A DNA stretch of 64,000 bases from a virus, in IMG/VR virus record IMGVR_UViG_3300042557_000893, positions 1 to 64,000 of that record; one strand, given 5' to 3'. The notes under the pieces are model-generated. The model searched no databases. It worked only from the letters and a program-made list of their open reading frames with translations, and was not told the origin of the DNA. Both the position numbers and the translations under genes were made by a program. How positions within the stretch are numbered: position 1 is the first letter of the stretch; the number at the start of each line of letters is the position of its first letter. Positions 1 to 64,000 of the stretch are shown here, in pieces.

Positions 1-561
1 TGATAAATGTATCCAGTGTGCAGGATCAACATGAAAACCTACTCCGTTAGCATCTGCGCGCATTCTTCTTGTACCGCCGGTTGCAAGTGCAATAGCATCT
101 GTGGCAGGAAAGTAAATGCCTGTGTTGGTATCATTACCATTTAAACCTGCATTAATTATAGGTGTACTAACGCTTCCTGCGCCAAGACTTATTGTTCCAG
201 TTCCTGTTATTCTTAATACTTCTGTGGTCCCACCATAAAAACTAAACTTATCAGTGCTAACATTACCTGGAATACTTAACCAAAATGTTGATGTATCTAT
301 ACCCAATGCATAGTCCATTGCTGAACCACTTAGCGAAGGATATAATACAAGTTTGGTGCCAACACTCCTGGTTGTAAACGTAGGAGCAGCAACACCGTTA
401 GTGTTAAAGTCTATTCTATTACCAGTAGCACCATTAAGATAAATCTGACCACCTCCAGTAGCAACATCATTTGCTTTTGTAGAAAGAATTTGATCATTTG
501 GGTCAATGACATTTATAAGATCAAACTTTCCAGATATTGGATTAAATACAACTGTGGTCAT
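1..561 (-). CDS. Tail fibre/appendage protein, C-terminus beyond the left window edge
   Basis: An open frame starts at ATG 561 and runs without a stop to base 1, giving at least 187 codons; it is cut by the window edge. The product begins MTTVVFNPISGKFD and continues as beta-rich, Gly/Thr/Asn-rich sequence with phrases such as GIYFPATDAIALATGGTRRMR, a style typical of phage fibre proteins just ahead of a C-terminal tip or intramolecular chaperone domain. The start overlaps the stop of the upstream gene in an ATGA arrangement, so the two are probably translationally coupled. It is the last visible gene of the fibre cassette. Receptor binding is inferred from position and composition; no enzymatic motif is visible. 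Confidence 0.75.
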   Translation of the reverse strand, partial: MTTVVFNPISGKFDLINVIDPNDQILSTKANDVATGGGQIYLNGATGNRIDFNTNGVAAPTFTTRSVGTKLVLYPSLSGSAMDYALGIDTSTFWLSIPGNVSTDKFSFYGGTTEVLRITGTGTISLGAGSVSTPIINAGLNGNDTNTGIYFPATDAIALATGGTRRMRADANGVGFHVDPAHWIHLS

Positions 562-755
562 GCTGTCTGAGTAATATTTGACAATTTACCACTGATGTAT
601 GTTAAAGTCAAAACTCTTACAACAACACCTGCTTTTTTATAGGTTACAGTTGCAATATGATCGCCACTGTAGGTAAGATCAATACTGTCATGTTCTGGAA
701 TTTTAAATCCTAAAACGCTATCAACCCAAGGATAATTTTGATTACCTATCTGCAT
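558..755 (-). CDS. Small beta-rich fibre-cassette protein (65 aa)
   Basis: This is a 65-aa protein starting MQIGNQNYPWVDSVLGF and ending in alternating beta-strand-like sequence (TLTYSGDH, ATVTYKKAG, LTLTYISGKL). I do not recognise a named family. It lies between a 59-aa coiled-coil gene, whose end it overlaps by 14 bases, and a fibre gene whose start overlaps its stop (ATGA). The tight coupling on both sides argues that it is a real gene and part of the fibre assembly, perhaps a small adaptor or tip subunit. No catalytic residues are visible. Confidence 0.65.
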   Translation of the reverse strand: MQIGNQNYPWVDSVLGFKIPEHDSIDLTYSGDHIATVTYKKAGVVVRVLTLTYISGKLSNITQTA

Positions 756-921
756 TTTCTACATCTTTTAAAAGCGACTCACGTTCAGTTTCAAGTTGTT
801 GAATTTCTGTGCGATAACGTGTAATTTCTGAAATATCGCCTACCAACAGTGATCCCGCAAGACACGTGTTTAGAAACAATAACTTTTTTTGTATAAGTTC
901 AATTTTTTCTAAAGTATCCAT
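742..921 (-). CDS. Small coiled-coil protein in the fibre cassette (59 aa)
   Basis: The frame from ATG 921 to TAA 742 encodes 59 aa beginning MDTLEKIELIQKKLLFLN, with a short apolar middle (LNTCLAGSLLVGD) and a charged heptad-like C-terminal half (ITRYRTEIQQLETERESLL). It fills what would otherwise be a 168-base hole between two fibre genes, is preceded by an A/T-rich leader, and overlaps the next gene by 14 bases. Many phages carry small coiled-coil proteins at this place in fibre operons. An i-spanin or holin-like role is conceivable because of the apolar stretch, but the stretch is too short for me to claim this. The reading frame is clear; the function is unknown. Confidence 0.6.
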   Translation of the reverse strand: MDTLEKIELIQKKLLFLNTCLAGSLLVGDISEITRYRTEIQQLETERESLLKDVENADR

Positions 922-923
922 AA

Positions 924-2342
924 TTAATATATCATGATTCTTCTGAGAATGTTTGTGGTATTACCCAAACAGTATAACCATTTAATGTCTTGTCCGGTTC
1001 CATCAGAATATGCAACTGTAAAACTTTTGTCACCTAATACTGCAGTAGATTGAGGATAAAAGTCAGTACTAAAACCTGTAATTTCATTTTCTACTACGTC
1101 TACATAAAAAATTCTACCAGTAGCTTCTTTGTTGGCATATATTCTTGAACCATCTGCATCAAAAGAACTACCTGTTGTAAAAGTCTCTTGTAAACGAATG
1201 TAATTCACATCTGTCCAAGTAAGTAAAGCAATATCATAACGATGCAACGTTCCCGTAGCTGCACCTCTGAAAGAATAAATAAACCTTCCGTCAAGAATAT
1301 TATTTTCATCTTGCCATGCGGTTTTACCAGTTTTGGAAATCCAATTTGCACTCATTCCAGTACCAGGTGCACTACTTCTAGCACCTCCATTGACAGTGGC
1401 TGTAGCAACAGTACCTGAAGATATAGTTAATCTGTACATTGTAACGACTCCATTGCCTAAAATATAAATAAAATCGTCATTACCCTCAATTGCATACACA
1501 GAAGTTGAGTCGGGAGTTACTGTCCATGCCACAGATACAGTAAGTGATGTAGCAGTATTGCTAGATATTGTTCGTACTTGTCCTGCACCTGTACCTGAAA
1601 CTATTCTAACTTGGTAGTTTGACCATTGGTTAAGTGTCCAGTTTTTTGAACTATTTACCAAAGTACTTGAACCTGAAGCATTAGCTGTTCCAGAAGCAAA
1701 AACACCTGTATTTGAGGGTGTTGAGACCATTCTACCGTCAGTACCCCAAGATGCTGGCAAGGTTCCTTGGGCTAGTTGTGTGACAGTTCCTGTAGCAACA
1801 TCATATGATTTAAATACGCCAGCTGCCCATGCAGTATACGCATTTAAAACATAGTACACACCAGAATCAATTTTGAATGTGTGTGCGCTTGTTACAGCAT
1901 TTGGCACAGCTGTTTTTAAAAATATGGTATGTGTTCCTCCAGGTACAATCGTCACTCTATCAATTACAGCTCTTACATTTATGTTTGTACCGGCTTGAAA
2001 CCATACAGTTTGTCCTGCAATTCTTCCTGAAAGATTACCAGTAAGCGTAATTGTCGTTGTGGTACCTCCAGTTGGAGTAAGCGTATTTGACCATCTACCC
2101 CAAGCTCCACAAGCACCTGCTCCAAATGTTCCTGCAAGTGCCATTGAAGGTATTTGAACCCATGCATCCTCGTCAACATCATAAATATACTGAGCAGTTG
2201 TACTTGCAACTAAAAGAGATGTTCGTCTTATTCCTCCAGGATCTTTGATAATAAATACACCAGCTCCTGTAGAAACAGGAGCAGGAGTCATCATTTGCCA
2301 CTCCTTGCGGTGCAAAAGTAGTTTGTTGTTTTGTACGGCCAT
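924..2342 (-). CDS. Beta-propeller-like tail/receptor-binding protein (472 aa)
   Basis: This 472-aa protein contains repeated blade-like units: a strand, a W or Y, then a Gly turn (for example AQYIYDVDEDAWVQIP, YVLNAYTAWAAGVFKSYD, DDFIYILGNGVVTMYRL, GRFIYSFRGAATGTLHRYD). This pattern resembles kelch or WD-type propellers seen in phage tail and fibre proteins. An inserted module near the middle (GTGAGQVRTISSNTATSLTV) is of the beta type often found in virion appendages. The gene starts two bases after the stop of the upstream fibre gene. It is probably a virion protein that recognises the host surface or caps a fibre. The propeller assignment rests on pattern reading, not a profile search. Confidence 0.7.
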   Translation of the reverse strand: MAVQNNKLLLHRKEWQMMTPAPVSTGAGVFIIKDPGGIRRTSLLVASTTAQYIYDVDEDAWVQIPSMALAGTFGAGACGAWGRWSNTLTPTGGTTTTITLTGNLSGRIAGQTVWFQAGTNINVRAVIDRVTIVPGGTHTIFLKTAVPNAVTSAHTFKIDSGVYYVLNAYTAWAAGVFKSYDVATGTVTQLAQGTLPASWGTDGRMVSTPSNTGVFASGTANASGSSTLVNSSKNWTLNQWSNYQVRIVSGTGAGQVRTISSNTATSLTVSVAWTVTPDSTSVYAIEGNDDFIYILGNGVVTMYRLTISSGTVATATVNGGARSSAPGTGMSANWISKTGKTAWQDENNILDGRFIYSFRGAATGTLHRYDIALLTWTDVNYIRLQETFTTGSSFDADGSRIYANKEATGRIFYVDVVENEITGFSTDFYPQSTAVLGDKSFTVAYSDGTGQDIKWLYCLGNTTNILRRIMIY

Positions 2343-2344
2343 TG

Positions 2345-2830
2345 TTAGTTTACGTTGTTGATGTTAGAATTGATTGCAGAGATATTATCAAAACTCTTTA
2401 CTAAAGAGCTAGCTGAGTAACTACCAATAGAACCAATGTTTGAAAGAGTACTCAATGTACTCATGTTTGGTGTCGCTGTTGGTGTTACCCTTATGTCTGC
2501 AAGAATACCTTTTGCTTGCGAAAGTACTTCTAAATGTTTAACCATGTCAAACAAAGCATTTAAAAGTTGGTCACTTGCCGGAATATACTCTGTATCATAA
2601 TAAATCTGAAGCTTGTCAGCATTTGACATGCTTGCTGTATTGTAAGTAAGCGTAAGTATATTTCCAGCAATAGTGCCACCCAATGTAGAACTTGCAAAAT
2701 TATAAATAATCGTGTTTGTTGTACTATTGGTAATTAAAAGCACTCTGTTTAAATCAATGCTTGTATAGTCACTAAAAGTGATAGTTTTTGACGCAGCATT
2801 GAAAGTGTAATTGGTTATTAATGTTTTCAT
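2345..2830 (-). CDS. Fibre-associated beta protein (161 aa)
   Basis: The 161-aa product has an N-terminal beta domain of about 90 residues (YTFNAASKTITFSDYTSID, then LTLTYNTASMSNADKLQIYYD) of the kind found in tail and baseplate adaptors. A short helical region (LLNALFDMVKHLEVLSQA) follows, and a Ser/Asn-rich C-terminus (SIGSYSASSLVKSFDNISAINSN). The helix could be a trimerisation segment and the tail a flexible connector. It sits between a short fibre-linker gene and the propeller-like gene in the fibre cassette. A structural role is inferred from context; no family name is certain. Confidence 0.65.
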   Translation of the reverse strand: MKTLITNYTFNAASKTITFSDYTSIDLNRVLLITNSTTNTIIYNFASSTLGGTIAGNILTLTYNTASMSNADKLQIYYDTEYIPASDQLLNALFDMVKHLEVLSQAKGILADIRVTPTATPNMSTLSTLSNIGSIGSYSASSLVKSFDNISAINSNINNVN

Positions 2831-2841
2831 TCATTGAGTTT

Positions 2842-3102
2842 TTATAGAACAATAGCATATGCTATGATCATTGACTCTGTTAAACTGTTTGCGGAAGTTG
2901 CACTAATTGTGACATCTCCAGTCCCTGAATCAGCACCGCTAGATATAATAGTGATACCTGTACCTTGAACAATTTTTGCAACAACAGCCTGACCAACAGT
3001 GGTGGTGTTCAAATCAGATCTGCTTACAGATCCTTGCTTAATGAGATCACTGTCAATTGTGTCAGAAACAATCTGAACACCATTCACTTTGGTTCTTGGC
3101 AT
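2842..3102 (-). CDS. Short fibre-type protein (86 aa)
   Basis: This 86-aa protein begins MPRTKVNGVQIVSDTID and continues with DLIKQGSVSRSDLNTTTVGQ and a Gly/Ser/Thr-rich beta segment (GTGITIISSGADSGTGDVTI). The opening resembles the repeat units at the N-termini of long phage fibres, where an attachment strand is followed by a 'D-L-I' type unit. The neighbouring 581-aa fibre starts in the same way ([20 protein letters not shown]). It may be a small fibre subunit or a remnant of a longer fibre gene. The leader upstream is A/T-rich and contains TTTAAAACCGTTTAAA. Function is unproven. Confidence 0.6.
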   Translation of the reverse strand: MPRTKVNGVQIVSDTIDSDLIKQGSVSRSDLNTTTVGQAVVAKIVQGTGITIISSGADSGTGDVTISATSANSLTESMIIAYAIVL

Positions 3103-3144
3103 ATATTGTTGATTTTACTCAGCTTTTTTAAACGGTTTTAAATA

Positions 3145-4890
3145 TTATGAACCTACTCCAAAATCTCTAAGATAAGTAACTTGAATAGTATCTCCAGCAT
3201 TAAGCGAATAGTTAAAAGTAATCCGATTTTGAGTTAAACCTGTTCCTATTTGATAATCATCACCTACTCCTTTTTTCATTAATACTCCATTGACATATAC
3301 ATGTTCTGTACCATCATAAATAGGCAAAGTAACATCATAAACAGTACTTGCAGTTATAACAGCTGGTGTTTCTTTGAACCTCCAACCAAGATTTACAATT
3401 GCACCAGCAGCTGTAGATGCACCAGTACCACCATTAGCAATTACAAGTGTGCCTCCAAGAGTTACTGCGCCACTGGTTGCTGAAGATGGCGTAAGACCCG
3501 TACTGCCACCTGAAAAAGAACTAACAGCTGTAGCAGCTGTAAGATAGGTATTTGTATCAAGACTCCATGTATCAGTAGCAGTTTTTCTCAAAAGACCTGA
3601 AGTTCCTGAGAGTGCAGCAATTGCTGCTAAGTCAGCATCATAAGCTTGCACGTTTGTTCCAATAGCAAGACCCAAATTGGTGCGAGCACTGGCAGCATTG
3701 TTTGCACCTGTACCACCATTTACAACAGCTACAATACCAGTGACGTTAGTAGCTGTACCTGTAATGTTAGAGTCAGTAAACGCAATGTCTTTAGTAGACG
3801 CGGTTGATCCATCGTCAGATCTGTATTTAAGCACACCAAATCTGGCCCACAAATCGCCTGTTTCAGGAGAAGTAGGATTAGCACCATTTACTATTCTTAA
3901 AGAAGCTGTAGCTGCTGTAGATGTAACCAGTTCAATTTTTCCTGTCATTACACCACCAGCTCTTGATAAAGCTGCAGCTGCAAGCTCGTAGGTTACTCTT
4001 ACAGCATTTGCAGTAGCAGCACGATTTGTTTGAACTGAGCTGGTTGAATCGTCAAGTTGTACAATACCACTTTGTGATGTTGTTGCATTTCTTACTGAGC
4101 CTGTGCTAAGTCCTGTGACACGTCCAAAACTATCAGTTGTAACGGTTGCTACAAAACTAATTCCAGCTGTTGCAGAACCTGTTGAAAGACTAACAGCTGC
4201 AAGATTTATACCACCTGCTCCAACTGTAATGTTGTCAGTGTTAGCTGAAACAACTGTTAGTATGTTTCCACTTTTACTTAAACCATTTCCTGCAGTTATT
4301 TGACCAGCACCTGAAAATTGCTCAAACGAAAGAGCAGTAGTCCCAAGCGCAATAGTGCCGTCTGTAATAAGTATCCAACCTGAATTAGCGTTAGCAGTTC
4401 CTTCTTCAACAAACGTAAACATGCCTGATGTAACATCAGCGTTAGCATCAGCGTCTGTTGATCTTGACCATGCGCCTGCGGCTACCACATAAATACCGTT
4501 GGCAGAAGCAGTAGTTTGGTTTTTAACCAACACACGATCACCAGCGCTCAACGCTACACCGTCAATGGTCTGTGTTCCAGACAATGTAATGTTTGCTGTA
4601 GTAGCGGCTCTTACAGAAGCCTTGACATCAAGACCCTGTGAAAGACTATCTACTCTTGTATCAACGTAGTTTCTGGTAGCAGCGTCTTGTGCGGCAGTTG
4701 GATCTGCAAGACCTGTAATTCTCTGGGTACCCATTTGAAGGTTACCTGTCATTACTACAGAGCCATCTTTTTTGATAAAATTAGTACCATCCGCAAGTTT
4801 GGATGTTGCTATAGCAGCGCCTGATGCGATATCTGCGTCAACAATGTTTAAAGGACCAAGTTGGCCTTTTCTAATTAGTGTAACTGGCAT
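3145..4890 (-). CDS. Long tail fibre protein (581 aa)
   Basis: The sequence is typical of phage long fibres. The N-terminal unit is [20 protein letters not shown], followed by [22 protein letters not shown] and [17 protein letters not shown] globular beta module follows ([20 protein letters not shown]), then [19 protein letters not shown]-type shaft repeats. The C-terminal beta domain ([19 protein letters not shown], ending VTYLRDFG) has the same layout as the end of the 188-aa neighbour, so the two share a terminal module. NGGTG-A-A-xxARTNLG repeats are a well-known hallmark of fibres in many phages. The gene is preceded by an AACCCCTTTTAA-type leader. It is likely to form part of the host-recognition apparatus. 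Confidence 0.85.
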
Positions 4891-4947
4891 GATTAAAAGG
4901 GGTTAAAGGGGTCACTTATAATTTAATACAAAAATTTAATTTTTTTA

Positions 4948-5514
4948 CTATGTTGCTTTATAATCTACAGTTATAAGATCATTATTAAATGGTGCTGTAG
5001 AAAATTCTATTTTGTCAGGTTGAACTTCAATGTAGTCATATTGAACTCCCGGTGTAAGTCTTATACCATTTAAAAAAACCTTTGTAGAGTTGCTTAAAAA
5101 GGCATAACGTAAAGAAAAAACCTTATTAGAACTATTTCTGTTTCCTAAAATGTCATAATCATAATCAGTTATATCAGCACTTACTGCAATTACGTTTGTT
5201 TGTACTACAAATTTGTTTGAAGTATAAACACCGGTACCTGTTACGTCACCTGTTAACTCAAATGTCCTAAAACTTGCTTGAAGCTTATTTACAGCTTGAA
5301 GCAGGTTGTCAGAAGACGTGATAGCTGAAGCGTTAGCAAGACTATTAAAACCTGTTAAAGGTCTGCTTAATACAACATCTGTCTCAACACCGTCTGGGGC
5401 TAAATATGTGAGAAACTGATTTTTTACATAGACTTTTACAAACCCATTTGCAGGACTGGCTGGCGTTGTAGCAAAGTTTGCCAAATGAAGTGGCACTAAA
5501 AACTTTGAAGCCAT
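4948..5514 (-). CDS. Tail fibre/adaptor protein (188 aa)
   Basis: This 188-aa protein starts MASKFLVPLHLANFATTPAS, an opening common in phage fibre or collar proteins, followed by a short strand-rich part (NGFVKVYVKNQFLTYLAPDG). Its helical piece (SSDNLLQAVNKLQASFRTFEL) may be a short coiled coil. The C-terminal 65 residues (TKVFLNGIRLTPGVQYDYIE, then NDLITVDYKAT) match in layout the C-terminal domain of the 581-aa fibre. It is the first gene of the fibre cassette after a 135-base gap that separates it from the giant cargo genes, so it may head a separate transcript. No catalytic motif is visible. Confidence 0.75.
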   Translation of the reverse strand: MASKFLVPLHLANFATTPASPANGFVKVYVKNQFLTYLAPDGVETDVVLSRPLTGFNSLANASAITSSDNLLQAVNKLQASFRTFELTGDVTGTGVYTSNKFVVQTNVIAVSADITDYDYDILGNRNSSNKVFSLRYAFLSNSTKVFLNGIRLTPGVQYDYIEVQPDKIEFSTAPFNNDLITVDYKAT

Positions 5515-5557
5515 CAGGTTTTACATTTTTAAGCTCTGGTTTTATGCAAAAAGAATA

Positions 5558-5614
5558 CTACAGGCACACAATGCCCACAGTAGTCACTAATAATATAAAG
5601 AATTTTCTTAGCAT
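5558..5614 (-). CDS. Possible 18-aa hydrophobic micropeptide
   Basis: In the 135-base gap between the 2012-aa gene and the fibre cassette, ATG 5614 opens a frame of 18 codons ending in TAG. It encodes a basic N-terminus followed by a hydrophobic run (MLRKFFILLVTTVGIVCL). It looks like a tiny membrane peptide or the stub of a lipoprotein signal. Short frames like this arise by chance, and no ribosome-binding evidence is available, so this is listed only as a possibility. Confidence 0.15.
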   Translation of the reverse strand: MLRKFFILLVTTVGIVCL

Positions 5615-5631
5615 TTTTGCAAAATATTAAG

Positions 5632-5639
5632 CAAATATA
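5632..5639 (-). promoter_or_regulatory. Weak Bacteroidota -7-like box ahead of the fibre cassette
   Basis: The minus strand reads TATATTTG here, an exact match to the Bacteroidota -7 consensus TAnnTTTG. It lies about 120 bases upstream of the fibre-cassette start at 5514, in the only sizeable gap between the cargo and fibre genes. No good TTTG -33 element lies 19-21 bases upstream, so the match may be chance in A/T-rich DNA. Confidence 0.2.
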
Positions 5640-5649
5640 GCAGAAATCT

Positions 5650-8600
5650 CTATTGATTACGCTTCATTATGTCAATTCTGTAGTTAGGATCTGCAAAATC
5701 GCGGAAATTTTTAAGACCTGTAAGATCCATAAAATCCTTAGCAATCTTAGGGTCACCCTTCTCGTAAACACCGCTTTTGCGTGAGTAAAACGCGTCTTTC
5801 CATATCTCCTGGTAGTATTCACTATCATACATAGGATCAGGTTCCTGACCACCATTCATAAGCATTGCTTGACCATAGTAGAACGTATGGCTGCCCAAAC
5901 GCTGCAAAGCTGTAAATTCACGCACCAGAGGAACTGCAGTAGTAAAGTTCTTGATATACTCTTGAGAACCGCCGCCTACAGGAAACATGGAGGTTGCTTC
6001 ACCCTTTACACCCCACAGGATGCGTATCGCGTTACCCTCCAAAAAGCTCAGTTCTTCATCTTCATCGTTCTTTTTGCGTACATACATTAGTGCCATCATA
6101 GACACCATTGTCAGAATGGCCATTACAAGTGCATCACGCGATGCTTGGTCCATCTTGCGAGAAAGCAGTTCACCCAGTTGGTTCTGGTTAGTCTTGCTCA
6201 TATGCTTAGACCCACGAATCCAGTGCTTCATTGCGTAACCTGGACCATAGTTCCTAAAGACAATCCCTACAGCTCTCCAGTAACCCAAGGCAGCTTCACC
6301 AGCTTCCCAGTTGGGACGCAGGTAACCAAAACGGTTCAGCAATTGTGGCACCAGATACTTTCTGAAAAACATCACAATTGTACCAATGGGAGACTCCTCA
6401 AGCTTTGTCTGGTCAGCTTTGGCGTAGTTACCCTGGGTGCGGCGCATCTCAGAATAGATAATATTGCGCACACGGTTCTCATCCTCCTGGTCATACTCTA
6501 CATCCTGCCTGCGCTGAAGTTGACCGGTGTTGTCCTTGTAGTAGATTTCATGCACAGGAATCATGACATCCTCACCGTTAGCATCTTTCTGATAGATATT
6601 GTTGCCCTGAGGATCTTTACCTGCAATAACGCGATAGCGATTGTTGTTCATCACTGCGTACATGACTGTGACAGCGATCTCTGTGTCACCCTTGTCCTGG
6701 AACATGAACCCAAGCTCCTGGATACTGGTCATATGTGAAGCTACTTTGCGTTTTCTTCCACCAGTTACCTCGTTCATGTATCCTAAGAAGTCTTTCTGTG
6801 CAGGGTTAAAGAACCGGTACAGCATGGTAGATTCACTGACATCACCAATTTTGCCAAAGTCTGCAAAGTAGTTGTGTAAAAATCCATTGTAACCATACAC
6901 CTTGCTTTTAGCCCACATGTAGTCTTTACGCGAGTATTGGTCAGACGCAAGACCACCTGCAGCAATAAACGCCTGCACGTTACCAGAAATGTAGTTTTTG
7001 GTCTGGTTCACTAGGTCAAATCCAATACGTATAAAGGATGAGTAAGCAAGTGCTGAGTTTAGCTTTTTGTTGATAGCACGATCTCCGGCAGCACCGCTTT
7101 TGCTTTGTCCATAGAGAAACTTGCGTTTTTCAAAGTTCAGAATGCTGAGCATAGTCTCAAGCTCTTCCACACGTTCTTGCATGTTTACCTGGATACTGTT
7201 GCCTTTTTCATCAGGCTCTGTCATAAACTTCTTTCCTGTACCTACTTCTTTACGTAGATTCGTAAGCTGCATCTCAAAAAATGCAATGTACTGCTCTACT
7301 GCAGGTGCCACTTTTTGCATGGCAATGTTGTGCTGAGCTTCAACAGTGTACTTCATAATAGCCCCAATAGCATCACGTGTCTGCAGTTCTTCAGGAAGCT
7401 GCTCTGTAAACCTATGACGCAGCTTGCCATTCAGGTCTCCATACATGCCATCTACCTGATCAATCTTACTATGAGTACGCCAGGTGTTTTCAGCAAACTT
7501 CTGATACTCACCATTGAGTGAACCCACAAGACCTTTTCTGGCAATATTCTCTACAGTGCTTGCGGCAAAACCTGGTACCAAATAACCCATCTTACGACCT
7601 TCAACTTTTTGCTGAATGTCAAAGTACATAGTCATTAAGTCGTTGTAGAAACTAAACAGCTCTGGGTCTGCCATCAGCTTTCTGTACTTGTTAGAGATGT
7701 TTGGAGAACTCTCAAAACCTGGGCGTATCACATACTGACCATCACTGTTCTGCATTACAGTCTTGGGCATAGGAATGCCTTCAGGACTCTGTAAAAAGTC
7801 AGGGTTCTTGGCGCTTTCTTTGATACGCTTGATTTTGTACTTGGGATGCGGCACTGTTTCCATGTATAGTGAATACAAGGACTCAACTGGCAAGTTCTCA
7901 AAGTTGTATGACTTAGGCAGTGCATTTTGCCTTACATCATAACCGGTAGTGACAGACTGGTATTTGTTATTGTGATGCAGATTGTACCAGGTGCGAAACT
8001 CTTTTTCTTTTTTACTGAAATTAGCTTCTGCTTTACTTAAAGCAGTTTGTGCTGCGTCAATTTCTTTTTTGTCTGCCTTGGTAGTTGCTGTGGCAAGATC
8101 GTTTTCTGCGGTAATCATCTCCCGCTGCGCGGCGTAAAGGATCTTAAGTTTTTCATCAAAAGTGTCCAGGTATCCTTGTGCAAGACGCTTCTCAGAAATC
8201 TTTTTAATCTCGTTGGATATCTGCACAAGTTGTGCTTTCTGCTGAATATCAAGCATGCCGGTGTTTCTCTTTTCCAACATGATTTCTTCTATCAAACCTG
8301 CAATTTCATCAAGTCTTGTCACATGATCCTCGCTCATAAACTTAGGCTGCAGACGTCCTCCTACTTTGTACTGACGCAGAATAGCATTACGTTCATCCAT
8401 CAGTTCTTTTATCTCAGGATCACTTCCTGCAATGGCAGCTTTTGCGTCATAGAGAAGACCCAGTTGTTCATGCCAGTTAAGCATCTGCAGATCATTACGC
8501 ATAGCTACTACAGTTTCACCGTCCTCATTGACTAAATCTACAGATCCTGCTGCACGTTCTGTGACAACTGTCCATATCTGATCCTGGTACATGACATTAG

Positions 8601-11600
8601 TGCCGCGCGTAAGTTCTTGAGGCAATTCAGGTCTTTTTGTTGGACGCTGTACCTCATTGGTCTTCTGCCACTTTTCCCAAAGTTCAGGGTGTGAATCTTT
8701 ATAGCGTACCATAGCACTATCGCGCATACGCTCATAGAAATTGATGTTTACATCATACTCATAGAGCTCATTGAGCTGATCCATGTACTGTGCATACTCA
8801 GGACTCATTTCTTTTGCCTGTTGGCGAAGAGTTCTGATTTCCTGTTCAAGTTCTTGTAAACGCTCAAAGTCGTACTCTTCCAAGAGTATTTCATTACCCT
8901 TGCCTACATCATAGACAATCGTTTCCATTTCAAAGTAGCGTTTCTGCAACTCTTCACGAATAGATTGAGGCAAAGCTTTTTGCAAAGAATAAAATGCTTC
9001 TGTGTAAGGAAGCTGTGCGTTGTCTATCATCCATTGTAGGTACTGGTCTTTGTACTGTTCATATTCAGCAACTTTGTCCAAGTAAATCTGTTTTGCAGCA
9101 GGACCATCTGACTCCGTAGCTTTCATGTGACTGTCAGCTTTAAGAGCACTCATCTCTTTTCTGAAAACTTGCAACTTAAGATTGTATTCTTTAAACGTGT
9201 TTTTGTATGCTTCAGTGTAGGGTGCACTCATATACAGCCGCCGCTGTGTTTTTAACTCACCTTTATCCAGATAAGTATGGTCGCGGTACTCAGAAACTAT
9301 GTCGTTGAGCTCTTCTACAGTGTAACGCTGCAAGAGCGCATCTCGCTTTTGGTCAAACTTCATTGACGCAAAGTTGTTCTGAATAGCAAGACGCGCTTGT
9401 GCTTCTGCATTTTTCAGCATAATAGTAAACGCACTGACCGCTAATTCTGAGTTGGACGCAGAAGAGATAAACTGATCCATAAAAGTATTACGAAACAGCC
9501 CTGAACCTGAAAAAGTACCCTGACTTCCTACATAGTTTTGAGCATTAGGATCTCTAAGACCATTAATGTATTTCTCTAAAAACTCATCATTAAACATATA
9601 TCCGCTTTCCAGCAGTGCTTTTTTTTGCAGGATTTGTCTTTGCAGTTGTTCCATCTGCACCAGTACGCTTGGATCTATACCACCTTGTGCAAGCGTTTCA
9701 GCCACACGTCTTTTATAAGAACTGTCCATAAACATCAATGCCTTGTGCTTAAAAGCTTTGAGAATTGACGCAGATTTGCCTTGTTCTAGGTCTTGTAGTT
9801 GTTGCTCCAGCTTTTTGATTTGTAACTCAAGAACTTCTTTGAGTTCTTTGTTTACATTAGTAAAGATTTTTTCTCCCGGAACTTTTAAAACCTGCACAGC
9901 ATTGTGTAAAGCAGTATGCCTAAACGCTGCTGCAATGTTGTTCAAAGCGCCATCTATTGCAGTAGTCTTAGATTCAAAAAGTTCATTTACTACAAAAGCA
10001 TTTTCAGTATTCTTACTTGCTTCAGTAATAGTTTCTTTTAAAAGATCAAAAACCAGACTCAGTGAATTACTCATCTGGTAGATTTTTAGAATCTCTTGTC
10101 CTTCTTTGCTTATTGCGAGATCAGGAGACAGTACAAACTTATCCATCAAGTTATCTGCAAGGTTGCTAAGTCTTGTGACATCGCGCTCAACTGTATCCAA
10201 AAGGTTTGAGAAATTATACGCAAAAGATAGCTCACTGTCGTCTGTGACCTTGCTTACAATATCCTGGTAAGTGCGCAGTGTGCTGCGGCGTGTTTCAAGT
10301 GCTGCCAACAGTACATTGTCGTTGCCTTCTCTTTTGAGTTTTTCAATCTGTATTAAAGTGTCGTTAAGTTCTGTATTGATAGCTCCCTGTATCTTAGTTT
10401 TGAGAGCTGTGTTTTGTTTTTCAGTAATCTTAAAATCACTGATTAAAGCTTTTCTTTTTGATTCTGCCTGAGCTTCTTCAGAAATAGGGATCTGCTGATC
10501 TACAGTTTTTCTGAAAGAATCAAGTTTTTGATAACCAAAAGTAGGTTCTGTTTTCCAATACCCATTGTTGTTGGGAACATTGGCTCCTTTTGCATAGTCG
10601 TAGTAGTACTTCTCGTCAAAGACATGTATGGCAGCACCTTCAAACTTGCCGTCATCGTCTGTTTCATACATCAGTGCCACAATGCTTTGATCATTGACCT
10701 CTAGGCCATTTTGTATCAGCATGTTTTCATAGACCTTCAATTGCAAAGTCCAAGTGTCATAAGCTGACCGGTTAGTACCTTTGAATGCTGCTTCTGTACC
10801 AGGTTTGTTGTCTACAGTAAAGGTTTTTTCAGCAAGATGAACCAGTGCACCGTCTACGTTCACAGACCTTGTGCCATCTGGATTTGTTTCCATAAGGCGC
10901 TTAACTTTCTTGGTCTTAAAGTCAAACACGTTTACACGTCCTTGAGAGTCAATTAAGAGCAAGTCAAGACGACCCACTACCATGCTGCCTGTCTTTGTGG
11001 TACCTGTAATAGTAACCTCTGGCAGAATCATGAAGCCTTTGTCATTAAAGACTGTGATATGCATAGCAAGACCCCGCGCCATTTCAAACATGGCTTGTTC
11101 AGTGAGGTTGTCAATATTGAAAGGATACTTTTCTTTGTAGTTTTTTAACGCGTTGTCAAAAAACTCTTGTGTAATTACATCATAAATGGCAACACCAGAC
11201 GTAAGACTTTCTACCTGTGCAAGCTCTAAAGCTTCATGCATAAACGTACCAAACAGTTTGAACGCTTCATACTTAGAAGGATCTCCCTTAAAGTCAGAAG
11301 CACCAATAAAGTTTGAAACACTGACCGTCTTTTTGGGAGGCATGCCGTTTTTGACAAGTTGAATATTCTCACGCAAAAACTCCTGTTGCCGCATGTTCAT
11401 TTCCATAAGCTTGTCAAGCGTGACTCTTTGCAAAGGTTTAGCACTAAACCTAGCACGCTGAAGCATTGTCATTTGAGCTATCGCACGCTCCAGTTTAAAC
11501 TCATCTGAACTTTTGCTGATCTGCTCATCTTTTTCTTCAGCTTTTAGACTAGCCAAAAGCCTTTGTGCGTCATAAACATCAGGTGTCTCATTGTTGTTTA

Positions 11601-11688
11601 GGGTGTAAGCCGTCATGGCGTTACCTTCACCTAAAGCATTAACAAGACGCTTCCACTCAGGACTGTCGGGGTAAGGGCATGTGTTCAT
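5650..11688 (-). CDS. Giant cargo-type protein with N-terminal PD-(D/E)XK nuclease motif (2012 aa)
   Basis: The N-terminal part carries a RecB/Cas4-like PD-(D/E)XK signature: a FGTFMHEALELAQ helix (the G..xH..lE motif), then GRLDLLLIDSQG with Asp242, and NVFDFKTKK with Asp256 and Lys258, so the D...DxK catalytic set is present. The rest is mostly long helical, coiled-coil-rich sequence (EQLQRQILQKKALLESG, LEQEIRTLRQQAKEM). An SH3-like patch (GTNVMYQDQIWTVV) lies in the middle and one strong membrane-like segment (LVMAILTMVSMMALMYV) at about residues 1853-1871. The start lies three bases after the stop of the polymerase gene. In crAss-like phages the large proteins next to the polymerase are thought to be virion cargo. 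I infer that this protein is packaged and ejected; nuclease activity is predicted only. Confidence 0.8.
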   Translation of the reverse strand: MNTCPYPDSPEWKRLVNALGEGNAMTAYTLNNNETPDVYDAQRLLASLKAEEKDEQISKSSDEFKLERAIAQMTMLQRARFSAKPLQRVTLDKLMEMNMRQQEFLRENIQLVKNGMPPKKTVSVSNFIGASDFKGDPSKYEAFKLFGTFMHEALELAQVESLTSGVAIYDVITQEFFDNALKNYKEKYPFNIDNLTEQAMFEMARGLAMHITVFNDKGFMILPEVTITGTTKTGSMVVGRLDLLLIDSQGRVNVFDFKTKKVKRLMETNPDGTRSVNVDGALVHLAEKTFTVDNKPGTEAAFKGTNRSAYDTWTLQLKVYENMLIQNGLEVNDQSIVALMYETDDDGKFEGAAIHVFDEKYYYDYAKGANVPNNNGYWKTEPTFGYQKLDSFRKTVDQQIPISEEAQAESKRKALISDFKITEKQNTALKTKIQGAINTELNDTLIQIEKLKREGNDNVLLAALETRRSTLRTYQDIVSKVTDDSELSFAYNFSNLLDTVERDVTRLSNLADNLMDKFVLSPDLAISKEGQEILKIYQMSNSLSLVFDLLKETITEASKNTENAFVVNELFESKTTAIDGALNNIAAAFRHTALHNAVQVLKVPGEKIFTNVNKELKEVLELQIKKLEQQLQDLEQGKSASILKAFKHKALMFMDSSYKRRVAETLAQGGIDPSVLVQMEQLQRQILQKKALLESGYMFNDEFLEKYINGLRDPNAQNYVGSQGTFSGSGLFRNTFMDQFISSASNSELAVSAFTIMLKNAEAQARLAIQNNFASMKFDQKRDALLQRYTVEELNDIVSEYRDHTYLDKGELKTQRRLYMSAPYTEAYKNTFKEYNLKLQVFRKEMSALKADSHMKATESDGPAAKQIYLDKVAEYEQYKDQYLQWMIDNAQLPYTEAFYSLQKALPQSIREELQKRYFEMETIVYDVGKGNEILLEEYDFERLQELEQEIRTLRQQAKEMSPEYAQYMDQLNELYEYDVNINFYERMRDSAMVRYKDSHPELWEKWQKTNEVQRPTKRPELPQELTRGTNVMYQDQIWTVVTERAAGSVDLVNEDGETVVAMRNDLQMLNWHEQLGLLYDAKAAIAGSDPEIKELMDERNAILRQYKVGGRLQPKFMSEDHVTRLDEIAGLIEEIMLEKRNTGMLDIQQKAQLVQISNEIKKISEKRLAQGYLDTFDEKLKILYAAQREMITAENDLATATTKADKKEIDAAQTALSKAEANFSKKEKEFRTWYNLHHNNKYQSVTTGYDVRQNALPKSYNFENLPVESLYSLYMETVPHPKYKIKRIKESAKNPDFLQSPEGIPMPKTVMQNSDGQYVIRPGFESSPNISNKYRKLMADPELFSFYNDLMTMYFDIQQKVEGRKMGYLVPGFAASTVENIARKGLVGSLNGEYQKFAENTWRTHSKIDQVDGMYGDLNGKLRHRFTEQLPEELQTRDAIGAIMKYTVEAQHNIAMQKVAPAVEQYIAFFEMQLTNLRKEVGTGKKFMTEPDEKGNSIQVNMQERVEELETMLSILNFEKRKFLYGQSKSGAAGDRAINKKLNSALAYSSFIRIGFDLVNQTKNYISGNVQAFIAAGGLASDQYSRKDYMWAKSKVYGYNGFLHNYFADFGKIGDVSESTMLYRFFNPAQKDFLGYMNEVTGGRKRKVASHMTSIQELGFMFQDKGDTEIAVTVMYAVMNNNRYRVIAGKDPQGNNIYQKDANGEDVMIPVHEIYYKDNTGQLQRRQDVEYDQEDENRVRNIIYSEMRRTQGNYAKADQTKLEESPIGTIVMFFRKYLVPQLLNRFGYLRPNWEAGEAALGYWRAVGIVFRNYGPGYAMKHWIRGSKHMSKTNQNQLGELLSRKMDQASRDALVMAILTMVSMMALMYVRKKNDEDEELSFLEGNAIRILWGVKGEATSMFPVGGGSQEYIKNFTTAVPLVREFTALQRLGSHTFYYGQAMLMNGGQEPDPMYDSEYYQEIWKDAFYSRKSGVYEKGDPKIAKDFMDLTGLKNFRDFADPNYRIDIMKRNQ

Positions 11689-11691
11689 AGG

Positions 11692-14600
11692 TTATAGGCA
11701 CTTGATTTTTTCCAGGATCTGATTTGTTGGGGTAGAAGCTCTGAGGTTTGCAATCATTGCCGCAGCAGCTTGTCTGAAACTCTCTTTAGAAAGACGCTTG
11801 CTAGACTGGTTGTAAAGATAGTCAACAACCGGTTGTGTAAGGTTTAGATTGTTCATGTCCATTGTCACATTTCTATTCTGAGAAGCCAGTTCAAGTACTG
11901 CAACACGGTCGCCGTTGTTCTCTTGCCATTGCATGGCTTTATTAGTAGTCATAGAGATGATGGTGTTCTTAGGTGTCACCAAATACTGAGAGCCTTTGTA
12001 GTCTACTAGAACTGCTTTACTACCAGGAATCGCTGTAAGGTTAGAAGCAGACACTGACTTTTTAGAAGCAGGGCCCTCTAAAGTGGGATTGTAAACCTGC
12101 ACGGTACTATTACTGTTTATCTTAGTCACTATGAAAGTCTCGTTGTTGAACTTGACAAATTGACCTGGTTCAATAACTGCTTCTGTCTGTTGTTCTACAG
12201 GTGTTGCCTGCATCATGCTGAGAAGCATGTCTGTAGCATCCGGCATGCTAGTCATCTCTTCTTGAGGTGCTTGTGCTGCAGAAGTTAATGCTGTTGCTTT
12301 ACTCCATCTAGAATAACCATTTAATCTTTCTTCTGTATAGCCGTTCTTTTGCAGATATTCTGCAACAAGCTGATCTGACAGATTTCCTTTTTCATACTGA
12401 TTACCTACTCTAAATGAAGCATTTGCTTTTATAGCTGCATTTAATAAAGATTTATACTTAGTGCTTAGAGTTTCAATAATTTGTTCGCGAGTCACACCTC
12501 TAAATAAACCGCTTCCTGATACCATTACAATGTCAGTTTCAGTGTAGTTTCCAGTGTTAGCTTTATTTCCCCAAGCTTCTTTGTACTTTTTAGTAGAGCT
12601 TACAGCTGCATTGCCTGACTGAAAACCAATATACTGAGTAGATTCTTCAGCCATCTGAATATCTTTAGCTGCGTTGCCAGACATGTCTGTGGGTTTAACT
12701 CCTGCTGTTATTAATGGGTTTTCTTTTTTAACACTAACAGGAGCTTGAGCACCTTGTTCACCACTAACAAATTCTTTAAATCCTTCTATATCTTGTTTAC
12801 TACCTAATATATTATATTCAGTAGTAGGTTCACTTTTAATATCTTCAAGCATTTGCTTATAAGATGCAGCATGTCTATCAATAGTTTCATCAGAAACAGC
12901 AGCTCTGTTTTCACTTCTTGCTAATTGTGCTTTAATTCTTTGTTTAGCTAATTCTGGATTTAATTCCATTAGCTTATATTGAATATTAGCAGTAGGTATT
13001 TCTTTTTTAATAGCTTCTATAAAAGGTAATCTTTTATCTTTGGTAATATTAGTAGTATCAAATACAACTTGTTTACCTTGTTTTATAGCTTGTACAGCTC
13101 GGTTAGCAGCTTCAATATAAATTTCTTTATCTTTAGATTTATCATTAATATCACCTGTAAATTCAACTCTCATTGCATCAGGTTCTATAATTACTAAATT
13201 TTCTTGAGGTAAAGATTTTATAAATGTAGATTTACCACTACCACTTGTACCTATTGGTAATATAACATCAGGTTGCTTAGTATCAAGATATTGAGAGTAT
13301 AGTTGTTGAGCTTGTTGTTTTTGTTGTGGGGTTATATTATACTTTACTAAGTCTTTTGCTGAAACACCGTTTTTTGTAAAAAAACCATCTTTATCTTGTT
13401 TATATCCTAATTCTAATAATCTATCAATAAATACTTGGTATTGTTTATTTTTTAAATCTCTTGAATCAAAAGCTACAAAATCAAAATTTTCAGCGTTTAT
13501 ATCTTTTAAAGTACTTTCAATTTGGTTTTTTCTTAAAACTTCATTTGTAAATATAATACTCAATTTTCTTTGGTATATCTCATCATTGGTTCTTTTACTA
13601 AACCCTAAAGCTTCATATACAGCATTAGCTAATTCAGGATTAGATTCAAATAGTTCTTCTACTCCTGGTTTTACTTGTGCAGGTTGTGTTGTAGCAGGTT
13701 TTGTTGCGACAGGTGCCGGTGCAGCAACAGCAGGAAGCTTTGCTTTGTTAGTTGTGTAAGCAACGTACTTCTCAATCTCTTGCTTAGACATACCTATAGG
13801 TGACATAAGTCCAGTGGAGACAACAGCAGGAATAGCTTTGTACTTGGCAATGCTGCCTTCTACGCTGGACGCGCCAGTACCTGTGATAGACCTGAACATA
13901 CTCTCACCAAAGTTCTGATATTCTACTTGTTCACCTACACCTTGCAGTAAGTATGTTATACTTTCTTGTCTGCTGTCAATCTTGAACATCAAAGGAAACT
14001 TGTAAACGCCAGGTTTGCCAAATACGCGTTTTACACCAAAGTTCTTTCCTAGTTCAAACATGGTATCATCGTTTGCCTCTGGTATTAATGCTGGCTTTGA
14101 CATGTCAAGTGTGATTTCACTGACCACTTCACCAGCTGCGTTTCTGTTCTGAGGTGTGTATCCTTTTGATGCGTTTTTGGGTGCTTGACCCATAAATTCC
14201 ATCAACACATTGCTTGCAATACTAATACGCTCATTATCTGTAGCTGTTTCAGAAAACCTAAAAGACTGCATGAAGCTTCTGTCTTTTGCAAAAGAGAATT
14301 GTCTTGCAATCCTGATCTTGTTGTTGTTTGCCTCCTGACTGGCTGCATCTGCCATAAGCATGAAGACCTCGTCAAAAAAGTTGTACACGTCTGCCTCTGT
14401 AGCTTCATTACCTAAGATGCTTTTTACAGCACTCATCAGTTTTACACGATTACCCTTTGCATTCTCAAGCGCTTTTACAAAGTCATTAATGTAAGGGGAG
14501 AAAGGTCGCATCATCTCTGTAGGAAGAAGTTGTAAGAACGAACCTGACTTGTACATGAGACCTGTTTTGGCAAGCTCGTAATAGAAAAGCTTTTTGGCAA

Positions 14601-17600
14601 AAAGGTTTTCTTTGATCATGAGCGCGTATGCGTCGTCTGTTACATCGGATGCGTAGCTACCTGAAATGTTTGCTTTAGTGACCAGTTTAAGACCTCTTTC
14701 TGTGATCTTTACGCCTTTTTCTGTAAAAGCAGCAGCGTCGCCATTTTCACTGACCAATAACTGTAAGAACTTGTTGTCAGGATACTTCTGTAGCATCTGT
14801 TCTACTTCGTCCTTTAAATTGTTAGTAAAAAAATACACTGCTTTAAATGCATCACGCAGGTTTTGATCATCCCGTGCAAGCAGGTTGTCTATAGCCTCAA
14901 CGCCCGTTGTTCTAGATCCTGGCATCAAACGCTGGTACTGACGAAGAGCAATATAGCTGGTGATCATCTTTGCAATGGTGCTCTTATCTTCAAAGACCTC
15001 CTCAAACAGTTGCTTGACCGGCGCAAAAAAGCTTGTTCTTTCCAGAAACAACTTAGAAGACTGCTCATTCAAATCTTGCATGGCCTCAAAAAGATACTTG
15101 AATACCTGGTCATCCTCAAAGATTTTACTTACAGACTCACTTGTAAAAATGCTGTTCTCGCCGTCTTTAGCAAGATCAGTCATGTTTTTAAGTAGCTTGT
15201 CAAAAGTTACAAACCTGGGGTTTAGTTTCTTAAACGTGTTCAGAATGCTTCCTGCTCTTTGAACAGCAAACTGCTGTTGTGCCTGACTTGCATAGTAGCT
15301 GAGAAGAACGATGCGCTGAGCATCTTCGCTTAAATTTTCAACTGTGTTGGTGTCATTGTTTACAGCTTTGACATCATACCCAATTTCTTTAGATGTGAGA
15401 GTATTGCTATTAACCTTGGCGGCATCTAGTTTTTGAGCCTTAAAGCTAAGTGCAATGTTTTCTTTTTTCAGTGCAATATCATAAGACTTAGAAAGAGGAG
15501 AAACAACACCAGCGTTTTTCAATTCTTCAAGAACACCAGGATTTTCTTTTACCAGTTTTGCAATCTGATTTTTGACTTCTTGATGTAAAAACTTTGAACT
15601 GTTGACATCAGAACTGCTGATGGCGTACTTAGTAGCCTGGACTGCTTCAACAGCGTTTTTTACTTCTGGTAGGAAGTTAAACCCAACTGCAAACGTAGGC
15701 GAAAGACCCAGTCCTATCATTACAAGCGTGGTGCCTACGTTTTCTTCGTTCATGCCCAATGCAGAAGGTATAGGTTTTTTCATACCATCTGCAAACATGC
15801 CCAGGATGTTTCCTATGCTTGCAATAACGCGCTGGTTTTCCTCACTCAGAGTACCAAAGTTGGTGTATTTCCTCAAAGTAAGGTCATACTCAGTGTCACC
15901 GGTTTCTGTTTTACCTTTTTCAACTGCGATCTGAAACTGCCAAATGACGTTTTCAGAGTTTAGCTCAAGACCAAACTGTGAAGCCAGTGCTACAAACTTG
16001 TTGATATTGGCTGCAATACCAATACCTGACTTGTACACACCACTGATGTTCTTTGTGGCAACCACACCATCAATGGACAAGTGATTGTAACCACCACCCA
16101 TCTGCTTAACGTCTCTTCCAAATTCTTCAGCAATGTCTTCAAAAGCCTGCACTGAAGAACGCTCGTTGATGTATAGATAATTAAACACTGCTTCGTTTGA
16201 CAAAATGTCCATCATAGAGCGCAGGTTGGCGTTCTGAAAAGCAGGGCGCGTTACCTTTTTGTACTTAGGATTGGCAAGAAAGTTCTCCAGTGTCACTGGC
16301 AGACCAAGCTTTTCAAATGCCGCCAGTACAGCGTCGTAGTTCTTGAGCGTATCAACGTCTTCTGAAAGTCTTTCTGCAGTGTATCCTACAAAAGTCTTGG
16401 CATTGTCAGAAGGTTTATAGCTCTCACCCATCGCTTCAATCTTAGCAAGCTCTGACTTAACCAACATCTTTGCGTCGTCGTCTTTGCTCATGTACTCTAC
16501 AAACTCGGTGTAACGACCCGCGTCTTCAGAACTGTAAGCGCTGTAGTCTCCATAGAGTACAGGGTTGTCATCAGCATTAAAGTAATGCGCAAGTGTCTGC
16601 CCGTACAAACTGTCAACGTCAAAGTCAGAACCTGCCAACAAGTGTACAAAATGCGGTACAATAATACCGTTCAGGTTTGCACTGTCAATAAAGTCTACAA
16701 CCTTAAGTACGATCATAGATCGCTTATCCTCTGTAGGGATACGCGTTGCAAACATCTTGGTCAGCTGCTTCATGTAAAACTCCTCATGTTCTTTGTTTCT
16801 GAACTGAGGCTTGGGCACAATTGCTTCAACAAAGTAGGTCTTGGTGCCATCGGCATTTGTCTCTACAGACACCCCTAAAGGACGCGTTTTGACATTAGGA
16901 TACCTGGCAGGGTTCCTGCGGTAGTCTTCACTGCGAATGATGTTGCCATCCATGTCTGTCATTAGGTCATACCCAAAAGAAGACATGTGAATACTCTTAA
17001 AGCCAGAACGCTTTTCATCAGTGATATGCTTAGAGTACTGTGAGAAGAAATAATACTCCAGCATGTTACGTATTCCTGGCAGGTTGGGCGAGTGCACCGG
17101 TGTGCCATCAACATTCAGATCAAACAGCTTAAGCGTGTTTACTGGTGCTCCCTGAGACTCCAAAGAAGTTCTGATAAGGGTAAAAATTTTACCTACTTCA
17201 AAGTCGCCGTCCTTACGCAAAATTGTCTTTAAATTAATTAAGTTTGACTCACCGACGTCTTTAAGTGTACGCTGATAAGTTCTCAGAATAGTGGCAACTT
17301 TTTCCATAGATTTTTGCTCACTCTCTGCAATGTCTCTTCCAGAGGCGCGCATGATTTCAGCAATATTTAAAAGGTCTGCAGCTATCAGCGCTTTGGCCTG
17401 TACAGAAAACTTAGCTGTGTCTTTGACACCTGATGTTTCTACCTGCAGAAACTTATAGCGGTTGTCAACAGCCACAGAAGACATTTCAAGGTTTATGTAA
17501 CTTCCTTCTGTAAGCTTTTGACTTTCAGTAAAGATATCAACAGGTAGCAGTGTAGCGTTTTTAGACGCAGTGGTGTCCATCAAGTGATCTATCTGGTGGA

Positions 17601-20600
17601 ACTCCATGGCGTTCAACAGATCATGCAGTATTTTGCGAGAAGGAATAGGCTTATAGTACTTATGTATCTCCTGCATGTTAACCTTTATCTGTGTCATAAA
17701 TGGTGCAGGATCCAGACCAGCAATTTTCGCCTCTTTTGCAGCATCCCTTAAAGAATAGACTTCTGCGTAAAGCATGTGAATAGTGTCCTGTGCTTTTTTG
17801 ATGTATTCCCTTTTTCTTTCAGGAGACACAAGAACTTCTTCAGGGATAACAAACACAGACACATCGTTACGGTCAATGTGAACCTCAGACTGTTTATGAT
17901 ACGCATTGCGCGTTGAAGTCACTGTCTTTTTAGAGTTGTTTACAATGTTGTTTCTCTCAAGCAATGATATTTCATCTGCAGTAAGCTTGCGATAGTGCTT
18001 TGCTATCATTAGTTCTGCAGCCTCTGCACTCAGACGACCCATGGCATCGTGCATATCCATCTGGTGCATTAGTGTAGAAAAACTCTGACCATCAAAAACC
18101 TCACGCATCATGTCACCATACTTAATGGTTCTTTCAATACCTGTGCTTGGGTCAGTAATTCTTTCTTTTACGCCGCTCTGTGCTTTAGCAAAGTCAGCAA
18201 TTAAGATGTCACGCAGGTTTTCAGAAAGCCTTTCATCACCCAGGATCTCATCTGCGTTGTAATAAGGCCCGTACATTGGGTAGGTCTCATGTATAAAAGC
18301 TTTGATCGTATTGATGTACGCAACTTTGTGATCGCCGCGTTTAGGCGTAGATCCTGCAGCAAGTTGTTTTTTCTGACGCTTGAAATAATCAGAAGGATCT
18401 TTTACGTTCATGGCACTGTCACCATCCAGCAAGTCATTTACTGTAAGTGAGTTAGCCCAGAAGTTAAAAAACGCATCTGCTACAAAACCTTCCATGTTTT
18501 CCTGTTTAGGAATTTCTATAGGCTTAATCTCTGAACCTTTTAGTTTTTCGCCATAGTTTTTAGGAGTTTTATAGTACTTGTTTTCAAGAACGTTTTCTTG
18601 TTTTCTTCCATCTACTATGAGTACAGGTGCAATAAATTCTGAGGTGTATCTTGTAATAGTTCCGTCAGTTCCTGTTTGAATATATACTGCACCAGTAGCA
18701 GTTCTTAAAGGTCGTTTTTCTTTCTTTAAAACTTGCAGTTCGACTAAACGATCAAGATGTTTTTGTAACGCCTGCTGAGCATAGGTGTTCAATTGGTTAC
18801 GAAGTGTAACCATTACATCTTCAGGCAGTTCTTCAAACTTAGTACCTGCAAAAGCAAAATCACGCAAACCTGTGTTGGTGTCGTTGGTGACCAGTTCTGC
18901 GTTTGCCTGAAAAAAATCTGGTATCTTGCCAATAAAGTTGTATGCACGCAAGTCTGTGCTATCAACTTCTGCCTTTGTCACATCATCTTTTTGATGTGTA
19001 GCGTTAAACTTCAAAATCAGACTGTGCTTTTCTCCTGCGTCAAAGACCTGTTTTCTTTCAAGTCTTTTGTTGTACTCACGCTGAATACGATTGTATTCCT
19101 GACGCACAGCATTTGTAAGTGTGTCTGTTATTTTAAGGTGTCCATCTTTTGTTTTTAGCATGCCTTTATTATCAGCATACTGCTCATATAATGCAGAAAT
19201 CAAAAAGTTAGTCTGCGATGACTCAAGCTGTGAAAAACTTCTCAGGTAAGTTTGTATCTCAACAAGTTTGTCTTTTCCTTCAGCGTCTTTGATAACTTGT
19301 TTGTGAGAGGTTCTGTTCAGAAAAGAAAGAAGGTGTGTGATATACATTGACTTGCTGTCAATGTTTTTAAAACTTTTACCAGGTTTGAACTTGCCGTCAA
19401 ACACCTGGTTTACTCCACCAAACATTGCAACGCGGAAGTTGCGTAAGAACAATTCCTGCTTTGCTTTGAAAGTAGCGTTGCCTTCTGGATCAAGCAAAAC
19501 ACCCATTGCTGGATTGTCTTTGAACCAGTCGTTAACATACTCTTCAAAGTAAGGATCCTCTCTTAGCGTTTCTTCCAATCCTTTTCTTCTTAATGTTTGC
19601 GCCAAACGTAGCGCTGGCGTGTAACTCACAAACCGGTAACGCGACTTGTTTTCTGAGTCTTTAACTGTACTCTGTATACCTTGTGGGTCATATTTGACCA
19701 TGTAAGCAGCTGCTCTGCGTAAAATAACATTGAAACGATCTACTGTCAGTTCAGCATTTTTGTCTTTAGTTATATACCTTGCAAAAGCGTCATGATTATT
19801 TTGGTTGTTGACAGCTTCTTTAATAATTTGTAAGATGCTTAAAAAAAAGTCTTTTTCAAAAAAGATTCCTTCAGCAATCATCTGTTCATGACTGTTGTAA
19901 TGATCTACAACTTCTTTGCTAAGCTGCGTGTTGTCATGCACTACATTGTTTTGCGTCTTGTCTATTGCAAGCAATGATAAACGTATCAGAGACTTGGGCA
20001 CGTTAATACCTACAGCATTCATAAGCGTGTGCAACTCACTTGTGAGTTCTTCAAGCTTTTCACCCTGGTTATCACTGTCTAAAATAAAATTGCTTTCATA
20101 AATTGTTCTTGATAGAGTACTCAAGTCCTGTGCAGCTTTAAGATATGCTTCATCTTTTGCAGAAGAAGCGTGCTTGGTCTTAATGCTTGTAATAATCTGT
20201 GTCTTGCGGAGGTTGATATCCTGAAACAAAACCTGGTCCTTTATAGTATATGAACTGGTTTCTGTACCCATATCCATACCTGATGGGTCAGTTTTTTTAT
20301 TGGTATAAACAGTAGTAGTGATAAAGTCAAGCTCAGTAGTATCCAGCGCATCAATCATCATATTGTAAAGTTGCTGATTGCTTTGGGGTCTACCGCTGCT
20401 GTCCATGTTTGTGAACTTGTGCAGCTTGTCGTAAATGTTGTCAAGATCATCTGCCAGCAAGTTGTTTCCATCATAGCGTGCAGTATTGGCAACAACCTTA
20501 ATATGATCAATGATATTGTCTACTTCAACATCTGATGTAACGCTCATAAGTACACCAAACATCTGGTTACCGTTTGCAAGACGTGGCAGCGTAATGCCCA

Positions 20601-23600
20601 GTCTTTCATCTACACGGTTATACTTTAGCAGTGCCAAAAACCTTCTGATTTCTTTGTTGACTCCTTCAAGTTTGTTGTACTGATTTAGTCCACTGTCAAA
20701 ATCTGCAGACTCAGTTTCCTGGTCGTTAGAACCAGTTTCATCATCTTCGTTATACACAGGAGGATTTTCATCTGTGAGTAGCTCTTCTAATTTTTCTCCT
20801 GTAAGCGTGTCTTCTTGTTCTGGTTTGCTTTCTATAAGCGTATTAATCTTTTCAAAGTTTGCTTTGACAAGTTTCATCAAGGTCTTTTTAGACTCTTGAC
20901 CATTAGTGTTGTCTACAAAGCTGTCTCCTGTACCGTCATTGCGCTTTACTAAATTAGGACGTACCAAATTATCATAGTCAGGATTACCTGTGTTGTTCAA
21001 GTCAGGCAGTACTTCATTCCGCATGCGTGCACCCAACATAAAACGATAGTTCTTCCAGGTATTGCCTAAAACTTCAAGAATCTGATCACGTTTATCAGGA
21101 TGATTTGCAGTAAGTCTATCAAGGTTGTACACTTTGGCCAAAATAAATTTAGCTATTCTGTCAAAGTTTTGCTCAAACGTCTGCTTGTTATTATATCTTT
21201 TGAGCATGTAGTAAGTCACCATATTGACCAACTCATTTTGCTGTTCTGCAGAATTAAGACTTCCAATTCTGTCTGTAATTCCTACACCGCCAGGCAAATT
21301 TTCAATTTCAACCAGACCTTCAATAATCTCATATGCTGCCTGACCATCATATATGTCAGAAGCCATTACAGAAGAACTTGCGTAGTAACCGCTGCTTACG
21401 CGTGAGTACATTCTGTCAATTTCATTGCTCTTACCTGTAAACATTTCAATCAAACGTTTGAGCAACTGCATCAGGTCACCAAGAATACCTTTAGGTTTCT
21501 TGTTGTCTGTCATATATTTTTGAAAACCATCTGCAAGAATTTCTTCTGCCTGAAGTTGTTTCATGCGCGTCTTGTCATAGACATAGTTACGCTTGCGTGC
21601 AAACTCTTTGAGTGACTCTTCTGTAAACTTAGAAGCATGGACTTTCATCCCAGATACCAAGTCTACAAGACCTGCGCGATATGCATCTGTCATCAAATAT
21701 CTAAACACACCGTGAAAGGCCTCATGGTAAACAGTACCTTTCCCTTTAATTTGATTGTTCAGATAGATCACACGGTCTTTGAACATCCCCAATACAGTTC
21801 CATCTAGGCTTGCAAGATCATTCAGTGTAGATAGATCAAACTCTGAAAGCTTAAACTGAGGGTATGTTTTCTTTAACCAAGCAACAGCGCTGAGACGTTC
21901 AGCATCTGTTTCTGTTTCTACATTGCCTGCCATCATGCTAAACAAAGGCATGCGTGGTATGTCAATAGTGCTAGGTGCTACAGGTTGTTGCGTAGGATTT
22001 TGTACATGAATTTGTACCGGTTTTTCTACTGTAACAGGTACTGGAGCAGGAGCAGGAATACTGCTTAGATTACTCACATTATTTTTAGGAGTAATAACAA
22101 AACGCCTCATGCCAGAATCAACATGCATGTAGTTGTTCAGGTTAGAACCAAAACGTGCACGTGCGTTAATACCATTTTTAGGAGTGTATTTTGGTGAAAA
22201 AGAAATATTTGGTACAACAGTACCATCTTTTTCTTCACGAAAAAACAAAAACTCTGGTCTAAATACACCATTGTAAGTAAAATCCTCTTTAAGATTCTGC
22301 ATGAACCTGGGATCTTCACTGGTCTGTGTCTCAAGTTTGTTAAGCACCTGATTACGAATTTGCTGTGAAAATCTTTCTCTTGCTTCTTTAACAGCATTAG
22401 CAAGTTCTACAATCAACCCATCAACAGAACCTCTGCGGCTCATGACAGTAATTGTCCTGTAAAACTCGTAAAGATCTTCAGCTTTACTAAGATCAAACTT
22501 TGCAAGCTCAGGAAACTTTTCCTGAATTTGTTTTACAAGTTTTCCTTCACTAAGCGCTTTTGCAGTAGTAGTGATGATTTTTTCATCAAACAAAAAGTTG
22601 TAAAGCCTTTTGTTCTCCTCCATAAAACCATAACGATTATCTTTTCTGGCGGTCTTAATCCAAAATTGAAGTTGACCTTTTTTTGTAGTTGAAAAAGCAA
22701 CATAAAGTGGTTGATCATTTTTTGTTTTGCTACTAGCAGGCTTAAAAGAATACTCATAAAATTCAAAGTTTTTTATGTCTGTTTCTCTATTGGTACTGTT
22801 AGTCAATACAGTGCTAAGCTCAAAAATAAAGTTGGCAAACTCTTCTACTGGTGACATTGTACCCACATTTTCTGCAATATTGTAGGTAGGAATCGCACCA
22901 TCTCTAAACTTAATGACCAGGTTCATTTGATCCTTGTCTGTAGGTTTTAAAAGATTTTCTACAGTCCTAGGATTAAGACCAAGTATTTCTTTTGCATACC
23001 GTTCCATACTCAATAGAATGGGTTCAGCACCTGACTCTGGTATATACTCTATTTTTTCATCTTTATCCAGCAAATCCACCATTTGAAAATCTGCTAACGT
23101 TTTGCGAATACGATTATACAAAAATGGTATCTGGCGTTCTTCTTTAACTCCAGTCTTTGTGTTAACAACCGTAAGCTGCTTGTATAGCGTAGGATCTGAC
23201 TCAAGTTTTTTACCAAGAGGTGTAAGAGTCTTAAAAGACCGTGTGGACTGCATTTCATACGCGGCAGCAAACTGCTCTGTAATATCTATAGAGGTTTCAC
23301 CACTGGTAAATTCTGACATCAAATCATCCTGCACAGACGCTACAAACTCTTGGTACTTCTCTGCGCTGTCTTTGATGTTTTCTAAATCCTGCTCTGTAAG
23401 TTCTACGTTTCCTTTGTTTGTTGCTTTGACACTAAGACGCTTTAACTCTGCAAGATGTCCTGGATTGCTAAAATCTACCCGCTCTGTAGTGTTGTCAGAA
23501 GATACAAAAGTGTAGTTGTTGCTGCTGTACAGGTAAAACTTTTTGTCTGTTCCTATAAAGCTTCCAACCAATACAAAGCTTTGCTCTGATGCTTTAGGGC

Positions 23601-24693
23601 GCGACACTGTAACTACCTTGCCATTGCTTTCAGAAAGTAGGTAAGCTCTCTGCGCACTGTTCTCAAATGTCTCGTGGTTTCTGTTAGCAAGCTTAGCCAT
23701 TGATGGATCAGACTGTGCCAGGTTTTGAATACGCTGAACGCGCTCATCACCTACATTGCTGATCTTTACAGCATGTATCCTAATCCTAGTAAGAGGTTGT
23801 GGTTGGTTAAGTAACTTGAATATCTCAGCAGTTTCTTCTTCATTGACTGCTTTTACGCGAAAGCTGCTTAAAAGTGTGTCTTCAAAAAAGACGTTTTCAA
23901 CCGTGTTTAACTGATAAGACTCTGCAGGTATTGAGAATTTAACGTTTGCAATCTGCTCCTGAGCAATAGGCTCCAGTGAACCGTCATTGTTCAGAGTGTA
24001 TAGTACCTCGTTTTCAGAGACAGCTTCCACCATCTGACCGTTGGTTAGTGTCACCAGCATGTTTTTAAGCTGTGCCTCTTCTGCAATTTCACTGATAGGG
24101 ATAAAGTCTGAACGCTTGTCCAAACTAGCAAACATGTCACCTATCAAAGACTCAAGGCCATCTTTGTTGTCCTGAGGCATCTGACTGTCTATAATTTGCT
24201 GACGCAGTGCCGCTGAAAGTTGCTCCAGTAACTGGGTTCTTTCTTCCAGATTGGCAAAACTGTGAGTAGCAAAGTAGTTTTTGATCAGAGTTACTATGCC
24301 ATTGGTTCCCACCAGGTCTGACCGGTTGATGACTGTTTTGCCACCAAGTGCATCAATTTTTTTAGTGATGCTGTCTAGTTTAAGTTCTGCAGGTTTGGAT
24401 ATACCATAAAGTTCTGAAAGTATCTTTACATACCCCTCAGGATTTTCTGTAGCAGCGGTCATATTACTGACTTGGTCAGCCCTACCTTTTTCATAGTATG
24501 AAGAGTCCAAGTCAGCAAGACCCGCGTAGATGTGTGCCAGGTTATGCACAGAAAGCATCTTCTGCTCAGGAGTCAGCCCGCTTCTCAAAATAAAAGAAGC
24601 AGCATTGTCAAAGTTATTATATACAGTAGGCTCCAGTCTTATGAGATCTAGAACAACACCTGTGTACTTGTCAGTTTGTATTTGACACGCCAT
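11692..24693 (-). CDS. Giant virion RNA polymerase polyprotein (4333 aa) with zincin and kinase domains
   Basis: A single 4333-codon frame. The polymerase core is marked by DFDVD at residues 2690-2694 in the context LLAGSDFDVDSLYGQ, with TRIPTEDK (Arg2651) 39 residues upstream. This mirrors the RxPT...DFDGD layout of cellular beta-prime subunits, where the Asp triad binds the catalytic magnesium. Crass-like phage phi14:2 has an experimentally shown virion RNA polymerase of this kind. Near residue 990 lies a zincin motif, YHEAFHGVF (His990, Glu991, His994), followed by an acidic helix QAEEILADGFQKYM. Near residue 3815 a P-loop (GTSGSGKST) with FDTTN and an Arg-rich lid resembles AAA_33/polynucleotide kinases. 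A possible Rossmann-like module (DIVMVSGSGLF) and SH3-like strands follow. The product is probably packaged in the capsid and transcribes early genes. It is about twice the length of the phi14:2 enzyme. Confidence 0.9.
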   Translation of the reverse strand: MACQIQTDKYTGVVLDLIRLEPTVYNNFDNAASFILRSGLTPEQKMLSVHNLAHIYAGLADLDSSYYEKGRADQVSNMTAATENPEGYVKILSELYGISKPAELKLDSITKKIDALGGKTVINRSDLVGTNGIVTLIKNYFATHSFANLEERTQLLEQLSAALRQQIIDSQMPQDNKDGLESLIGDMFASLDKRSDFIPISEIAEEAQLKNMLVTLTNGQMVEAVSENEVLYTLNNDGSLEPIAQEQIANVKFSIPAESYQLNTVENVFFEDTLLSSFRVKAVNEEETAEIFKLLNQPQPLTRIRIHAVKISNVGDERVQRIQNLAQSDPSMAKLANRNHETFENSAQRAYLLSESNGKVVTVSRPKASEQSFVLVGSFIGTDKKFYLYSSNNYTFVSSDNTTERVDFSNPGHLAELKRLSVKATNKGNVELTEQDLENIKDSAEKYQEFVASVQDDLMSEFTSGETSIDITEQFAAAYEMQSTRSFKTLTPLGKKLESDPTLYKQLTVVNTKTGVKEERQIPFLYNRIRKTLADFQMVDLLDKDEKIEYIPESGAEPILLSMERYAKEILGLNPRTVENLLKPTDKDQMNLVIKFRDGAIPTYNIAENVGTMSPVEEFANFIFELSTVLTNSTNRETDIKNFEFYEYSFKPASSKTKNDQPLYVAFSTTKKGQLQFWIKTARKDNRYGFMEENKRLYNFLFDEKIITTTAKALSEGKLVKQIQEKFPELAKFDLSKAEDLYEFYRTITVMSRRGSVDGLIVELANAVKEARERFSQQIRNQVLNKLETQTSEDPRFMQNLKEDFTYNGVFRPEFLFFREEKDGTVVPNISFSPKYTPKNGINARARFGSNLNNYMHVDSGMRRFVITPKNNVSNLSSIPAPAPVPVTVEKPVQIHVQNPTQQPVAPSTIDIPRMPLFSMMAGNVETETDAERLSAVAWLKKTYPQFKLSEFDLSTLNDLASLDGTVLGMFKDRVIYLNNQIKGKGTVYHEAFHGVFRYLMTDAYRAGLVDLVSGMKVHASKFTEESLKEFARKRNYVYDKTRMKQLQAEEILADGFQKYMTDNKKPKGILGDLMQLLKRLIEMFTGKSNEIDRMYSRVSSGYYASSSVMASDIYDGQAAYEIIEGLVEIENLPGGVGITDRIGSLNSAEQQNELVNMVTYYMLKRYNNKQTFEQNFDRIAKFILAKVYNLDRLTANHPDKRDQILEVLGNTWKNYRFMLGARMRNEVLPDLNNTGNPDYDNLVRPNLVKRNDGTGDSFVDNTNGQESKKTLMKLVKANFEKINTLIESKPEQEDTLTGEKLEELLTDENPPVYNEDDETGSNDQETESADFDSGLNQYNKLEGVNKEIRRFLALLKYNRVDERLGITLPRLANGNQMFGVLMSVTSDVEVDNIIDHIKVVANTARYDGNNLLADDLDNIYDKLHKFTNMDSSGRPQSNQQLYNMMIDALDTTELDFITTTVYTNKKTDPSGMDMGTETSSYTIKDQVLFQDINLRKTQIITSIKTKHASSAKDEAYLKAAQDLSTLSRTIYESNFILDSDNQGEKLEELTSELHTLMNAVGINVPKSLIRLSLLAIDKTQNNVVHDNTQLSKEVVDHYNSHEQMIAEGIFFEKDFFLSILQIIKEAVNNQNNHDAFARYITKDKNAELTVDRFNVILRRAAAYMVKYDPQGIQSTVKDSENKSRYRFVSYTPALRLAQTLRRKGLEETLREDPYFEEYVNDWFKDNPAMGVLLDPEGNATFKAKQELFLRNFRVAMFGGVNQVFDGKFKPGKSFKNIDSKSMYITHLLSFLNRTSHKQVIKDAEGKDKLVEIQTYLRSFSQLESSQTNFLISALYEQYADNKGMLKTKDGHLKITDTLTNAVRQEYNRIQREYNKRLERKQVFDAGEKHSLILKFNATHQKDDVTKAEVDSTDLRAYNFIGKIPDFFQANAELVTNDTNTGLRDFAFAGTKFEELPEDVMVTLRNQLNTYAQQALQKHLDRLVELQVLKKEKRPLRTATGAVYIQTGTDGTITRYTSEFIAPVLIVDGRKQENVLENKYYKTPKNYGEKLKGSEIKPIEIPKQENMEGFVADAFFNFWANSLTVNDLLDGDSAMNVKDPSDYFKRQKKQLAAGSTPKRGDHKVAYINTIKAFIHETYPMYGPYYNADEILGDERLSENLRDILIADFAKAQSGVKERITDPSTGIERTIKYGDMMREVFDGQSFSTLMHQMDMHDAMGRLSAEAAELMIAKHYRKLTADEISLLERNNIVNNSKKTVTSTRNAYHKQSEVHIDRNDVSVFVIPEEVLVSPERKREYIKKAQDTIHMLYAEVYSLRDAAKEAKIAGLDPAPFMTQIKVNMQEIHKYYKPIPSRKILHDLLNAMEFHQIDHLMDTTASKNATLLPVDIFTESQKLTEGSYINLEMSSVAVDNRYKFLQVETSGVKDTAKFSVQAKALIAADLLNIAEIMRASGRDIAESEQKSMEKVATILRTYQRTLKDVGESNLINLKTILRKDGDFEVGKIFTLIRTSLESQGAPVNTLKLFDLNVDGTPVHSPNLPGIRNMLEYYFFSQYSKHITDEKRSGFKSIHMSSFGYDLMTDMDGNIIRSEDYRRNPARYPNVKTRPLGVSVETNADGTKTYFVEAIVPKPQFRNKEHEEFYMKQLTKMFATRIPTEDKRSMIVLKVVDFIDSANLNGIIVPHFVHLLAGSDFDVDSLYGQTLAHYFNADDNPVLYGDYSAYSSEDAGRYTEFVEYMSKDDDAKMLVKSELAKIEAMGESYKPSDNAKTFVGYTAERLSEDVDTLKNYDAVLAAFEKLGLPVTLENFLANPKYKKVTRPAFQNANLRSMMDILSNEAVFNYLYINERSSVQAFEDIAEEFGRDVKQMGGGYNHLSIDGVVATKNISGVYKSGIGIAANINKFVALASQFGLELNSENVIWQFQIAVEKGKTETGDTEYDLTLRKYTNFGTLSEENQRVIASIGNILGMFADGMKKPIPSALGMNEENVGTTLVMIGLGLSPTFAVGFNFLPEVKNAVEAVQATKYAISSSDVNSSKFLHQEVKNQIAKLVKENPGVLEELKNAGVVSPLSKSYDIALKKENIALSFKAQKLDAAKVNSNTLTSKEIGYDVKAVNNDTNTVENLSEDAQRIVLLSYYASQAQQQFAVQRAGSILNTFKKLNPRFVTFDKLLKNMTDLAKDGENSIFTSESVSKIFEDDQVFKYLFEAMQDLNEQSSKLFLERTSFFAPVKQLFEEVFEDKSTIAKMITSYIALRQYQRLMPGSRTTGVEAIDNLLARDDQNLRDAFKAVYFFTNNLKDEVEQMLQKYPDNKFLQLLVSENGDAAAFTEKGVKITERGLKLVTKANISGSYASDVTDDAYALMIKENLFAKKLFYYELAKTGLMYKSGSFLQLLPTEMMRPFSPYINDFVKALENAKGNRVKLMSAVKSILGNEATEADVYNFFDEVFMLMADAASQEANNNKIRIARQFSFAKDRSFMQSFRFSETATDNERISIASNVLMEFMGQAPKNASKGYTPQNRNAAGEVVSEITLDMSKPALIPEANDDTMFELGKNFGVKRVFGKPGVYKFPLMFKIDSRQESITYLLQGVGEQVEYQNFGESMFRSITGTGASSVEGSIAKYKAIPAVVSTGLMSPIGMSKQEIEKYVAYTTNKAKLPAVAAPAPVATKPATTQPAQVKPGVEELFESNPELANAVYEALGFSKRTNDEIYQRKLSIIFTNEVLRKNQIESTLKDINAENFDFVAFDSRDLKNKQYQVFIDRLLELGYKQDKDGFFTKNGVSAKDLVKYNITPQQKQQAQQLYSQYLDTKQPDVILPIGTSGSGKSTFIKSLPQENLVIIEPDAMRVEFTGDINDKSKDKEIYIEAANRAVQAIKQGKQVVFDTTNITKDKRLPFIEAIKKEIPTANIQYKLMELNPELAKQRIKAQLARSENRAAVSDETIDRHAASYKQMLEDIKSEPTTEYNILGSKQDIEGFKEFVSGEQGAQAPVSVKKENPLITAGVKPTDMSGNAAKDIQMAEESTQYIGFQSGNAAVSSTKKYKEAWGNKANTGNYTETDIVMVSGSGLFRGVTREQIIETLSTKYKSLLNAAIKANASFRVGNQYEKGNLSDQLVAEYLQKNGYTEERLNGYSRWSKATALTSAAQAPQEEMTSMPDATDMLLSMMQATPVEQQTEAVIEPGQFVKFNNETFIVTKINSNSTVQVYNPTLEGPASKKSVSASNLTAIPGSKAVLVDYKGSQYLVTPKNTIISMTTNKAMQWQENNGDRVAVLELASQNRNVTMDMNNLNLTQPVVDYLYNQSSKRLSKESFRQAAAAMIANLRASTPTNQILEKIKCL
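12720..13690 (-). other. Low-GC island encoding the kinase domain inside the polymerase gene
   Basis: Hand counts on 60-base lines give 22-25% G+C at 12781, 12961, 13021 and 13441. The line starting 16201 in the same gene gives 48%, and the Ala/Pro-rich linker starting 13681 is again G+C-rich. The island codes for the segment from about GVEELFESNPELANAV through the P-loop kinase (GTSGSGKST) to about the linker QAPVSVKKENPL. Both edges fall in low-complexity Pro/Ala/Lys linkers. The reading frame is intact. This suggests a domain acquired later than the rest of the gene. Confidence 0.65.
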
Positions 24694-24720
24694 TATAGTT
24701 GGGTTAAAAAAGAAATGTGC

Positions 24721-27700
24721 TTATGAAAAGCAACGAGTAATGTCTTGAAGCTTGTTGAGAATAGAAGCTTCTGTAATAGGAGCAGATGGCACATTTCCTG
24801 TCTCTACAAATTTACTAAATTTAGTTGGATCTTGTAGAGCTTGCTCTCTAAATTCTTTGACTTTAGCATGAAGACTTTCTAAACTTGAAAGAGTTAAACT
24901 TGCAACGTTTCCGGTAGATGGTGAGTCAAACAAGGTGATCTGGTTTGTGACAGGGTTAACCGCCACAGCCACAGGCTTTTGCTTATAGTTTACAGGTTTA
25001 CCTGTAATCAATGCTTCTTTATTTGCATCTATCAAACGTTTACCATCAGGAGTTTTATAGTATTCTTCTAATGTAGTAAAACCAGTCTTCTTCCTTTTGT
25101 TATACTGCTCCATGGACTTTTGAAAAATCTCAAGAGCTTTGGTTACTACTGCTGTGTCTGTAGTGCCCATAAGCTTCTGCACAAAGTCCAGGTCAGCCCT
25201 CGTAGTATTCATACTTTCTGCAAGCTGCATCGCCTGTTCAGCGTCAGGGATTTTCTCAGCGTTGACCGTGTTGTTGCTGCGATCTACTACATCGTATCCC
25301 TGCTCTTCTGTACCGGTAGCAGCAAAAGGTGTTTCTTGCTCTTCAACTATTTCTGGTTCTATAATAGGAGTCTGTTGACTTATTCCCATTCCTAAAAAGG
25401 CAGCATTTGCTTCATCTACTGAGTCTATAAAAGTTTCAGAAGTTTGCGAAGATTTTGCTTCTATTGTAGGAGTTTCCTCAATAACCTCCTCACCATCAGG
25501 TCCAATTGTAATTACAGGTGGCAACTCCTCAGCAGGAGTTTGTTCTGCAGGATCTACAGTAGTGCCAGACGTAATAGGTGTTTCAGAAGGTGCTACTTCT
25601 TTGTCTATTGCGTCTTTGTGAATCTTGTAAACCTTTTCTTCACGCTCAGACAACGCTATACCTTGTAAAAGTTTCTCTGCGATCAGATACTTAATGACAG
25701 GATCCAGCTCACCAGTGGCAATGATCTCGTCATAGTCTTCCTGTGAGATGTCGTCTGTGTATTCTTTAGGTGCATACTTGACTCTAATCTCTGCTTCTTT
25801 TTTAAGCAAGTTTTGAACAACGCCTTCATATAGCTTAAATGCATAGTCTTCCTGCTCAATACTCATGTCGGGATTTGTGATTATCACCAACAAGTTTTTA
25901 TAGTTCTCAGAGTCAACAAGAGCGCTTCTTAAATCATTAATAATATTTATTGCGTCCTGTTCACCAGGCGCCAGATCATTAAGAATTTCCGAAGTTCTGT
26001 TATCTAAATCATCTTCTAGTTTGCCAATGTAGACAATCAGGTTAAACTTAAATTTACCATCTACCATGCGCTCCTGCATTTGGCGAAAGTTATCAGGGTT
26101 CATAAGCACATCAACACTGCGCATGTAGTCTTTGGTGTCGCGGTCTAAACGGATGTAGTCATATATCATCTGAAAGCTATCACGCATGACCTCTTCAGAA
26201 ATATCAGTAGTGTTTCCTGCCTGTTTGTTTTTGATATTCATCAACTGGCGAAACGTTTCTATAACCTCTGGATCAGTAGGATTAAATGTCCTTTCTACTG
26301 TTTCAATTTCATTACCATTTTCGTCTGTTAGAGTCTGTGTCTTATCAATAGCTTTTCCCACAAAGACATCTGTAATCTGTTTGCTTTTGAGAGGTTCGTC
26401 ATCTTTGTTGTATCCTACAATACTTTCTCTAACCTCCCAGTAACTAGCCCACTTTGACAGCAGTTTTTCTTCTTTGATCTTACTGTCAAGTTGTTCTTTA
26501 ATTCTGTTTTTTGTTTCAGCATCAAGACCTTCAGCTTTAAGCTGTTCTTTTAACATTACAATTTCTGTGTACAAAGACTTGCCTTCACCTTCTAACGATG
26601 TAGCACTAGTAAGCGCTCGCAAGGCGTAATCTGCACTAGTTCCAATTCCAGGTGCAGACATCAGTTCTTCAGCAATCTGTTTAGCTCTATTGGCTGACAT
26701 GTCACCCTTAATAGCGTTGAGGGCAAGAACTTGTATCGCTTCTTCCTGCGCACCACGCATCAATGTTGCAACATACTGGCCCCGGCTGCCTGCATCATAC
26801 TGAGCAGGGTTGACCATTGTGCTCTTGAACTTGGTGCGAAGACCTTCAATAACGTCTGAGTATTTCTTGATATCTTTGGCAACAGCTTCTGAGAACTCAC
26901 TTGCGGAGTTGTACTTTGTGTCTTCTAACTTAACACCAAAAGACTTTTCAAATTCTTCTGCTGTCATTTCCTTACCCATGTCTTTGATAGCACGTTGCAA
27001 CATGCTTACTGAGTTGGTTCTTTGGGCAGACGCTACTGCGGCAAGCAGTGCGTTGTCACGACCATTCTCAAACTCATAGCGCAATCCTTTAGCTGCAGCT
27101 TCTGACTGCTGTTGAGCAGCATCAGTTTGTGCCACAAAGTTTACGACCTTTTCTTTGAATGTTCCTTCTTTAGCTTGCTTAAACAGTGCATTCTGTATCT
27201 CAAGATCTTTTTTGAATTGTTCTTCTGCACGCTTGTAGGGGTTAAGTTCAGGAGTCTTTGCATACTCGCGGTTAATAAGTGCGCGATTAGCAGCTTCAAA
27301 TGAACTAGACGCAAGCGCTGTAGGCATGCGGATAAGTGATCCTGTAAACGCACCCATCAAAAACGTCTTCAGACCTTGCTTAGTAAACTGCTCACTGGCT
27401 CCTTTGCCAAAAGCGTCAGACAGTGAGGTTTCTAAACCATTAAACTGACCGGCGTAATAGTCACGCCATGCAGTAGCAGATGTTTCTTGCAGATTCTCTT
27501 GTAAACCTTCTGAGACTTCAAACTTAAAAAAGTCCTTAGCAAAAGCTTTAGAGAACTGTAATGCAGCTTCTTTTTTACCAAACTCTTTGGCAACTTTTCC
27601 AAGTACGCCATAACTGCCAAAAAACCCTGACTTGTCAATCAGCGCTTGGCCAGCTTTAGAGTTAATGACCATTACGTTTTCTGCAGCTTCTGTCATAAAC

Positions 27701-29055
27701 TTGTTGGCAGGAATAAACCTGTTAAACAAATTTCCAAACTGAAGTTTGTTGGTAGCAAGAAGCAATCCTAGGTTGGTGTTATAGTTAGAAGTACTTGCCT
27801 GCATGGCAAGACTTCTCATTTCTTCAAACTCTTTAGCTGTAGGTACAGCTCCATCGTTGTCTACCTGATACTGCTTGACCATTTTGTCCAGTGTATCACC
27901 ATAAGAGGTAACTGCTTCAAAACTCGCCTCTGTACTGGACATGTTAAGTTCCTGTGCCACACGGCGTAGTCCCTGCAGTCCTACACCTATCATTTGACCT
28001 GTAGATGCTCCTGCTTTAGACGCAGCTGCAAGTTTTTCACCGTAGCGTACACCGGTACCCACCAGCGGTGTTCCTTTTAGTAAGTTAGTGGCAACTTCTC
28101 CCAAGTTTTTTGACTTGGCAATGTTGAAAAAATTATTAGAGTACACAGTGAACGTCTCAGACATTGAGTCACGTAATGCGCTGCGGCTCATGTTACCAAG
28201 TGCTGCTGTTTCATCAATCTTTGCTGCAACTTTTGCAGCTGCAGAAATTTCGTCAGCACTTTTGTTGGCATAAGAAAATCCTTTGCCTACATCTGCAAGT
28301 GCATCTGCAAATCTAAATCCTGATTTTGCTGTCTGTGCAGCAGCTTGTTTTGCACCTAACCGTGCAGCTGTTGCACCAAAACTTACAGCACCCGCACCAC
28401 CGGTTGCAGCTGTAATGGCAATATCTGCTGCAATTTCAATACCAAGACCTGCAAAGGTTCCTAAAGCAAAGCCAGCATTACCAATAAACTCACTCATGGT
28501 GCGCTTAGAAAAAATGCTGTCTTCGTTTTCCGGTTGCTCAAACACAAAGTTGCGCTTCATGTCAAGCTGATCTTTATAGTACTGCGTGGCAAGCGTTTCT
28601 TCATCAGGCTTCATGCGGTCCCAGTCCATGTGAACTAGCGCATCTGCCATACGTCCATATCCTTTCCAGTAGTCTACAAAAGTGTTTCCAAACTTGTAAG
28701 CAAAACTGTCAAGGCCTTTACTCAGGGCTGACCCAAATGTTTCGCGATCAGCAAACTTTTGATAATTGGTGCTGTCAAGTGGATTAAAAAAATCACCCTG
28801 AAAATCTTTCTGGTAACGATAAGGATCTACTGACTGATCTGGAGCATATGTAAAAGTAGAAGGTCCTACCGGCGCATTGAAACGCTCTGTCAAAGACTGC
28901 GGACGTGATGCCTGCTGTCTTTCAAAGTTGCTCTGCTGATTAAGTTTTTGAAATGCTACAGAAAACTCATCAGTCTGAGGTTCTTTGCCCGCAGATTCAT
29001 TACCTTCAACACCAAGTGTGTTATCGTCCAAAAAGTTAAAAACATTGTCAGCCAT
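24721..29055 (-). CDS. Large virion cargo/ejection protein (1444 aa)
   Basis: The N-terminus is disordered (MADNVFNFLDDNTLG, then Gln- and Pro-rich). A glycine/alanine-rich hydrophobic region follows at about residues 190-225 (GFALGTFAGLGIEIAADIAI), which could insert into or cross a membrane. Alpha-helical sequence comes next, including EVSEGLQENLQETSATAWRD, a motif I associate with cargo and polyvalent proteins of crAss-like phages. The C-terminal third is acidic and Pro/Thr/Glu-rich (EEVIEETPTIEAK), then helical. The gene lies directly upstream of the polymerase gene with a 27-base gap containing TTTTTTAACCCAAC. By position it belongs to the packaged and ejected set. I see no enzymatic motif. 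Confidence 0.7.
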   Translation of the reverse strand: MADNVFNFLDDNTLGVEGNESAGKEPQTDEFSVAFQKLNQQSNFERQQASRPQSLTERFNAPVGPSTFTYAPDQSVDPYRYQKDFQGDFFNPLDSTNYQKFADRETFGSALSKGLDSFAYKFGNTFVDYWKGYGRMADALVHMDWDRMKPDEETLATQYYKDQLDMKRNFVFEQPENEDSIFSKRTMSEFIGNAGFALGTFAGLGIEIAADIAITAATGGAGAVSFGATAARLGAKQAAAQTAKSGFRFADALADVGKGFSYANKSADEISAAAKVAAKIDETAALGNMSRSALRDSMSETFTVYSNNFFNIAKSKNLGEVATNLLKGTPLVGTGVRYGEKLAAASKAGASTGQMIGVGLQGLRRVAQELNMSSTEASFEAVTSYGDTLDKMVKQYQVDNDGAVPTAKEFEEMRSLAMQASTSNYNTNLGLLLATNKLQFGNLFNRFIPANKFMTEAAENVMVINSKAGQALIDKSGFFGSYGVLGKVAKEFGKKEAALQFSKAFAKDFFKFEVSEGLQENLQETSATAWRDYYAGQFNGLETSLSDAFGKGASEQFTKQGLKTFLMGAFTGSLIRMPTALASSSFEAANRALINREYAKTPELNPYKRAEEQFKKDLEIQNALFKQAKEGTFKEKVVNFVAQTDAAQQQSEAAAKGLRYEFENGRDNALLAAVASAQRTNSVSMLQRAIKDMGKEMTAEEFEKSFGVKLEDTKYNSASEFSEAVAKDIKKYSDVIEGLRTKFKSTMVNPAQYDAGSRGQYVATLMRGAQEEAIQVLALNAIKGDMSANRAKQIAEELMSAPGIGTSADYALRALTSATSLEGEGKSLYTEIVMLKEQLKAEGLDAETKNRIKEQLDSKIKEEKLLSKWASYWEVRESIVGYNKDDEPLKSKQITDVFVGKAIDKTQTLTDENGNEIETVERTFNPTDPEVIETFRQLMNIKNKQAGNTTDISEEVMRDSFQMIYDYIRLDRDTKDYMRSVDVLMNPDNFRQMQERMVDGKFKFNLIVYIGKLEDDLDNRTSEILNDLAPGEQDAINIINDLRSALVDSENYKNLLVIITNPDMSIEQEDYAFKLYEGVVQNLLKKEAEIRVKYAPKEYTDDISQEDYDEIIATGELDPVIKYLIAEKLLQGIALSEREEKVYKIHKDAIDKEVAPSETPITSGTTVDPAEQTPAEELPPVITIGPDGEEVIEETPTIEAKSSQTSETFIDSVDEANAAFLGMGISQQTPIIEPEIVEEQETPFAATGTEEQGYDVVDRSNNTVNAEKIPDAEQAMQLAESMNTTRADLDFVQKLMGTTDTAVVTKALEIFQKSMEQYNKRKKTGFTTLEEYYKTPDGKRLIDANKEALITGKPVNYKQKPVAVAVNPVTNQITLFDSPSTGNVASLTLSSLESLHAKVKEFREQALQDPTKFSKFVETGNVPSAPITEASILNKLQDITRCFS

Positions 29056-29061
29056 TATTAC

Positions 29062-31707
29062 TTAACGTTGTTGGTTAGTAAATTCCTCATACTTAGTTGT
29101 GCTCATAGTGTAATTGGCATCTATTTCAGCAATAAACTTTAGCACAGCATCAATAGACTCTACGTTGCCAGGTTGATAAGGCATACGCTCTGTCATTTGT
29201 TCTATTCTTTTAGTCTTTGGGTTTATATATTCAAAGTTGACCATAATTTCTGGCTGTCCATTTTTGCCAACCACACCTTGTGCAGTCCAGTCAAAACCTC
29301 TTTTACTAGAATGAGCAGGCGCCATTACTGTAGCAGAAGGATTATTAAGGAATGGTGTTAACACACCTAATGATGTGGTGTTTGCTGTATTAACATTAAC
29401 ATACTTTTCAAAACGACCATATGCACCTCTAGAAGATTGAATGGTTTCATAAGGAATAGCCACTGTCAAACTTTGAGTACCTTTACTTACACCAAGTCTC
29501 TTAGCAAGTTCACCTTGCTGGCTGACATTAAGTTGTACTTTTACTTGGCGATTAACCGCATCAAACAATACATCTGCTTCATTACCAAAAAGTTTTGCTA
29601 AATCAGCAGTATTCATGTTCTTGAATAATTCAGGATTAATAGTATTGCCATCAGAAGCTACTACACTAGAAGCGCCATAAGGATTTCTTAAAAGCAAATC
29701 AACCTCTGCAGCAGAAAGTTTTGTGTAGTTGTAACGATTTAGAACAGGATTTTCACGATTTTTAAAACCAGAAATCATATTTCTAAGATTAGCTTTACCT
29801 GCTTCACTTACAGCACTCAAGTCAATATCTTTAATTTGACCACCGGCACCACTGCGTACTACAGCACCTTTATAGATGCTTTTAATACTTCCATCAGGAT
29901 TAAATATTTCTTCAGCTACGCGATTGATGTCCTGTTCAAGCTTTTCATTTTGCATTGTAATACCTTGAAAAGCACGCATGCTTTTGCGAAATGACTCCAT
30001 GTAAGGATTAAGCTTAGAAGTTTTCTGTGCACGAACATACTTGTCCAGTTGTTCTGTAGCTGCATTGTAGGTTAAACCTGCAAAACTTTCAAGTAGTGCA
30101 TTAGCTGTACGCGCACTGTTAGGAACACCAATCTTTACACCTACCATTTTGCCATATTCTTGCAAATTAGTCACGTCTTGTTGTGTAAGTTTTACATTTT
30201 GTCCGGCACCCATATTTTTGAGTTTTGCAATGCTAGAGTAAAACCTACTGTACTCATTAGGATTATTTACTACAAGTTTCATTAACCCATTTTCTGAGTT
30301 AAATGCTGCAAGATATGCCTGATCGCGATTTTCTGCAGTAGACTGACTTAACATATCAGCAGCATAAAGCGGCTTGTCTGCTACAGCACTTCCTACAAAT
30401 GTTTCACCAGGAAGTTTGCCATCGGCTTTAAGTTCAAGCATTTTTAACTCATTGGCCATACCTGTTTTTTGCATGTCCCACTGAAGCTTTCGTTCCTGCA
30501 TAGCAAGATTGTTTGAAGCAACACGCTCACGTGAGGCAATGTTTGCCTTAGTAGCCCATGTAGTGTCAGGACGCATTTCAACAGACTGTTTGGCAGTAGC
30601 ATATGTCTGTGCAAAAGAAAGCGCTGTCTGCTCTTTAGCAGCTCTAGAAAAAATGCTATACAAATTAGATGCCACATACTGAGCACCCTCTGTTTGCAAT
30701 TTACCTACTTCACTGCGTGAGTTTTCAAGTTCTACGTTATACTGATCACGCGCTTCTATCAGTTTTTGGTACTCTTCTGCAATCTCTGGTTTTGTAGGAG
30801 GAAAGCCATTTGGATATTCTTTTTCAAAAAACTTAATTTCACTTTCTAGTTTTGTAAGTTCTTTGTCTGCAGTAATGCCTTTGGTAGATTCTTGAACATT
30901 GATCTGTGGTACTAGTTTGCTGGATATAGTTCTTACAGCTTCGTCCCTGGACACACCCATGGTCTGCATTGTATTTCGTATAGCACTCTCAGCGTTTACT
31001 CTTCCCATAACTCCAAATTGCCTGTCAAAACGCTGACCCATTACAGATGCTGCCCAATTGTTAAAAATAGGAACAGCACCTATGCCGTTTGTACGCTTAA
31101 GCATGTATCCTCTTCCATCAGGACCGCTTTGTGTAATCTCTAATCCTTGTTTTTTGGCTTCTGTTCTTAAATACTCTTGCACATCCTCAAAAGGTGTGAA
31201 CTCTCTTGGTTGCACCTGGCGAATACTTCCATCACCGCGTTTAGCGTTGGCAAGATCTTCTTCTGCAAACTGAATGTCCATACGTGAAATGTCATTATAC
31301 AAAGCACGCATCTTAGGGTCTGTAGAGTTACGGTAAGTTTCCATTATCTGCTTCTGTTTGGCATGATACTTTGTAACAGCCATATCATAAGCAACATCCT
31401 CGTCTTTACTTATAGGATCAATTAAAGTTTGAGCGCGCATTACATTTGATGGATTTGACAAATCCACATTAGACATGCTTTTCAAAGAACCTTGTAGTTT
31501 CTTAAAAGCTTCTTGTCTAAAATTTTGATTATCACTATTTGTAAGCGGACTGTTTAGTACAGAACTGTACAGTGACTTGACCATGTTAAACCCACGATCG
31601 TATTGCGCCTGCTTGGTACCATAAACCTGAGTTAAAAACTGATAGTCAGGTCTGTACAGCTGAAGCGCACCAAATTGATCAGTTACGCCTTTTATAAAAG
31701 TTGCCAT
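29062..31707 (-). CDS. Helical virion cargo protein (881 aa)
   Basis: The 881-aa product is predominantly helical and highly charged. It starts MATFIKGVTDQFGALQLYRP, an opening I associate with a conserved crAss-like cargo family (FxPDYxFLxxVYGTKQ-like: here RPDYQFLTQVYGTKQAQYDR). Coiled-coil stretches occur at LTKLESEIKFFEKEYP and KLIEARDQYNVELENSRSE. The C-terminal part is more strand-rich (TQSLTVAIPYETIQ, EIMVNFEYINPKTKR). The gene sits between two other cargo-type genes, six bases from the next start. No catalytic motif is visible. Packaging and ejection are inferred from neighbourhood and length. Confidence 0.7.
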   Translation of the reverse strand: MATFIKGVTDQFGALQLYRPDYQFLTQVYGTKQAQYDRGFNMVKSLYSSVLNSPLTNSDNQNFRQEAFKKLQGSLKSMSNVDLSNPSNVMRAQTLIDPISKDEDVAYDMAVTKYHAKQKQIMETYRNSTDPKMRALYNDISRMDIQFAEEDLANAKRGDGSIRQVQPREFTPFEDVQEYLRTEAKKQGLEITQSGPDGRGYMLKRTNGIGAVPIFNNWAASVMGQRFDRQFGVMGRVNAESAIRNTMQTMGVSRDEAVRTISSKLVPQINVQESTKGITADKELTKLESEIKFFEKEYPNGFPPTKPEIAEEYQKLIEARDQYNVELENSRSEVGKLQTEGAQYVASNLYSIFSRAAKEQTALSFAQTYATAKQSVEMRPDTTWATKANIASRERVASNNLAMQERKLQWDMQKTGMANELKMLELKADGKLPGETFVGSAVADKPLYAADMLSQSTAENRDQAYLAAFNSENGLMKLVVNNPNEYSRFYSSIAKLKNMGAGQNVKLTQQDVTNLQEYGKMVGVKIGVPNSARTANALLESFAGLTYNAATEQLDKYVRAQKTSKLNPYMESFRKSMRAFQGITMQNEKLEQDINRVAEEIFNPDGSIKSIYKGAVVRSGAGGQIKDIDLSAVSEAGKANLRNMISGFKNRENPVLNRYNYTKLSAAEVDLLLRNPYGASSVVASDGNTINPELFKNMNTADLAKLFGNEADVLFDAVNRQVKVQLNVSQQGELAKRLGVSKGTQSLTVAIPYETIQSSRGAYGRFEKYVNVNTANTTSLGVLTPFLNNPSATVMAPAHSSKRGFDWTAQGVVGKNGQPEIMVNFEYINPKTKRIEQMTERMPYQPGNVESIDAVLKFIAEIDANYTMSTTKYEEFTNQQR

Positions 31708-31728
31708 GTAAAATCTGTGCTTTAAGTT

Positions 31729-34700
31729 TTAGTCAAGTTCCACCCAGGGCAAATACATCTCACCACCATATTCGCGTAATGGAACAGGTAATGTCAGTCC
31801 TTGTGCAGACATTTGATTGAATTGTTGACGAGGAGTAATTCCCATGACTTGTCTTTGCTGAGCTGACATCATTTGATTTACAGAGTTAGTAGCATAGCGC
31901 TTAGCTTCTTGATCTCCCATAGTTCCTCTAGCTTCTTGATAAATTTGGTTCCACTGGTCAACATTTGCTATAGGGTTCATAGCTACCTGGCGTGACATGT
32001 CTGCATACGCTGGTGAGTAAGTGTCAGGACCAAGAGCATCACGACTCTGACCAGAAAAATCTGCATTACCTGTGATAGGATCAATGTATACTTGAGGAAA
32101 CAATACTTGTTCCATTTGTTTTTTGCGAAACCAGTTAGTAGTGCCGTTGTTGAACGCTGCAATTTGACGCCACTTCTTTTGCTGTTCTGCATTATCCATC
32201 TGCTGATTCAACGTGGCCATGTCTTCTACATATTTCTGACGACCAGTTTCATTAGCAACAGCTTCCTGATTGTTGATCTGGGCATTAGTCATGTAAGCTT
32301 GGTTGACAATACCTACATTGCGGTTTTCTGTATCTGCAAGTACATTAGCTGCATTAGCAAAACCTTGACCTGATGCACCTAACATAGAAGCCAATGCTAC
32401 ATTACCATCAGTTGTGTTCATTGCTTGTTCTTGCAAACGAGCCATTTGCTCTTGATTAGCAGCAAGTTGACGTGTAGGATCAAGAACTGTGTAACCAGGT
32501 GTCTGTAATTCTACTCTTCCTTGAGTAGGTTCATAGCGGTTTACCCTATCAGTAAGTGTTCCTGTAAAGTTTACAATATCTTGTAACCACCATGGTCCTT
32601 GTTTGCGAGGTTGTGCAGGTGCGGCTTCTCCTACAGCAATGTTAACTGGTTTCTTAGGTTCTTCTTTAGGAGTTTCTTTATTAGCTTGCTCTACAGGTGC
32701 ATCAAAAAAACGCGGAACAGAATAGGTTACTTGACCAAACTTACTGTCACGTTTGTAAGGTGAGTTATTAGCACTACTTGCATCAGCAAAATAGGGAACC
32801 CCAAATTGCTGCATGCTTTTTTCATTAATCTTATCCTGAAACCAACCTGCAGCTTTGTCACCGGTTTCTTGACCAGCAATCAAATCTTTTTTGTACTGCT
32901 CAAAACCACCAGCATACTCTTTGTCTACCCAATCACCATGGCGATCTTTAAAATCCTGCCATTCTTTTTCAGAAAGATTACCACTATTACGTGCTGCAGC
33001 ATTACCAGAAGACATGTATATCCCTGTATTACCCATTCTAGGTTGATTACCAAAAGAACCAAAGTTTGTTTCAGTGTAACGCACATTGGGTGTTTTGGCA
33101 AGCAACTGATTTATGTTTTGAGAACCATATTGTGAAAACTGCGTGTCTGTTCTGGTACCAGACATAATAATCTTTCCATTGACATCTTTAATGTATTTCT
33201 GGTCACCTTTGTAAAAACGATAAAAAGTCTCACCGTCCTTTGTGTACTGACCCATTGCAATTTCTTGGTTAGGATCAATGCGTTGATTAGGTGTGTTCTG
33301 TACTTCCGGCTGATTTGCAGCAGTTGTAGTCGTACTACCTGTCTGTCCAGCATCTTGATATTGATTCAATACAAAACCTCCTGTTCTAAAAGAATTAAAT
33401 GCTTCATATGCAGCATCTGACACGCCAGCGGGCTTAGCAACTTTTGTTTTAGGTGCTGAAGATGCGGGGATTGCAGTATTTTTAGGTGCAGTAGCTTGAG
33501 TATTTGTGTTAGTTACTGCAGAAGCAGAAGTAGACTTGGGTTCTTCAATTTTAGTAGTTCCTCCAGGAACGTCAGCACCAGGCGCCTGATTTTGAGAACC
33601 AGAATTTGCAATACTTACAAAATCAAATGTATTGTTTTTTACAGATCTGCTAATAAAATCATTGCTTAAATTTTTAGCAGTACCTACACGTTTTCCATTT
33701 TTGTCAATTTCAAAAACTTTAACAGCAGGTGTGTAACTATTACCAGGACTTACTTCTGTAAATATTCCAGTAGTTGGACTTGACATGTATGTTCCTCGAG
33801 CAGAACTTACATTTGCTGCAAAAGGATCTTCAACTTCATAAAGCTTTCCGTCAGCATAAAACTTACTTCCTTTTGCAAAACGTTGACCGGCTATTGTTTC
33901 TTCATTTGAATCATAATAACTTTTGCCTTCTTGTGAACTTGTTACAAACGCACGATTTACACGACCTTCTTTATATCCCAAGTCAACAGGTTTACCTGAA
34001 TCAATTCTTTTTTTAAGGTCTTTTGAGTTAGTCTTGTAATATCTACCATCTTCTGATTTAAAAGTTACAATATCCCCTGTACCCCAAAAATCAGCATCTT
34101 CATGCTTTTGATAAGTAAAAGGCACATTGTTAATGTAAATAGTAGTTTGAGGAGTATACTTTAGATTAAACCCACCCTCTTGAAGTTTTTTTACACCACC
34201 ATACTTTGCATCTGACATCTCAGCTTCACCTTCTGGTTGCAGTCCTGCCATTACTGAATCAGCAATTGCAGGAACACCATCAGGAAAACCTTTCATAGAC
34301 TCTTGTACAAGAGCTAGCATACCCAGCTTTTCCATATTGTTAGCAAGCATCTGCGTAGCAGAACGCTTTGTAATTGCGTCAGCGTCAGGGTTTTTTAGAT
34401 CCTGGATATACTGGTTAATCTGATAACGCTTAGCAATTTCAGCAGGTGTGTATCCTCCTGCTTTACCACCCATTCCAAATACTTCTTTGAGAATCTCTTT
34501 ATCTTTAATCTTGAGTTTCTTAGTATCTGAAAAAATAAATGATCCTTCAGGAATGTTTACAGGCATCCCTCCGTTTGAATGACGTTTGCCTACAAAAGTC
34601 ATATGCTCAAGAAATCCATCGCGATTAACATCACCCACCACTGTTTCACCACCCTCTACCTCAATATTTGCTTCTTCTATGGGTACTGCACCCATAGTAT

Positions 34701-34815
34701 TTTTTACAGGAGCATTGGTATTACCCTCACCAATATAATGTACTTGCCTGTGTACCAATGAGTAATCTCTTTGGTCTCCAGTTTTAGGTGACTTTGTTAT
34801 CCTTATATTTTTCAT
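31729..34815 (-). CDS. Modular Gly-Gly-rich cargo-type protein (1028 aa)
   Basis: The N-terminal domain contains NIEVEGGETVVGDVN, then FVGKRHSNGGMPVNIPEGSF and FIFSDTKKLKIKDKEILKE, a conserved block I recognise from crAss-like phage proteins without knowing its function. The middle is low-complexity (Thr/Ala/Pro-rich, with runs such as TKVAKPAGVSDAAYEAF). The C-terminal part is helical, Gln/Asn-rich and ends REYGGEMYLPWVELD. Gly-Gly pairs recur at apparent module edges (AKYGGVKK, LQEGGFN, FRTGGFV, REYGGEMY), as in the next two upstream genes. A conserved intergenic box lies 35-58 bases before its ATG, so it may start a transcript that runs on to the polymerase gene. Confidence 0.7.
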   Translation of the reverse strand: MKNIRITKSPKTGDQRDYSLVHRQVHYIGEGNTNAPVKNTMGAVPIEEANIEVEGGETVVGDVNRDGFLEHMTFVGKRHSNGGMPVNIPEGSFIFSDTKKLKIKDKEILKEVFGMGGKAGGYTPAEIAKRYQINQYIQDLKNPDADAITKRSATQMLANNMEKLGMLALVQESMKGFPDGVPAIADSVMAGLQPEGEAEMSDAKYGGVKKLQEGGFNLKYTPQTTIYINNVPFTYQKHEDADFWGTGDIVTFKSEDGRYYKTNSKDLKKRIDSGKPVDLGYKEGRVNRAFVTSSQEGKSYYDSNEETIAGQRFAKGSKFYADGKLYEVEDPFAANVSSARGTYMSSPTTGIFTEVSPGNSYTPAVKVFEIDKNGKRVGTAKNLSNDFISRSVKNNTFDFVSIANSGSQNQAPGADVPGGTTKIEEPKSTSASAVTNTNTQATAPKNTAIPASSAPKTKVAKPAGVSDAAYEAFNSFRTGGFVLNQYQDAGQTGSTTTTAANQPEVQNTPNQRIDPNQEIAMGQYTKDGETFYRFYKGDQKYIKDVNGKIIMSGTRTDTQFSQYGSQNINQLLAKTPNVRYTETNFGSFGNQPRMGNTGIYMSSGNAAARNSGNLSEKEWQDFKDRHGDWVDKEYAGGFEQYKKDLIAGQETGDKAAGWFQDKINEKSMQQFGVPYFADASSANNSPYKRDSKFGQVTYSVPRFFDAPVEQANKETPKEEPKKPVNIAVGEAAPAQPRKQGPWWLQDIVNFTGTLTDRVNRYEPTQGRVELQTPGYTVLDPTRQLAANQEQMARLQEQAMNTTDGNVALASMLGASGQGFANAANVLADTENRNVGIVNQAYMTNAQINNQEAVANETGRQKYVEDMATLNQQMDNAEQQKKWRQIAAFNNGTTNWFRKKQMEQVLFPQVYIDPITGNADFSGQSRDALGPDTYSPAYADMSRQVAMNPIANVDQWNQIYQEARGTMGDQEAKRYATNSVNQMMSAQQRQVMGITPRQQFNQMSAQGLTLPVPLREYGGEMYLPWVELD

Positions 34816-34849
34816 AATAAACTTCTGAAGTTTAAACTTGTGTGACCTT

Positions 34850-34873
34850 AAACCTCCTACATTTAGAATTTAC
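34850..34873 (-). promoter_or_regulatory. Conserved intergenic box (candidate late promoter) ahead of the cargo block
   Basis: The minus strand reads GTAAATTCTAAATGTAGGAG followed by GTTT. The same GTAAATTCT core occurs before the genes starting at 52730 and 47490, and a shortened form before 59591. It lies in a 106-base gap after the 748-aa gene. A TTAG lies 20 bases upstream of TAAATTCT, roughly where a Bacteroidota -33 TTTG would be. It could be a promoter or another late regulatory site. Confidence 0.45.
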
Positions 34874-34921
34874 GAATTTAATTCTGTTTTTCCTAACATG
34901 CAAGACTTAAAAATACAATGT

Positions 34922-37168
34922 TTAGTTTATGTATTCTATCTGACCACCATTGGCCAAAATAGCTTCAATTTCATCTTCTGAAAGATAGTATTCTCCACCT
35001 TCTTCATAAAATTTTGTTCCACCGTATTTTGCAGATGCCATACTTGTACCAAAATCTTGAATAGGTGTGTTAGCAATTAACGCAAAATTACTACCAGGAC
35101 CAGCATTCAATGTGTAGTTTCCAAAAGGATTAACAGCATTTGATGCGTTATACCGGTTGTCAGTATTTCCTGTTCTACGCAACATCTCTTCATATTCTTT
35201 AGCATAATCACGTTCACTAAGAACATCATTTAACATTCCCAAGCCCGCAATAGCATTATTAGCAGCAAGTTGTCCAAACGGATCACCATATGTTGTTTGT
35301 AGAACCTGTGGCATTTGCAAGTTCTGTGGCGTTTGCAAATAAGGATTTGCAGTTTTAATCTGTGGTTCAGGTACTGGAACCTGAACAACTTGACGCACCG
35401 GCATTTTAGATAATTGCGGCGTTACAGGAACATTTGCCAAAGGATTAGCGACTATTGACGGAGTTCTCTGAAGTTGGTTAAACATGTTACGAGGCGCAAC
35501 TTGAGGTAGTATAGGTTGAAGAGCCGGTGCGGCAGGTCTAGATACTTCTGAAACTGACAACGGTGTCATAGGTGTTACAGAACTTGTTCTTGGTGATTGT
35601 CCTTCAGGAGTACTCATGTTTAAAGAACCTATAAAAGAATTTAAGTAGTTCTGATAACCTGCAATATCATTACGTCTAAATACAGGGTTTTCTGCAGCCC
35701 ATTCTTGAAATGTTTTAGCTTTTTGACCACCTGCTTGATATTTTACAGTTTGACTATAAGGATTATTGTTTACACCAAGTAGTTTACTGTAACCTAACCC
35801 TGCACCAGAAAGACCCGCAGCAGCTCCAGCAATGCCTTTAAGTGTGCCTAAAAATCCTCTATTGGGCAATGCCCACATCATGTTGCGAGGATCAGCCAAC
35901 GTATTTGCAGTCATAAGACTTTTGTTCAACGCATTTGGAGCAAGATTTGCAAGAGTATTCTCATAATTTGCAGTTATTGCACCACCCTCTGCCCAGGTCC
36001 CAAAACGCTTGTGCCAATACAATGGAGAAAATGGATCTTTTGCTTTTGAAGAATCTCTACCACCCATGCGATCCCAAAAACGCTCTTTGCGTTTAGGATT
36101 GCGATGTTGTGTAAAATCTTTCATTCCCTTCCAACCACCATGTACCACTTTGTACTGATCACCTTTCTTTGCAAGCACCATCCACTTTTTACCAGGACGC
36201 GTTGACTTTCGTTTAGCACCTACTCTTGTGAAACCCATAGTACGGTAACGCTGAGGAATACCACCGCCGTCTTTATACTGGGTCAAATCATAAATTTCAC
36301 CACCAAGTTCTCTAGCAAAGTTTTTAGCAAAGTTTGCTTTCTTTACCATAGCAGGTGAGTACTTTTCTTTATGACGCAAAATGTAGTCTGCAGCTTCCTG
36401 TACGCTCATACCCATTCTAGTAGCCTGTGCTTTGAAAGTGCCTTTTTTAGCAGGATTAATTTTGATAGAACCACCCTTACGCATTTTTTCTGCAGAATCT
36501 ATAGAATAAAGTTCTTCATCATCTTCTGCTATTTGCTCCTGCATCATTTGATCTTCTTGGTCTTCAAACTCCTGCATTTCATCATTGTTCATAGGAACAT
36601 CTTCTTCTTCCATATCTGTCTCTTCAAGACCTTCCATGGCTTCTTCTAAGATGTCTAGAGCATAGTCTTCTTCCACACCGTTTTCTATGAGCATGCCATA
36701 AATCTCGTTAGGATCATCGCCCTGCATAATCATCTTTGAAATCTCACCAATTGCAGCATTCAAGTCAGGTTGTTCCTGACCACTCTGATACATTTGGTCA
36801 TTTTCTCCACCCTCCTGGTAAAACATCTCCATTGGGTTTACACTGTATTCTGCAATAGGACCACCTTGAGACATCTGTCCACCGCATTCCATGCAACCAC
36901 CCATTTCTGCTTTGCGCCATCCACCACCACGCTCTTTGTACCACTTGGCAGCAAAACCATTCGCGTAGGCTGAAGGGTACACATCGTACTTTTGTTTTGC
37001 AGCAGCTTTTGCTCTGCTCCACAATTCTGGATTGGTGGGCACATTGCCACCATCCTTCATCATGTTTGCTTCAGGATATGCTGCAAAGAATGACGCTTCA
37101 GTAGGATACTTTTCGTAAAACTCTTTTTCAGAATTTACACCAGCTATTTTTAGAAATTGTGTTTTCAT
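34922..37168 (-). CDS. Modular Gly-Gly-rich structural/cargo protein with giant-virus-like modules (748 aa)
   Basis: Several short modules are visible. Residues 61-86 read YDVYPSAYANGFAAKWYKER then GGGW, a motif found in many phage and giant-virus proteins. A GGCMECGGQ knuckle follows. Residues 165-225 are very acidic. Residues 235-285 contain INPAKKGTFKAQATRMGMS and KYSPAMVKKANFAKN, a widespread phage module. Residues 328-392 (VVHGGWKGMKDFTQHRNPKR ... SPLYWHKRFGTW) match the layout of a family typical of large DNA viruses (DUF5754-type, named from memory). The C-terminus is Pro/Gln-rich and ends with YGGTKFYEEGGEYYLSEDE. About fifteen Gly-Gly pairs separate these pieces. Its role in the virion is inferred. 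Confidence 0.7.
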   Translation of the reverse strand: MKTQFLKIAGVNSEKEFYEKYPTEASFFAAYPEANMMKDGGNVPTNPELWSRAKAAAKQKYDVYPSAYANGFAAKWYKERGGGWRKAEMGGCMECGGQMSQGGPIAEYSVNPMEMFYQEGGENDQMYQSGQEQPDLNAAIGEISKMIMQGDDPNEIYGMLIENGVEEDYALDILEEAMEGLEETDMEEEDVPMNNDEMQEFEDQEDQMMQEQIAEDDEELYSIDSAEKMRKGGSIKINPAKKGTFKAQATRMGMSVQEAADYILRHKEKYSPAMVKKANFAKNFARELGGEIYDLTQYKDGGGIPQRYRTMGFTRVGAKRKSTRPGKKWMVLAKKGDQYKVVHGGWKGMKDFTQHRNPKRKERFWDRMGGRDSSKAKDPFSPLYWHKRFGTWAEGGAITANYENTLANLAPNALNKSLMTANTLADPRNMMWALPNRGFLGTLKGIAGAAAGLSGAGLGYSKLLGVNNNPYSQTVKYQAGGQKAKTFQEWAAENPVFRRNDIAGYQNYLNSFIGSLNMSTPEGQSPRTSSVTPMTPLSVSEVSRPAAPALQPILPQVAPRNMFNQLQRTPSIVANPLANVPVTPQLSKMPVRQVVQVPVPEPQIKTANPYLQTPQNLQMPQVLQTTYGDPFGQLAANNAIAGLGMLNDVLSERDYAKEYEEMLRRTGNTDNRYNASNAVNPFGNYTLNAGPGSNFALIANTPIQDFGTSMASAKYGGTKFYEEGGEYYLSEDEIEAILANGGQIEYIN

Positions 37169-37169
37169 C

Positions 37170-40094
37170 TTAGTCGTTATAGTTGTCTAGCCAGTTTGTC
37201 TGACCACCTGTTTGACGTTTATTAGTAGCTTCTTTAAAATTAAGATAGCTTGCATTTTGTTTTACACGATCGCCATAATTTCCACGTCTATTCCATTTAC
37301 TTGGCAAGTGTGACCAAATATCGCGTTTTTGATTATCTGTTAACTGCTGATTATATCTTACACCTAACAATGCAACAGTTCCTATTGCTGCTTTTTCCGG
37401 ATCCATAAAATCCATGTTTGATGTAATACCTAAAGACTTTAGAACCTGTTTTTCATCTTCATTCAAATAGTTCCATCGTATTTGTGTCAAACCAACACTT
37501 CTAGACTCTTCGTTTGCACCATAAGTAGTAGCTTTTGACTTGTAGTCTGGCGAACTTGAGTTTTTAGAATCTATAAATTTAGCACTAGCTCTTGCAATAT
37601 TTCCAACAGCACTGTGAGTATCTCCAAAATTAGATTCTGTACCATAAATGCCAAATGCCATTTGCGCAAGTTCATTATATACATCTGAAGGAATTTTTGC
37701 ATTTTTCATAATGCTTTGTTTGTTTTTTACTAAAGCATTGTAAAAAGGTTTTGTTGTTTGCTGATATTCTTTTTCATCATTTAAATCATTCCAAGAAAAT
37801 ACTTTTTCTTTAAATTTCTTTTCATCAAAAACAGCTTTTATAGGACTATATGAAAGTGTATTAACACTTTGATTTGCTCCTTGCCCTTTTTGTACTTTTC
37901 CTGCAGCATCAACGTAACTATTGTATTTGGCGCGATTTTGAGCAGATACCTTAAGAACAGGTTTTCCATCTACAATCTGAAAACGATTTCCTTCATCTTC
38001 AGGTAAAACATAAACAGGTGTCTCAATGTCTACATGCTTTTGTAAATCTTTTAAATCAAAACATTTTCCATTAATGCAACCATAGCTCATTCTGTTATCT
38101 TCCACATTATCATTGTCAAATCTTGACCTTCTTCCTGTAGGTGTTCCGTGAATAGTAGTTGAAACCTCTATGCCACTGTCGTTTTTCAAATTAAAAGACG
38201 GAAGGCCATAATATGCCTTACTTGCGGGATCAATGTTTGAGATAGTGTATGCACCAGCTCCTGTTGATTTGTTGCCAGCACTCCAATCAGCTTTACCATT
38301 AACTACTTTTGTTACAGTTTGAGCATCTCCAGGATTTGCACCTACACCCACTTCATAGGTTTTCACAACCTTATCTCCTTTATAGACTTTCATTTGTGCG
38401 TTTTTCTTGTCTACAACAAGATATGTTTGTTCAGGTTTGTCGCTATAAAATCCTGTTATTAGTTGCTCATCAGGTAAATTGTTAAGCATGTCAAGATTTT
38501 TCTTTTTTTCACTCCAATCAACATATTCAGTACTACCTGTTTGCGCATTGTTTACAGATGAACCTTGAGGAATGACAAGTTTTTGGTCAATGCCTATAAT
38601 GTTTGGATTCTTTATGTTGTTGGCCTGAACAATTTTGTTGACTGTAGTTTTGTTTTCAGCGGCAATTTTGCTCAAAGTATCACCTTTTTTTACAGTATAA
38701 GTGGCGCCACCTTCATCATAATTATTTAACCAGTTCTTTGCTTCATTAAGCGTAGGAAGATCAATTTTTGTAAAAGGACTATCTTGCATCTCCATATACT
38801 TACGGAGAGTTTGTAAGTTTGACTTTACAACAGGTGCTAATGCACTTTTTGCAAGACCTGCTGAAAAACCTCCTACTACAGATTCTACTGCGGGAACATA
38901 GTCTACGTTGCCGGCAGCAGGTGGACCAAAAAGTTGGTCAACCTTCTGTCTGTTTTCCTTTGTGTTCTCGTACTTGTCAAGCCACTCTCCACCATTCTGC
39001 TTACGCTTATGCTGATAAGAGATTCTTTCACTTGAAGTTTTAGAACGCTTAAACTTTTCTTTTTCTGCACTGCTTAGTTCAGACGTTGTTTTGGGTGTGT
39101 CTTCTGAAATGCGTTTTGAAGGTCTGCATGCAGGATAACCCGCGCGCTTTTCACCTTCTTGTCTTCCACACTCTTTACCTGTTTTGACATCTACCCATTT
39201 TTCAGCAAACCATCTATCTAAGCCACCATGCTTACCACCACTTTGTTTTTTAACTAACTTTGTTTTAGCTAACTCAAGTATTTGATTGTAGTCACCACCT
39301 GCATTTTCCCAATTGTCTTCAACAAATTTTGTAAAAGTGTTGTTGTCTACGCCATAAGTTTTTGCAGCGTCATAAAGTCCTGGCAAGTTAAAACTACGTG
39401 CATACCATTTTGAGTCAGGTTTTTCACCACTTGACATAATTTGTTTGCCTACCTGAGTAGCAATAGACTCACCTGTTCCAAAATTTGCACCTTTAACCAG
39501 TCTGACAAAAGGTATCAGTCTATCTTCTAATGCATTAATACTATATTTTGTAGGATTTTCTTGAAGTGCATTTATACCAGCATCTCCAATCCATCCCAAA
39601 GGAACTTTTGCAAACTCACTTAGTGCTGTCCAAGGTCTTCCTTGATTCAGCGCTTTGGCACCCATCATAACACTTCCGTATGGTATTTGATCAATAACTG
39701 TCTCTGTGGAAACATTTTTAAAAAAAGGAAATATGTCAGTAGGATTTTCTGCTTTTTGTTTTGCAATACGTTTTTGAGAAACAATCCTAGTGTTGTCTAC
39801 TATTGGCGCAGATTGTGACAAAGCTCTTTGTCTAAGATCTTCCATAGTAAACTGGCCACCACGTTGCATCATAGGTGTTTCTACAACATAATCGCCTGGA
39901 AAAAAATACTCTCCCCCAGGCATCATAAACATTTCATTACCCAAGTTATCAACACCTTTCACAGGAAAGTCAACATCCTGCATGGTTATTCTACCAGAAG
40001 GAATAACATTTAGTGGCCTGTTAACATCAGGACTATTGCGCTTATACCCTTGAGTGGATATAAACTTCATAAGTACATCCTTGCTATTTTTCAT
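37170..40094 (-). CDS. LysM + L,D-transpeptidase + lytic transglycosylase fusion (974 aa)
   Basis: An N-terminal modular part contains [10 protein letters not shown] and CRPSKR segments at about residues 286-370. A LysM domain follows at about 462-507 ([20 protein letters not shown]). Next comes a YkuD-type L,D-transpeptidase with IHGTPTGRR (His649) and [13 protein letters not shown] (Ser670, Cys673); the usual Arg after the SxGC[IV] motif is Asn here. At the end lies a lysozyme/transglycosylase-like domain with catalytic-type Glu820 in YGTESNFGD and [10 protein letters not shown] chose ATG 40094, which overlaps the upstream TGA; a GTG one codon earlier is an alternative. LysM binds peptidoglycan and the two enzymes act on it. 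In this context it is probably a virion protein used at entry rather than a lysin. Confidence 0.85.
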
Positions 40095-43000
40095 CACCTT
40101 GAGCTGTTGATGTGCTTGCTATTTGTGAGTTTTAATACCATCTTTTTGTCACCACTGACGTTTTTGCGCAGGATGATATTGTTGCCATAGTGACGAAACT
40201 TCTTACGTTCAAGTGGTGACTTAAAGTAATCAATGTAGTCAGGGTTAATAATCTTCTGAACACCAGCACATTCTGTATTCCACATTGGTTCACGCGCAGT
40301 TGTAAATTCACCGCGATCTTTTGTGACATCCCAAAACTGATTAAACCTATACTTGTTTTCTTCTTTTGAAAATAAAATCTCTATACCGCTTGTAGAAACT
40401 TGTGGATAGTTGACCAATTCTAAAGGAGCATTCTTGCCTTTAATTCTTAATTTAAGAAGTCCTGATATTTGCTCAGAGTTATACAATACAGCCCTGTCAA
40501 AATTTTCGTCAAGAATATGATGAAAATCTTTTCCGTCATTGTAAAACTTGTAAACATCCAAGGTGTATTCTACACTTCTAAGTGTGGTAACGGCATTTGG
40601 AGTTATCACAGGATATTCAATTTCCCATGCATAGTTTGTACCATAGTAGTTACAATAACTATCCCACCGGTCATTGTGCCTCCAAATAGCATTTTCTTTT
40701 ATTGAAAGAAAGTGTCTGAAAGAAGGCATCAGCAATGTTGGTTTCCAATCATGAAAACTTATCCATTGTTTGTTTTTAGGATCATAACTTATTGTCCAAT
40801 GACAAGGTTTAAAAACAGCCGGATTGTCAAAACTGCAAAAAGTCTTTGTAGTAACAGGGTTGTTAGGTGAGCCTGATATTGTAACGTAATAGGGAACTCC
40901 TGATGGATCATCAAAAAGAAGATCGTTTCTCAATGGTGCATAGTCACGCTTAGTGAAATACACAATCTCATACTGTGAATCATAAATTGCCTGTACGCCA
41001 ATTCCAACAACTGGATTGTCATAATATGGATACTCAGGATATACTTTTAAAAACTTGCTTGGAAGATTTTCATTAAACCAAAATTTCATACCATTGCGTG
41101 AAATCTCAGTAATTCCTCCAGCATACTGCATAATCTTACCAGACTGCTGTGAAACAAAAAATAAACCGTGAGGTGTATTGACTGCTGCTCTAGATGATAT
41201 GCTACTTGCATAACCAATAGTGTCATCTGCATTGACAAGAGCTTGCATGTTTCCTTGAAACAGACCTCCATCACCAATAGTCAGTTTGACACCACCGGTT
41301 GTCTGAAGCTGATCTACACCTACAAACATTACAGGTTCAGCATCTTCAAAAAGAATCATAGCGCCTGTAGCATTAAGATTCTTAATTGTGCTTATCTTTC
41401 CTGAGAAGTCTTTGTAGTTAAGCGCAAGATAATTTCTCCAATTATCTCGTCTAAGTCCAGACTGTTGTTGGAGGGAGTATATTCCTCTATTAGGGTAATA
41501 TTCAAACTGTGTGGTGTATAATCTAGGGTCGTAGTCGCGGGGGAGTATAGAAGCCCAGGATGCAAAGTTGTTGAAAAGTTTTGATGCACTGAGAGATAAG
41601 TCATACTTAAAAAAGATTGGTTTTGTAATAAGATCAGATCTGAACATTGTGCTCAAATCATTAAAGGAGTTTCCATAAACATCGTAGAACTTTTCATAAG
41701 ATTCTTGACCATAGTCGCGATACGCCATGTTCAATTCACTTTCTGTAAAGAAATCTCTTACGCCATTGTGAAACAAATACGCATAACTATTTCTTACTGT
41801 CAAAACCCCTGTTATAGAACTTGGACGATCTAAGCGATGAAAATCACTTGGAGTATTAAGGTCAATTATTGGTGACGTAAATACACCATTTGGAAAAATG
41901 CTTATGTTAAAGTCCTGTGCATCATACTTTTCAAAATTAACCCAATAACGTGGTGCAGGACCATTAACATAGTTGCGATAATCATACTCAGTCCTGTTTG
42001 GCATGTCATACATCCAGGTGTTAAAGAACATGTAAGGATTCTTTTCTGTGTAACGATTTATATACACATCTCCACCAAAAATTGGACCCGATGTAAATCT
42101 TTGCTCTGTTTCACTAGAAGTTAAAAACACACACGATCCCGTAGGAAGTTGAACAACTGAGCTTAACTGACCATACTGATTTTGAAAGTCAACCTTTATA
42201 GCACCATAATATGCAACAGTAGTTGTAGTAATTTCATTTTTTAAAGGGTCACTATAAGTGACACCACCATCTTTGATTCTGTGTTTTGTATTGTCTTGCC
42301 CGGTTACAGGATCCGACACAGTTGAAGACAGTTTTAACGCCACATACTTGTTGCGATTAAGATTATTAATCCTGTGTGTTGCGTCAAAGTCATGTAAACC
42401 TGACCCTATGTATTTAGCAGATGATGGTATAATTTGACGTCTAATAGACTTCTGCAATCCTCCTGGCACAGAACTATTACTCACATTAGAAAAGGTAGAG
42501 TAAAATCCATGGGAATTATACTGAAGCATGTATTGACGTTCTTTAGAAATATTTCTTAAAACTTCCAATACCTGATCAATACCTTGACCAAAATAATAAA
42601 GACTACTTGTTGCTAAAACAGCAACACCAGCTGCATTAACACCAATGCTAACAGGATTTTGAAATGCTCCTGCAATAATTGCAGGTAATACTGTAGCACT
42701 TCCAGACTCTGTTGAAGATGCGGTAGTTACACCTATTCCACCAAGTTCACCTGAATAAGTTGTTTTGCCAAGAGCATTTATCAGTGCAATACCCGCTCCA
42801 ACAACTGCTGCAATAGCAAAAGCACCATCTGAAAGCAAAACATGTTTTGGGTGCTTGTCAGGGAATTCATAGCGACCTGTTACTGTACCTCTCTCTTCTG
42901 TGTAAAGTTTGATATGATTTCCACCTAAGTAAGGTTTCACAAAGTTTGTTTCAACAGAGTGAAAAGAAAAAATATCTCTCTTATAGTTAGAAAGTTTTGA

Positions 43001-44749
43001 AGCTGACTCAATAGTGCCAGGATTAGCGGTACCGCTATCCAAAACAGAATAGTCGTCTGTCAAAAAGTTATCTGGACGCAAATCATTGTAAGGATAATTC
43101 TGAATGAGACCTTTTCTTGAATTGTTACCGGCAAGATTATACTCCAGCATGTTGTTGAACAAACCTTTTGCAACAATGGTGCGGTTGCCCTCACGCGAAC
43201 CTCTCAGTATCTCATAACCAATAATGTCTGGTATTGGTTGATTATTTTCATTTACAGGATGAGCAATATTGGAAAATTCAACACCGAGAATAATAATTTT
43301 TGTACCTCCTTGGTTGTGAATGTGAATAGTTTCATTAGAAGGCATTTTGTGATGCCTAATGGGTTTACCACACAATGTGTCCCAAACAGGTTCTTTATCA
43401 TCAGGATAACGTTCTGTAGACTCCCAGTATGACATATCACCTTTGGCAATAATGACGCCTCCATCAGGTGTAGTACCAGTTGCGTTGTACTTGGTAGAAG
43501 TATCATACACCTGCCAAGCTTTATTTTGAGAAGATGTAAGCAAGTCTGGACCAGAAACAGTAGTGGTATCTACTGAATTGGAAGCACGTCCTGGAATATG
43601 AAAAGATGCAGAACGCGCACCAGTTCTGTATATCCAACGTATAAAAAATGGGTACACTTCATCACGCATGTAACCAACTGTGTTTCCACCACCCCAATAG
43701 TAGTCAGCAGGATACTCAGCAGCTACCCATGAAGCTCTAATTTGATTTGCTAAAGGCTGATAGTTAAAATATGGTTGTGTGGTGACACCGGTTCTAATAA
43801 GGTAATCATTTACCTCAAACATTTTTTCACTCTTTTCATATACCACAGATTTAAGTGGTATCTGAGCAATGTCAATTGTAGGAAGACTTTGCAAAAATAA
43901 ATCAAGTGTAACTTTGCTTTGTCGTATAGAGTAGTATCCAATCTTTTTAGCAATAGTCTGTTGATTAATAACAGCTATTACTACAAGTTCGTACTCATCA
44001 AAATTTTGATCAAGATTTGTAACTGAAATATCAATAGAACCACCAATGCCTGAGTGATCCCAAATAGCTTGTGGATTACTAGGAATAGAATAGTCTGTAA
44101 GACGTACTCCATTTTCAGAATAAGCTACACATGCAATGTAACTACCATTGTTTAGCTGACCTGCACCCTGTGCTTTACTAACCTTCACACAAGGTTGTGT
44201 AACCAAAGGATGAAGTCTTAACGCGTCACAATCTAACTCTTCTGAATAGAGTGGCTCATAACAATTAGGATCAGAATTTGCATCTCCTATTACTTTATAT
44301 GGCACCCTGTCAAGATTCAGAACACGATCAGGGTTTAAATTGTCTGCAAAATATACAGAATCAGTGCCGTCATAGTTGCCTTTGACTACTGCAGATATTA
44401 GGTGTGTTTTTTTAAAACCCAAACATGGGTCGTTCACTACAAGAGTGTAAGTACAGTTGCTCTCATCAAAGATGCCTATTTCTGAAGCAGTGTCATTACC
44501 AGATAAAATTACCCACCGCGTCTGAGAAATATGCGCAAAGCCAAGGATTGTGTAAGGAACTGTAACGCAAATCTGGTTAGAAGGTTCATTTCCAATAGAA
44601 CCCGACTCTCCATAATGAGAATTGTTAATAGCATTTACAGCATTAAGCCAAACTCCTTCTGACATATAAATGTCAGTATAGTCTTTGACCATGCCTTTGT
44701 GAAAGCTATTGGTCTCAGTTACACTGCTTTTGCTAAAATTTTCGCTCAT
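40094..44749 (-). CDS. Tail muzzle/stabilisation-type protein (1551 aa)
   Basis: The N-terminus [19 protein letters not shown] followed by [15 protein letters not shown] is a signature I associate with the large tail-tip protein of crAss-like phages (called muzzle in phicrAss001, earlier 'phage stabilisation protein', P22 gp10-like). The long strand-rich body with many aromatic blade-like repeats suggests a propeller. Residues of about 636-730 are unusual: Gly/Ala-rich and hydrophobic ([19 protein letters not shown], then [12 protein letters not shown] and [15 protein letters not shown]), which could be membrane-active. Its start overlaps the stop of the zincin gene (ATGA). It should close the tail and rearrange on ejection. 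Identification is by family resemblance. Confidence 0.8.
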
Positions 44750-45120
44750 TGTTCTTTGATGTTGTAGTTCTTAGATTTCAACACCTTGTACACCTCTTCT
44801 GTAAGATATCCTATAAGCCATGCTGTAGATTCTTCATCTTTTATTTCAATGTCAGATGTCATCTTAACAGCAAGATGAAACACTTCGTGGGCAATAAGAT
44901 TGTGAGAAAGTTGTTCTTCAACAAGGACTATGTAATACTCATGTCCTTTGGAAGTAAACAACTCAAAAACAACACCATCTGCGTCCATGACATCTATCAT
45001 GCCGCTGCACTTCTTATCAAGTTCAATCTGCATGTCTTCCATGTTTTTTACTACACATAGCATTGCATGCCTGCTATAAATTGAAACAGGTATCTTGCGT
45101 TTAAATATCTTACTAGCCAT
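44746..45120 (-). CDS. Small HExxH zincin metallopeptidase-like protein (124 aa)
   Basis: The 124-aa protein carries HNLIAHEVFHLAVK, with His78, Glu79 and His82 forming the HExxH zinc motif. DEESTAWLIGYLTEEVY follows, in which Glu96 or Glu97 could be the third ligand, as in ImmA- or SprT-like minimal zincins. The N-terminal half forms an antiparallel sheet (VVFELFTSKGHEYYIVL). No signal peptide is visible. It is coupled by an ATGA overlap to the muzzle gene and lies next to tail genes. Maturation of virion proteins is a reasonable but untested role. The giant polymerase protein has a second HExxH site. Confidence 0.75.
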   Translation of the reverse strand: MASKIFKRKIPVSIYSRHAMLCVVKNMEDMQIELDKKCSGMIDVMDADGVVFELFTSKGHEYYIVLVEEQLSHNLIAHEVFHLAVKMTSDIEIKDEESTAWLIGYLTEEVYKVLKSKNYNIKEQ

Positions 45121-45124
45121 TGTA

Positions 45125-46219
45125 TTAACTTTTAAACATGTTGTAGTACTTATGGTATTGAGCCTTGCGGTTCATTTCCCACACTTGCTGAAGCTCTCTA
45201 AAATCTGGAGTGTTAATAAATGACAACGCATTGTTTCTTGCAGCCCTGAGTCTTTGCTCTACTAATTGCATAAAATTTGCCACATTTTCACCACTCATGT
45301 ATAAATTTTCATAAATGCGTTGCTTTAGTGCATATTCATAAAATTCATTGACAATTGGATGATCCATTACCATAAGATTTCCCTCATCGTCTTCCATTAA
45401 AGACTGATAGTTTACATAGACGACTCCTTCATCAAAATTGGTGACCAAAAACCCATTCTTTATAACAGCTGTGTGCCAGTCATTACTATTGAGATTAATG
45501 CAGTCTGGTGATACACTTTTGGATTTCTGTATGCGCATTGGTGTAAGCACATTGTAGGTATAACGCCTTCCTGGCGTATTGTATGCCATAATGTGATTTC
45601 CATCTTGGTCCTGTTCAATAACTGCAGAATTAACTCCTGAAAAAACAGGTCTTGACGCCATGATAATAATCTTGGCATTAGTAATGTTTACAGGAGCGTC
45701 AGATATAATTTGAAGCAACGATGTTGTTGGCGTAAGTAAATTAAAAGAAAGCAGAGTGTCATCAGGACCAATCGCCTGAACAATAAGATTCTGAGAGTCT
45801 AAACTGTGATTGATATTGTTTACGCCAGGTGTAAGAGTCTGTATAATAGTCTGCTGCTGAACCACGTTTCCAAGTGCATAAAATGCAGCTTCTTGACCCA
45901 TTGCAGCACCTTCCAACAATCCTTCCGTATAAGTTTTTGTCTTATTAGGATGTTCTAAATCATGAACATTACGACCTTCGCAAAGCAGTGCAAAATTGAG
46001 CACATAAAAATCATTAGGTAGTTTACCCTTGCCTTTATGTATTTCAATTGCTTTAGAACGCGAAAGATTAACTTTAAGACCAAGTTCATAATTTACCCTT
46101 ATAGCAACTTTTAACAGTTGTTGAGCATCAATCATTCCCTCAAGGTCAAAACCACGCAAGTCAATTTTGACACTATCAAGAAGATCGTCAAAATTTCTAT
46201 ATTGTACCTCTGTCATCAT
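45125..46219 (-). CDS. Conserved tail protein, probable hub/ring component (364 aa)
   Basis: This 364-aa protein contains IDLRGFDLEGMIDAQQLLK, VNYELGLKVNLSRSKAIEIH and LPNDFYVLNFALLCEG. The last phrase resembles the conserved opening domain of a tail protein found in nearly all crAss-like genomes beside the muzzle gene. A beta-rich middle follows, with a helical C-terminus (VEQRLRAARNNALSFINTPD). The position between the ring-type 223-aa gene and the zincin/muzzle pair fits a hub or ring protein of the short tail. No catalytic motif is visible. The exact subunit name cannot be decided from sequence alone. Confidence 0.7.
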   Translation of the reverse strand: MMTEVQYRNFDDLLDSVKIDLRGFDLEGMIDAQQLLKVAIRVNYELGLKVNLSRSKAIEIHKGKGKLPNDFYVLNFALLCEGRNVHDLEHPNKTKTYTEGLLEGAAMGQEAAFYALGNVVQQQTIIQTLTPGVNNINHSLDSQNLIVQAIGPDDTLLSFNLLTPTTSLLQIISDAPVNITNAKIIIMASRPVFSGVNSAVIEQDQDGNHIMAYNTPGRRYTYNVLTPMRIQKSKSVSPDCINLNSNDWHTAVIKNGFLVTNFDEGVVYVNYQSLMEDDEGNLMVMDHPIVNEFYEYALKQRIYENLYMSGENVANFMQLVEQRLRAARNNALSFINTPDFRELQQVWEMNRKAQYHKYYNMFKS

Positions 46220-46231
46220 TGCTTAACTTGT

Positions 46232-46903
46232 TTATCGTGCCGAGTGTCTGTTATCTTGCTGAGTATCTTGAGGTATTTGAAGCATTACTCCAAGGTCTCT
46301 CAAAACAAGTTGTTCAATTTCTGAAAACAAAAATTCAGGAACATTGATAGTCTTATCCTGAATTGAGGTACAATCGTCAGAAGTTGTACAATTATACTTG
46401 CTAATATTACCTTCAAATACACCTTCTATACGTATTGCGTCCCACTCAAGATTTGGAAAGTAGAGATACCCATTAAGAAACCAGTAGTACTTCTTTTTGT
46501 TGTACTTAAAGGTTTTTTGGCGACTCATCTGCTCATAAGTAGTAGGAAAAGTAGGAGTGAGTTCCTCAGAAAAATCAATAGAAGTCACTGACCTAATCAA
46601 AGGTCCATAGTAACCTTCGATCATTGCTGGAAGCTTTTCTTTGGTGCGTTTGATGTAACAGTCTGATGTAATACAATGACAATCAGATTGAGCCCGGTCA
46701 ACTTCTATAAGTTCAACAAAGTCAAGCACTTGAAATACAGAGTTAAACTTCATAATGCGGTTCAGGTTATCCTGGCGACGCATTAAAAGTTTTGCATGCT
46801 TCATGATCAACGAATACAAAAACCTGTCGGTCATAAAAGCGTCTTGCTTTACAGCCTTTATAAGGTTGCGTATTCTAGATACAGCTTCTGATATAGTAAT
46901 CAT
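46232..46903 (-). CDS. Conserved connector/ring protein, P22 gp4-like candidate (223 aa)
   Basis: It begins MITISEAVSRIRNLIKAVKQ, continues DRFLYSLIMKHAKLLMRRQD, and ends in a helical segment NVPEFLFSEIEQLVLRDLG. This arrangement (two N-terminal helices, a beta core with paired Cys in SDCHCITSDC, a C-terminal helix) is the hallmark of the conserved crAss-like tail tubular/ring protein often compared with P22 tail accessory factor gp4. It lies between the IHF-like and hub-type genes. It probably forms a ring between the portal and the tail barrel. I rely on family resemblance remembered from crAss-like genomes, not on a search. Confidence 0.75.
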   Translation of the reverse strand: MITISEAVSRIRNLIKAVKQDAFMTDRFLYSLIMKHAKLLMRRQDNLNRIMKFNSVFQVLDFVELIEVDRAQSDCHCITSDCYIKRTKEKLPAMIEGYYGPLIRSVTSIDFSEELTPTFPTTYEQMSRQKTFKYNKKKYYWFLNGYLYFPNLEWDAIRIEGVFEGNISKYNCTTSDDCTSIQDKTINVPEFLFSEIEQLVLRDLGVMLQIPQDTQQDNRHSAR

Positions 46904-46908
46904 TTTTC

Positions 46909-47490
46909 TTAAAATTCAAACTCGTTGTATGTATCAACCTGCTCTTTAGCTAACTCTTGTCTATCCATGTGATATTGCAAGGAACGATAAAGACCTGCCA
47001 TTTTCATGTTAGGATCTACTTGCACATACTGTTTCCATTTTTCTGGATAGGTTTTTCCCACAGTACGCTTGAAATCTCTGGTAGGTACAAAGCCATAGAG
47101 TTCGTTATTCTTAAAACGATACTTGGTCCCATAAGTAGTAAAGAATATCTTGGCTAAATGCTGGTCACTCTCCCAATTGCGGTGCTGAATAACCTTCATG
47201 TACTCAAGTGTAGTTTTGTAATCTACATTCTTATGTTTCTTAGGGGGACAAGTTCCTATGAAAAGGTGCCCTATCTGCTCTGGAATTTCCACACCATCAC
47301 GTTTCTCAATTACCATCTGCCACATGACTCCATTAAAAGTGCTGATAATCTCTTTAATTTCAGCAGCAGTTAAGTGCTTGGCAGCTGGGAGGTTTTCCCT
47401 GATAATCTTTATGAAGTCTCTGTTAAGAGTTCCTTCAGCAATTCTTCTGAAACGTGGCGCGTGGAGGTCAAGCTTTTTTGCATCTTTCAT
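46909..47490 (-). CDS. IHF/HU-fold-like virion protein (193 aa)
   Basis: Residues of about 35-75 (LTAAEIKEIISTFNGVMWQM, then GVEIPEQIGHLFIGT) follow the HU/IHF pattern: two helices, then a strand ending in 'iG.l.i'. The DNA-binding arm is not obvious. The second half contains YGTKYRFKNNELYGFVPTRD, which is not part of bacterial HU. IHF-like proteins are known in the structural block of crAss-like phages, where the fold is thought to serve tail rings rather than gene regulation; that is my recollection. A conserved intergenic box lies just before its start codon, so it probably begins a transcript for the tail genes. Confidence 0.6.
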   Translation of the reverse strand: MKDAKKLDLHAPRFRRIAEGTLNRDFIKIIRENLPAAKHLTAAEIKEIISTFNGVMWQMVIEKRDGVEIPEQIGHLFIGTCPPKKHKNVDYKTTLEYMKVIQHRNWESDQHLAKIFFTTYGTKYRFKNNELYGFVPTRDFKRTVGKTYPEKWKQYVQVDPNMKMAGLYRSLQYHMDRQELAKEQVDTYNEFEF

Positions 47491-47493
47491 AGT

Positions 47494-47514
47494 CGCCTTA
47501 CAATAAGAATTTAC
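47494..47514 (-). promoter_or_regulatory. Conserved intergenic box ahead of the tail genes
   Basis: The minus strand reads GTAAATTCTTATTGTAAGG, immediately before the start of the IHF-like gene at 47490. It matches the GTAAATTCT core seen upstream of 34815 and 52730. It is in a 62-base gap after the metallophosphoesterase gene. No clear -33 TTTG lies 20 bases upstream of this copy. Confidence 0.4.
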
Positions 47515-47552
47515 GCAATAAAATGGACATTTTGTGCATGTTGGTGCATAAA

Positions 47553-48902
47553 TTAGACACTATAAACAAATTCGGATATCAAACCCTTCTTAGCTTCATG
47601 CAGGTGCAATAACGCCGATCGCTTGTTACCTACAAACTTGTTGTGATAGTGATAATAGTCTGAGTTTGTCAGTGCAGGTATAATCCTGGAAACAAACCCA
47701 TTTTCTTCATTTTCAGTCACAAATTCTTTAGTCTTACGCCCATGGTAGTGTCCGGTGTAAAGCATGCGATGCTTAGAAGCACCCCACTGCTGAGGATACT
47801 CCACAGCATAGACCAATGGGTTATTTTTAGCTGTTACGTCCCCATGCTCAAAACAAAGCATGTTGTCCCCGTAAGTAATAACCTTTCGTTCTGCATAATC
47901 AATATTGAAGACTGTATTAGGCCACTTTCTAAAAGTCTGTGAAAGCGCGTGCAACAGGTGAAAGGAAGAAAGACGATCGTGATTTCCTGAGATAAAGACC
48001 ACCTCAAGATTATCACAAAATTGTTTAACATGAGAAATCGTCCATGCCAGCGCATCAAAAGCTTTTAAGTATGCTTCTGTGGCCATTTCTGAGTTTTCAA
48101 CCGGTGTGCCTTTGGTAGTAGTTCCAGAAAAGGTGTCCATATTAAGTGTATCAGGACCAATGATCATGATAACCTTTTCCATCGTATAATTTTTAAAACC
48201 CTTGGCAACAAGGTAATCAATAGAGTTTTTTAAGATATCACCCATATCACCGTTACCAACCTTGCCAAAATGTAGATCTTGTAAAGAAAGAACCCCGCAA
48301 ACTTTTTCTGACGACGTAGCGTTAATCCAGAAAGCTGCGGGGTCAATAGGTTCAAACTGAGGTAGTTTGTATTCTGAGAGCAGTTCTAAGAAGTTATGCT
48401 GAACTTGCTCTGCCTGGGGGATTCTGGTCACAAGCGCTGAAACCAACCACTTGGTACCTTTTTCTTTATTCCAATATTGCGATAACTTCCATTTAGTAGT
48501 GTCTATTTTAAGAATCTCAATAATTTCCTCTGCACTGCGAGGTTCTGTAGCAAAGATGCCAGTAATCTTAGAAGTGCCACTTTCTAAATCCTCATGTACT
48601 TCTACCACAGAGTTAGACTTGACTTCAGCTTTATGATATCGCATATCACCTGTAATCCCCAACTGCTCCTCCATTTCGTAAAGCTGTTCTTCTACAGAAA
48701 GCTCTGATTTAACGCCGGATAGCTTGTTTTGCACCATTTTCAACATAATGTCATCCATCTGTTGACCTACATTGTTGACAACAGAAATGATTTCTGCTCT
48801 AATCTTTTGGTACTGGCTTAAAGGAATACCCAAGCGTTCAGCTTCTGTATCAGCTGATCTTTTGCGTTTTAGACTGTTATAGACTGCTTCAATGATGTTC
48901 AT
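47553..48902 (-). CDS. Calcineurin-like metallophosphoesterase (449 aa)
   Basis: The metal-binding motifs of the calcineurin-like superfamily appear in order: SLQDLHFGK (DxH), IIGPDTLNMD (where GDxxxD is usual), FISGNHDRL (GNHD), CFEHGD and YTGHYHGRK (GHxH). The N-terminal 90 residues are helical and charged (SLKRKRSADTEAERLGIPLS). Related phosphoesterases include Mre11/SbcD nucleases and cyclic-nucleotide enzymes; the substrate cannot be told from sequence. Inserted among virion genes it may be a processing enzyme. The gene follows an intrinsic terminator and an A/T-rich 70-base segment with a TTTTGTAAAG string at 48926-48935, so it is probably transcribed on its own start. The GPD variant in the second motif is unusual. 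Confidence 0.85.
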   Translation of the reverse strand: MNIIEAVYNSLKRKRSADTEAERLGIPLSQYQKIRAEIISVVNNVGQQMDDIMLKMVQNKLSGVKSELSVEEQLYEMEEQLGITGDMRYHKAEVKSNSVVEVHEDLESGTSKITGIFATEPRSAEEIIEILKIDTTKWKLSQYWNKEKGTKWLVSALVTRIPQAEQVQHNFLELLSEYKLPQFEPIDPAAFWINATSSEKVCGVLSLQDLHFGKVGNGDMGDILKNSIDYLVAKGFKNYTMEKVIMIIGPDTLNMDTFSGTTTKGTPVENSEMATEAYLKAFDALAWTISHVKQFCDNLEVVFISGNHDRLSSFHLLHALSQTFRKWPNTVFNIDYAERKVITYGDNMLCFEHGDVTAKNNPLVYAVEYPQQWGASKHRMLYTGHYHGRKTKEFVTENEENGFVSRIIPALTNSDYYHYHNKFVGNKRSALLHLHEAKKGLISEFVYSV

Positions 48903-48976
48903 AGAATAGGGTTTAAGTTAGCAAACTTTACAAAACTACAGTATTTTTTGTAAAAATAGGTCGTTTTGACATTATC

Positions 48977-49009
48977 AAAAAAAGAAGACCCCTGGCTTTT
49001 GACCAGGGG
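48977..49009 (-). terminator. Intrinsic terminator after the fibronectin-like genes
   Basis: On the minus strand a perfect 7-bp stem CCCCTGG/CCAGGGG with loop TCAAAAG is followed by TCTTCTTTTTTT. It lies in the 173-base gap after the 81-aa gene, ahead of the phosphoesterase gene, as expected for a Rho-independent terminator. The remaining bases of the gap are A/T-rich. Confidence 0.85.
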
Positions 49010-49075
49010 CTCCTTCATCATATTACTGGAAAACCAACAAACCAGTGCAATGAATATCTAAATAAAATGTGCAAC

Positions 49076-49321
49076 TTAAGGAGCACACTCAACTTTATAG
49101 GCAAGCGCTGGGACTTCAGTAGATTCGTTTGTAGCACATATTTTTTTTACCTTAACATCATAACTAGTACCACACACAATTCCTTGAGTAATTACAATTG
49201 GAAGAGTAACACTAGCAGGATATGTCTGACAAATCCATGTGGGTGATGTATCAGGTTTATGACAAACTTGAAAATCAACTGCACCTGTTCCCTTGGTGAA
49301 ATTTATATTTAACTGTGGCAT
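49076..49321 (-). CDS. Small fibronectin-III-like protein (81 aa)
   Basis: The 81-aa product (starting MPQLNINFTKGTGAVDFQVC) has an FN3-like pattern: VTLPIVITQGIVCGTSYDVK and VKKICATNESTEVPA, with a Tyr before the last strands. Five Cys residues may form disulphides or bind metal. It is the last gene before a strong terminator and follows another FN3-like gene by 12 bases. It may be a small decoration or fibre subunit. This is inferred from fold pattern and neighbours. Confidence 0.6.
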   Translation of the reverse strand: MPQLNINFTKGTGAVDFQVCHKPDTSPTWICQTYPASVTLPIVITQGIVCGTSYDVKVKKICATNESTEVPALAYKVECAP

Positions 49322-49333
49322 ATCGTTTTATGT

Positions 49334-49882
49334 TTAAGAAACTGTGGCTACAAGATTTGTAACAGCTGCGCAAGCTGGTTGAGCTGGAATGGTAAAAGAA
49401 CCATTGCATGTCAATGTTTGAGTACAACCTACAGCCTGAATTGTAGCAGTATACGTATAAGTTGTATCCCATTCAAGATCTCTTGTAAATGTATAAGGAC
49501 CCGCTGTGTTAACGTTTTCTAAATGTGCACTTACTAAACCTGGCGCAAAGATTTGGACAGTTGTATATATTACATCTTGTCCACCAATGGCCGGTAACGT
49601 AAAAGTCACATCATCTAACGTAATGGAAGTTGTAATTGTAGGACACACCAGTTTTGCTGCACAAACATCAGCTCCGTCTGTCGGACCACCAACAGCACAC
49701 TGTGTAACAATTTGATACAGATAAACCGTATTATTGACTGCTGTAGTATCACTGTAACTGCTTGCCGTAGCATTGAGAGTTGCAATTGTAGAAAAACTAG
49801 TACTAGAAGTTTTTCTTTGAACAAGCTGGCCTGTAACATTTGCACCTGATGCAGGTGTCCAACTAAGATTAATTGTTGCCAT
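49334..49882 (-). CDS. Fibronectin-III-like appendage protein (182 aa)
   Basis: Two FN3-like units are visible: ATINLSWTPASGANVTGQLV through VYLYQIVTQC, and VTFTLPAIGGQDVIYTTVQI through YTYTATIQAVGC. I chose the ATG at 49882, which gives MATINLSW and an 8-base spacing after the upstream gene; a longer frame from 49930 would overlap that gene by 40 bases and add an unlikely N-terminus. Cys pairs (AVGC, TLTCNG, QPAC) recur across this gene cluster. FN3 domains are common in phage surface proteins, where they may bind carbohydrates. A surface-exposed role is inferred. Confidence 0.65.
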   Translation of the reverse strand: MATINLSWTPASGANVTGQLVQRKTSSTSFSTIATLNATASSYSDTTAVNNTVYLYQIVTQCAVGGPTDGADVCAAKLVCPTITTSITLDDVTFTLPAIGGQDVIYTTVQIFAPGLVSAHLENVNTAGPYTFTRDLEWDTTYTYTATIQAVGCTQTLTCNGSFTIPAQPACAAVTNLVATVS

Positions 49883-49890
49883 TATTAAAA

Positions 49891-50166
49891 TTATTGAGGA
49901 GTTGCTGTAAGATTTGTGGCTGCCAAACAACTTGTTGGAAGTTGTCCATCACAACACTGACATATTTTTGTAGCAAGAAGTTGCAAAATTTGGTTAAAAT
50001 CCATACCTGTAGTAACATTTATACAGGGAATATTTGGACCAGTGTATCTTACACAAGGTCCAGTAATTACTTCAGGACACGCTTCACCAACACATGCAGG
50101 TGGTAATGGAATATCTACAGGCGGCAGCTGTTGCTGGCAAGGTTGACAATTTTGATTATTAGACAT
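49891..50166 (-). CDS. Small Cys-rich protein with a fibre-anchor-like motif (91 aa)
   Basis: The first part is Cys/Pro-rich (NCQPCQQQLPPVDIPLPPAC). Then come CVRYTGPNIPCINVTTGMDF and a helix NQILQLLATKICQCCDG. The 'GPxIPCINVxxG' phrase also occurs near the N-terminus of the neighbouring 521-aa protein (CVIWNGPDIPCINVCQGDSI), so the two share a module. Similar phrases occur in fibre-type proteins of Bacteroidota phages, in my recollection. It probably attaches to the same site on the virion as the 521-aa protein or competes for it. Thirteen Cys residues make it exceptional in the window. Confidence 0.6.
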   Translation of the reverse strand: MSNNQNCQPCQQQLPPVDIPLPPACVGEACPEVITGPCVRYTGPNIPCINVTTGMDFNQILQLLATKICQCCDGQLPTSCLAATNLTATPQ

Positions 50167-50189
50167 TGTTTATTTATTTACAAAATATG

Positions 50190-51755
50190 TTAACAGGAAG
50201 TAACAGATGGGTTTAGTACTACTGATGTAGAACTCAAAGACACTACACACGAAAATGTTTTTAGTTCTGGAGTACAATGATTACTTGTGCATTCTTTAAA
50301 GCGTTCTCCCACATACGTGTATGTGCCAGAAGATTGACCTGTAGGAATTATAATTGAAACGTCATCTGTAGCAGGACTTGGGCAATTACCAGTAACAGCA
50401 AATCTTAGCACAGCAGTAATTGCAGGACCAGTGTTTACAACAACTTGTCCTGTTGCAGGACTATAAAGTGTAATAACAGCTGCACGTTGAGTAGCAGGAA
50501 GATTCTCATTATTACAAGGATATGTTATCTGAGCTGTTGTAGTTTGATCAGCAACACCCAACCTATACAAAATGGAGTTTAATCTAACCGGTCCAATAGC
50601 GTAACCATTTTCTGAATTGCCACAAGTGTAAACGGCATGTACTTCAGCAATATAAAACTTGGAAGTGTTTCCAACATTTGTAAAAACATGACTTGTTGCT
50701 GGATGATTTACTGTAGCTGTTGCAACAGGGCTACCTACTTTTGCAATACCATTCCACTCTGTAATTGTAACTACATATGCCATAGGATCTTCATAAGGCC
50801 CTGTTAAAGGATGATTCCAAGTAACAGTACACCCTGTTGAAGTAAGAGTAGTTATTTGTACATTGCTTGGAGCAATAGTTACGCACTCAGTTACTCCGGT
50901 TACAATTAAACTTTGCACTGCACAACGCATGTCGCAAATGGTAAGCCACAGGTTATTGAGAGAATCTGAAACTGTAACCGGTGTTGCAACCCAACCTGGC
51001 AAAGCAGACATCAATAATTCTTGATCGCACAACTGAGACGCTTGGTCAAGATCTGGGCACTCTTTGTTAATAGCAGCTGTTAGTGAAGCAAGACTTCCTA
51101 GCAAAGACTGTAATTGACAAAATTTTTGTTCAAAGTTAGAAAATGCTGTTGCGATCGGAAGTGTAAGACCATACGAAGTACCACTAGCACATTGTGTAGT
51201 GACAGTAATTGTAGGAGGTGTAGCTTCACTTAATTCTTCAAGTGTGTTTTCAACAGTTGTAACTCTTGTGGTTAAAGAGGTAAGCGCTGACTGCACACTT
51301 GCAATTGTAGTGAGAATTGTACAAATTCTATCTGCAAGATATGCACTGTAAGCATTTGGAAGTAACTGAGTTATCTGATCTCCATTTTGCGTAAAGTAAA
51401 GACATGCAGGCAATGCTATTGGACTAGCAGGAGAAGAAGTTGTTGTACCACCACAACAGTTATCTTCAATATTACAAACCTTATTAATCAACTCTTGCAA
51501 TACTTCCAAAAGTGTATTAGGAGTTTGTGAGCTTTGATCAACTATGCATTTGAAATCAAGAGATGTCACATCAATTACACCTATCGTGCTTTCACAAAGC
51601 AACTCTGCAAGTTGATGCACAACACTGTCAATAGAATCTCCTTGGCAAACATTAATGCAAGGAATGTCTGGACCATTCCAAATAACGCATGTAGATGCCA
51701 CAGGTATGCATGCATCCTTTGCGTTTATACTAGTATTGCTATTAACAGGTATCAT
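50190..51755 (-). CDS. Multidomain appendage/fibre protein with FN3-like domain (521 aa)
   Basis: Near the N-terminus lies the GPDIPCINVCQGDSIDSVV module, followed by helices and a Cys cluster (VCNIEDNCCGG). A helical coiled-coil-like region (VQSALTSLTTRVTTVENTLE) may trimerise. An FN3-like domain at about residues 287-400 (APSNVQITTLTSTGCTVTWN through AEVHAVYTC) is followed by a beta-rich C-terminus. The gene starts in a TAATG overlap with the 73-aa gene. Architecture (anchor, coiled coil, beta domains) suggests a fibre or spike on head or tail. Which part of the virion carries it is not visible from sequence. Confidence 0.65.
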   Translation of the reverse strand: MIPVNSNTSINAKDACIPVASTCVIWNGPDIPCINVCQGDSIDSVVHQLAELLCESTIGVIDVTSLDFKCIVDQSSQTPNTLLEVLQELINKVCNIEDNCCGGTTTSSPASPIALPACLYFTQNGDQITQLLPNAYSAYLADRICTILTTIASVQSALTSLTTRVTTVENTLEELSEATPPTITVTTQCASGTSYGLTLPIATAFSNFEQKFCQLQSLLGSLASLTAAINKECPDLDQASQLCDQELLMSALPGWVATPVTVSDSLNNLWLTICDMRCAVQSLIVTGVTECVTIAPSNVQITTLTSTGCTVTWNHPLTGPYEDPMAYVVTITEWNGIAKVGSPVATATVNHPATSHVFTNVGNTSKFYIAEVHAVYTCGNSENGYAIGPVRLNSILYRLGVADQTTTAQITYPCNNENLPATQRAAVITLYSPATGQVVVNTGPAITAVLRFAVTGNCPSPATDDVSIIIPTGQSSGTYTYVGERFKECTSNHCTPELKTFSCVVSLSSTSVVLNPSVTSC

Positions 51756-51976
51756 TACAGTGTATTGATTTTTTCTTCAATAGTAGACAACCCACAACAA
51801 AAGACTCTATTGCAAGATTTCATTTCTAATGCTCTTTCATGTATCTCTTTAAGATCACTAAGCATATCAGCACTATACGTCACTTTGCATTTTTTAATGC
51901 CGTAACGCTTTTTTTTGTACGCCGTGTAAACAGCATCCGCAAATAGTTTATTAATACTGACAGCTGCTGAGTTCAT
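51755..51976 (-). CDS. Small helical Cys-containing protein (73 aa)
   Basis: This 73-aa basic protein (INKLFADAVYTAYKKKRYGI) carries a C-terminal helix with Cys residues (MKSCNRVFCCGLSTIEEKI). It is coupled at both ends: ATGA with the zinc-ribbon gene and TAATG with the 521-aa gene. No family is recognised. The overlaps support a real gene. A chaperone or small structural role is possible. Confidence 0.55.
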   Translation of the reverse strand: MNSAAVSINKLFADAVYTAYKKKRYGIKKCKVTYSADMLSDLKEIHERALEMKSCNRVFCCGLSTIEEKINTL

Positions 51977-52152
51977 CAGGATGTTTTCTTAAAAGGATAA
52001 AAACTTTGCAACCCATCTAAGGAAGTTTTATTCTCAATTTGCTTAAGACCTTGTTCATAGGCTGTAATGCAATTTGAGCATACTTGAGCTCCATTTGACG
52101 CGGTCTTTAACTCACAAGAACAGTTAAGTTTACTTTGACAGTTTGGACACAT
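51976..52152 (-). CDS. Small zinc-ribbon-like protein (58 aa)
   Basis: The frame from ATG 52152 to TGA 51976 encodes 58 aa. Cys residues at 2, 5, 11, 13, 25 and 28 (MCPNCQSKLNCSC ... VCSNC) resemble a zinc ribbon with an extra CxC pair; a helix (AYEQGLKQIENKTSLDG) follows. It fills the 190-base space between two recognised genes and its stop overlaps the next start (ATGA). Zinc-ribbon miniproteins may act in protein-nucleic acid contacts or stabilise capsids. The metal-binding idea rests on Cys spacing only. Confidence 0.65.
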   Translation of the reverse strand: MCPNCQSKLNCSCELKTASNGAQVCSNCITAYEQGLKQIENKTSLDGLQSFYPFKKTS

Positions 52153-52166
52153 TTTAGTATTGGTTA

Positions 52167-52730
52167 TTAGTTATGACATGATACACACGCACCTGTCATG
52201 TATGATCTTAAAAGTTTTTCAGCATACGCAAGCATTTCTACACCTTGTTTAGGAGCATGACAATACTCTGCTTTTGCCTTAGCTGCATCAATATACATTT
52301 TAATATAACGCAGATCATGAAGTTTTTGATGCTGCTCTGGACCAGGTTCACAAGGTTCAAGCTGAACCTTACAAATTTCCTGGTGATACATGTTTACAAT
52401 GTTTGTTGTCCTCAAGTGATAGTATTCTACAAATACTTTGTCATTTGGTGAAACACTGTAACGAATTTTGTAAAGACCATCTGGAAGACTCACAGGTGTG
52501 TCTGACAAAGGATGTTGTAACCCCAAGTCTATAGCGTTAAGGTTTTTGACAAAATCAGCTTGTAGATCGGTGTAGTATTTTGGTACCAAAAAACCTGGAA
52601 GCCATATGTCCAATCGTGGACAATCTACATCTAGACCCTGAGCATACACAGATGCATCCCAGATGCGAAGAATAGTATCACATGCTGTGTCAGGAATGTC
52701 TAGCGCAAGTGTGTGTCTGATAGTTGCCAT
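52167..52730 (-). CDS. Conserved virion-region protein (187 aa)
   Basis: The N-terminal 110 residues are beta-rich (PRLDIWLPGFLVPKYYTDL, then GLYKIRYSVSPNDKVFVEYY), followed by a helical C-terminal half (DLRYIKMYIDAAKAKAEYCH, MLAYAEKLLRSYMTG) and a CVSCHN tail. I know similar proteins only as uncharacterised phage genes near connector genes. The preceding gap contains a terminator and the GTAAATTCT box, so this gene is probably the first of a transcript. The AGAGG string nine bases before ATG resembles a Shine-Dalgarno site, although Bacteroidota rarely depend on one. Confidence 0.6.
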   Translation of the reverse strand: MATIRHTLALDIPDTACDTILRIWDASVYAQGLDVDCPRLDIWLPGFLVPKYYTDLQADFVKNLNAIDLGLQHPLSDTPVSLPDGLYKIRYSVSPNDKVFVEYYHLRTTNIVNMYHQEICKVQLEPCEPGPEQHQKLHDLRYIKMYIDAAKAKAEYCHAPKQGVEMLAYAEKLLRSYMTGACVSCHN

Positions 52731-52734
52731 AATA

Positions 52735-52756
52735 AAACCTCTACATTAGAATTTAC
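52735..52756 (-). promoter_or_regulatory. Conserved intergenic box with Bacteroidota-like -33 spacing
   Basis: The minus strand reads GTAAATTCTAATGTAGAGG just before the start at 52730. TTTG at 52776-52779 lies exactly 20 bases upstream of TAAATTCT, the spacing of Bacteroidota -33/-7 promoters, though TAAATTCT departs from TAnnTTTG at the last bases. The upstream TTTG falls inside the terminator stem. This is the best promoter-like copy of the four. Confidence 0.5.
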
Positions 52757-52774
52757 AAAATTTTTAGGGTAAAA

Positions 52775-52818
52775 GCAAAAAAGGAGGGAAGAGAATTGAC
52801 CCTTCGCCTCCTTTTTGC
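52775..52818 (-). terminator. Intrinsic terminator after the 454-aa virion protein gene
   Basis: Arms GCAAAAAGGAGG and CCTCCTTTTTTGC pair, with one extra T in the second arm and a loop of about 19 bases. The T-run is part of the 3' arm, and the structure sits in the 109-base gap right after the 454-aa gene stop. This fits a Rho-independent terminator on the minus strand. Confidence 0.7.
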
Positions 52819-52839
52819 AATTACAATTGTTTGTAAGCC

Positions 52840-54204
52840 TTAAAGCTGTACTGCAAGTTGTACGTGATTACCGGCGCTAGTTAGCAAAGCGTTCATGTAA
52901 GTCTCAAAAGGAGTGCTCCGAGCAGACACAACAATCTTTACCAAATACTGGTCAGCATCCATCGTTCCAGATGGGTTGCTCGTGCGAGGTACACTGTGCA
53001 AAATGTGATACGCAAAGTAACGAGTACTGCGGCTCAAATCAGACAATGTGGTGTCATCCAATACTTCACGCATGCGTGGATCAGTTTGGAATGGCTCCTG
53101 AGCATAACGCTTAGAAAGAATAAGTTCACGAATCAATGTTTCACCAAAACCTTTGCCTTGATATGCAGTCTGCAATTCAGTGACAGTAAAACAAGAAGTT
53201 TGACAAGGATCACCTTCAGTGTCTACAACAGCAGCATAAATTTGAATAGGCTCAAGTTCATAATGATCCATTGGAGAGAAAGAGCAGTTGCCAAATGTAG
53301 TGTCAACATAGGCACCAGTCAAAACCAACATTGCGTCATTGGTATCAGGAAGAGAAGCACCTGTTTCAAGAGTGTAACTAGAAGTCAAAACTTCCTCGTA
53401 TACTTTCAAAGCAACAGTATCACCAGCGACTGTAGCAGCTTTGCTCAAGGTCAGTGTACCACCAGAAACACCAGTAATAAAGGTATTTTGTGGGATACCA
53501 GTACCAGTGATCATCTGACCGGCAGCAAGTCCTGCAGGAGTAGTTCCACCTGAGCCAGATGTAGTGTCAATGGTCAATGTAGTGCTGTTAGTAGTAGCAG
53601 CGGCAGCAAAACCTCCAACTTTAAAGTTGAAAACTTTTGCATTGACAAACTCTTTCATAATGGGAGACTCGTTGATCTGGTCTTTCCACTGAAGCAGTAC
53701 ACCTACAGGATCTGCGTTGTTGTTGCTTGAATCACAGCAAGGAGTTTTTGCATCAAGCGTCTGATACAAGTTATGAGTCAGAAAACGCAGTGCAGGTGAA
53801 CCTTTTACGTCAAGACGCAGACGATAGGTGGTGTTACAGGCAATACTTGTACAATTAAGAACAGACACACCAAGAACCTCATTGACAGGTGCAGCAGGCT
53901 CAGTAACGTAAAAAGCACTGACGTACTTTGGGTTGATGCCTTTTGACTTTACAGTCTCTTTGTATCCACCATGGAAAGGACCAATCTTGTCGGTAGTGTG
54001 AAAACTACCCTGAGCAAGATAAAAAAGTGGATTGCCTGAACTACCTGTGTAGGTGGGAGTACCTCCAAGGTTTTGAATTTGGTGGTCAGAAGCTCTGACA
54101 ACGCCAATTTGGCCAGCAGTCAACGTAAGAGTAGTGCCGGGAGTAGTGTTGAAACCAGCGGTTCCAACAAGCATTTTTTGAAATGCGTGGGGAAAATAAG
54201 CCAT
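52840..54204 (-). CDS. Probable major virion protein with beta insert (454 aa)
   Basis: The 454-aa protein begins MAYFPHAFQKMLVGTAGFNT, with strand-rich sequence and Cys pairs (SVLNCTSIACNTTY, KTPCCDSS). At about residues 196-268 it carries an Ig-like beta insert of a kind common in phage surface proteins (AGQMITGTGIPQNTFITGVS, then GTLTLSKAATVAGD). The C-terminal half is mixed alpha/beta. Placement in a two-terminator block with the Dps-like and connector genes suggests an abundant head or neck protein. Which virion part it forms I cannot decide. A leader with AACCCTTTAACCC precedes it, similar to that of the capsid gene. Confidence 0.65.
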   Translation of the reverse strand: MAYFPHAFQKMLVGTAGFNTTPGTTLTLTAGQIGVVRASDHQIQNLGGTPTYTGSSGNPLFYLAQGSFHTTDKIGPFHGGYKETVKSKGINPKYVSAFYVTEPAAPVNEVLGVSVLNCTSIACNTTYRLRLDVKGSPALRFLTHNLYQTLDAKTPCCDSSNNNADPVGVLLQWKDQINESPIMKEFVNAKVFNFKVGGFAAAATTNSTTLTIDTTSGSGGTTPAGLAAGQMITGTGIPQNTFITGVSGGTLTLSKAATVAGDTVALKVYEEVLTSSYTLETGASLPDTNDAMLVLTGAYVDTTFGNCSFSPMDHYELEPIQIYAAVVDTEGDPCQTSCFTVTELQTAYQGKGFGETLIRELILSKRYAQEPFQTDPRMREVLDDTTLSDLSRSTRYFAYHILHSVPRTSNPSGTMDADQYLVKIVVSARSTPFETYMNALLTSAGNHVQLAVQL

Positions 54205-54251
54205 TTTGTTAAAAATTAAGGGTTAAAAGAAAAAAAGGGTTAAAGGGTTGT

Positions 54252-54695
54252 TTATTGTAAGAACAAGAGTTTATACTTAGTTGAATTGATCAGACTCTTA
54301 ATTAAATCAAGATCATTTACAATTTCTGAGTAAGGCATTACTGTCTGTAACTCATTAACCATTGTATATAGCTCTCTCATATAATTTACACAATCTTCTA
54401 CAGAATACAAAGACCTTGGTGATTTTTCTGAAGAACAATCAAGAAGTATTTCACGTGCGCCTTGAAAACCTTCAGCAATGCTATCAACCATCCCTGGAAG
54501 TCCTTCATAAAAAGAACCAAGTGCAGTATGAGCAGCAAATGAACCAAGTCCAGTAACCTTCAAATGAAGTTTGTGAGTAGATACAGCAGCATTCATCAAT
54601 TCTGACACAAGAGCTGCAGTTTTTCCCTCCAAACTATCAGCAACAGGAGTTGTCATAGGACGTTTAAGTCGGTAAGTACTTAAAGATGTTTCCAT
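54252..54695 (-). CDS. Dps/ferritin-like protein with complete ferroxidase ligand set (147 aa)
   Basis: The helical 147-aa protein contains LHLKVTGLGSFAAHTAL and then YEGLPGMVDSIAEGFQG. His44, His56, Asp71 and Glu75 are spaced 12, 15 and 4 residues apart, the same spacing as the inter-subunit iron site of Dps (His31, His43, Asp58, Glu62 in the Listeria-type numbering). The H-x-W/V-x-G and D-x-I-A-E neighbourhoods also match. It starts in a TAATG overlap with the connector-like gene. I recall unnamed Dps-like proteins (DUF5856, from memory) in crAss-like phages. It could bind DNA or iron in the infected cell or the virion. The family call is strong on residues; activity is unknown. Confidence 0.75.
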   Translation of the reverse strand: METSLSTYRLKRPMTTPVADSLEGKTAALVSELMNAAVSTHKLHLKVTGLGSFAAHTALGSFYEGLPGMVDSIAEGFQGAREILLDCSSEKSPRSLYSVEDCVNYMRELYTMVNELQTVMPYSEIVNDLDLIKSLINSTKYKLLFLQ

Positions 54696-55393
54696 TAGTT
54701 GTTTGTTTGAGCGTTGGTTTTAGTACGTTGGTACTGATTAAAAAGTTCTGTGTCACCGGCCAAAATAGAAGCTGCTTCGTCAATGATCATCTCAACAATA
54801 TCATCTTTAAGTTCTGACTCCACATTTGCAGTAACAGCACCTGTAGCAGGATTTACACAATTTAGAAAACTTACAGGAGTAGGAAACCTATAGTATGTAA
54901 GACGTGGGTTAATCACTTGAAACTCATCATTATGATAGATTCTCAAACGATTACCTTGCATCGTTACAAAAGTTTCACCCCAATCTGCACTAGGTTTTCT
55001 AAATGGATCTGAAAGCAAAGAACTAACATCTGCAACCGCTACCAAATAGCAAGTCATCATAGTATCAGGACAACATTCTGTTCTACTATCAACTACTAAC
55101 GACTTGAAATGCAAGTAATTAGATGGAAGAGTAGTTGTTTCAAAATGCAAATTCTGGTTTGTACCAGTCATAGGAAATTCTGTCAAAAGTGTTTGTAAGT
55201 CATCTATCAGCATAATGGTAGATTCATCACCTTGTTTTCTGAGATTGTTACCTTGCAACTGACGTCGCACCCACTCTATCTGAGCCTTATTAAATGCTTC
55301 AGCAATCTGCCAACACTCAATGTTGTCATAGTCCAGAGAAGCAAGCTTGTTCAGCCGCTGCTTAATCTTTATCTGTAATAGATTGTTGTTCAT
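54695..55393 (-). CDS. Probable head-tail connector/ring protein (232 aa)
   Basis: The N-terminus is helical (QIKIKQRLNKLASLDYDNIE) and followed by a helix AEAFNKAQIEWVRRQLQG. The middle is beta-rich (HFKSLVVDSRTECCPDTM, RLTYYRFPTPVSFLN). The C-terminal helix ELKDDIVEMIIDEAASILAG, then GDTELFNQYQRTK, resembles the end of gp4-like connector/ring proteins in crAss-like phages. It lies between the 338-aa gene and the Dps-like gene, downstream of the capsid. A connector role fits both pattern and position, but the exact ring is undecided. Confidence 0.65.
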   Translation of the reverse strand: MNNNLLQIKIKQRLNKLASLDYDNIECWQIAEAFNKAQIEWVRRQLQGNNLRKQGDESTIMLIDDLQTLLTEFPMTGTNQNLHFETTTLPSNYLHFKSLVVDSRTECCPDTMMTCYLVAVADVSSLLSDPFRKPSADWGETFVTMQGNRLRIYHNDEFQVINPRLTYYRFPTPVSFLNCVNPATGAVTANVESELKDDIVEMIIDEAASILAGDTELFNQYQRTKTNAQTNN

Positions 55394-55411
55394 TTCTCAG
55401 TAGGGCACTGT

Positions 55412-56428
55412 TTAAGCGTTCCAGAGTTTTTCAACATTTTTGGTAATGTCGGTGAGGATTTCCTCATTGAGTGGATTCTTCAAGTATTCAACTACATCAG
55501 AAGCATTTTTACCCAGCATTGAACCACTCCTCATGTGATAGATAAAACCATCACCACGTGTAGCAATTACTTTATAAAAGTTTGCATCTTTGACCATAGA
55601 CCGCAATTTCAACGTCTCCATGTCCAAAGAAACAACTTCTAAGAAACGCTGTGCTGTTTTGCGCTTATCCTTGTCAACTGTTTCTCCGTTGATGTATTTG
55701 TCCATGTTGTCATACAAAATGTCAAGTGGCGTAGATTTTTTATACTGTGTAGAGTTAGGATCCACAACCTTGCACACGTAAAACAACTTATTAGAGTTTT
55801 TGTCAAACAGTTTTTGCAATTCTGCCAAAGCTTTGTTGCGCATCTTTTTGACCTCAGTGCGGATAGAAGCAGTCTCTTCGTAGCGATCAAGATAAAACTT
55901 AAAAGGAATTGCTGAAGAACGTGCCTCTTCCAGACTTTTAGCGACAACAGAAAAACCTCCTGCTTCAATAGCTTTAAGTTTAATCAAGTCATAAGGATCT
56001 GAAGAAGCGTCAAGAAAAATTGGTTCATTACCAAAACGCATCACAATTTTTCCCCAAAACTCATCGTTGTCCGGACGCAGCAACCTTACTTTATTCCAGA
56101 AATCTTTGTCATCTGGATCAATAATGTTTGCTGCTAGTTCTTTTTCAAGCTGCGATACTGTCATACGAATCTGCTTTACAACAGCCTCGCGATCATCATC
56201 GTTTAACTGCTTTATTTCAGGAGCAAACTCGTTTAGTCCTGTGACATAGCGTTTGATGCCATTGTACTCCAAACATGCTAATTGTTCCTCGTGGAACACT
56301 CCTTCAAAAAGTACCATTTGATACTTTTCAAGGCCCATGTTGGCGTTTGTATTGTCAACAAACGGTCTAACAGCAATTGTACTGTTGGTTTTAAAAGCTT
56401 GATGCTTTTCAATCATTGATACTTCCAT
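55412..56428 (-). CDS. Conserved head-region protein of unknown function (338 aa)
   Basis: The product begins MEVSMIEKHQAFKTNSTIAV, then VLFEGVFHEEQLACLEYNGI. A helical middle region follows (EAVVKQIRMTVSQLEKELAA), then IVMRFGNEPIFLDASSDPYD and a charged C-terminus. I see no enzymatic motif. Homologues that I recall sit directly downstream of the capsid gene in crAss-like phages and are presumed capsid-associated. The gene follows the unusual four-hairpin region and starts after an ACCTTTAAAAACCT leader. It could be a minor head protein or assembly factor. Confidence 0.65.
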   Translation of the reverse strand: MEVSMIEKHQAFKTNSTIAVRPFVDNTNANMGLEKYQMVLFEGVFHEEQLACLEYNGIKRYVTGLNEFAPEIKQLNDDDREAVVKQIRMTVSQLEKELAANIIDPDDKDFWNKVRLLRPDNDEFWGKIVMRFGNEPIFLDASSDPYDLIKLKAIEAGGFSVVAKSLEEARSSAIPFKFYLDRYEETASIRTEVKKMRNKALAELQKLFDKNSNKLFYVCKVVDPNSTQYKKSTPLDILYDNMDKYINGETVDKDKRKTAQRFLEVVSLDMETLKLRSMVKDANFYKVIATRGDGFIYHMRSGSMLGKNASDVVEYLKNPLNEEILTDITKNVEKLWNA

Positions 56429-56475
56429 AGGTTTTTAAAGGTTGGTTTTTGGTTTTTGTTTTGCTGGCAATTAGT

Positions 56476-56517
56476 AAAAAGCTCCTGAACCACGTCAAGG
56501 TTGTCAGCTCTCAGGAG
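56476..56517 (-). terminator. Intrinsic terminator after the capsid gene
   Basis: On the minus strand CTCCTGA pairs with TCAGGAG, with an inner AACC/GGTT pair, and is followed by CTTTTT. It closes the 227-base gap downstream of the capsid gene, just before the leader of the next gene. The preceding three hairpins are listed separately. Confidence 0.7.
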
Positions 56518-56519
56518 AA

Positions 56520-56637
56520 CACCTGGCTTTTACACCAGGTGGATCTGCAGGTACTACCTACAGAGAGGCACAAGGGAGGTGGAATGTGCATTTGTCTAGT
56601 GCAGGGACCAGGGAGAATCTCACTCCCTGGTTTGCAC
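56520..56637 (-). other. Three tandem hairpins in the capsid-gene 3' region
   Basis: Three stem-loops occur in a row between the capsid stop and the terminator. Reading along the + coordinates they are CACCTGG/CCAGGTG (56520-56541, loop 8); CTGCAGGT/ACCTACAG with one G-T pair (56545-56563, loop 3); and ACCAGGGAG/CTCCCTGGT (56607-56631, loop 7), the last extended by GTGCA/TGCAC to 56599-56637. Only the following fourth hairpin has a T-run. The region could be an RNA stability element, a set of processing sites or a small RNA. No open frame worth calling lies within it on the minus strand. Confidence 0.6.
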
Positions 56638-56655
56638 AGCGCCTTCAGCAGTTGT

Positions 56656-58299
56656 TTAGAACGAACCGCCAGTGATGGGGTTCCTCATCACAATCTTAAG
56701 AACCTTGGTAGGGTCTTTCACCCAGATGGAAGGCATAGTCTGGGTCATGAATACGCGGTATCCATTAAAGTTTCCAGAAGAAGCGAACCCTTGAGTACGA
56801 CCCATGTAGTCCATGGTACCGTTTTGATAGAACCATTTGAGTTCACTATCCCACTTCAACTTCAACAAGAAGATGTTGTCGTTAGTGTTGTCAGTGATGT
56901 CAAATACAATAAAGTTGTAAGAAGACAATGGAAAACCATCAATGATAGGGTTTTCAATGTCATTGGTGTGTACGTTGTCAAACGCTGGGTTCAACACAAA
57001 CTTCACATTGGCCAAGAAAGGAATGGTGTAGCTAGTGAAAGCAAAACCAAAGTTCAAGTCCATCGCGTTGCTTCCGCTGATAGCGTTCAAACCAGACTTA
57101 TCAATGTTGGCTACCAGACCGGTACCTACAGTGTTGAAAGCTTCTTTCTTGATAGCTTCATTGACCATCTTCATACCAGCCATACCAGTTTGAACAATGA
57201 TCTGACGCTGAGGATCTGGACCTTTGAACTCAACCTTACCATTGTAGAAGTTGAAGATTTCAGAACGGAACAGCTCTAGGTTGAAAGAACTCTTGTTGTA
57301 AATACGCTTGAAAGAGTTGTCAAGCTGTGACCAAAGACCTACAGACAGGCGGATATCATCTGGACCATCCTGCTTGATACGTCCACCTTGTCCCCACATG
57401 AGGTAGGTTTCAATGTCATTAGCAATTTTGGTCAAGTGAGCAGCTTCCATCTTGGTGACAAAAGAACGAGTCAAAGTTCCAGAGTCATAAGCCTTCTTGA
57501 TGTATTCTTTACCCATCTTAGACACCATTGCGTCAATGTTGTTCAAAGAAGGATCTTTAGCAATGTTGGAATCAAAAGAACGCCAGATTTCAGTAACAGG
57601 TACTGTACCATCAGCATTCATACCGCCTTTCATCATCAACTCAGCACGGCTAGAAACAGAGTAATGAACGTGAGCTTCTGCGCCACCTACAAAGTTGTAG
57701 AACTCGCGGAAGCCAGCACTCAGTTCTCCGATGTCAGAGAAACGCTCTCCGTATTCTCCACGGGCAGAACCCTTGCGGAAGAACTTGGTACCAGGCTTAA
57801 GGTAGACTTTGCTCAAAGTCTTTTGGTTGTCGTTGTTCACCAACTGAACAGTGTATACGAAACCGTCACCAGAAGGAAGAATATCCTCAGCGGTAATGTA
57901 AAGTTCAGCGCCTTTGTATTTGTCGTAGGTGATGATGTCACCATGACCGAAGCTGCGCTTGTTCAATTTGATCTTGAAGGTTGTACCATCTTGACCAAGA
58001 TTTGTCAAACTAGGCTCCACATCCTCTACAACGTAGGGAAGGTCCTGAACAATTGGGGTTTGCCACTTGTATTCACCGCGAGGGTTGTCTACAGTGATGG
58101 TGTTCTTGCCACCGAAAGATGCCATCTGGTAAAGAGGCATTTCTACCTTTTGGGTCATAGCCCAAAGATCAACAGGACCCAAGTCCATGGGTTCTGCGCT
58201 CTTCAGCATATTTACCAAGTGGTAGCTGTCCACGTGCGAACTAACCTTGTAGCTAGTGTCGCGCAGGAAGAGACCGTTGTTTAAAACTGGTGTGCTCAT
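56656..58299 (-). CDS. Major capsid protein, HK97-fold type (547 aa)
   Basis: This 547-aa protein resembles crAss-like major capsid proteins in length and phrasing, for example LFLRDTSYKVSSHVDSYHL, SFGGKNTITVDNPRGEYKW, GHGDIITYDKYKGAELYI and SRAELMMKGGMNADGTVPVT. It follows the scaffold-like gene, as expected. HK97-fold features cannot be proved from sequence by eye. It is the most abundant virion protein in this family. Codon use avoids TTA, CTA and TCA, leaving long antisense open frames. The gene ends before a hairpin-rich region and terminator, which fits high-level, separately controlled expression. Confidence 0.85.
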   Translation of the reverse strand: MSTPVLNNGLFLRDTSYKVSSHVDSYHLVNMLKSAEPMDLGPVDLWAMTQKVEMPLYQMASFGGKNTITVDNPRGEYKWQTPIVQDLPYVVEDVEPSLTNLGQDGTTFKIKLNKRSFGHGDIITYDKYKGAELYITAEDILPSGDGFVYTVQLVNNDNQKTLSKVYLKPGTKFFRKGSARGEYGERFSDIGELSAGFREFYNFVGGAEAHVHYSVSSRAELMMKGGMNADGTVPVTEIWRSFDSNIAKDPSLNNIDAMVSKMGKEYIKKAYDSGTLTRSFVTKMEAAHLTKIANDIETYLMWGQGGRIKQDGPDDIRLSVGLWSQLDNSFKRIYNKSSFNLELFRSEIFNFYNGKVEFKGPDPQRQIIVQTGMAGMKMVNEAIKKEAFNTVGTGLVANIDKSGLNAISGSNAMDLNFGFAFTSYTIPFLANVKFVLNPAFDNVHTNDIENPIIDGFPLSSYNFIVFDITDNTNDNIFLLKLKWDSELKWFYQNGTMDYMGRTQGFASSGNFNGYRVFMTQTMPSIWVKDPTKVLKIVMRNPITGGSF

Positions 58300-58346
58300 A
58301 GGATTTTGTTGTTAAAAAGTGAATTTAAAGGGTTAAGTTATATGGA

Positions 58347-59591
58347 TTAGCGTTTGAAAATGTTTGCAGCAGGTCGCGGAATTTTCCTTGTAGGAGTTTT
58401 GTCTTCTTCCTCTTCGCTGACATTAGACGCAATTTTGCGTCCTTCTTCAGTTTTTAGTTTTCTGACAGTTTCCTGTGTTACCTCGTTTTTAGCTTGCTTT
58501 CTGATACTTTCTTTGTAATCATCAGGATCAGATAGCAACCACAGAGTTTCAGCAATAAGATCATAGCGGGGGGTTTTTCCAAATTGGTGGTCTTCCAAAA
58601 GCTTGCCCAACAAGTTTGTTGGACGTCCTGTCATACTCTGGTACTTTGCTGTTGTAAGTTCCTCCCAGAGAAACTTCTGACGCTTAGCGTCCAGCTTAAT
58701 ACCGTTGACTTCAGCAGGTTTTAAGGTGTTGTAAATGTTTTCCATGTACTCTTCCTTCTTGCGCTGCTGCTCCTGACGGAACTGCTCTTGTTGCTGAAGT
58801 TTGGATTGAATCACTTCTTCTTGCATAGCATCAAGCTTTGGCTTAAACTGCTGTGCTTTTTTAGCAATGATTCCTGAATCCAACCACTCTTGGACTTGTT
58901 CTTCCATCAATTCTGCGTCACCATTTCCAAAACCGGTTGCTTGTAAATACTGTCTTACAATAACCTCCTGGTGTTCAGGTGTCGCAGGGTTAAGTTCACG
59001 CACTTCCTCAGTCTGAGCAAGTGCCCTAAATAACCCCTTGATGTCAGTGCCGCCCTTTGCTACATATTCTGCAGCATACTGCAACTCTTGAGGTAACGAT
59101 TCAAAGAACTCCTTTGGAGTTTGTTCTCTGAGAGATTTCTCCCTTTCTTCCAGATTAGCAGAGATTAGCTCCTTCCAATCTTTTACAGAGTACTCATCCA
59201 GTGGTTTTTCATCATCAAAAGGAACCAGGACACCATCTTCAAAAAGTTTAGAAAATGTTTCTACCAGTCCGCTTTTGTCAATCTTTTTTCGACCAGGTTT
59301 CTGTTTTGAACCAGGAACCTCATCGTCATCTTCTAGATCTGCATCTAACTCTGCAATAGCCGCTTGAGTTGTTGCTGCACTAGGTGTTTTTTCTTTACCA
59401 TCTTCGTTTCCATCACCTTCTTCTTCAAGAAAATTAAGATCTGCTGGAATATCTTTGGTAAAGAATCTTGGTTTTAAACTTTCGTCATTATCTGCTGTCA
59501 CAACGCTTTCAGCCCCAGGCATTGGTAAAAAATCATCAAGGCTTTCAAGACTTACGCTGGATACAGATGTTTGTTGGTTGTTACTGTCCAT
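58347..59591 (-). CDS. Acidic scaffold-like/head assembly protein (414 aa)
   Basis: The 414-aa product is strongly acidic at the N-terminus (NFLEEEGDGNEDGKEKTPSA, AELDADLEDDDEVPGSKQ), helical and Gln/Glu-rich in the middle (QQEQFRQEQQRKKEEYMENI), and basic at the C-terminus (KTPTRKIPRPAANIFKR). An acidic coiled-coil protein with a basic tail, lying between portal and capsid genes, is the classic profile of a scaffolding protein, whose C-terminus binds the capsid shell. No protease motif is seen. A shortened copy of the GTAAAT intergenic box lies upstream and an AACTTAAACCTATTT leader precedes ATG, so head genes may start a transcript here. Confidence 0.65.
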   Translation of the reverse strand: MDSNNQQTSVSSVSLESLDDFLPMPGAESVVTADNDESLKPRFFTKDIPADLNFLEEEGDGNEDGKEKTPSAATTQAAIAELDADLEDDDEVPGSKQKPGRKKIDKSGLVETFSKLFEDGVLVPFDDEKPLDEYSVKDWKELISANLEEREKSLREQTPKEFFESLPQELQYAAEYVAKGGTDIKGLFRALAQTEEVRELNPATPEHQEVIVRQYLQATGFGNGDAELMEEQVQEWLDSGIIAKKAQQFKPKLDAMQEEVIQSKLQQQEQFRQEQQRKKEEYMENIYNTLKPAEVNGIKLDAKRQKFLWEELTTAKYQSMTGRPTNLLGKLLEDHQFGKTPRYDLIAETLWLLSDPDDYKESIRKQAKNEVTQETVRKLKTEEGRKIASNVSEEEEDKTPTRKIPRPAANIFKR

Positions 59592-59641
59592 AAATAGGTT
59601 TAAGTTGGTTGTTTTTGTTCTTCATATATAATCTACCGAAT

Positions 59642-59658
59642 AAACCTCTAAGATTTAC
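59642..59658 (-). promoter_or_regulatory. Shortened intergenic box ahead of scaffold and capsid genes
   Basis: The minus strand reads GTAAATCTTAGAGGTTT, a contracted version of the box seen at three other gene-group starts (GTAAAT then GAGGTTT with fewer bases between). It lies in the 119-base gap after the portal gene. TTTT, not TTTG, lies about 20 bases upstream. It is the weakest of the four copies. Confidence 0.35.
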
Positions 59659-59710
59659 ACCTAGTAGATGTATGATAAAAAATATTTTACACTATAATGC
59701 TATAGTACTT

Positions 59711-62437
59711 TTATTTTTTGTCATATTTGTTTTTGTTGGTTTGCGCAACTTGTAATTGTTTATCAGCAATGCGCTCTTTAGAAAGCAATTCTTGACGTTT
59801 GAGTTCTATCTTTTTCTGTTCTGTAATAGTCCGATTTAACTCACGATCTCTTGCAATAGACTGATCAGCTTCTTTTGCATTTTTCTTGTCAAGATACTCT
59901 AAAGTGTCAATGTAGTCATTTTGCTGATTCATGTCACGATCGTTCATTGCTGTGTAACCGGCAGCTCTGATCTCAGCAACGCGCTCTTGACTTTCACGAT
60001 TCAATGCATTTTGCTCTGCTTCAAAACGCAACTTAGCTTCAAGACGCTCTGTTTCAGCTTGTTGACGCATTTGTTCTGTTTGCTGCAAGGCTTCAGTTTC
60101 CTGGGTCTTAGCTTTGGTAGTTTTTTCTTCAATGCCTTTCATGACATGCGTAATCTCTGCCATTGAGTCTGCTTTGACAATGTTACCAAGATCATAAATA
60201 GAAGCACCGGATGTGTTGTTGTTAATTGCCAAAGAACGAATCTGTTCCATAATTTGGCGTTGATTAACCTTTGTAGAAATAAAGATATTCAGATCACGCG
60301 CCAATAATTCAGTACCATTCATCTCAAAGTTTACTTTTTCATCCATAGATGTTACGTATTGCAAACGTAAAGAGGGACGATTAGAATGGTAGTATTGAGA
60401 AAGATCTGTACGCATCTGATGCACACGCGGCATCAAATACTCTGAATGTTGAGTAAAGTAAGTTTCTGTTTGAGAGTAACTCATATTGATAGCCTGCTCA
60501 ATACCCTGTGCAGTTTCTTGAGCATTTACAGCACCTAAACGCTGTGGTGATATACCAATAGACTCAAAACACTGATTCTTAAAATAGTTGGCAAGTTGAA
60601 TGCGACTCAAAAGACGATTTGTTTGCTCAAGATTCAATACTTGATAATGCTGAAAGTTTAATGCATTTTCTGTATTGGTAATAGATGTATCCAAGGGCAA
60701 CATCTGAAAGTTCTTCATAGCCACATACGCCTTACCGTAGTTGTTTTTGCCCCAATCCTCCCCCATTGAGTGACGTGGCAGAGCATTCTGATCCAGCATG
60801 ATTACTGTACCCAACTCGTCAATCAGAATGTCAGCAATCTGGTTATTAACCAGGTTGTAACCAATCTGATATGGTTTCGTCTTGTCTACCAAAGACATGG
60901 ACTTTGTATTGCGTTCTGTAAATACAGCACCTTCTACCGGCAACTTACAACCATACAAGGTAAAATCACCCTTAAACTGAAAACGTAAAGGCTTTACATT
61001 CAGATAAAGTGGTTGAAATCCAAAAGTGTCATTATTGCCAAAGAATGCAGGTCTATTGGGACCAATCTTAGTACCTCCCCAAACCTCATTAATCCATATC
61101 CATTCAATATGTTCGCCATATACAAGATTTTCTTTACTTTTTCTTTTAAGTACTGAAGTATCATGAAGAGGTTTGTTTGTGATTTTATAATTTTCATCTA
61201 CAATCATTTCAATCATCTCCCCATCCTCCTTAATTTTTGTCAGATAACCGACCATGCGTTGGCTCTTCCAGTAGCAAGTAGTAACCCTGAGAAGACTGAT
61301 ATCTTGAAAATCCTGAATACTTTCAGATTCGTTGACAATCTTCATGATGATATCATCACCTGTATTCATAAATACATCACGTGCACTTAAAAACTGACGC
61401 ATACCCAAAGAAGGACCCTGGGTATTCCATTCGTGTGAACGCGTAGCATCATAGAAAGAACCGTCATTCTGCAATCCTGGTATCAGATAACCTGCTGAAT
61501 GCACTGGATAAATAGCTTCCAATGAAGCAAGTTGATCATCTGTCATCATGTATCCGTACTTGTCAATGACATCTGAAATCGTCATAAGATCCACGCGACC
61601 TACCCAGTTAGACTGAGAAATATATCTTGCTTCAGGAGATTTATGATAAAAGGTTAGTACAGGATTCCAAAGCTCTACATCATAATCGTCCTCATTCATC
61701 TTAAAGTGCCAAAATTCCCTGTCAGAAATGAGCATGTCACGAAATGCAATATTTTCCAACTCTTTAATTGCAAAACGCTCCTCATCAACATGATGCTGGT
61801 GATTAGCCCACTCTTCAACCATAGATCGGTAGTTCTTGCGAAAGAACCCTTCAATTTCTGGCAAACTCTTAAGACTTTCAGGTGCCATCATTTCTTGAGC
61901 TTGAGCAGCTTGCTCTTCATCCTCAAGATTCAGACCCATTGACTCAATGGTGGCCATCATTTTTTTCTCTGCTTCAGCGACCAATACCTGTTCTATCATT
62001 ACTCTTTTTGCTTCCATCATCTCATTATAAGAGATGTCATCTACAGAACGATAGGTTATTTTGTCGTTACGCTTAGCAAACTCCCCACACATTACGTTAA
62101 TGATGTTGGGTATAATCGGAAAAAACTTCAATTCAAAAGCTGATTCATCCTGCTTAGTCAGAACATCAATCAACTCTGCAACCTCGTTATCCTCTTCAAT
62201 AATGTAGTCTGTTTTGTCAATAATGCCATTTGCAAGCTTATAGTTCTTCAAAAGTTTGCGCGCGTTTCTGCGGATTTGCTTAAGACCCTGCATTTCCAAC
62301 CAGTCTATATTCCACGCGCCCCATGCTTCGTCTTTGTCTGTTCTGTTCAAAAACTGCACAGGTTGGGTTAAGGTGCCCATTCTGGTGTTGTCCACCTTGG
62401 CTCCGTTTTTGAGTTGTAATGCGTTAACTATTTTCAT
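59711..62437 (-). CDS. Portal protein (908 aa)
   Basis: The 908-aa protein lies directly after the terminase gene, as in other crAss-like phages. Its N-terminal and core regions contain phrases typical of the family portal: NAWGAWNIDWLEMQ-like (DEAWGAWNIDWLEMQGLKQI), FFPIIPNIINVMCGEFAKR-like (KFFPIIPNIINVMCGEFAKR), AFRDMLISDREFWHF and ALNFQHYQVLNLEQTNRLLS. The C-terminal 150 residues form a long charged coiled coil (EALQQTEQMRQQAETERLEA), which in portals may extend as a barrel into the capsid. It forms the dodecameric DNA channel at one capsid vertex. It is identified by position and resemblance. Confidence 0.85.
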   Translation of the reverse strand: MKIVNALQLKNGAKVDNTRMGTLTQPVQFLNRTDKDEAWGAWNIDWLEMQGLKQIRRNARKLLKNYKLANGIIDKTDYIIEEDNEVAELIDVLTKQDESAFELKFFPIIPNIINVMCGEFAKRNDKITYRSVDDISYNEMMEAKRVMIEQVLVAEAEKKMMATIESMGLNLEDEEQAAQAQEMMAPESLKSLPEIEGFFRKNYRSMVEEWANHQHHVDEERFAIKELENIAFRDMLISDREFWHFKMNEDDYDVELWNPVLTFYHKSPEARYISQSNWVGRVDLMTISDVIDKYGYMMTDDQLASLEAIYPVHSAGYLIPGLQNDGSFYDATRSHEWNTQGPSLGMRQFLSARDVFMNTGDDIIMKIVNESESIQDFQDISLLRVTTCYWKSQRMVGYLTKIKEDGEMIEMIVDENYKITNKPLHDTSVLKRKSKENLVYGEHIEWIWINEVWGGTKIGPNRPAFFGNNDTFGFQPLYLNVKPLRFQFKGDFTLYGCKLPVEGAVFTERNTKSMSLVDKTKPYQIGYNLVNNQIADILIDELGTVIMLDQNALPRHSMGEDWGKNNYGKAYVAMKNFQMLPLDTSITNTENALNFQHYQVLNLEQTNRLLSRIQLANYFKNQCFESIGISPQRLGAVNAQETAQGIEQAINMSYSQTETYFTQHSEYLMPRVHQMRTDLSQYYHSNRPSLRLQYVTSMDEKVNFEMNGTELLARDLNIFISTKVNQRQIMEQIRSLAINNNTSGASIYDLGNIVKADSMAEITHVMKGIEEKTTKAKTQETEALQQTEQMRQQAETERLEAKLRFEAEQNALNRESQERVAEIRAAGYTAMNDRDMNQQNDYIDTLEYLDKKNAKEADQSIARDRELNRTITEQKKIELKRQELLSKERIADKQLQVAQTNKNKYDKK

Positions 62438-62502
62438 TTGTGTTTTTTGTCAAGGCGTATATGTCTGTACACGTAAGGCATCGTTAGTTCTTAGTGTTAG
62501 TG

Positions 62503-64000
62503 TTACCTCATGTTCTTGAAAGGGTTTCTGGGAACTTTGACCATGGTGGAGGAGCTGTTTGCGTTTCCCATGTGCCGGAAAGGGGTCACTCTTAATTTAC
62601 TGATTTTTTTAGAGTTCTCCAAATTGCTGTCTTCATGTTCTACACGCTTGGAATAGCCCCTGTTAGACTCCTGCACCTTGGCAAAAGCTACCAGGGCACA
62701 GAACGCTACCAGTCTGTCCACGTTCAGTCCATCTCTGTAAGCAGCCATTTCCTTTAGGAGCATGATGTCAGGGATGCGCTCAATGCCATAAGTTGTCCTG
62801 ACTATTTCTCCATCAGGTTTCGTTTCAACATCCAACTGTTCTTCCAGGAACTGAATGGCGTAGGAAATAAGGTTGGTTTTAAAAATCGTTCCCACATTGC
62901 GCCAGCCATATTCCTGGAAGACATTGGTGTTACTTTGAAGCTCTTTGAGAAAGAGAATCTGATTCTTTGGCACTAAATAACGTTGTTTACGCTTAGAAAT
63001 CATATACTGAATAAACAAACTAACGTTGTTTTCTACAACCGTCCACGCGTTGTAATACTCAATAAGCATTTCTAAACGCTCATGGGTTTTATTAAGGTCA
63101 TCAAAACGACCGCACCAAGTAGCAACTATTCCGTCACGTTCAATGTGCTGTTCAATGGTACTATCCATCTTGTGCTTGGTGATTTCTTGTGCAGTCTTAT
63201 AGACATAGATAGAACATAATGACTCAGAAGTTGTGGTTTTACCTTCTGATACAGGGTCAATAGACGCATAATACATGCCAAATGTTGGATCCTTCACAGG
63301 ACGCTCGTACACTATAATGACACCTTCTTTATCAACTGTTTTTGGAGATATAGGAAATTCTGAAATAGGTAACTTGCGAGATTCTTTTGTGTTGATTTTC
63401 CCGTTGTCATCTCTATACAACTCTACAAACTCCCTGTGGTAATCACCATCTTCAATGCGTCTAATCTGTTTACTGACAAGTGCCAATGGAAACTTGGATA
63501 CTTTGCGATATGCAAAAGCCTCCTCAATGTTAATTGGTTTCTGAGAAATTCTTAATTGATAATCCTCAGGTTTGAGTTTCTTTTTCCAATCCAGTCTTTC
63601 AGCAAGAATCATCTCCAAAGCTTTTTCTACCTGGGAGTTTCCATACTCATCAATGCAAGGCTGCATGCTCCACTGCTCAGGGATAAACAACCCACACTTG
63701 GCGATTTCACCGGATTCATTAACCAGGTTAGTATCTACTGCCAATACATCTTTAGAGTCTGGGTTTAAGATCAATTCTTTTAGAGGTTCACACTGCTCTA
63801 AGTCACCCACGGAACCTGCTGCAACAAACATACCTGTATAGATCATACCTGATTTCATCGCAGGTAGCAAATACTCTAAAGTCTCATTCATGCGTGGAGC
63901 AATACCTGCCTCTTCATGAAAGAATAAAGTACAGGGACCACCAACACCATTATTGGGATCTTTCTCTAAAGCAAGACCAAAGATTACTGATTTCAGACCC
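62503..64000 (-). CDS. Terminase large subunit, N-terminus beyond the right window edge
   Basis: The frame is open to the right edge; the ATG at 63891 is internal, since upstream codons read GPCTLFFHEEAGIAPRMNE. LFFHEEAG is a Walker B-type motif of the packaging ATPase. The C-terminal RNase H-like nuclease shows YYASIDPVSEGKTTTS (first Asp), AWTVVENNVSLFIQYM (Glu) and GLNVDRLVAFCALVAFA (last Asp). A basic tail (RVTPFRHMGNANSS, FKNMR) ends the protein. Walker A lies outside the window. The enzyme cuts and pumps genome DNA into the head through the portal. At least 499 residues are in view. Confidence 0.9.
   Translation of the reverse strand, partial: GLKSVIFGLALEKDPNNGVGGPCTLFFHEEAGIAPRMNETLEYLLPAMKSGMIYTGMFVAAGSVGDLEQCEPLKELILNPDSKDVLAVDTNLVNESGEIAKCGLFIPEQWSMQPCIDEYGNSQVEKALEMILAERLDWKKKLKPEDYQLRISQKPINIEEAFAYRKVSKFPLALVSKQIRRIEDGDYHREFVELYRDDNGKINTKESRKLPISEFPISPKTVDKEGVIIVYERPVKDPTFGMYYASIDPVSEGKTTTSESLCSIYVYKTAQEITKHKMDSTIEQHIERDGIVATWCGRFDDLNKTHERLEMLIEYYNAWTVVENNVSLFIQYMISKRKQRYLVPKNQILFLKELQSNTNVFQEYGWRNVGTIFKTNLISYAIQFLEEQLDVETKPDGEIVRTTYGIERIPDIMLLKEMAAYRDGLNVDRLVAFCALVAFAKVQESNRGYSKRVEHEDSNLENSKKISKLRVTPFRHMGNANSSSTMVKVPRNPFKNMR

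What the first reader, a model, noticed from the sequence alone, without database searches (positions are those of the whole stretch)
31729..40094. Gly-Gly pairs delimit modules in three adjacent cargo-type proteins
The 974-, 748- and 1028-aa proteins contain many GG pairs, commonly preceded by a polar or charged residue and located where one module ends and the next begins: [37 protein letters not shown] (right before LysM) and [45 protein letters not shown] and KYGGTKFYEEGGEY; AKYGGVKK, LQEGGFN, FRTGGFV and REYGGEMY. The neighbouring 881- and 1444-aa proteins have very few. GG could be hinge points that allow threading through the portal, sorting tags, or cleavage sites. Two HExxH zincins are encoded nearby (124-aa protein and inside the polymerase polyprotein). 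A GG-directed processing or packaging system is a speculative but testable idea.
Basis: partly seen in the sequence, partly recalled or inferred. Interest (0 to 1): 0.72.

Follow-up and report, generated by a model that had tools for sequence, protein, structure and literature searches.

The report
Gly-Gly joints punctuate crassvirus cargo proteins
In a crAss-type phage, the proteins packed inside the virus particle are strings of small swappable modules joined at a conserved glycine-glycine motif, and the same punctuation occurs in the crAss phages of the human gut, which gives a testable handle on how these viruses store, thread and perhaps cut the proteins they inject.

Summary
The window is a freshwater-type crassvirus. 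In the cargo region (975+748 aa) GG pairs are twice as frequent as composition predicts (27 vs 12.8). The 1028-aa protein is not enriched. In relatives, modules are gained, lost, moved and fused with breaks at GG. In 121 independent proteins there are 1854 GG against 966 expected.

GG carries a linear motif: F/Y/M/W three residues upstream in 44-48% of non-redundant sites, against 13-14% background and 10% at muzzle GG. Only motif-type GG mark module borders (1.73x, versus 1.12x for other GG). DUF5754 inside a string has GG immediately before it in 64/64 cases; as a stand-alone protein, in 1/13. Gut crassviruses, including the proven virion cargo gp45 of crAss001, show the same pattern.

'GG processing' is not shown. 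In published cryo-EM the portal-bound gp45 chain (425-552) runs through three GGs, one at a module border. No GG-specific protease tracks the motif, and the 124-aa zincin is absent from most GG-string genomes searched. I favour uncleaved, specifically conserved joints between threadable modules (about 0.5) over cleavage during or after ejection (about 0.3). The motif is undescribed in the papers I could search.

The parts
37170..40097 (-). Cargo ORF, 975 aa: N-terminal module, DUF5872, LysM, YkuD, C-terminal region; 9 GG, 3 of motif type
34922..37168 (-). Cargo ORF, 748 aa, position-equivalent of crAss001 cargo protein C1; 16 GG runs, 9 of motif type
31729..34815 (-). 1028-aa protein; GG not enriched, motif weak (2 of 10); peripheral to the finding
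39861..40097 (-). N-terminal module of the 975-aa protein; kept in relatives whose next module differs, break at GG 80-81
39855..39860 (-). GG joint MMQR-GG (residues 80-81), a breakpoint in relatives
38994..39224 (-). DUF5872 module (C-terminal type), also a stand-alone phage protein elsewhere
38706..38711 (-). GG joint NYDE-GG directly before LysM; breakpoint at residue 462 in relatives
38553..38705 (-). LysM module
   Evidence: PF01476, E=4.9e-16
38007..38426 (-). YkuD L,D-transpeptidase domain
   Evidence: PF03734, E=2e-10
36920..37045 (-). DUF5872 module (N-terminal type; Pfam hit below cut-off), bounded by GG 40-41 and GGG 81-83
36305..36469 (-). 'SIKI' module (GTFKAQA...KKANFAKN), bounded by GG 232-233 and 289-290; found in many crassviruses and in crAss001 gp45
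35987..36262 (-). DUF5754 module, bounded by GGG 301-303 and GG 395-396; also a stand-alone protein that starts at the GG position
34925..34999 (-). C-terminal mini-module GG-EYYLSEDEIEAILAN-GG-QIEYIN, conserved in relatives; similar units repeat in relatives Q and R
44746..45120 (-). 124-aa HExxH protein (phrog_1365); well-folded model, no solved relative; does not track GG strings
21373..22050 (-). HExxH domain inside the 4333-aa polymerase-type protein, homologous to crAss001 virion protein gp47
   Evidence: E=2.9e-9
40094..44749 (-). Muzzle-type virion protein, context and negative control (GGs of its family lack the motif)

Best explanation
The 975- and 748-aa proteins are internal cargo (ejection) proteins of a crassvirus built as a string of small modules. 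A conserved linear motif, about [M/Y/F/W]-x-x-G-G-x-[hydrophobic], marks the joints between modules. The joints are uncleaved, flexible boundaries in the virion. They let modules, mostly 20-100 residues long, fold, pack and thread one after another through the portal and narrow tail. They also let modules be added, lost or exchanged without damaging neighbours. Shown: the motif, its place at joints, its conservation, its breadth in crassviruses, and protein-level rather than DNA-level constraint. Inferred: that the window proteins are in the virion, that the joints are hinges, and that threading is their purpose. Not explained by a pure hinge: why the residue at -3 is so constrained, which suggests some partner also reads the motif.
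For: Homology ends fall within 5 aa of GG in 93/204 cases vs 16% expected; non-redundant 69/144 vs 24.6; gut crassviruses 116/336 vs 56.1; independent set 651/2378 vs 443 +/- 19.5 by circular shift, carried by motif-type GG (1.73x) and not by other GG (1.12x). GG is kept as GG in 79% of aligned cases, against 38% for dipeptides and about 50% for most flanking residues. Six relatives carry 975+748 as one fused ORF with modules dropped. The motif at -3: 51/107 (p=2e-18) in this clade, 35/151 in gut phages, 3/30 at muzzle GG, 12.9% at single G. In the 121-kb genome the motif is concentrated in the 748-aa protein (9 of 16 vs 2.3 expected) and the 975-aa protein (3 of 9 vs 1.0). DUF5754 embedded vs stand-alone: GG upstream 64/64 vs 1/13. 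crAss001 gp45, the proven cargo, has 20 GG runs, and the two ordered segments in the published structure (214-245, 425-552) have GG near their borders, chain order starting at residue 425, beside GG 427. In the low-confidence model of the 748-aa protein, GGs lie in loops or at ends of elements. Codons at GG are not unusually conserved.
Against: A simple hinge does not need a fixed residue at -3, or a consensus that shifts by lineage (M/Y-Q/K-E in freshwater phages, F-A-x in gut phages). GG pairs 5-9 residues apart are over-represented (spacing table), which a single hinge does not require. The AlphaFold model of the 748-aa protein is poor (pLDDT 40). The window proteins themselves have no virion proteomics. 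Sequence homology of the 748-aa protein to gp45 rests on one module (E=0.002) plus gene position, and the portal-binding domain PF25725 was not found in the window proteins.
Confidence: 0.5

Rival explanations
1. The motif is a protease site: the cargo string is a polyprotein cut at GG during assembly or, more likely, after ejection, releasing each module, as African swine fever virus does at Gly-Gly-X.
For: Motif at junctions, with the strongest constraint upstream of GG. Stand-alone DUF5754 proteins begin where the embedded module follows GG. Fused and split ORFs are interchangeable. GG lies within 20 aa of the C-terminus in 14/17 cargo proteins vs 4.9 expected, and in 14/21 gut proteins vs 5.9. 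An HExxH domain is shared by virion protein gp47 and the window polymerase protein. Polyvalent proteins are predicted to be processed by zincins (PMC5512222). The four gp45 peptide regions named in the paper's text do not cross a GG.
Against: crAss001 gp45 is modelled as a continuous chain through GG 427, 434 and 447 in the virion, and 427 is a module border. No C39 or S78 protease was found in 12 genomes; C48 was also not found but its control was silent. ThiF/JAB and the aspartyl protease occur only in crAss001 and DAC15 of the 12. The 124-aa zincin is missing from most. Tandem GGs 5-9 aa apart would release tiny peptides.
Confidence: 0.3
2. GG is only a neutral flexible linker that travels with modules because new modules are captured together with their linker; there is no selection on the motif itself.
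For: Module borders in multidomain proteins are often glycine-rich (general knowledge), and shared history could carry flanks along with modules.
Against: The -3 residue is enriched across 470 non-redundant contexts in an independent set (44% vs 14%). GG outlasts its own flanks (79% vs about 50%). Single-G and muzzle-GG controls are flat. The consensus differs between lineages but is shared by unrelated modules within each lineage.
Confidence: 0.12
3. GG-encoding DNA (GGNGGN) is the recombination point, so GG marks where DNA is exchanged rather than a protein function.
For: Breaks fall at GG, and GGT is somewhat favoured for the first glycine (66% vs 52% for single G).
Against: Synonymous conservation at shared GG is 0.495 vs 0.436 for single G and 0.456 for other fourfold codons, so the DNA is barely constrained. 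The conserved amino acid at -3 has no DNA reason.
Confidence: 0.03
4. The GGs are intrinsic to the folds of the individual domains (turns, helix ends).
For: True for some: GGs inside DUF5754 and at the end of the DUF5872 N-type module; GG before LDRWF is present in 41/65 stand-alone DUF5872 proteins.
Against: GG upstream of DUF5754 is absent in 12/13 stand-alone proteins; downstream of DUF5872 it is absent in 65/65. The SIKI module in two 410-kb phages lacking a detectable crass capsid has no GG upstream.
Confidence: 0.05

Closest known systems
Crassvirus cargo protein C1 (crAss001 gp45; Pfam PF25725 crAss_CARG1)
   Same: Same place after the muzzle gene; GG-rich; shares the 'SIKI' module; homology breaks at GG.
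   Different: The PF25725 portal-bound domain was not detected in the window proteins. gp45 is one ORF with a predicted transmembrane segment. The freshwater cargo is longer, split or fused variably, and carries LysM, YkuD, DUF5872 and DUF5754 modules. The GG motif is not mentioned in the papers read.
Polyvalent proteins of phages and conjugative elements (Iyer, Burroughs and Aravind 2017, PMC5512222)
   Same: Long multidomain proteins with several unrelated activities, thought to be delivered with DNA; HExxH domains in some of the relatives' strings.
   Different: The words 'glycine', 'linker' and 'crass' do not occur in that paper's main text; modules here are mostly 20-100 aa and punctuated by a fixed motif; the window's 975 and 748 proteins lack HExxH.
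African swine fever virus pp220/pp62 Gly-Gly-X polyproteins cut by pS273R (PMC10308890)
   Same: Glycine pairs at the junctions of a virion polyprotein.
   Different: There cleavage and protease are known. Here neither is, and the one solved homologue argues against cutting in the virion. The constraint at -3 is not part of the Gly-Gly-X description.
T7/P22 ejection proteins
   Same: Internal virion proteins that leave before or with DNA; the 975-aa protein has cell-wall-acting domains.
   Different: No sequence relationship was tested; a GG motif is not part of their description as far as I know.

Membership tests
Crassvirus (order Crassvirales) | Crass-type major capsid protein | tested here: met
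   PF23898 at 56656-58299, E=7.7e-33
Crassvirus (order Crassvirales) | Muzzle protein followed by cargo and large polymerase-type genes | tested here: met
   Muzzle-like 1551 aa; homology of the 4333-aa protein to gp47 and gp50
Crassvirus cargo protein C1 | PF25725 portal-bound domain | tested here: not met
   No hit in 1028, 748 or 975 aa at E<=0.01; hit in gp45 424-555
Crassvirus cargo protein C1 | Gene position after muzzle and shared module | tested here: met
   Order; SIKI module blastp E=0.002, hhalign E=9.5e-4 with low probability, 22%
Crassvirus cargo protein C1 | Presence in virion | not testable with these tools
   Shown for gp45 only (PMC10172136)
Polyvalent protein | Two or more unrelated functional domains in one chain | tested here: met
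   LysM, YkuD and DUF5872 in 975 aa; DUF5754 and a sub-cut-off DUF5872 in 748 aa; SET in relatives B and H
Polyvalent protein | Zincin metallopeptidase in the same chain (common, not universal) | tested here: not met
   No HExxH in 975 or 748 aa; present in relatives B, C, H, K, Q, R
Polyvalent protein | Delivered into the host with DNA | not testable with these tools
   Inferred from crAss001
Gly-Gly-X processed polyprotein (ASFV type) | GG at module junctions | tested here: met
Gly-Gly-X processed polyprotein (ASFV type) | Cognate C48-type protease encoded | tested here: inconclusive
   No match in 12 genomes, but the family rang in no control genome either
Gly-Gly-X processed polyprotein (ASFV type) | Cleavage after the second glycine | not testable with these tools
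   Published gp45 model is continuous through three GGs

The most novel reading that the evidence does not exclude
The motif is read by a dedicated factor (a protease acting during or after ejection, or a virion or host receptor), so that crassvirus cargo is a punctuated, module-swapping delivery system whose pieces are individually handled; as far as I know it would be the first such linear-motif code for ejected phage proteins.
Probability: 0.35. Interest if true: 0.85.

Novelty: new variant of a known kind. Interest (0 to 1): 0.62.

Why it matters
Crassviruses are the most abundant viruses of the human gut, and how they store and push megadaltons of protein through a narrow tail is open. 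A conserved motif that marks module joints gives a ruler for where these proteins bend, unfold or are cut. It lets modules be defined and catalogued from sequence alone, and it can be tested in the cultured phage crAss001.

Tried and rejected
1) GG count alone as proof: rejected, since only the 748-aa protein is individually significant. 2) The 1028-aa protein as an equal member: not enriched, motif not significant. 3) The 124-aa zincin as GG protease: present in 5 of 6 close relatives, not found in K, crAss001, DAC15, p-crAssphage, crAss002, cr127 and phi4:1; model confident (pLDDT 91) but no solved relative. 4) A ubiquitin-like E1/JAB pair in crAss001 (gp76 ThiF, gp77 JAB-like), tempting because JAB enzymes can cut after GG (own knowledge): only in crAss001 and DAC15 among 12 genomes. 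5) C48, C39 and S78 proteases: none found, C48 control silent. 6) Pfam scan of 58 other ORFs of the genome: no peptidase among the 25 families shown, 15 further families not displayed. 7) DNA-level recombination site: codons not constrained. 8) Profile search of the 748 and 1028 families against solved structures: no gp45 match. 9) AlphaFold of the 748-aa protein: too poor for domain claims. 10) Literature searches for GG or glycine in crassvirus cargo found nothing in the held library; most subscription papers are not covered.
Full report
WHAT THE WINDOW IS. The window is a 64-kb part of a crassvirus: the capsid protein at 56656-58299 matches Crass_capsid, and the 1551-aa protein at 40094-44749 matches virion structural families and the equivalent proteins of Cellulophaga and Flavobacterium phages. 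A 121-kb metagenomic contig carries the same genes at 100% identity. Transcription runs right to left: capsid, tail, 124-aa HExxH protein, muzzle, then 975, 748, 1028, 881, 1444, 4333 and 2012 aa. In crAss001 the cargo protein gp45 follows gp44.

THE COUNT. Residue shuffles show enrichment of GG only in the 748-aa protein (18 vs 6.7). The 975-aa protein (9 vs 6.2) and the 1028-aa protein (10 vs 8.0) are not individually significant. Pooled, 975+748 give 27 vs 12.8 (p=5e-4), and 13 of 14 related cargo regions are enriched. The 1028 family is not (124 vs 110.5), and the 881, 1444 and 4333 families are depleted.

MODULE SHUFFLING AT GG. In relatives the cargo region changes by whole modules. In six contigs (E, G, H, I, O, S) the 975 and 748 ORFs are a single ORF with modules missing. 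In C and D the first 82 residues and residues 277-462 of the 975-aa protein are kept and the rest is replaced. The 55-aa module NDREMVEGIADILT... sits between GGs in C, J, E and O and is absent in A; EMIKRADGSYSKRGLW... lies in the 748-like ORF of F but in the 975-like part of G. Ends of local homology fall within 5 aa of GG in 93/204 cases (16% expected), and in 69/144 vs 24.6 after removing redundancy; among 264 dipeptides GG carries by far the most ends, and the few with higher ratios (ME, FY, IK, EM, MK) are rarer, some of them parts of the motif flanks. GG stays GG in 79% of aligned cases, against 38% for any dipeptide and about 50% for most neighbouring residues; single glycines are kept in 71%.

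A LINEAR MOTIF. In 107 non-redundant contexts of this clade the residue three before GG is F, Y, M or W in 48% (background 13%, p=2e-18), Q is 4.4-fold enriched at -2, E/D/Y are favoured at -1 and a hydrophobic residue at +2. Muzzle GGs (3/30) and single glycines (12.9%) show nothing. In the window the motif is met by 9 of 16 GG runs in the 748-aa protein and 3 of 9 in the 975-aa protein, and rarely elsewhere in the genome.

INDEPENDENT SETS. Loci with any of three modules gave 121 new proteins: 1854 GG vs 966 expected, 88 of 121 individually significant, and 44% F/Y/M/W at -3 in 470 non-redundant contexts. Among 83 non-redundant proteins 651 of 2378 homology ends lie within 5 aa of GG (443 +/- 19.5 by circular shift); motif GGs account for it (1.73x) and other GGs do not (1.12x). 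DUF5754 has GG directly upstream in 64/64 embedded copies but in 1/13 stand-alone proteins, most of which begin M(A/P)IP(D/E) or similar where the embedded module follows GG (Fisher p=3.5e-13). The SIKI module in two 410-kb phages without a detectable crass capsid lacks the upstream GG. For DUF5872 the upstream GG is partly intrinsic (41/65 stand-alone). These samples share ancestry, so p-values overstate independence.

GUT CRASSVIRUSES. crAss001 gp45, a virion cargo protein by mass spectrometry and cryo-EM (PMC10172136), has 20 GG runs and a SIKI-like module. Its homologues in other gut phages match in blocks such as 264-329, bounded by GG 263 and 332. Over 21 gut cargo proteins, 116 of 336 homology ends are near GG vs 56.1 expected; the preferred context is F-A-x-GG. 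Gp46-like proteins are mostly not enriched. One Cellulophaga phi4:1 virion protein (gp040) shows 14 vs 7.1 GG with contexts NFQAGG, SYQNGG, TFQIGG, KFQSGG. So the consensus shifts between lineages but is shared by unrelated modules within a lineage.

MECHANISM. Codons at GG are hardly more conserved than elsewhere, so the signal is in the protein. For cleavage speak the junction position, the upstream-biased constraint, C-terminal GGs (14/17 vs 4.9 expected; gut 14/21 vs 5.9), fused and split ORFs, the African swine fever virus precedent, and an HExxH domain shared by virion protein gp47 and the window's 4333-aa protein. Against cleavage in the virion speaks the published model of gp45 residues 425-552, which includes GG 427, 434 and 447; 427 is a module border. 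None of these three fits the strict -3 rule, so motif-type sites remain open. No protease distribution matches. The ordered segments of gp45 have GGs near their borders, and order begins at residue 425, beside a GG, which is what a hinge would look like. I therefore prefer uncleaved joints between threadable modules, at about 0.5, with processing around 0.3. The constrained -3 residue remains unexplained by a plain hinge.

STATUS. Multidomain delivered proteins are known (polyvalent proteins) and crassvirus cargo is known. The GG motif as their punctuation was not found in the open papers searched. I file it as a new variant of a known kind.

Noticed in passing
L008 and L031 cargo ORFs, residues about 56-101: SET (lysine methyltransferase-type) domain as an N-terminal module of the cargo string in two relatives (PF00856, E=3.5e-6 and 3.8e-7); an unusual candidate effector for a phage virion.
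   Followed up: partly
Cargo ORFs of L008, L030, L031, L018, L024, L025: Variable slots hold large domains with HExxH (AAHETGHY, TIHEGTHD, VHELGHA, DHEINHA, PHEVSHS); some inserts look like ADP-ribosyltransferases by eye only.
   Followed up: no
L018 and L037 cargo ORFs, near the N-terminus: Zinc-ribbon-like modules (CxxCGWSWK...CHKCG) bounded by GG.
   Followed up: no
crAss001 genome 81394-83792 (L058): ThiF (E1-like) gene next to a JAB-like metalloprotease gene, shared with DAC15 but not with ten other genomes searched; a possible ubiquitin-like system in some crassviruses.
   Followed up: partly
window 21373-22050: HExxH domain with YHEAFH core inside the 4333-aa polymerase-type protein, homologous to the C-terminal part of crAss001 virion protein gp47 (E=2.9e-9).
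   Followed up: partly
L310-L313 (rest of the 121-kb genome): A Tad2-like (Thoeris anti-defence) domain protein and an SPFH/Band 7 protein among the non-structural genes.
   Followed up: no
L024, L025 cargo ORFs: A unit of about 25 aa, roughly GGxIxLTxxEVxxYxxGGYxVEE, repeats several times, resembling the C-terminal mini-module of the window's 748-aa protein.
   Followed up: no
window 37203-37208, 38988-38993 and the F (L035) cargo ORF: A second short motif, GG-(x-x)-WL(D/E)xY, recurs after GG in the 975-aa C-terminus, at residue 369 and several times in relative F.
   Followed up: no
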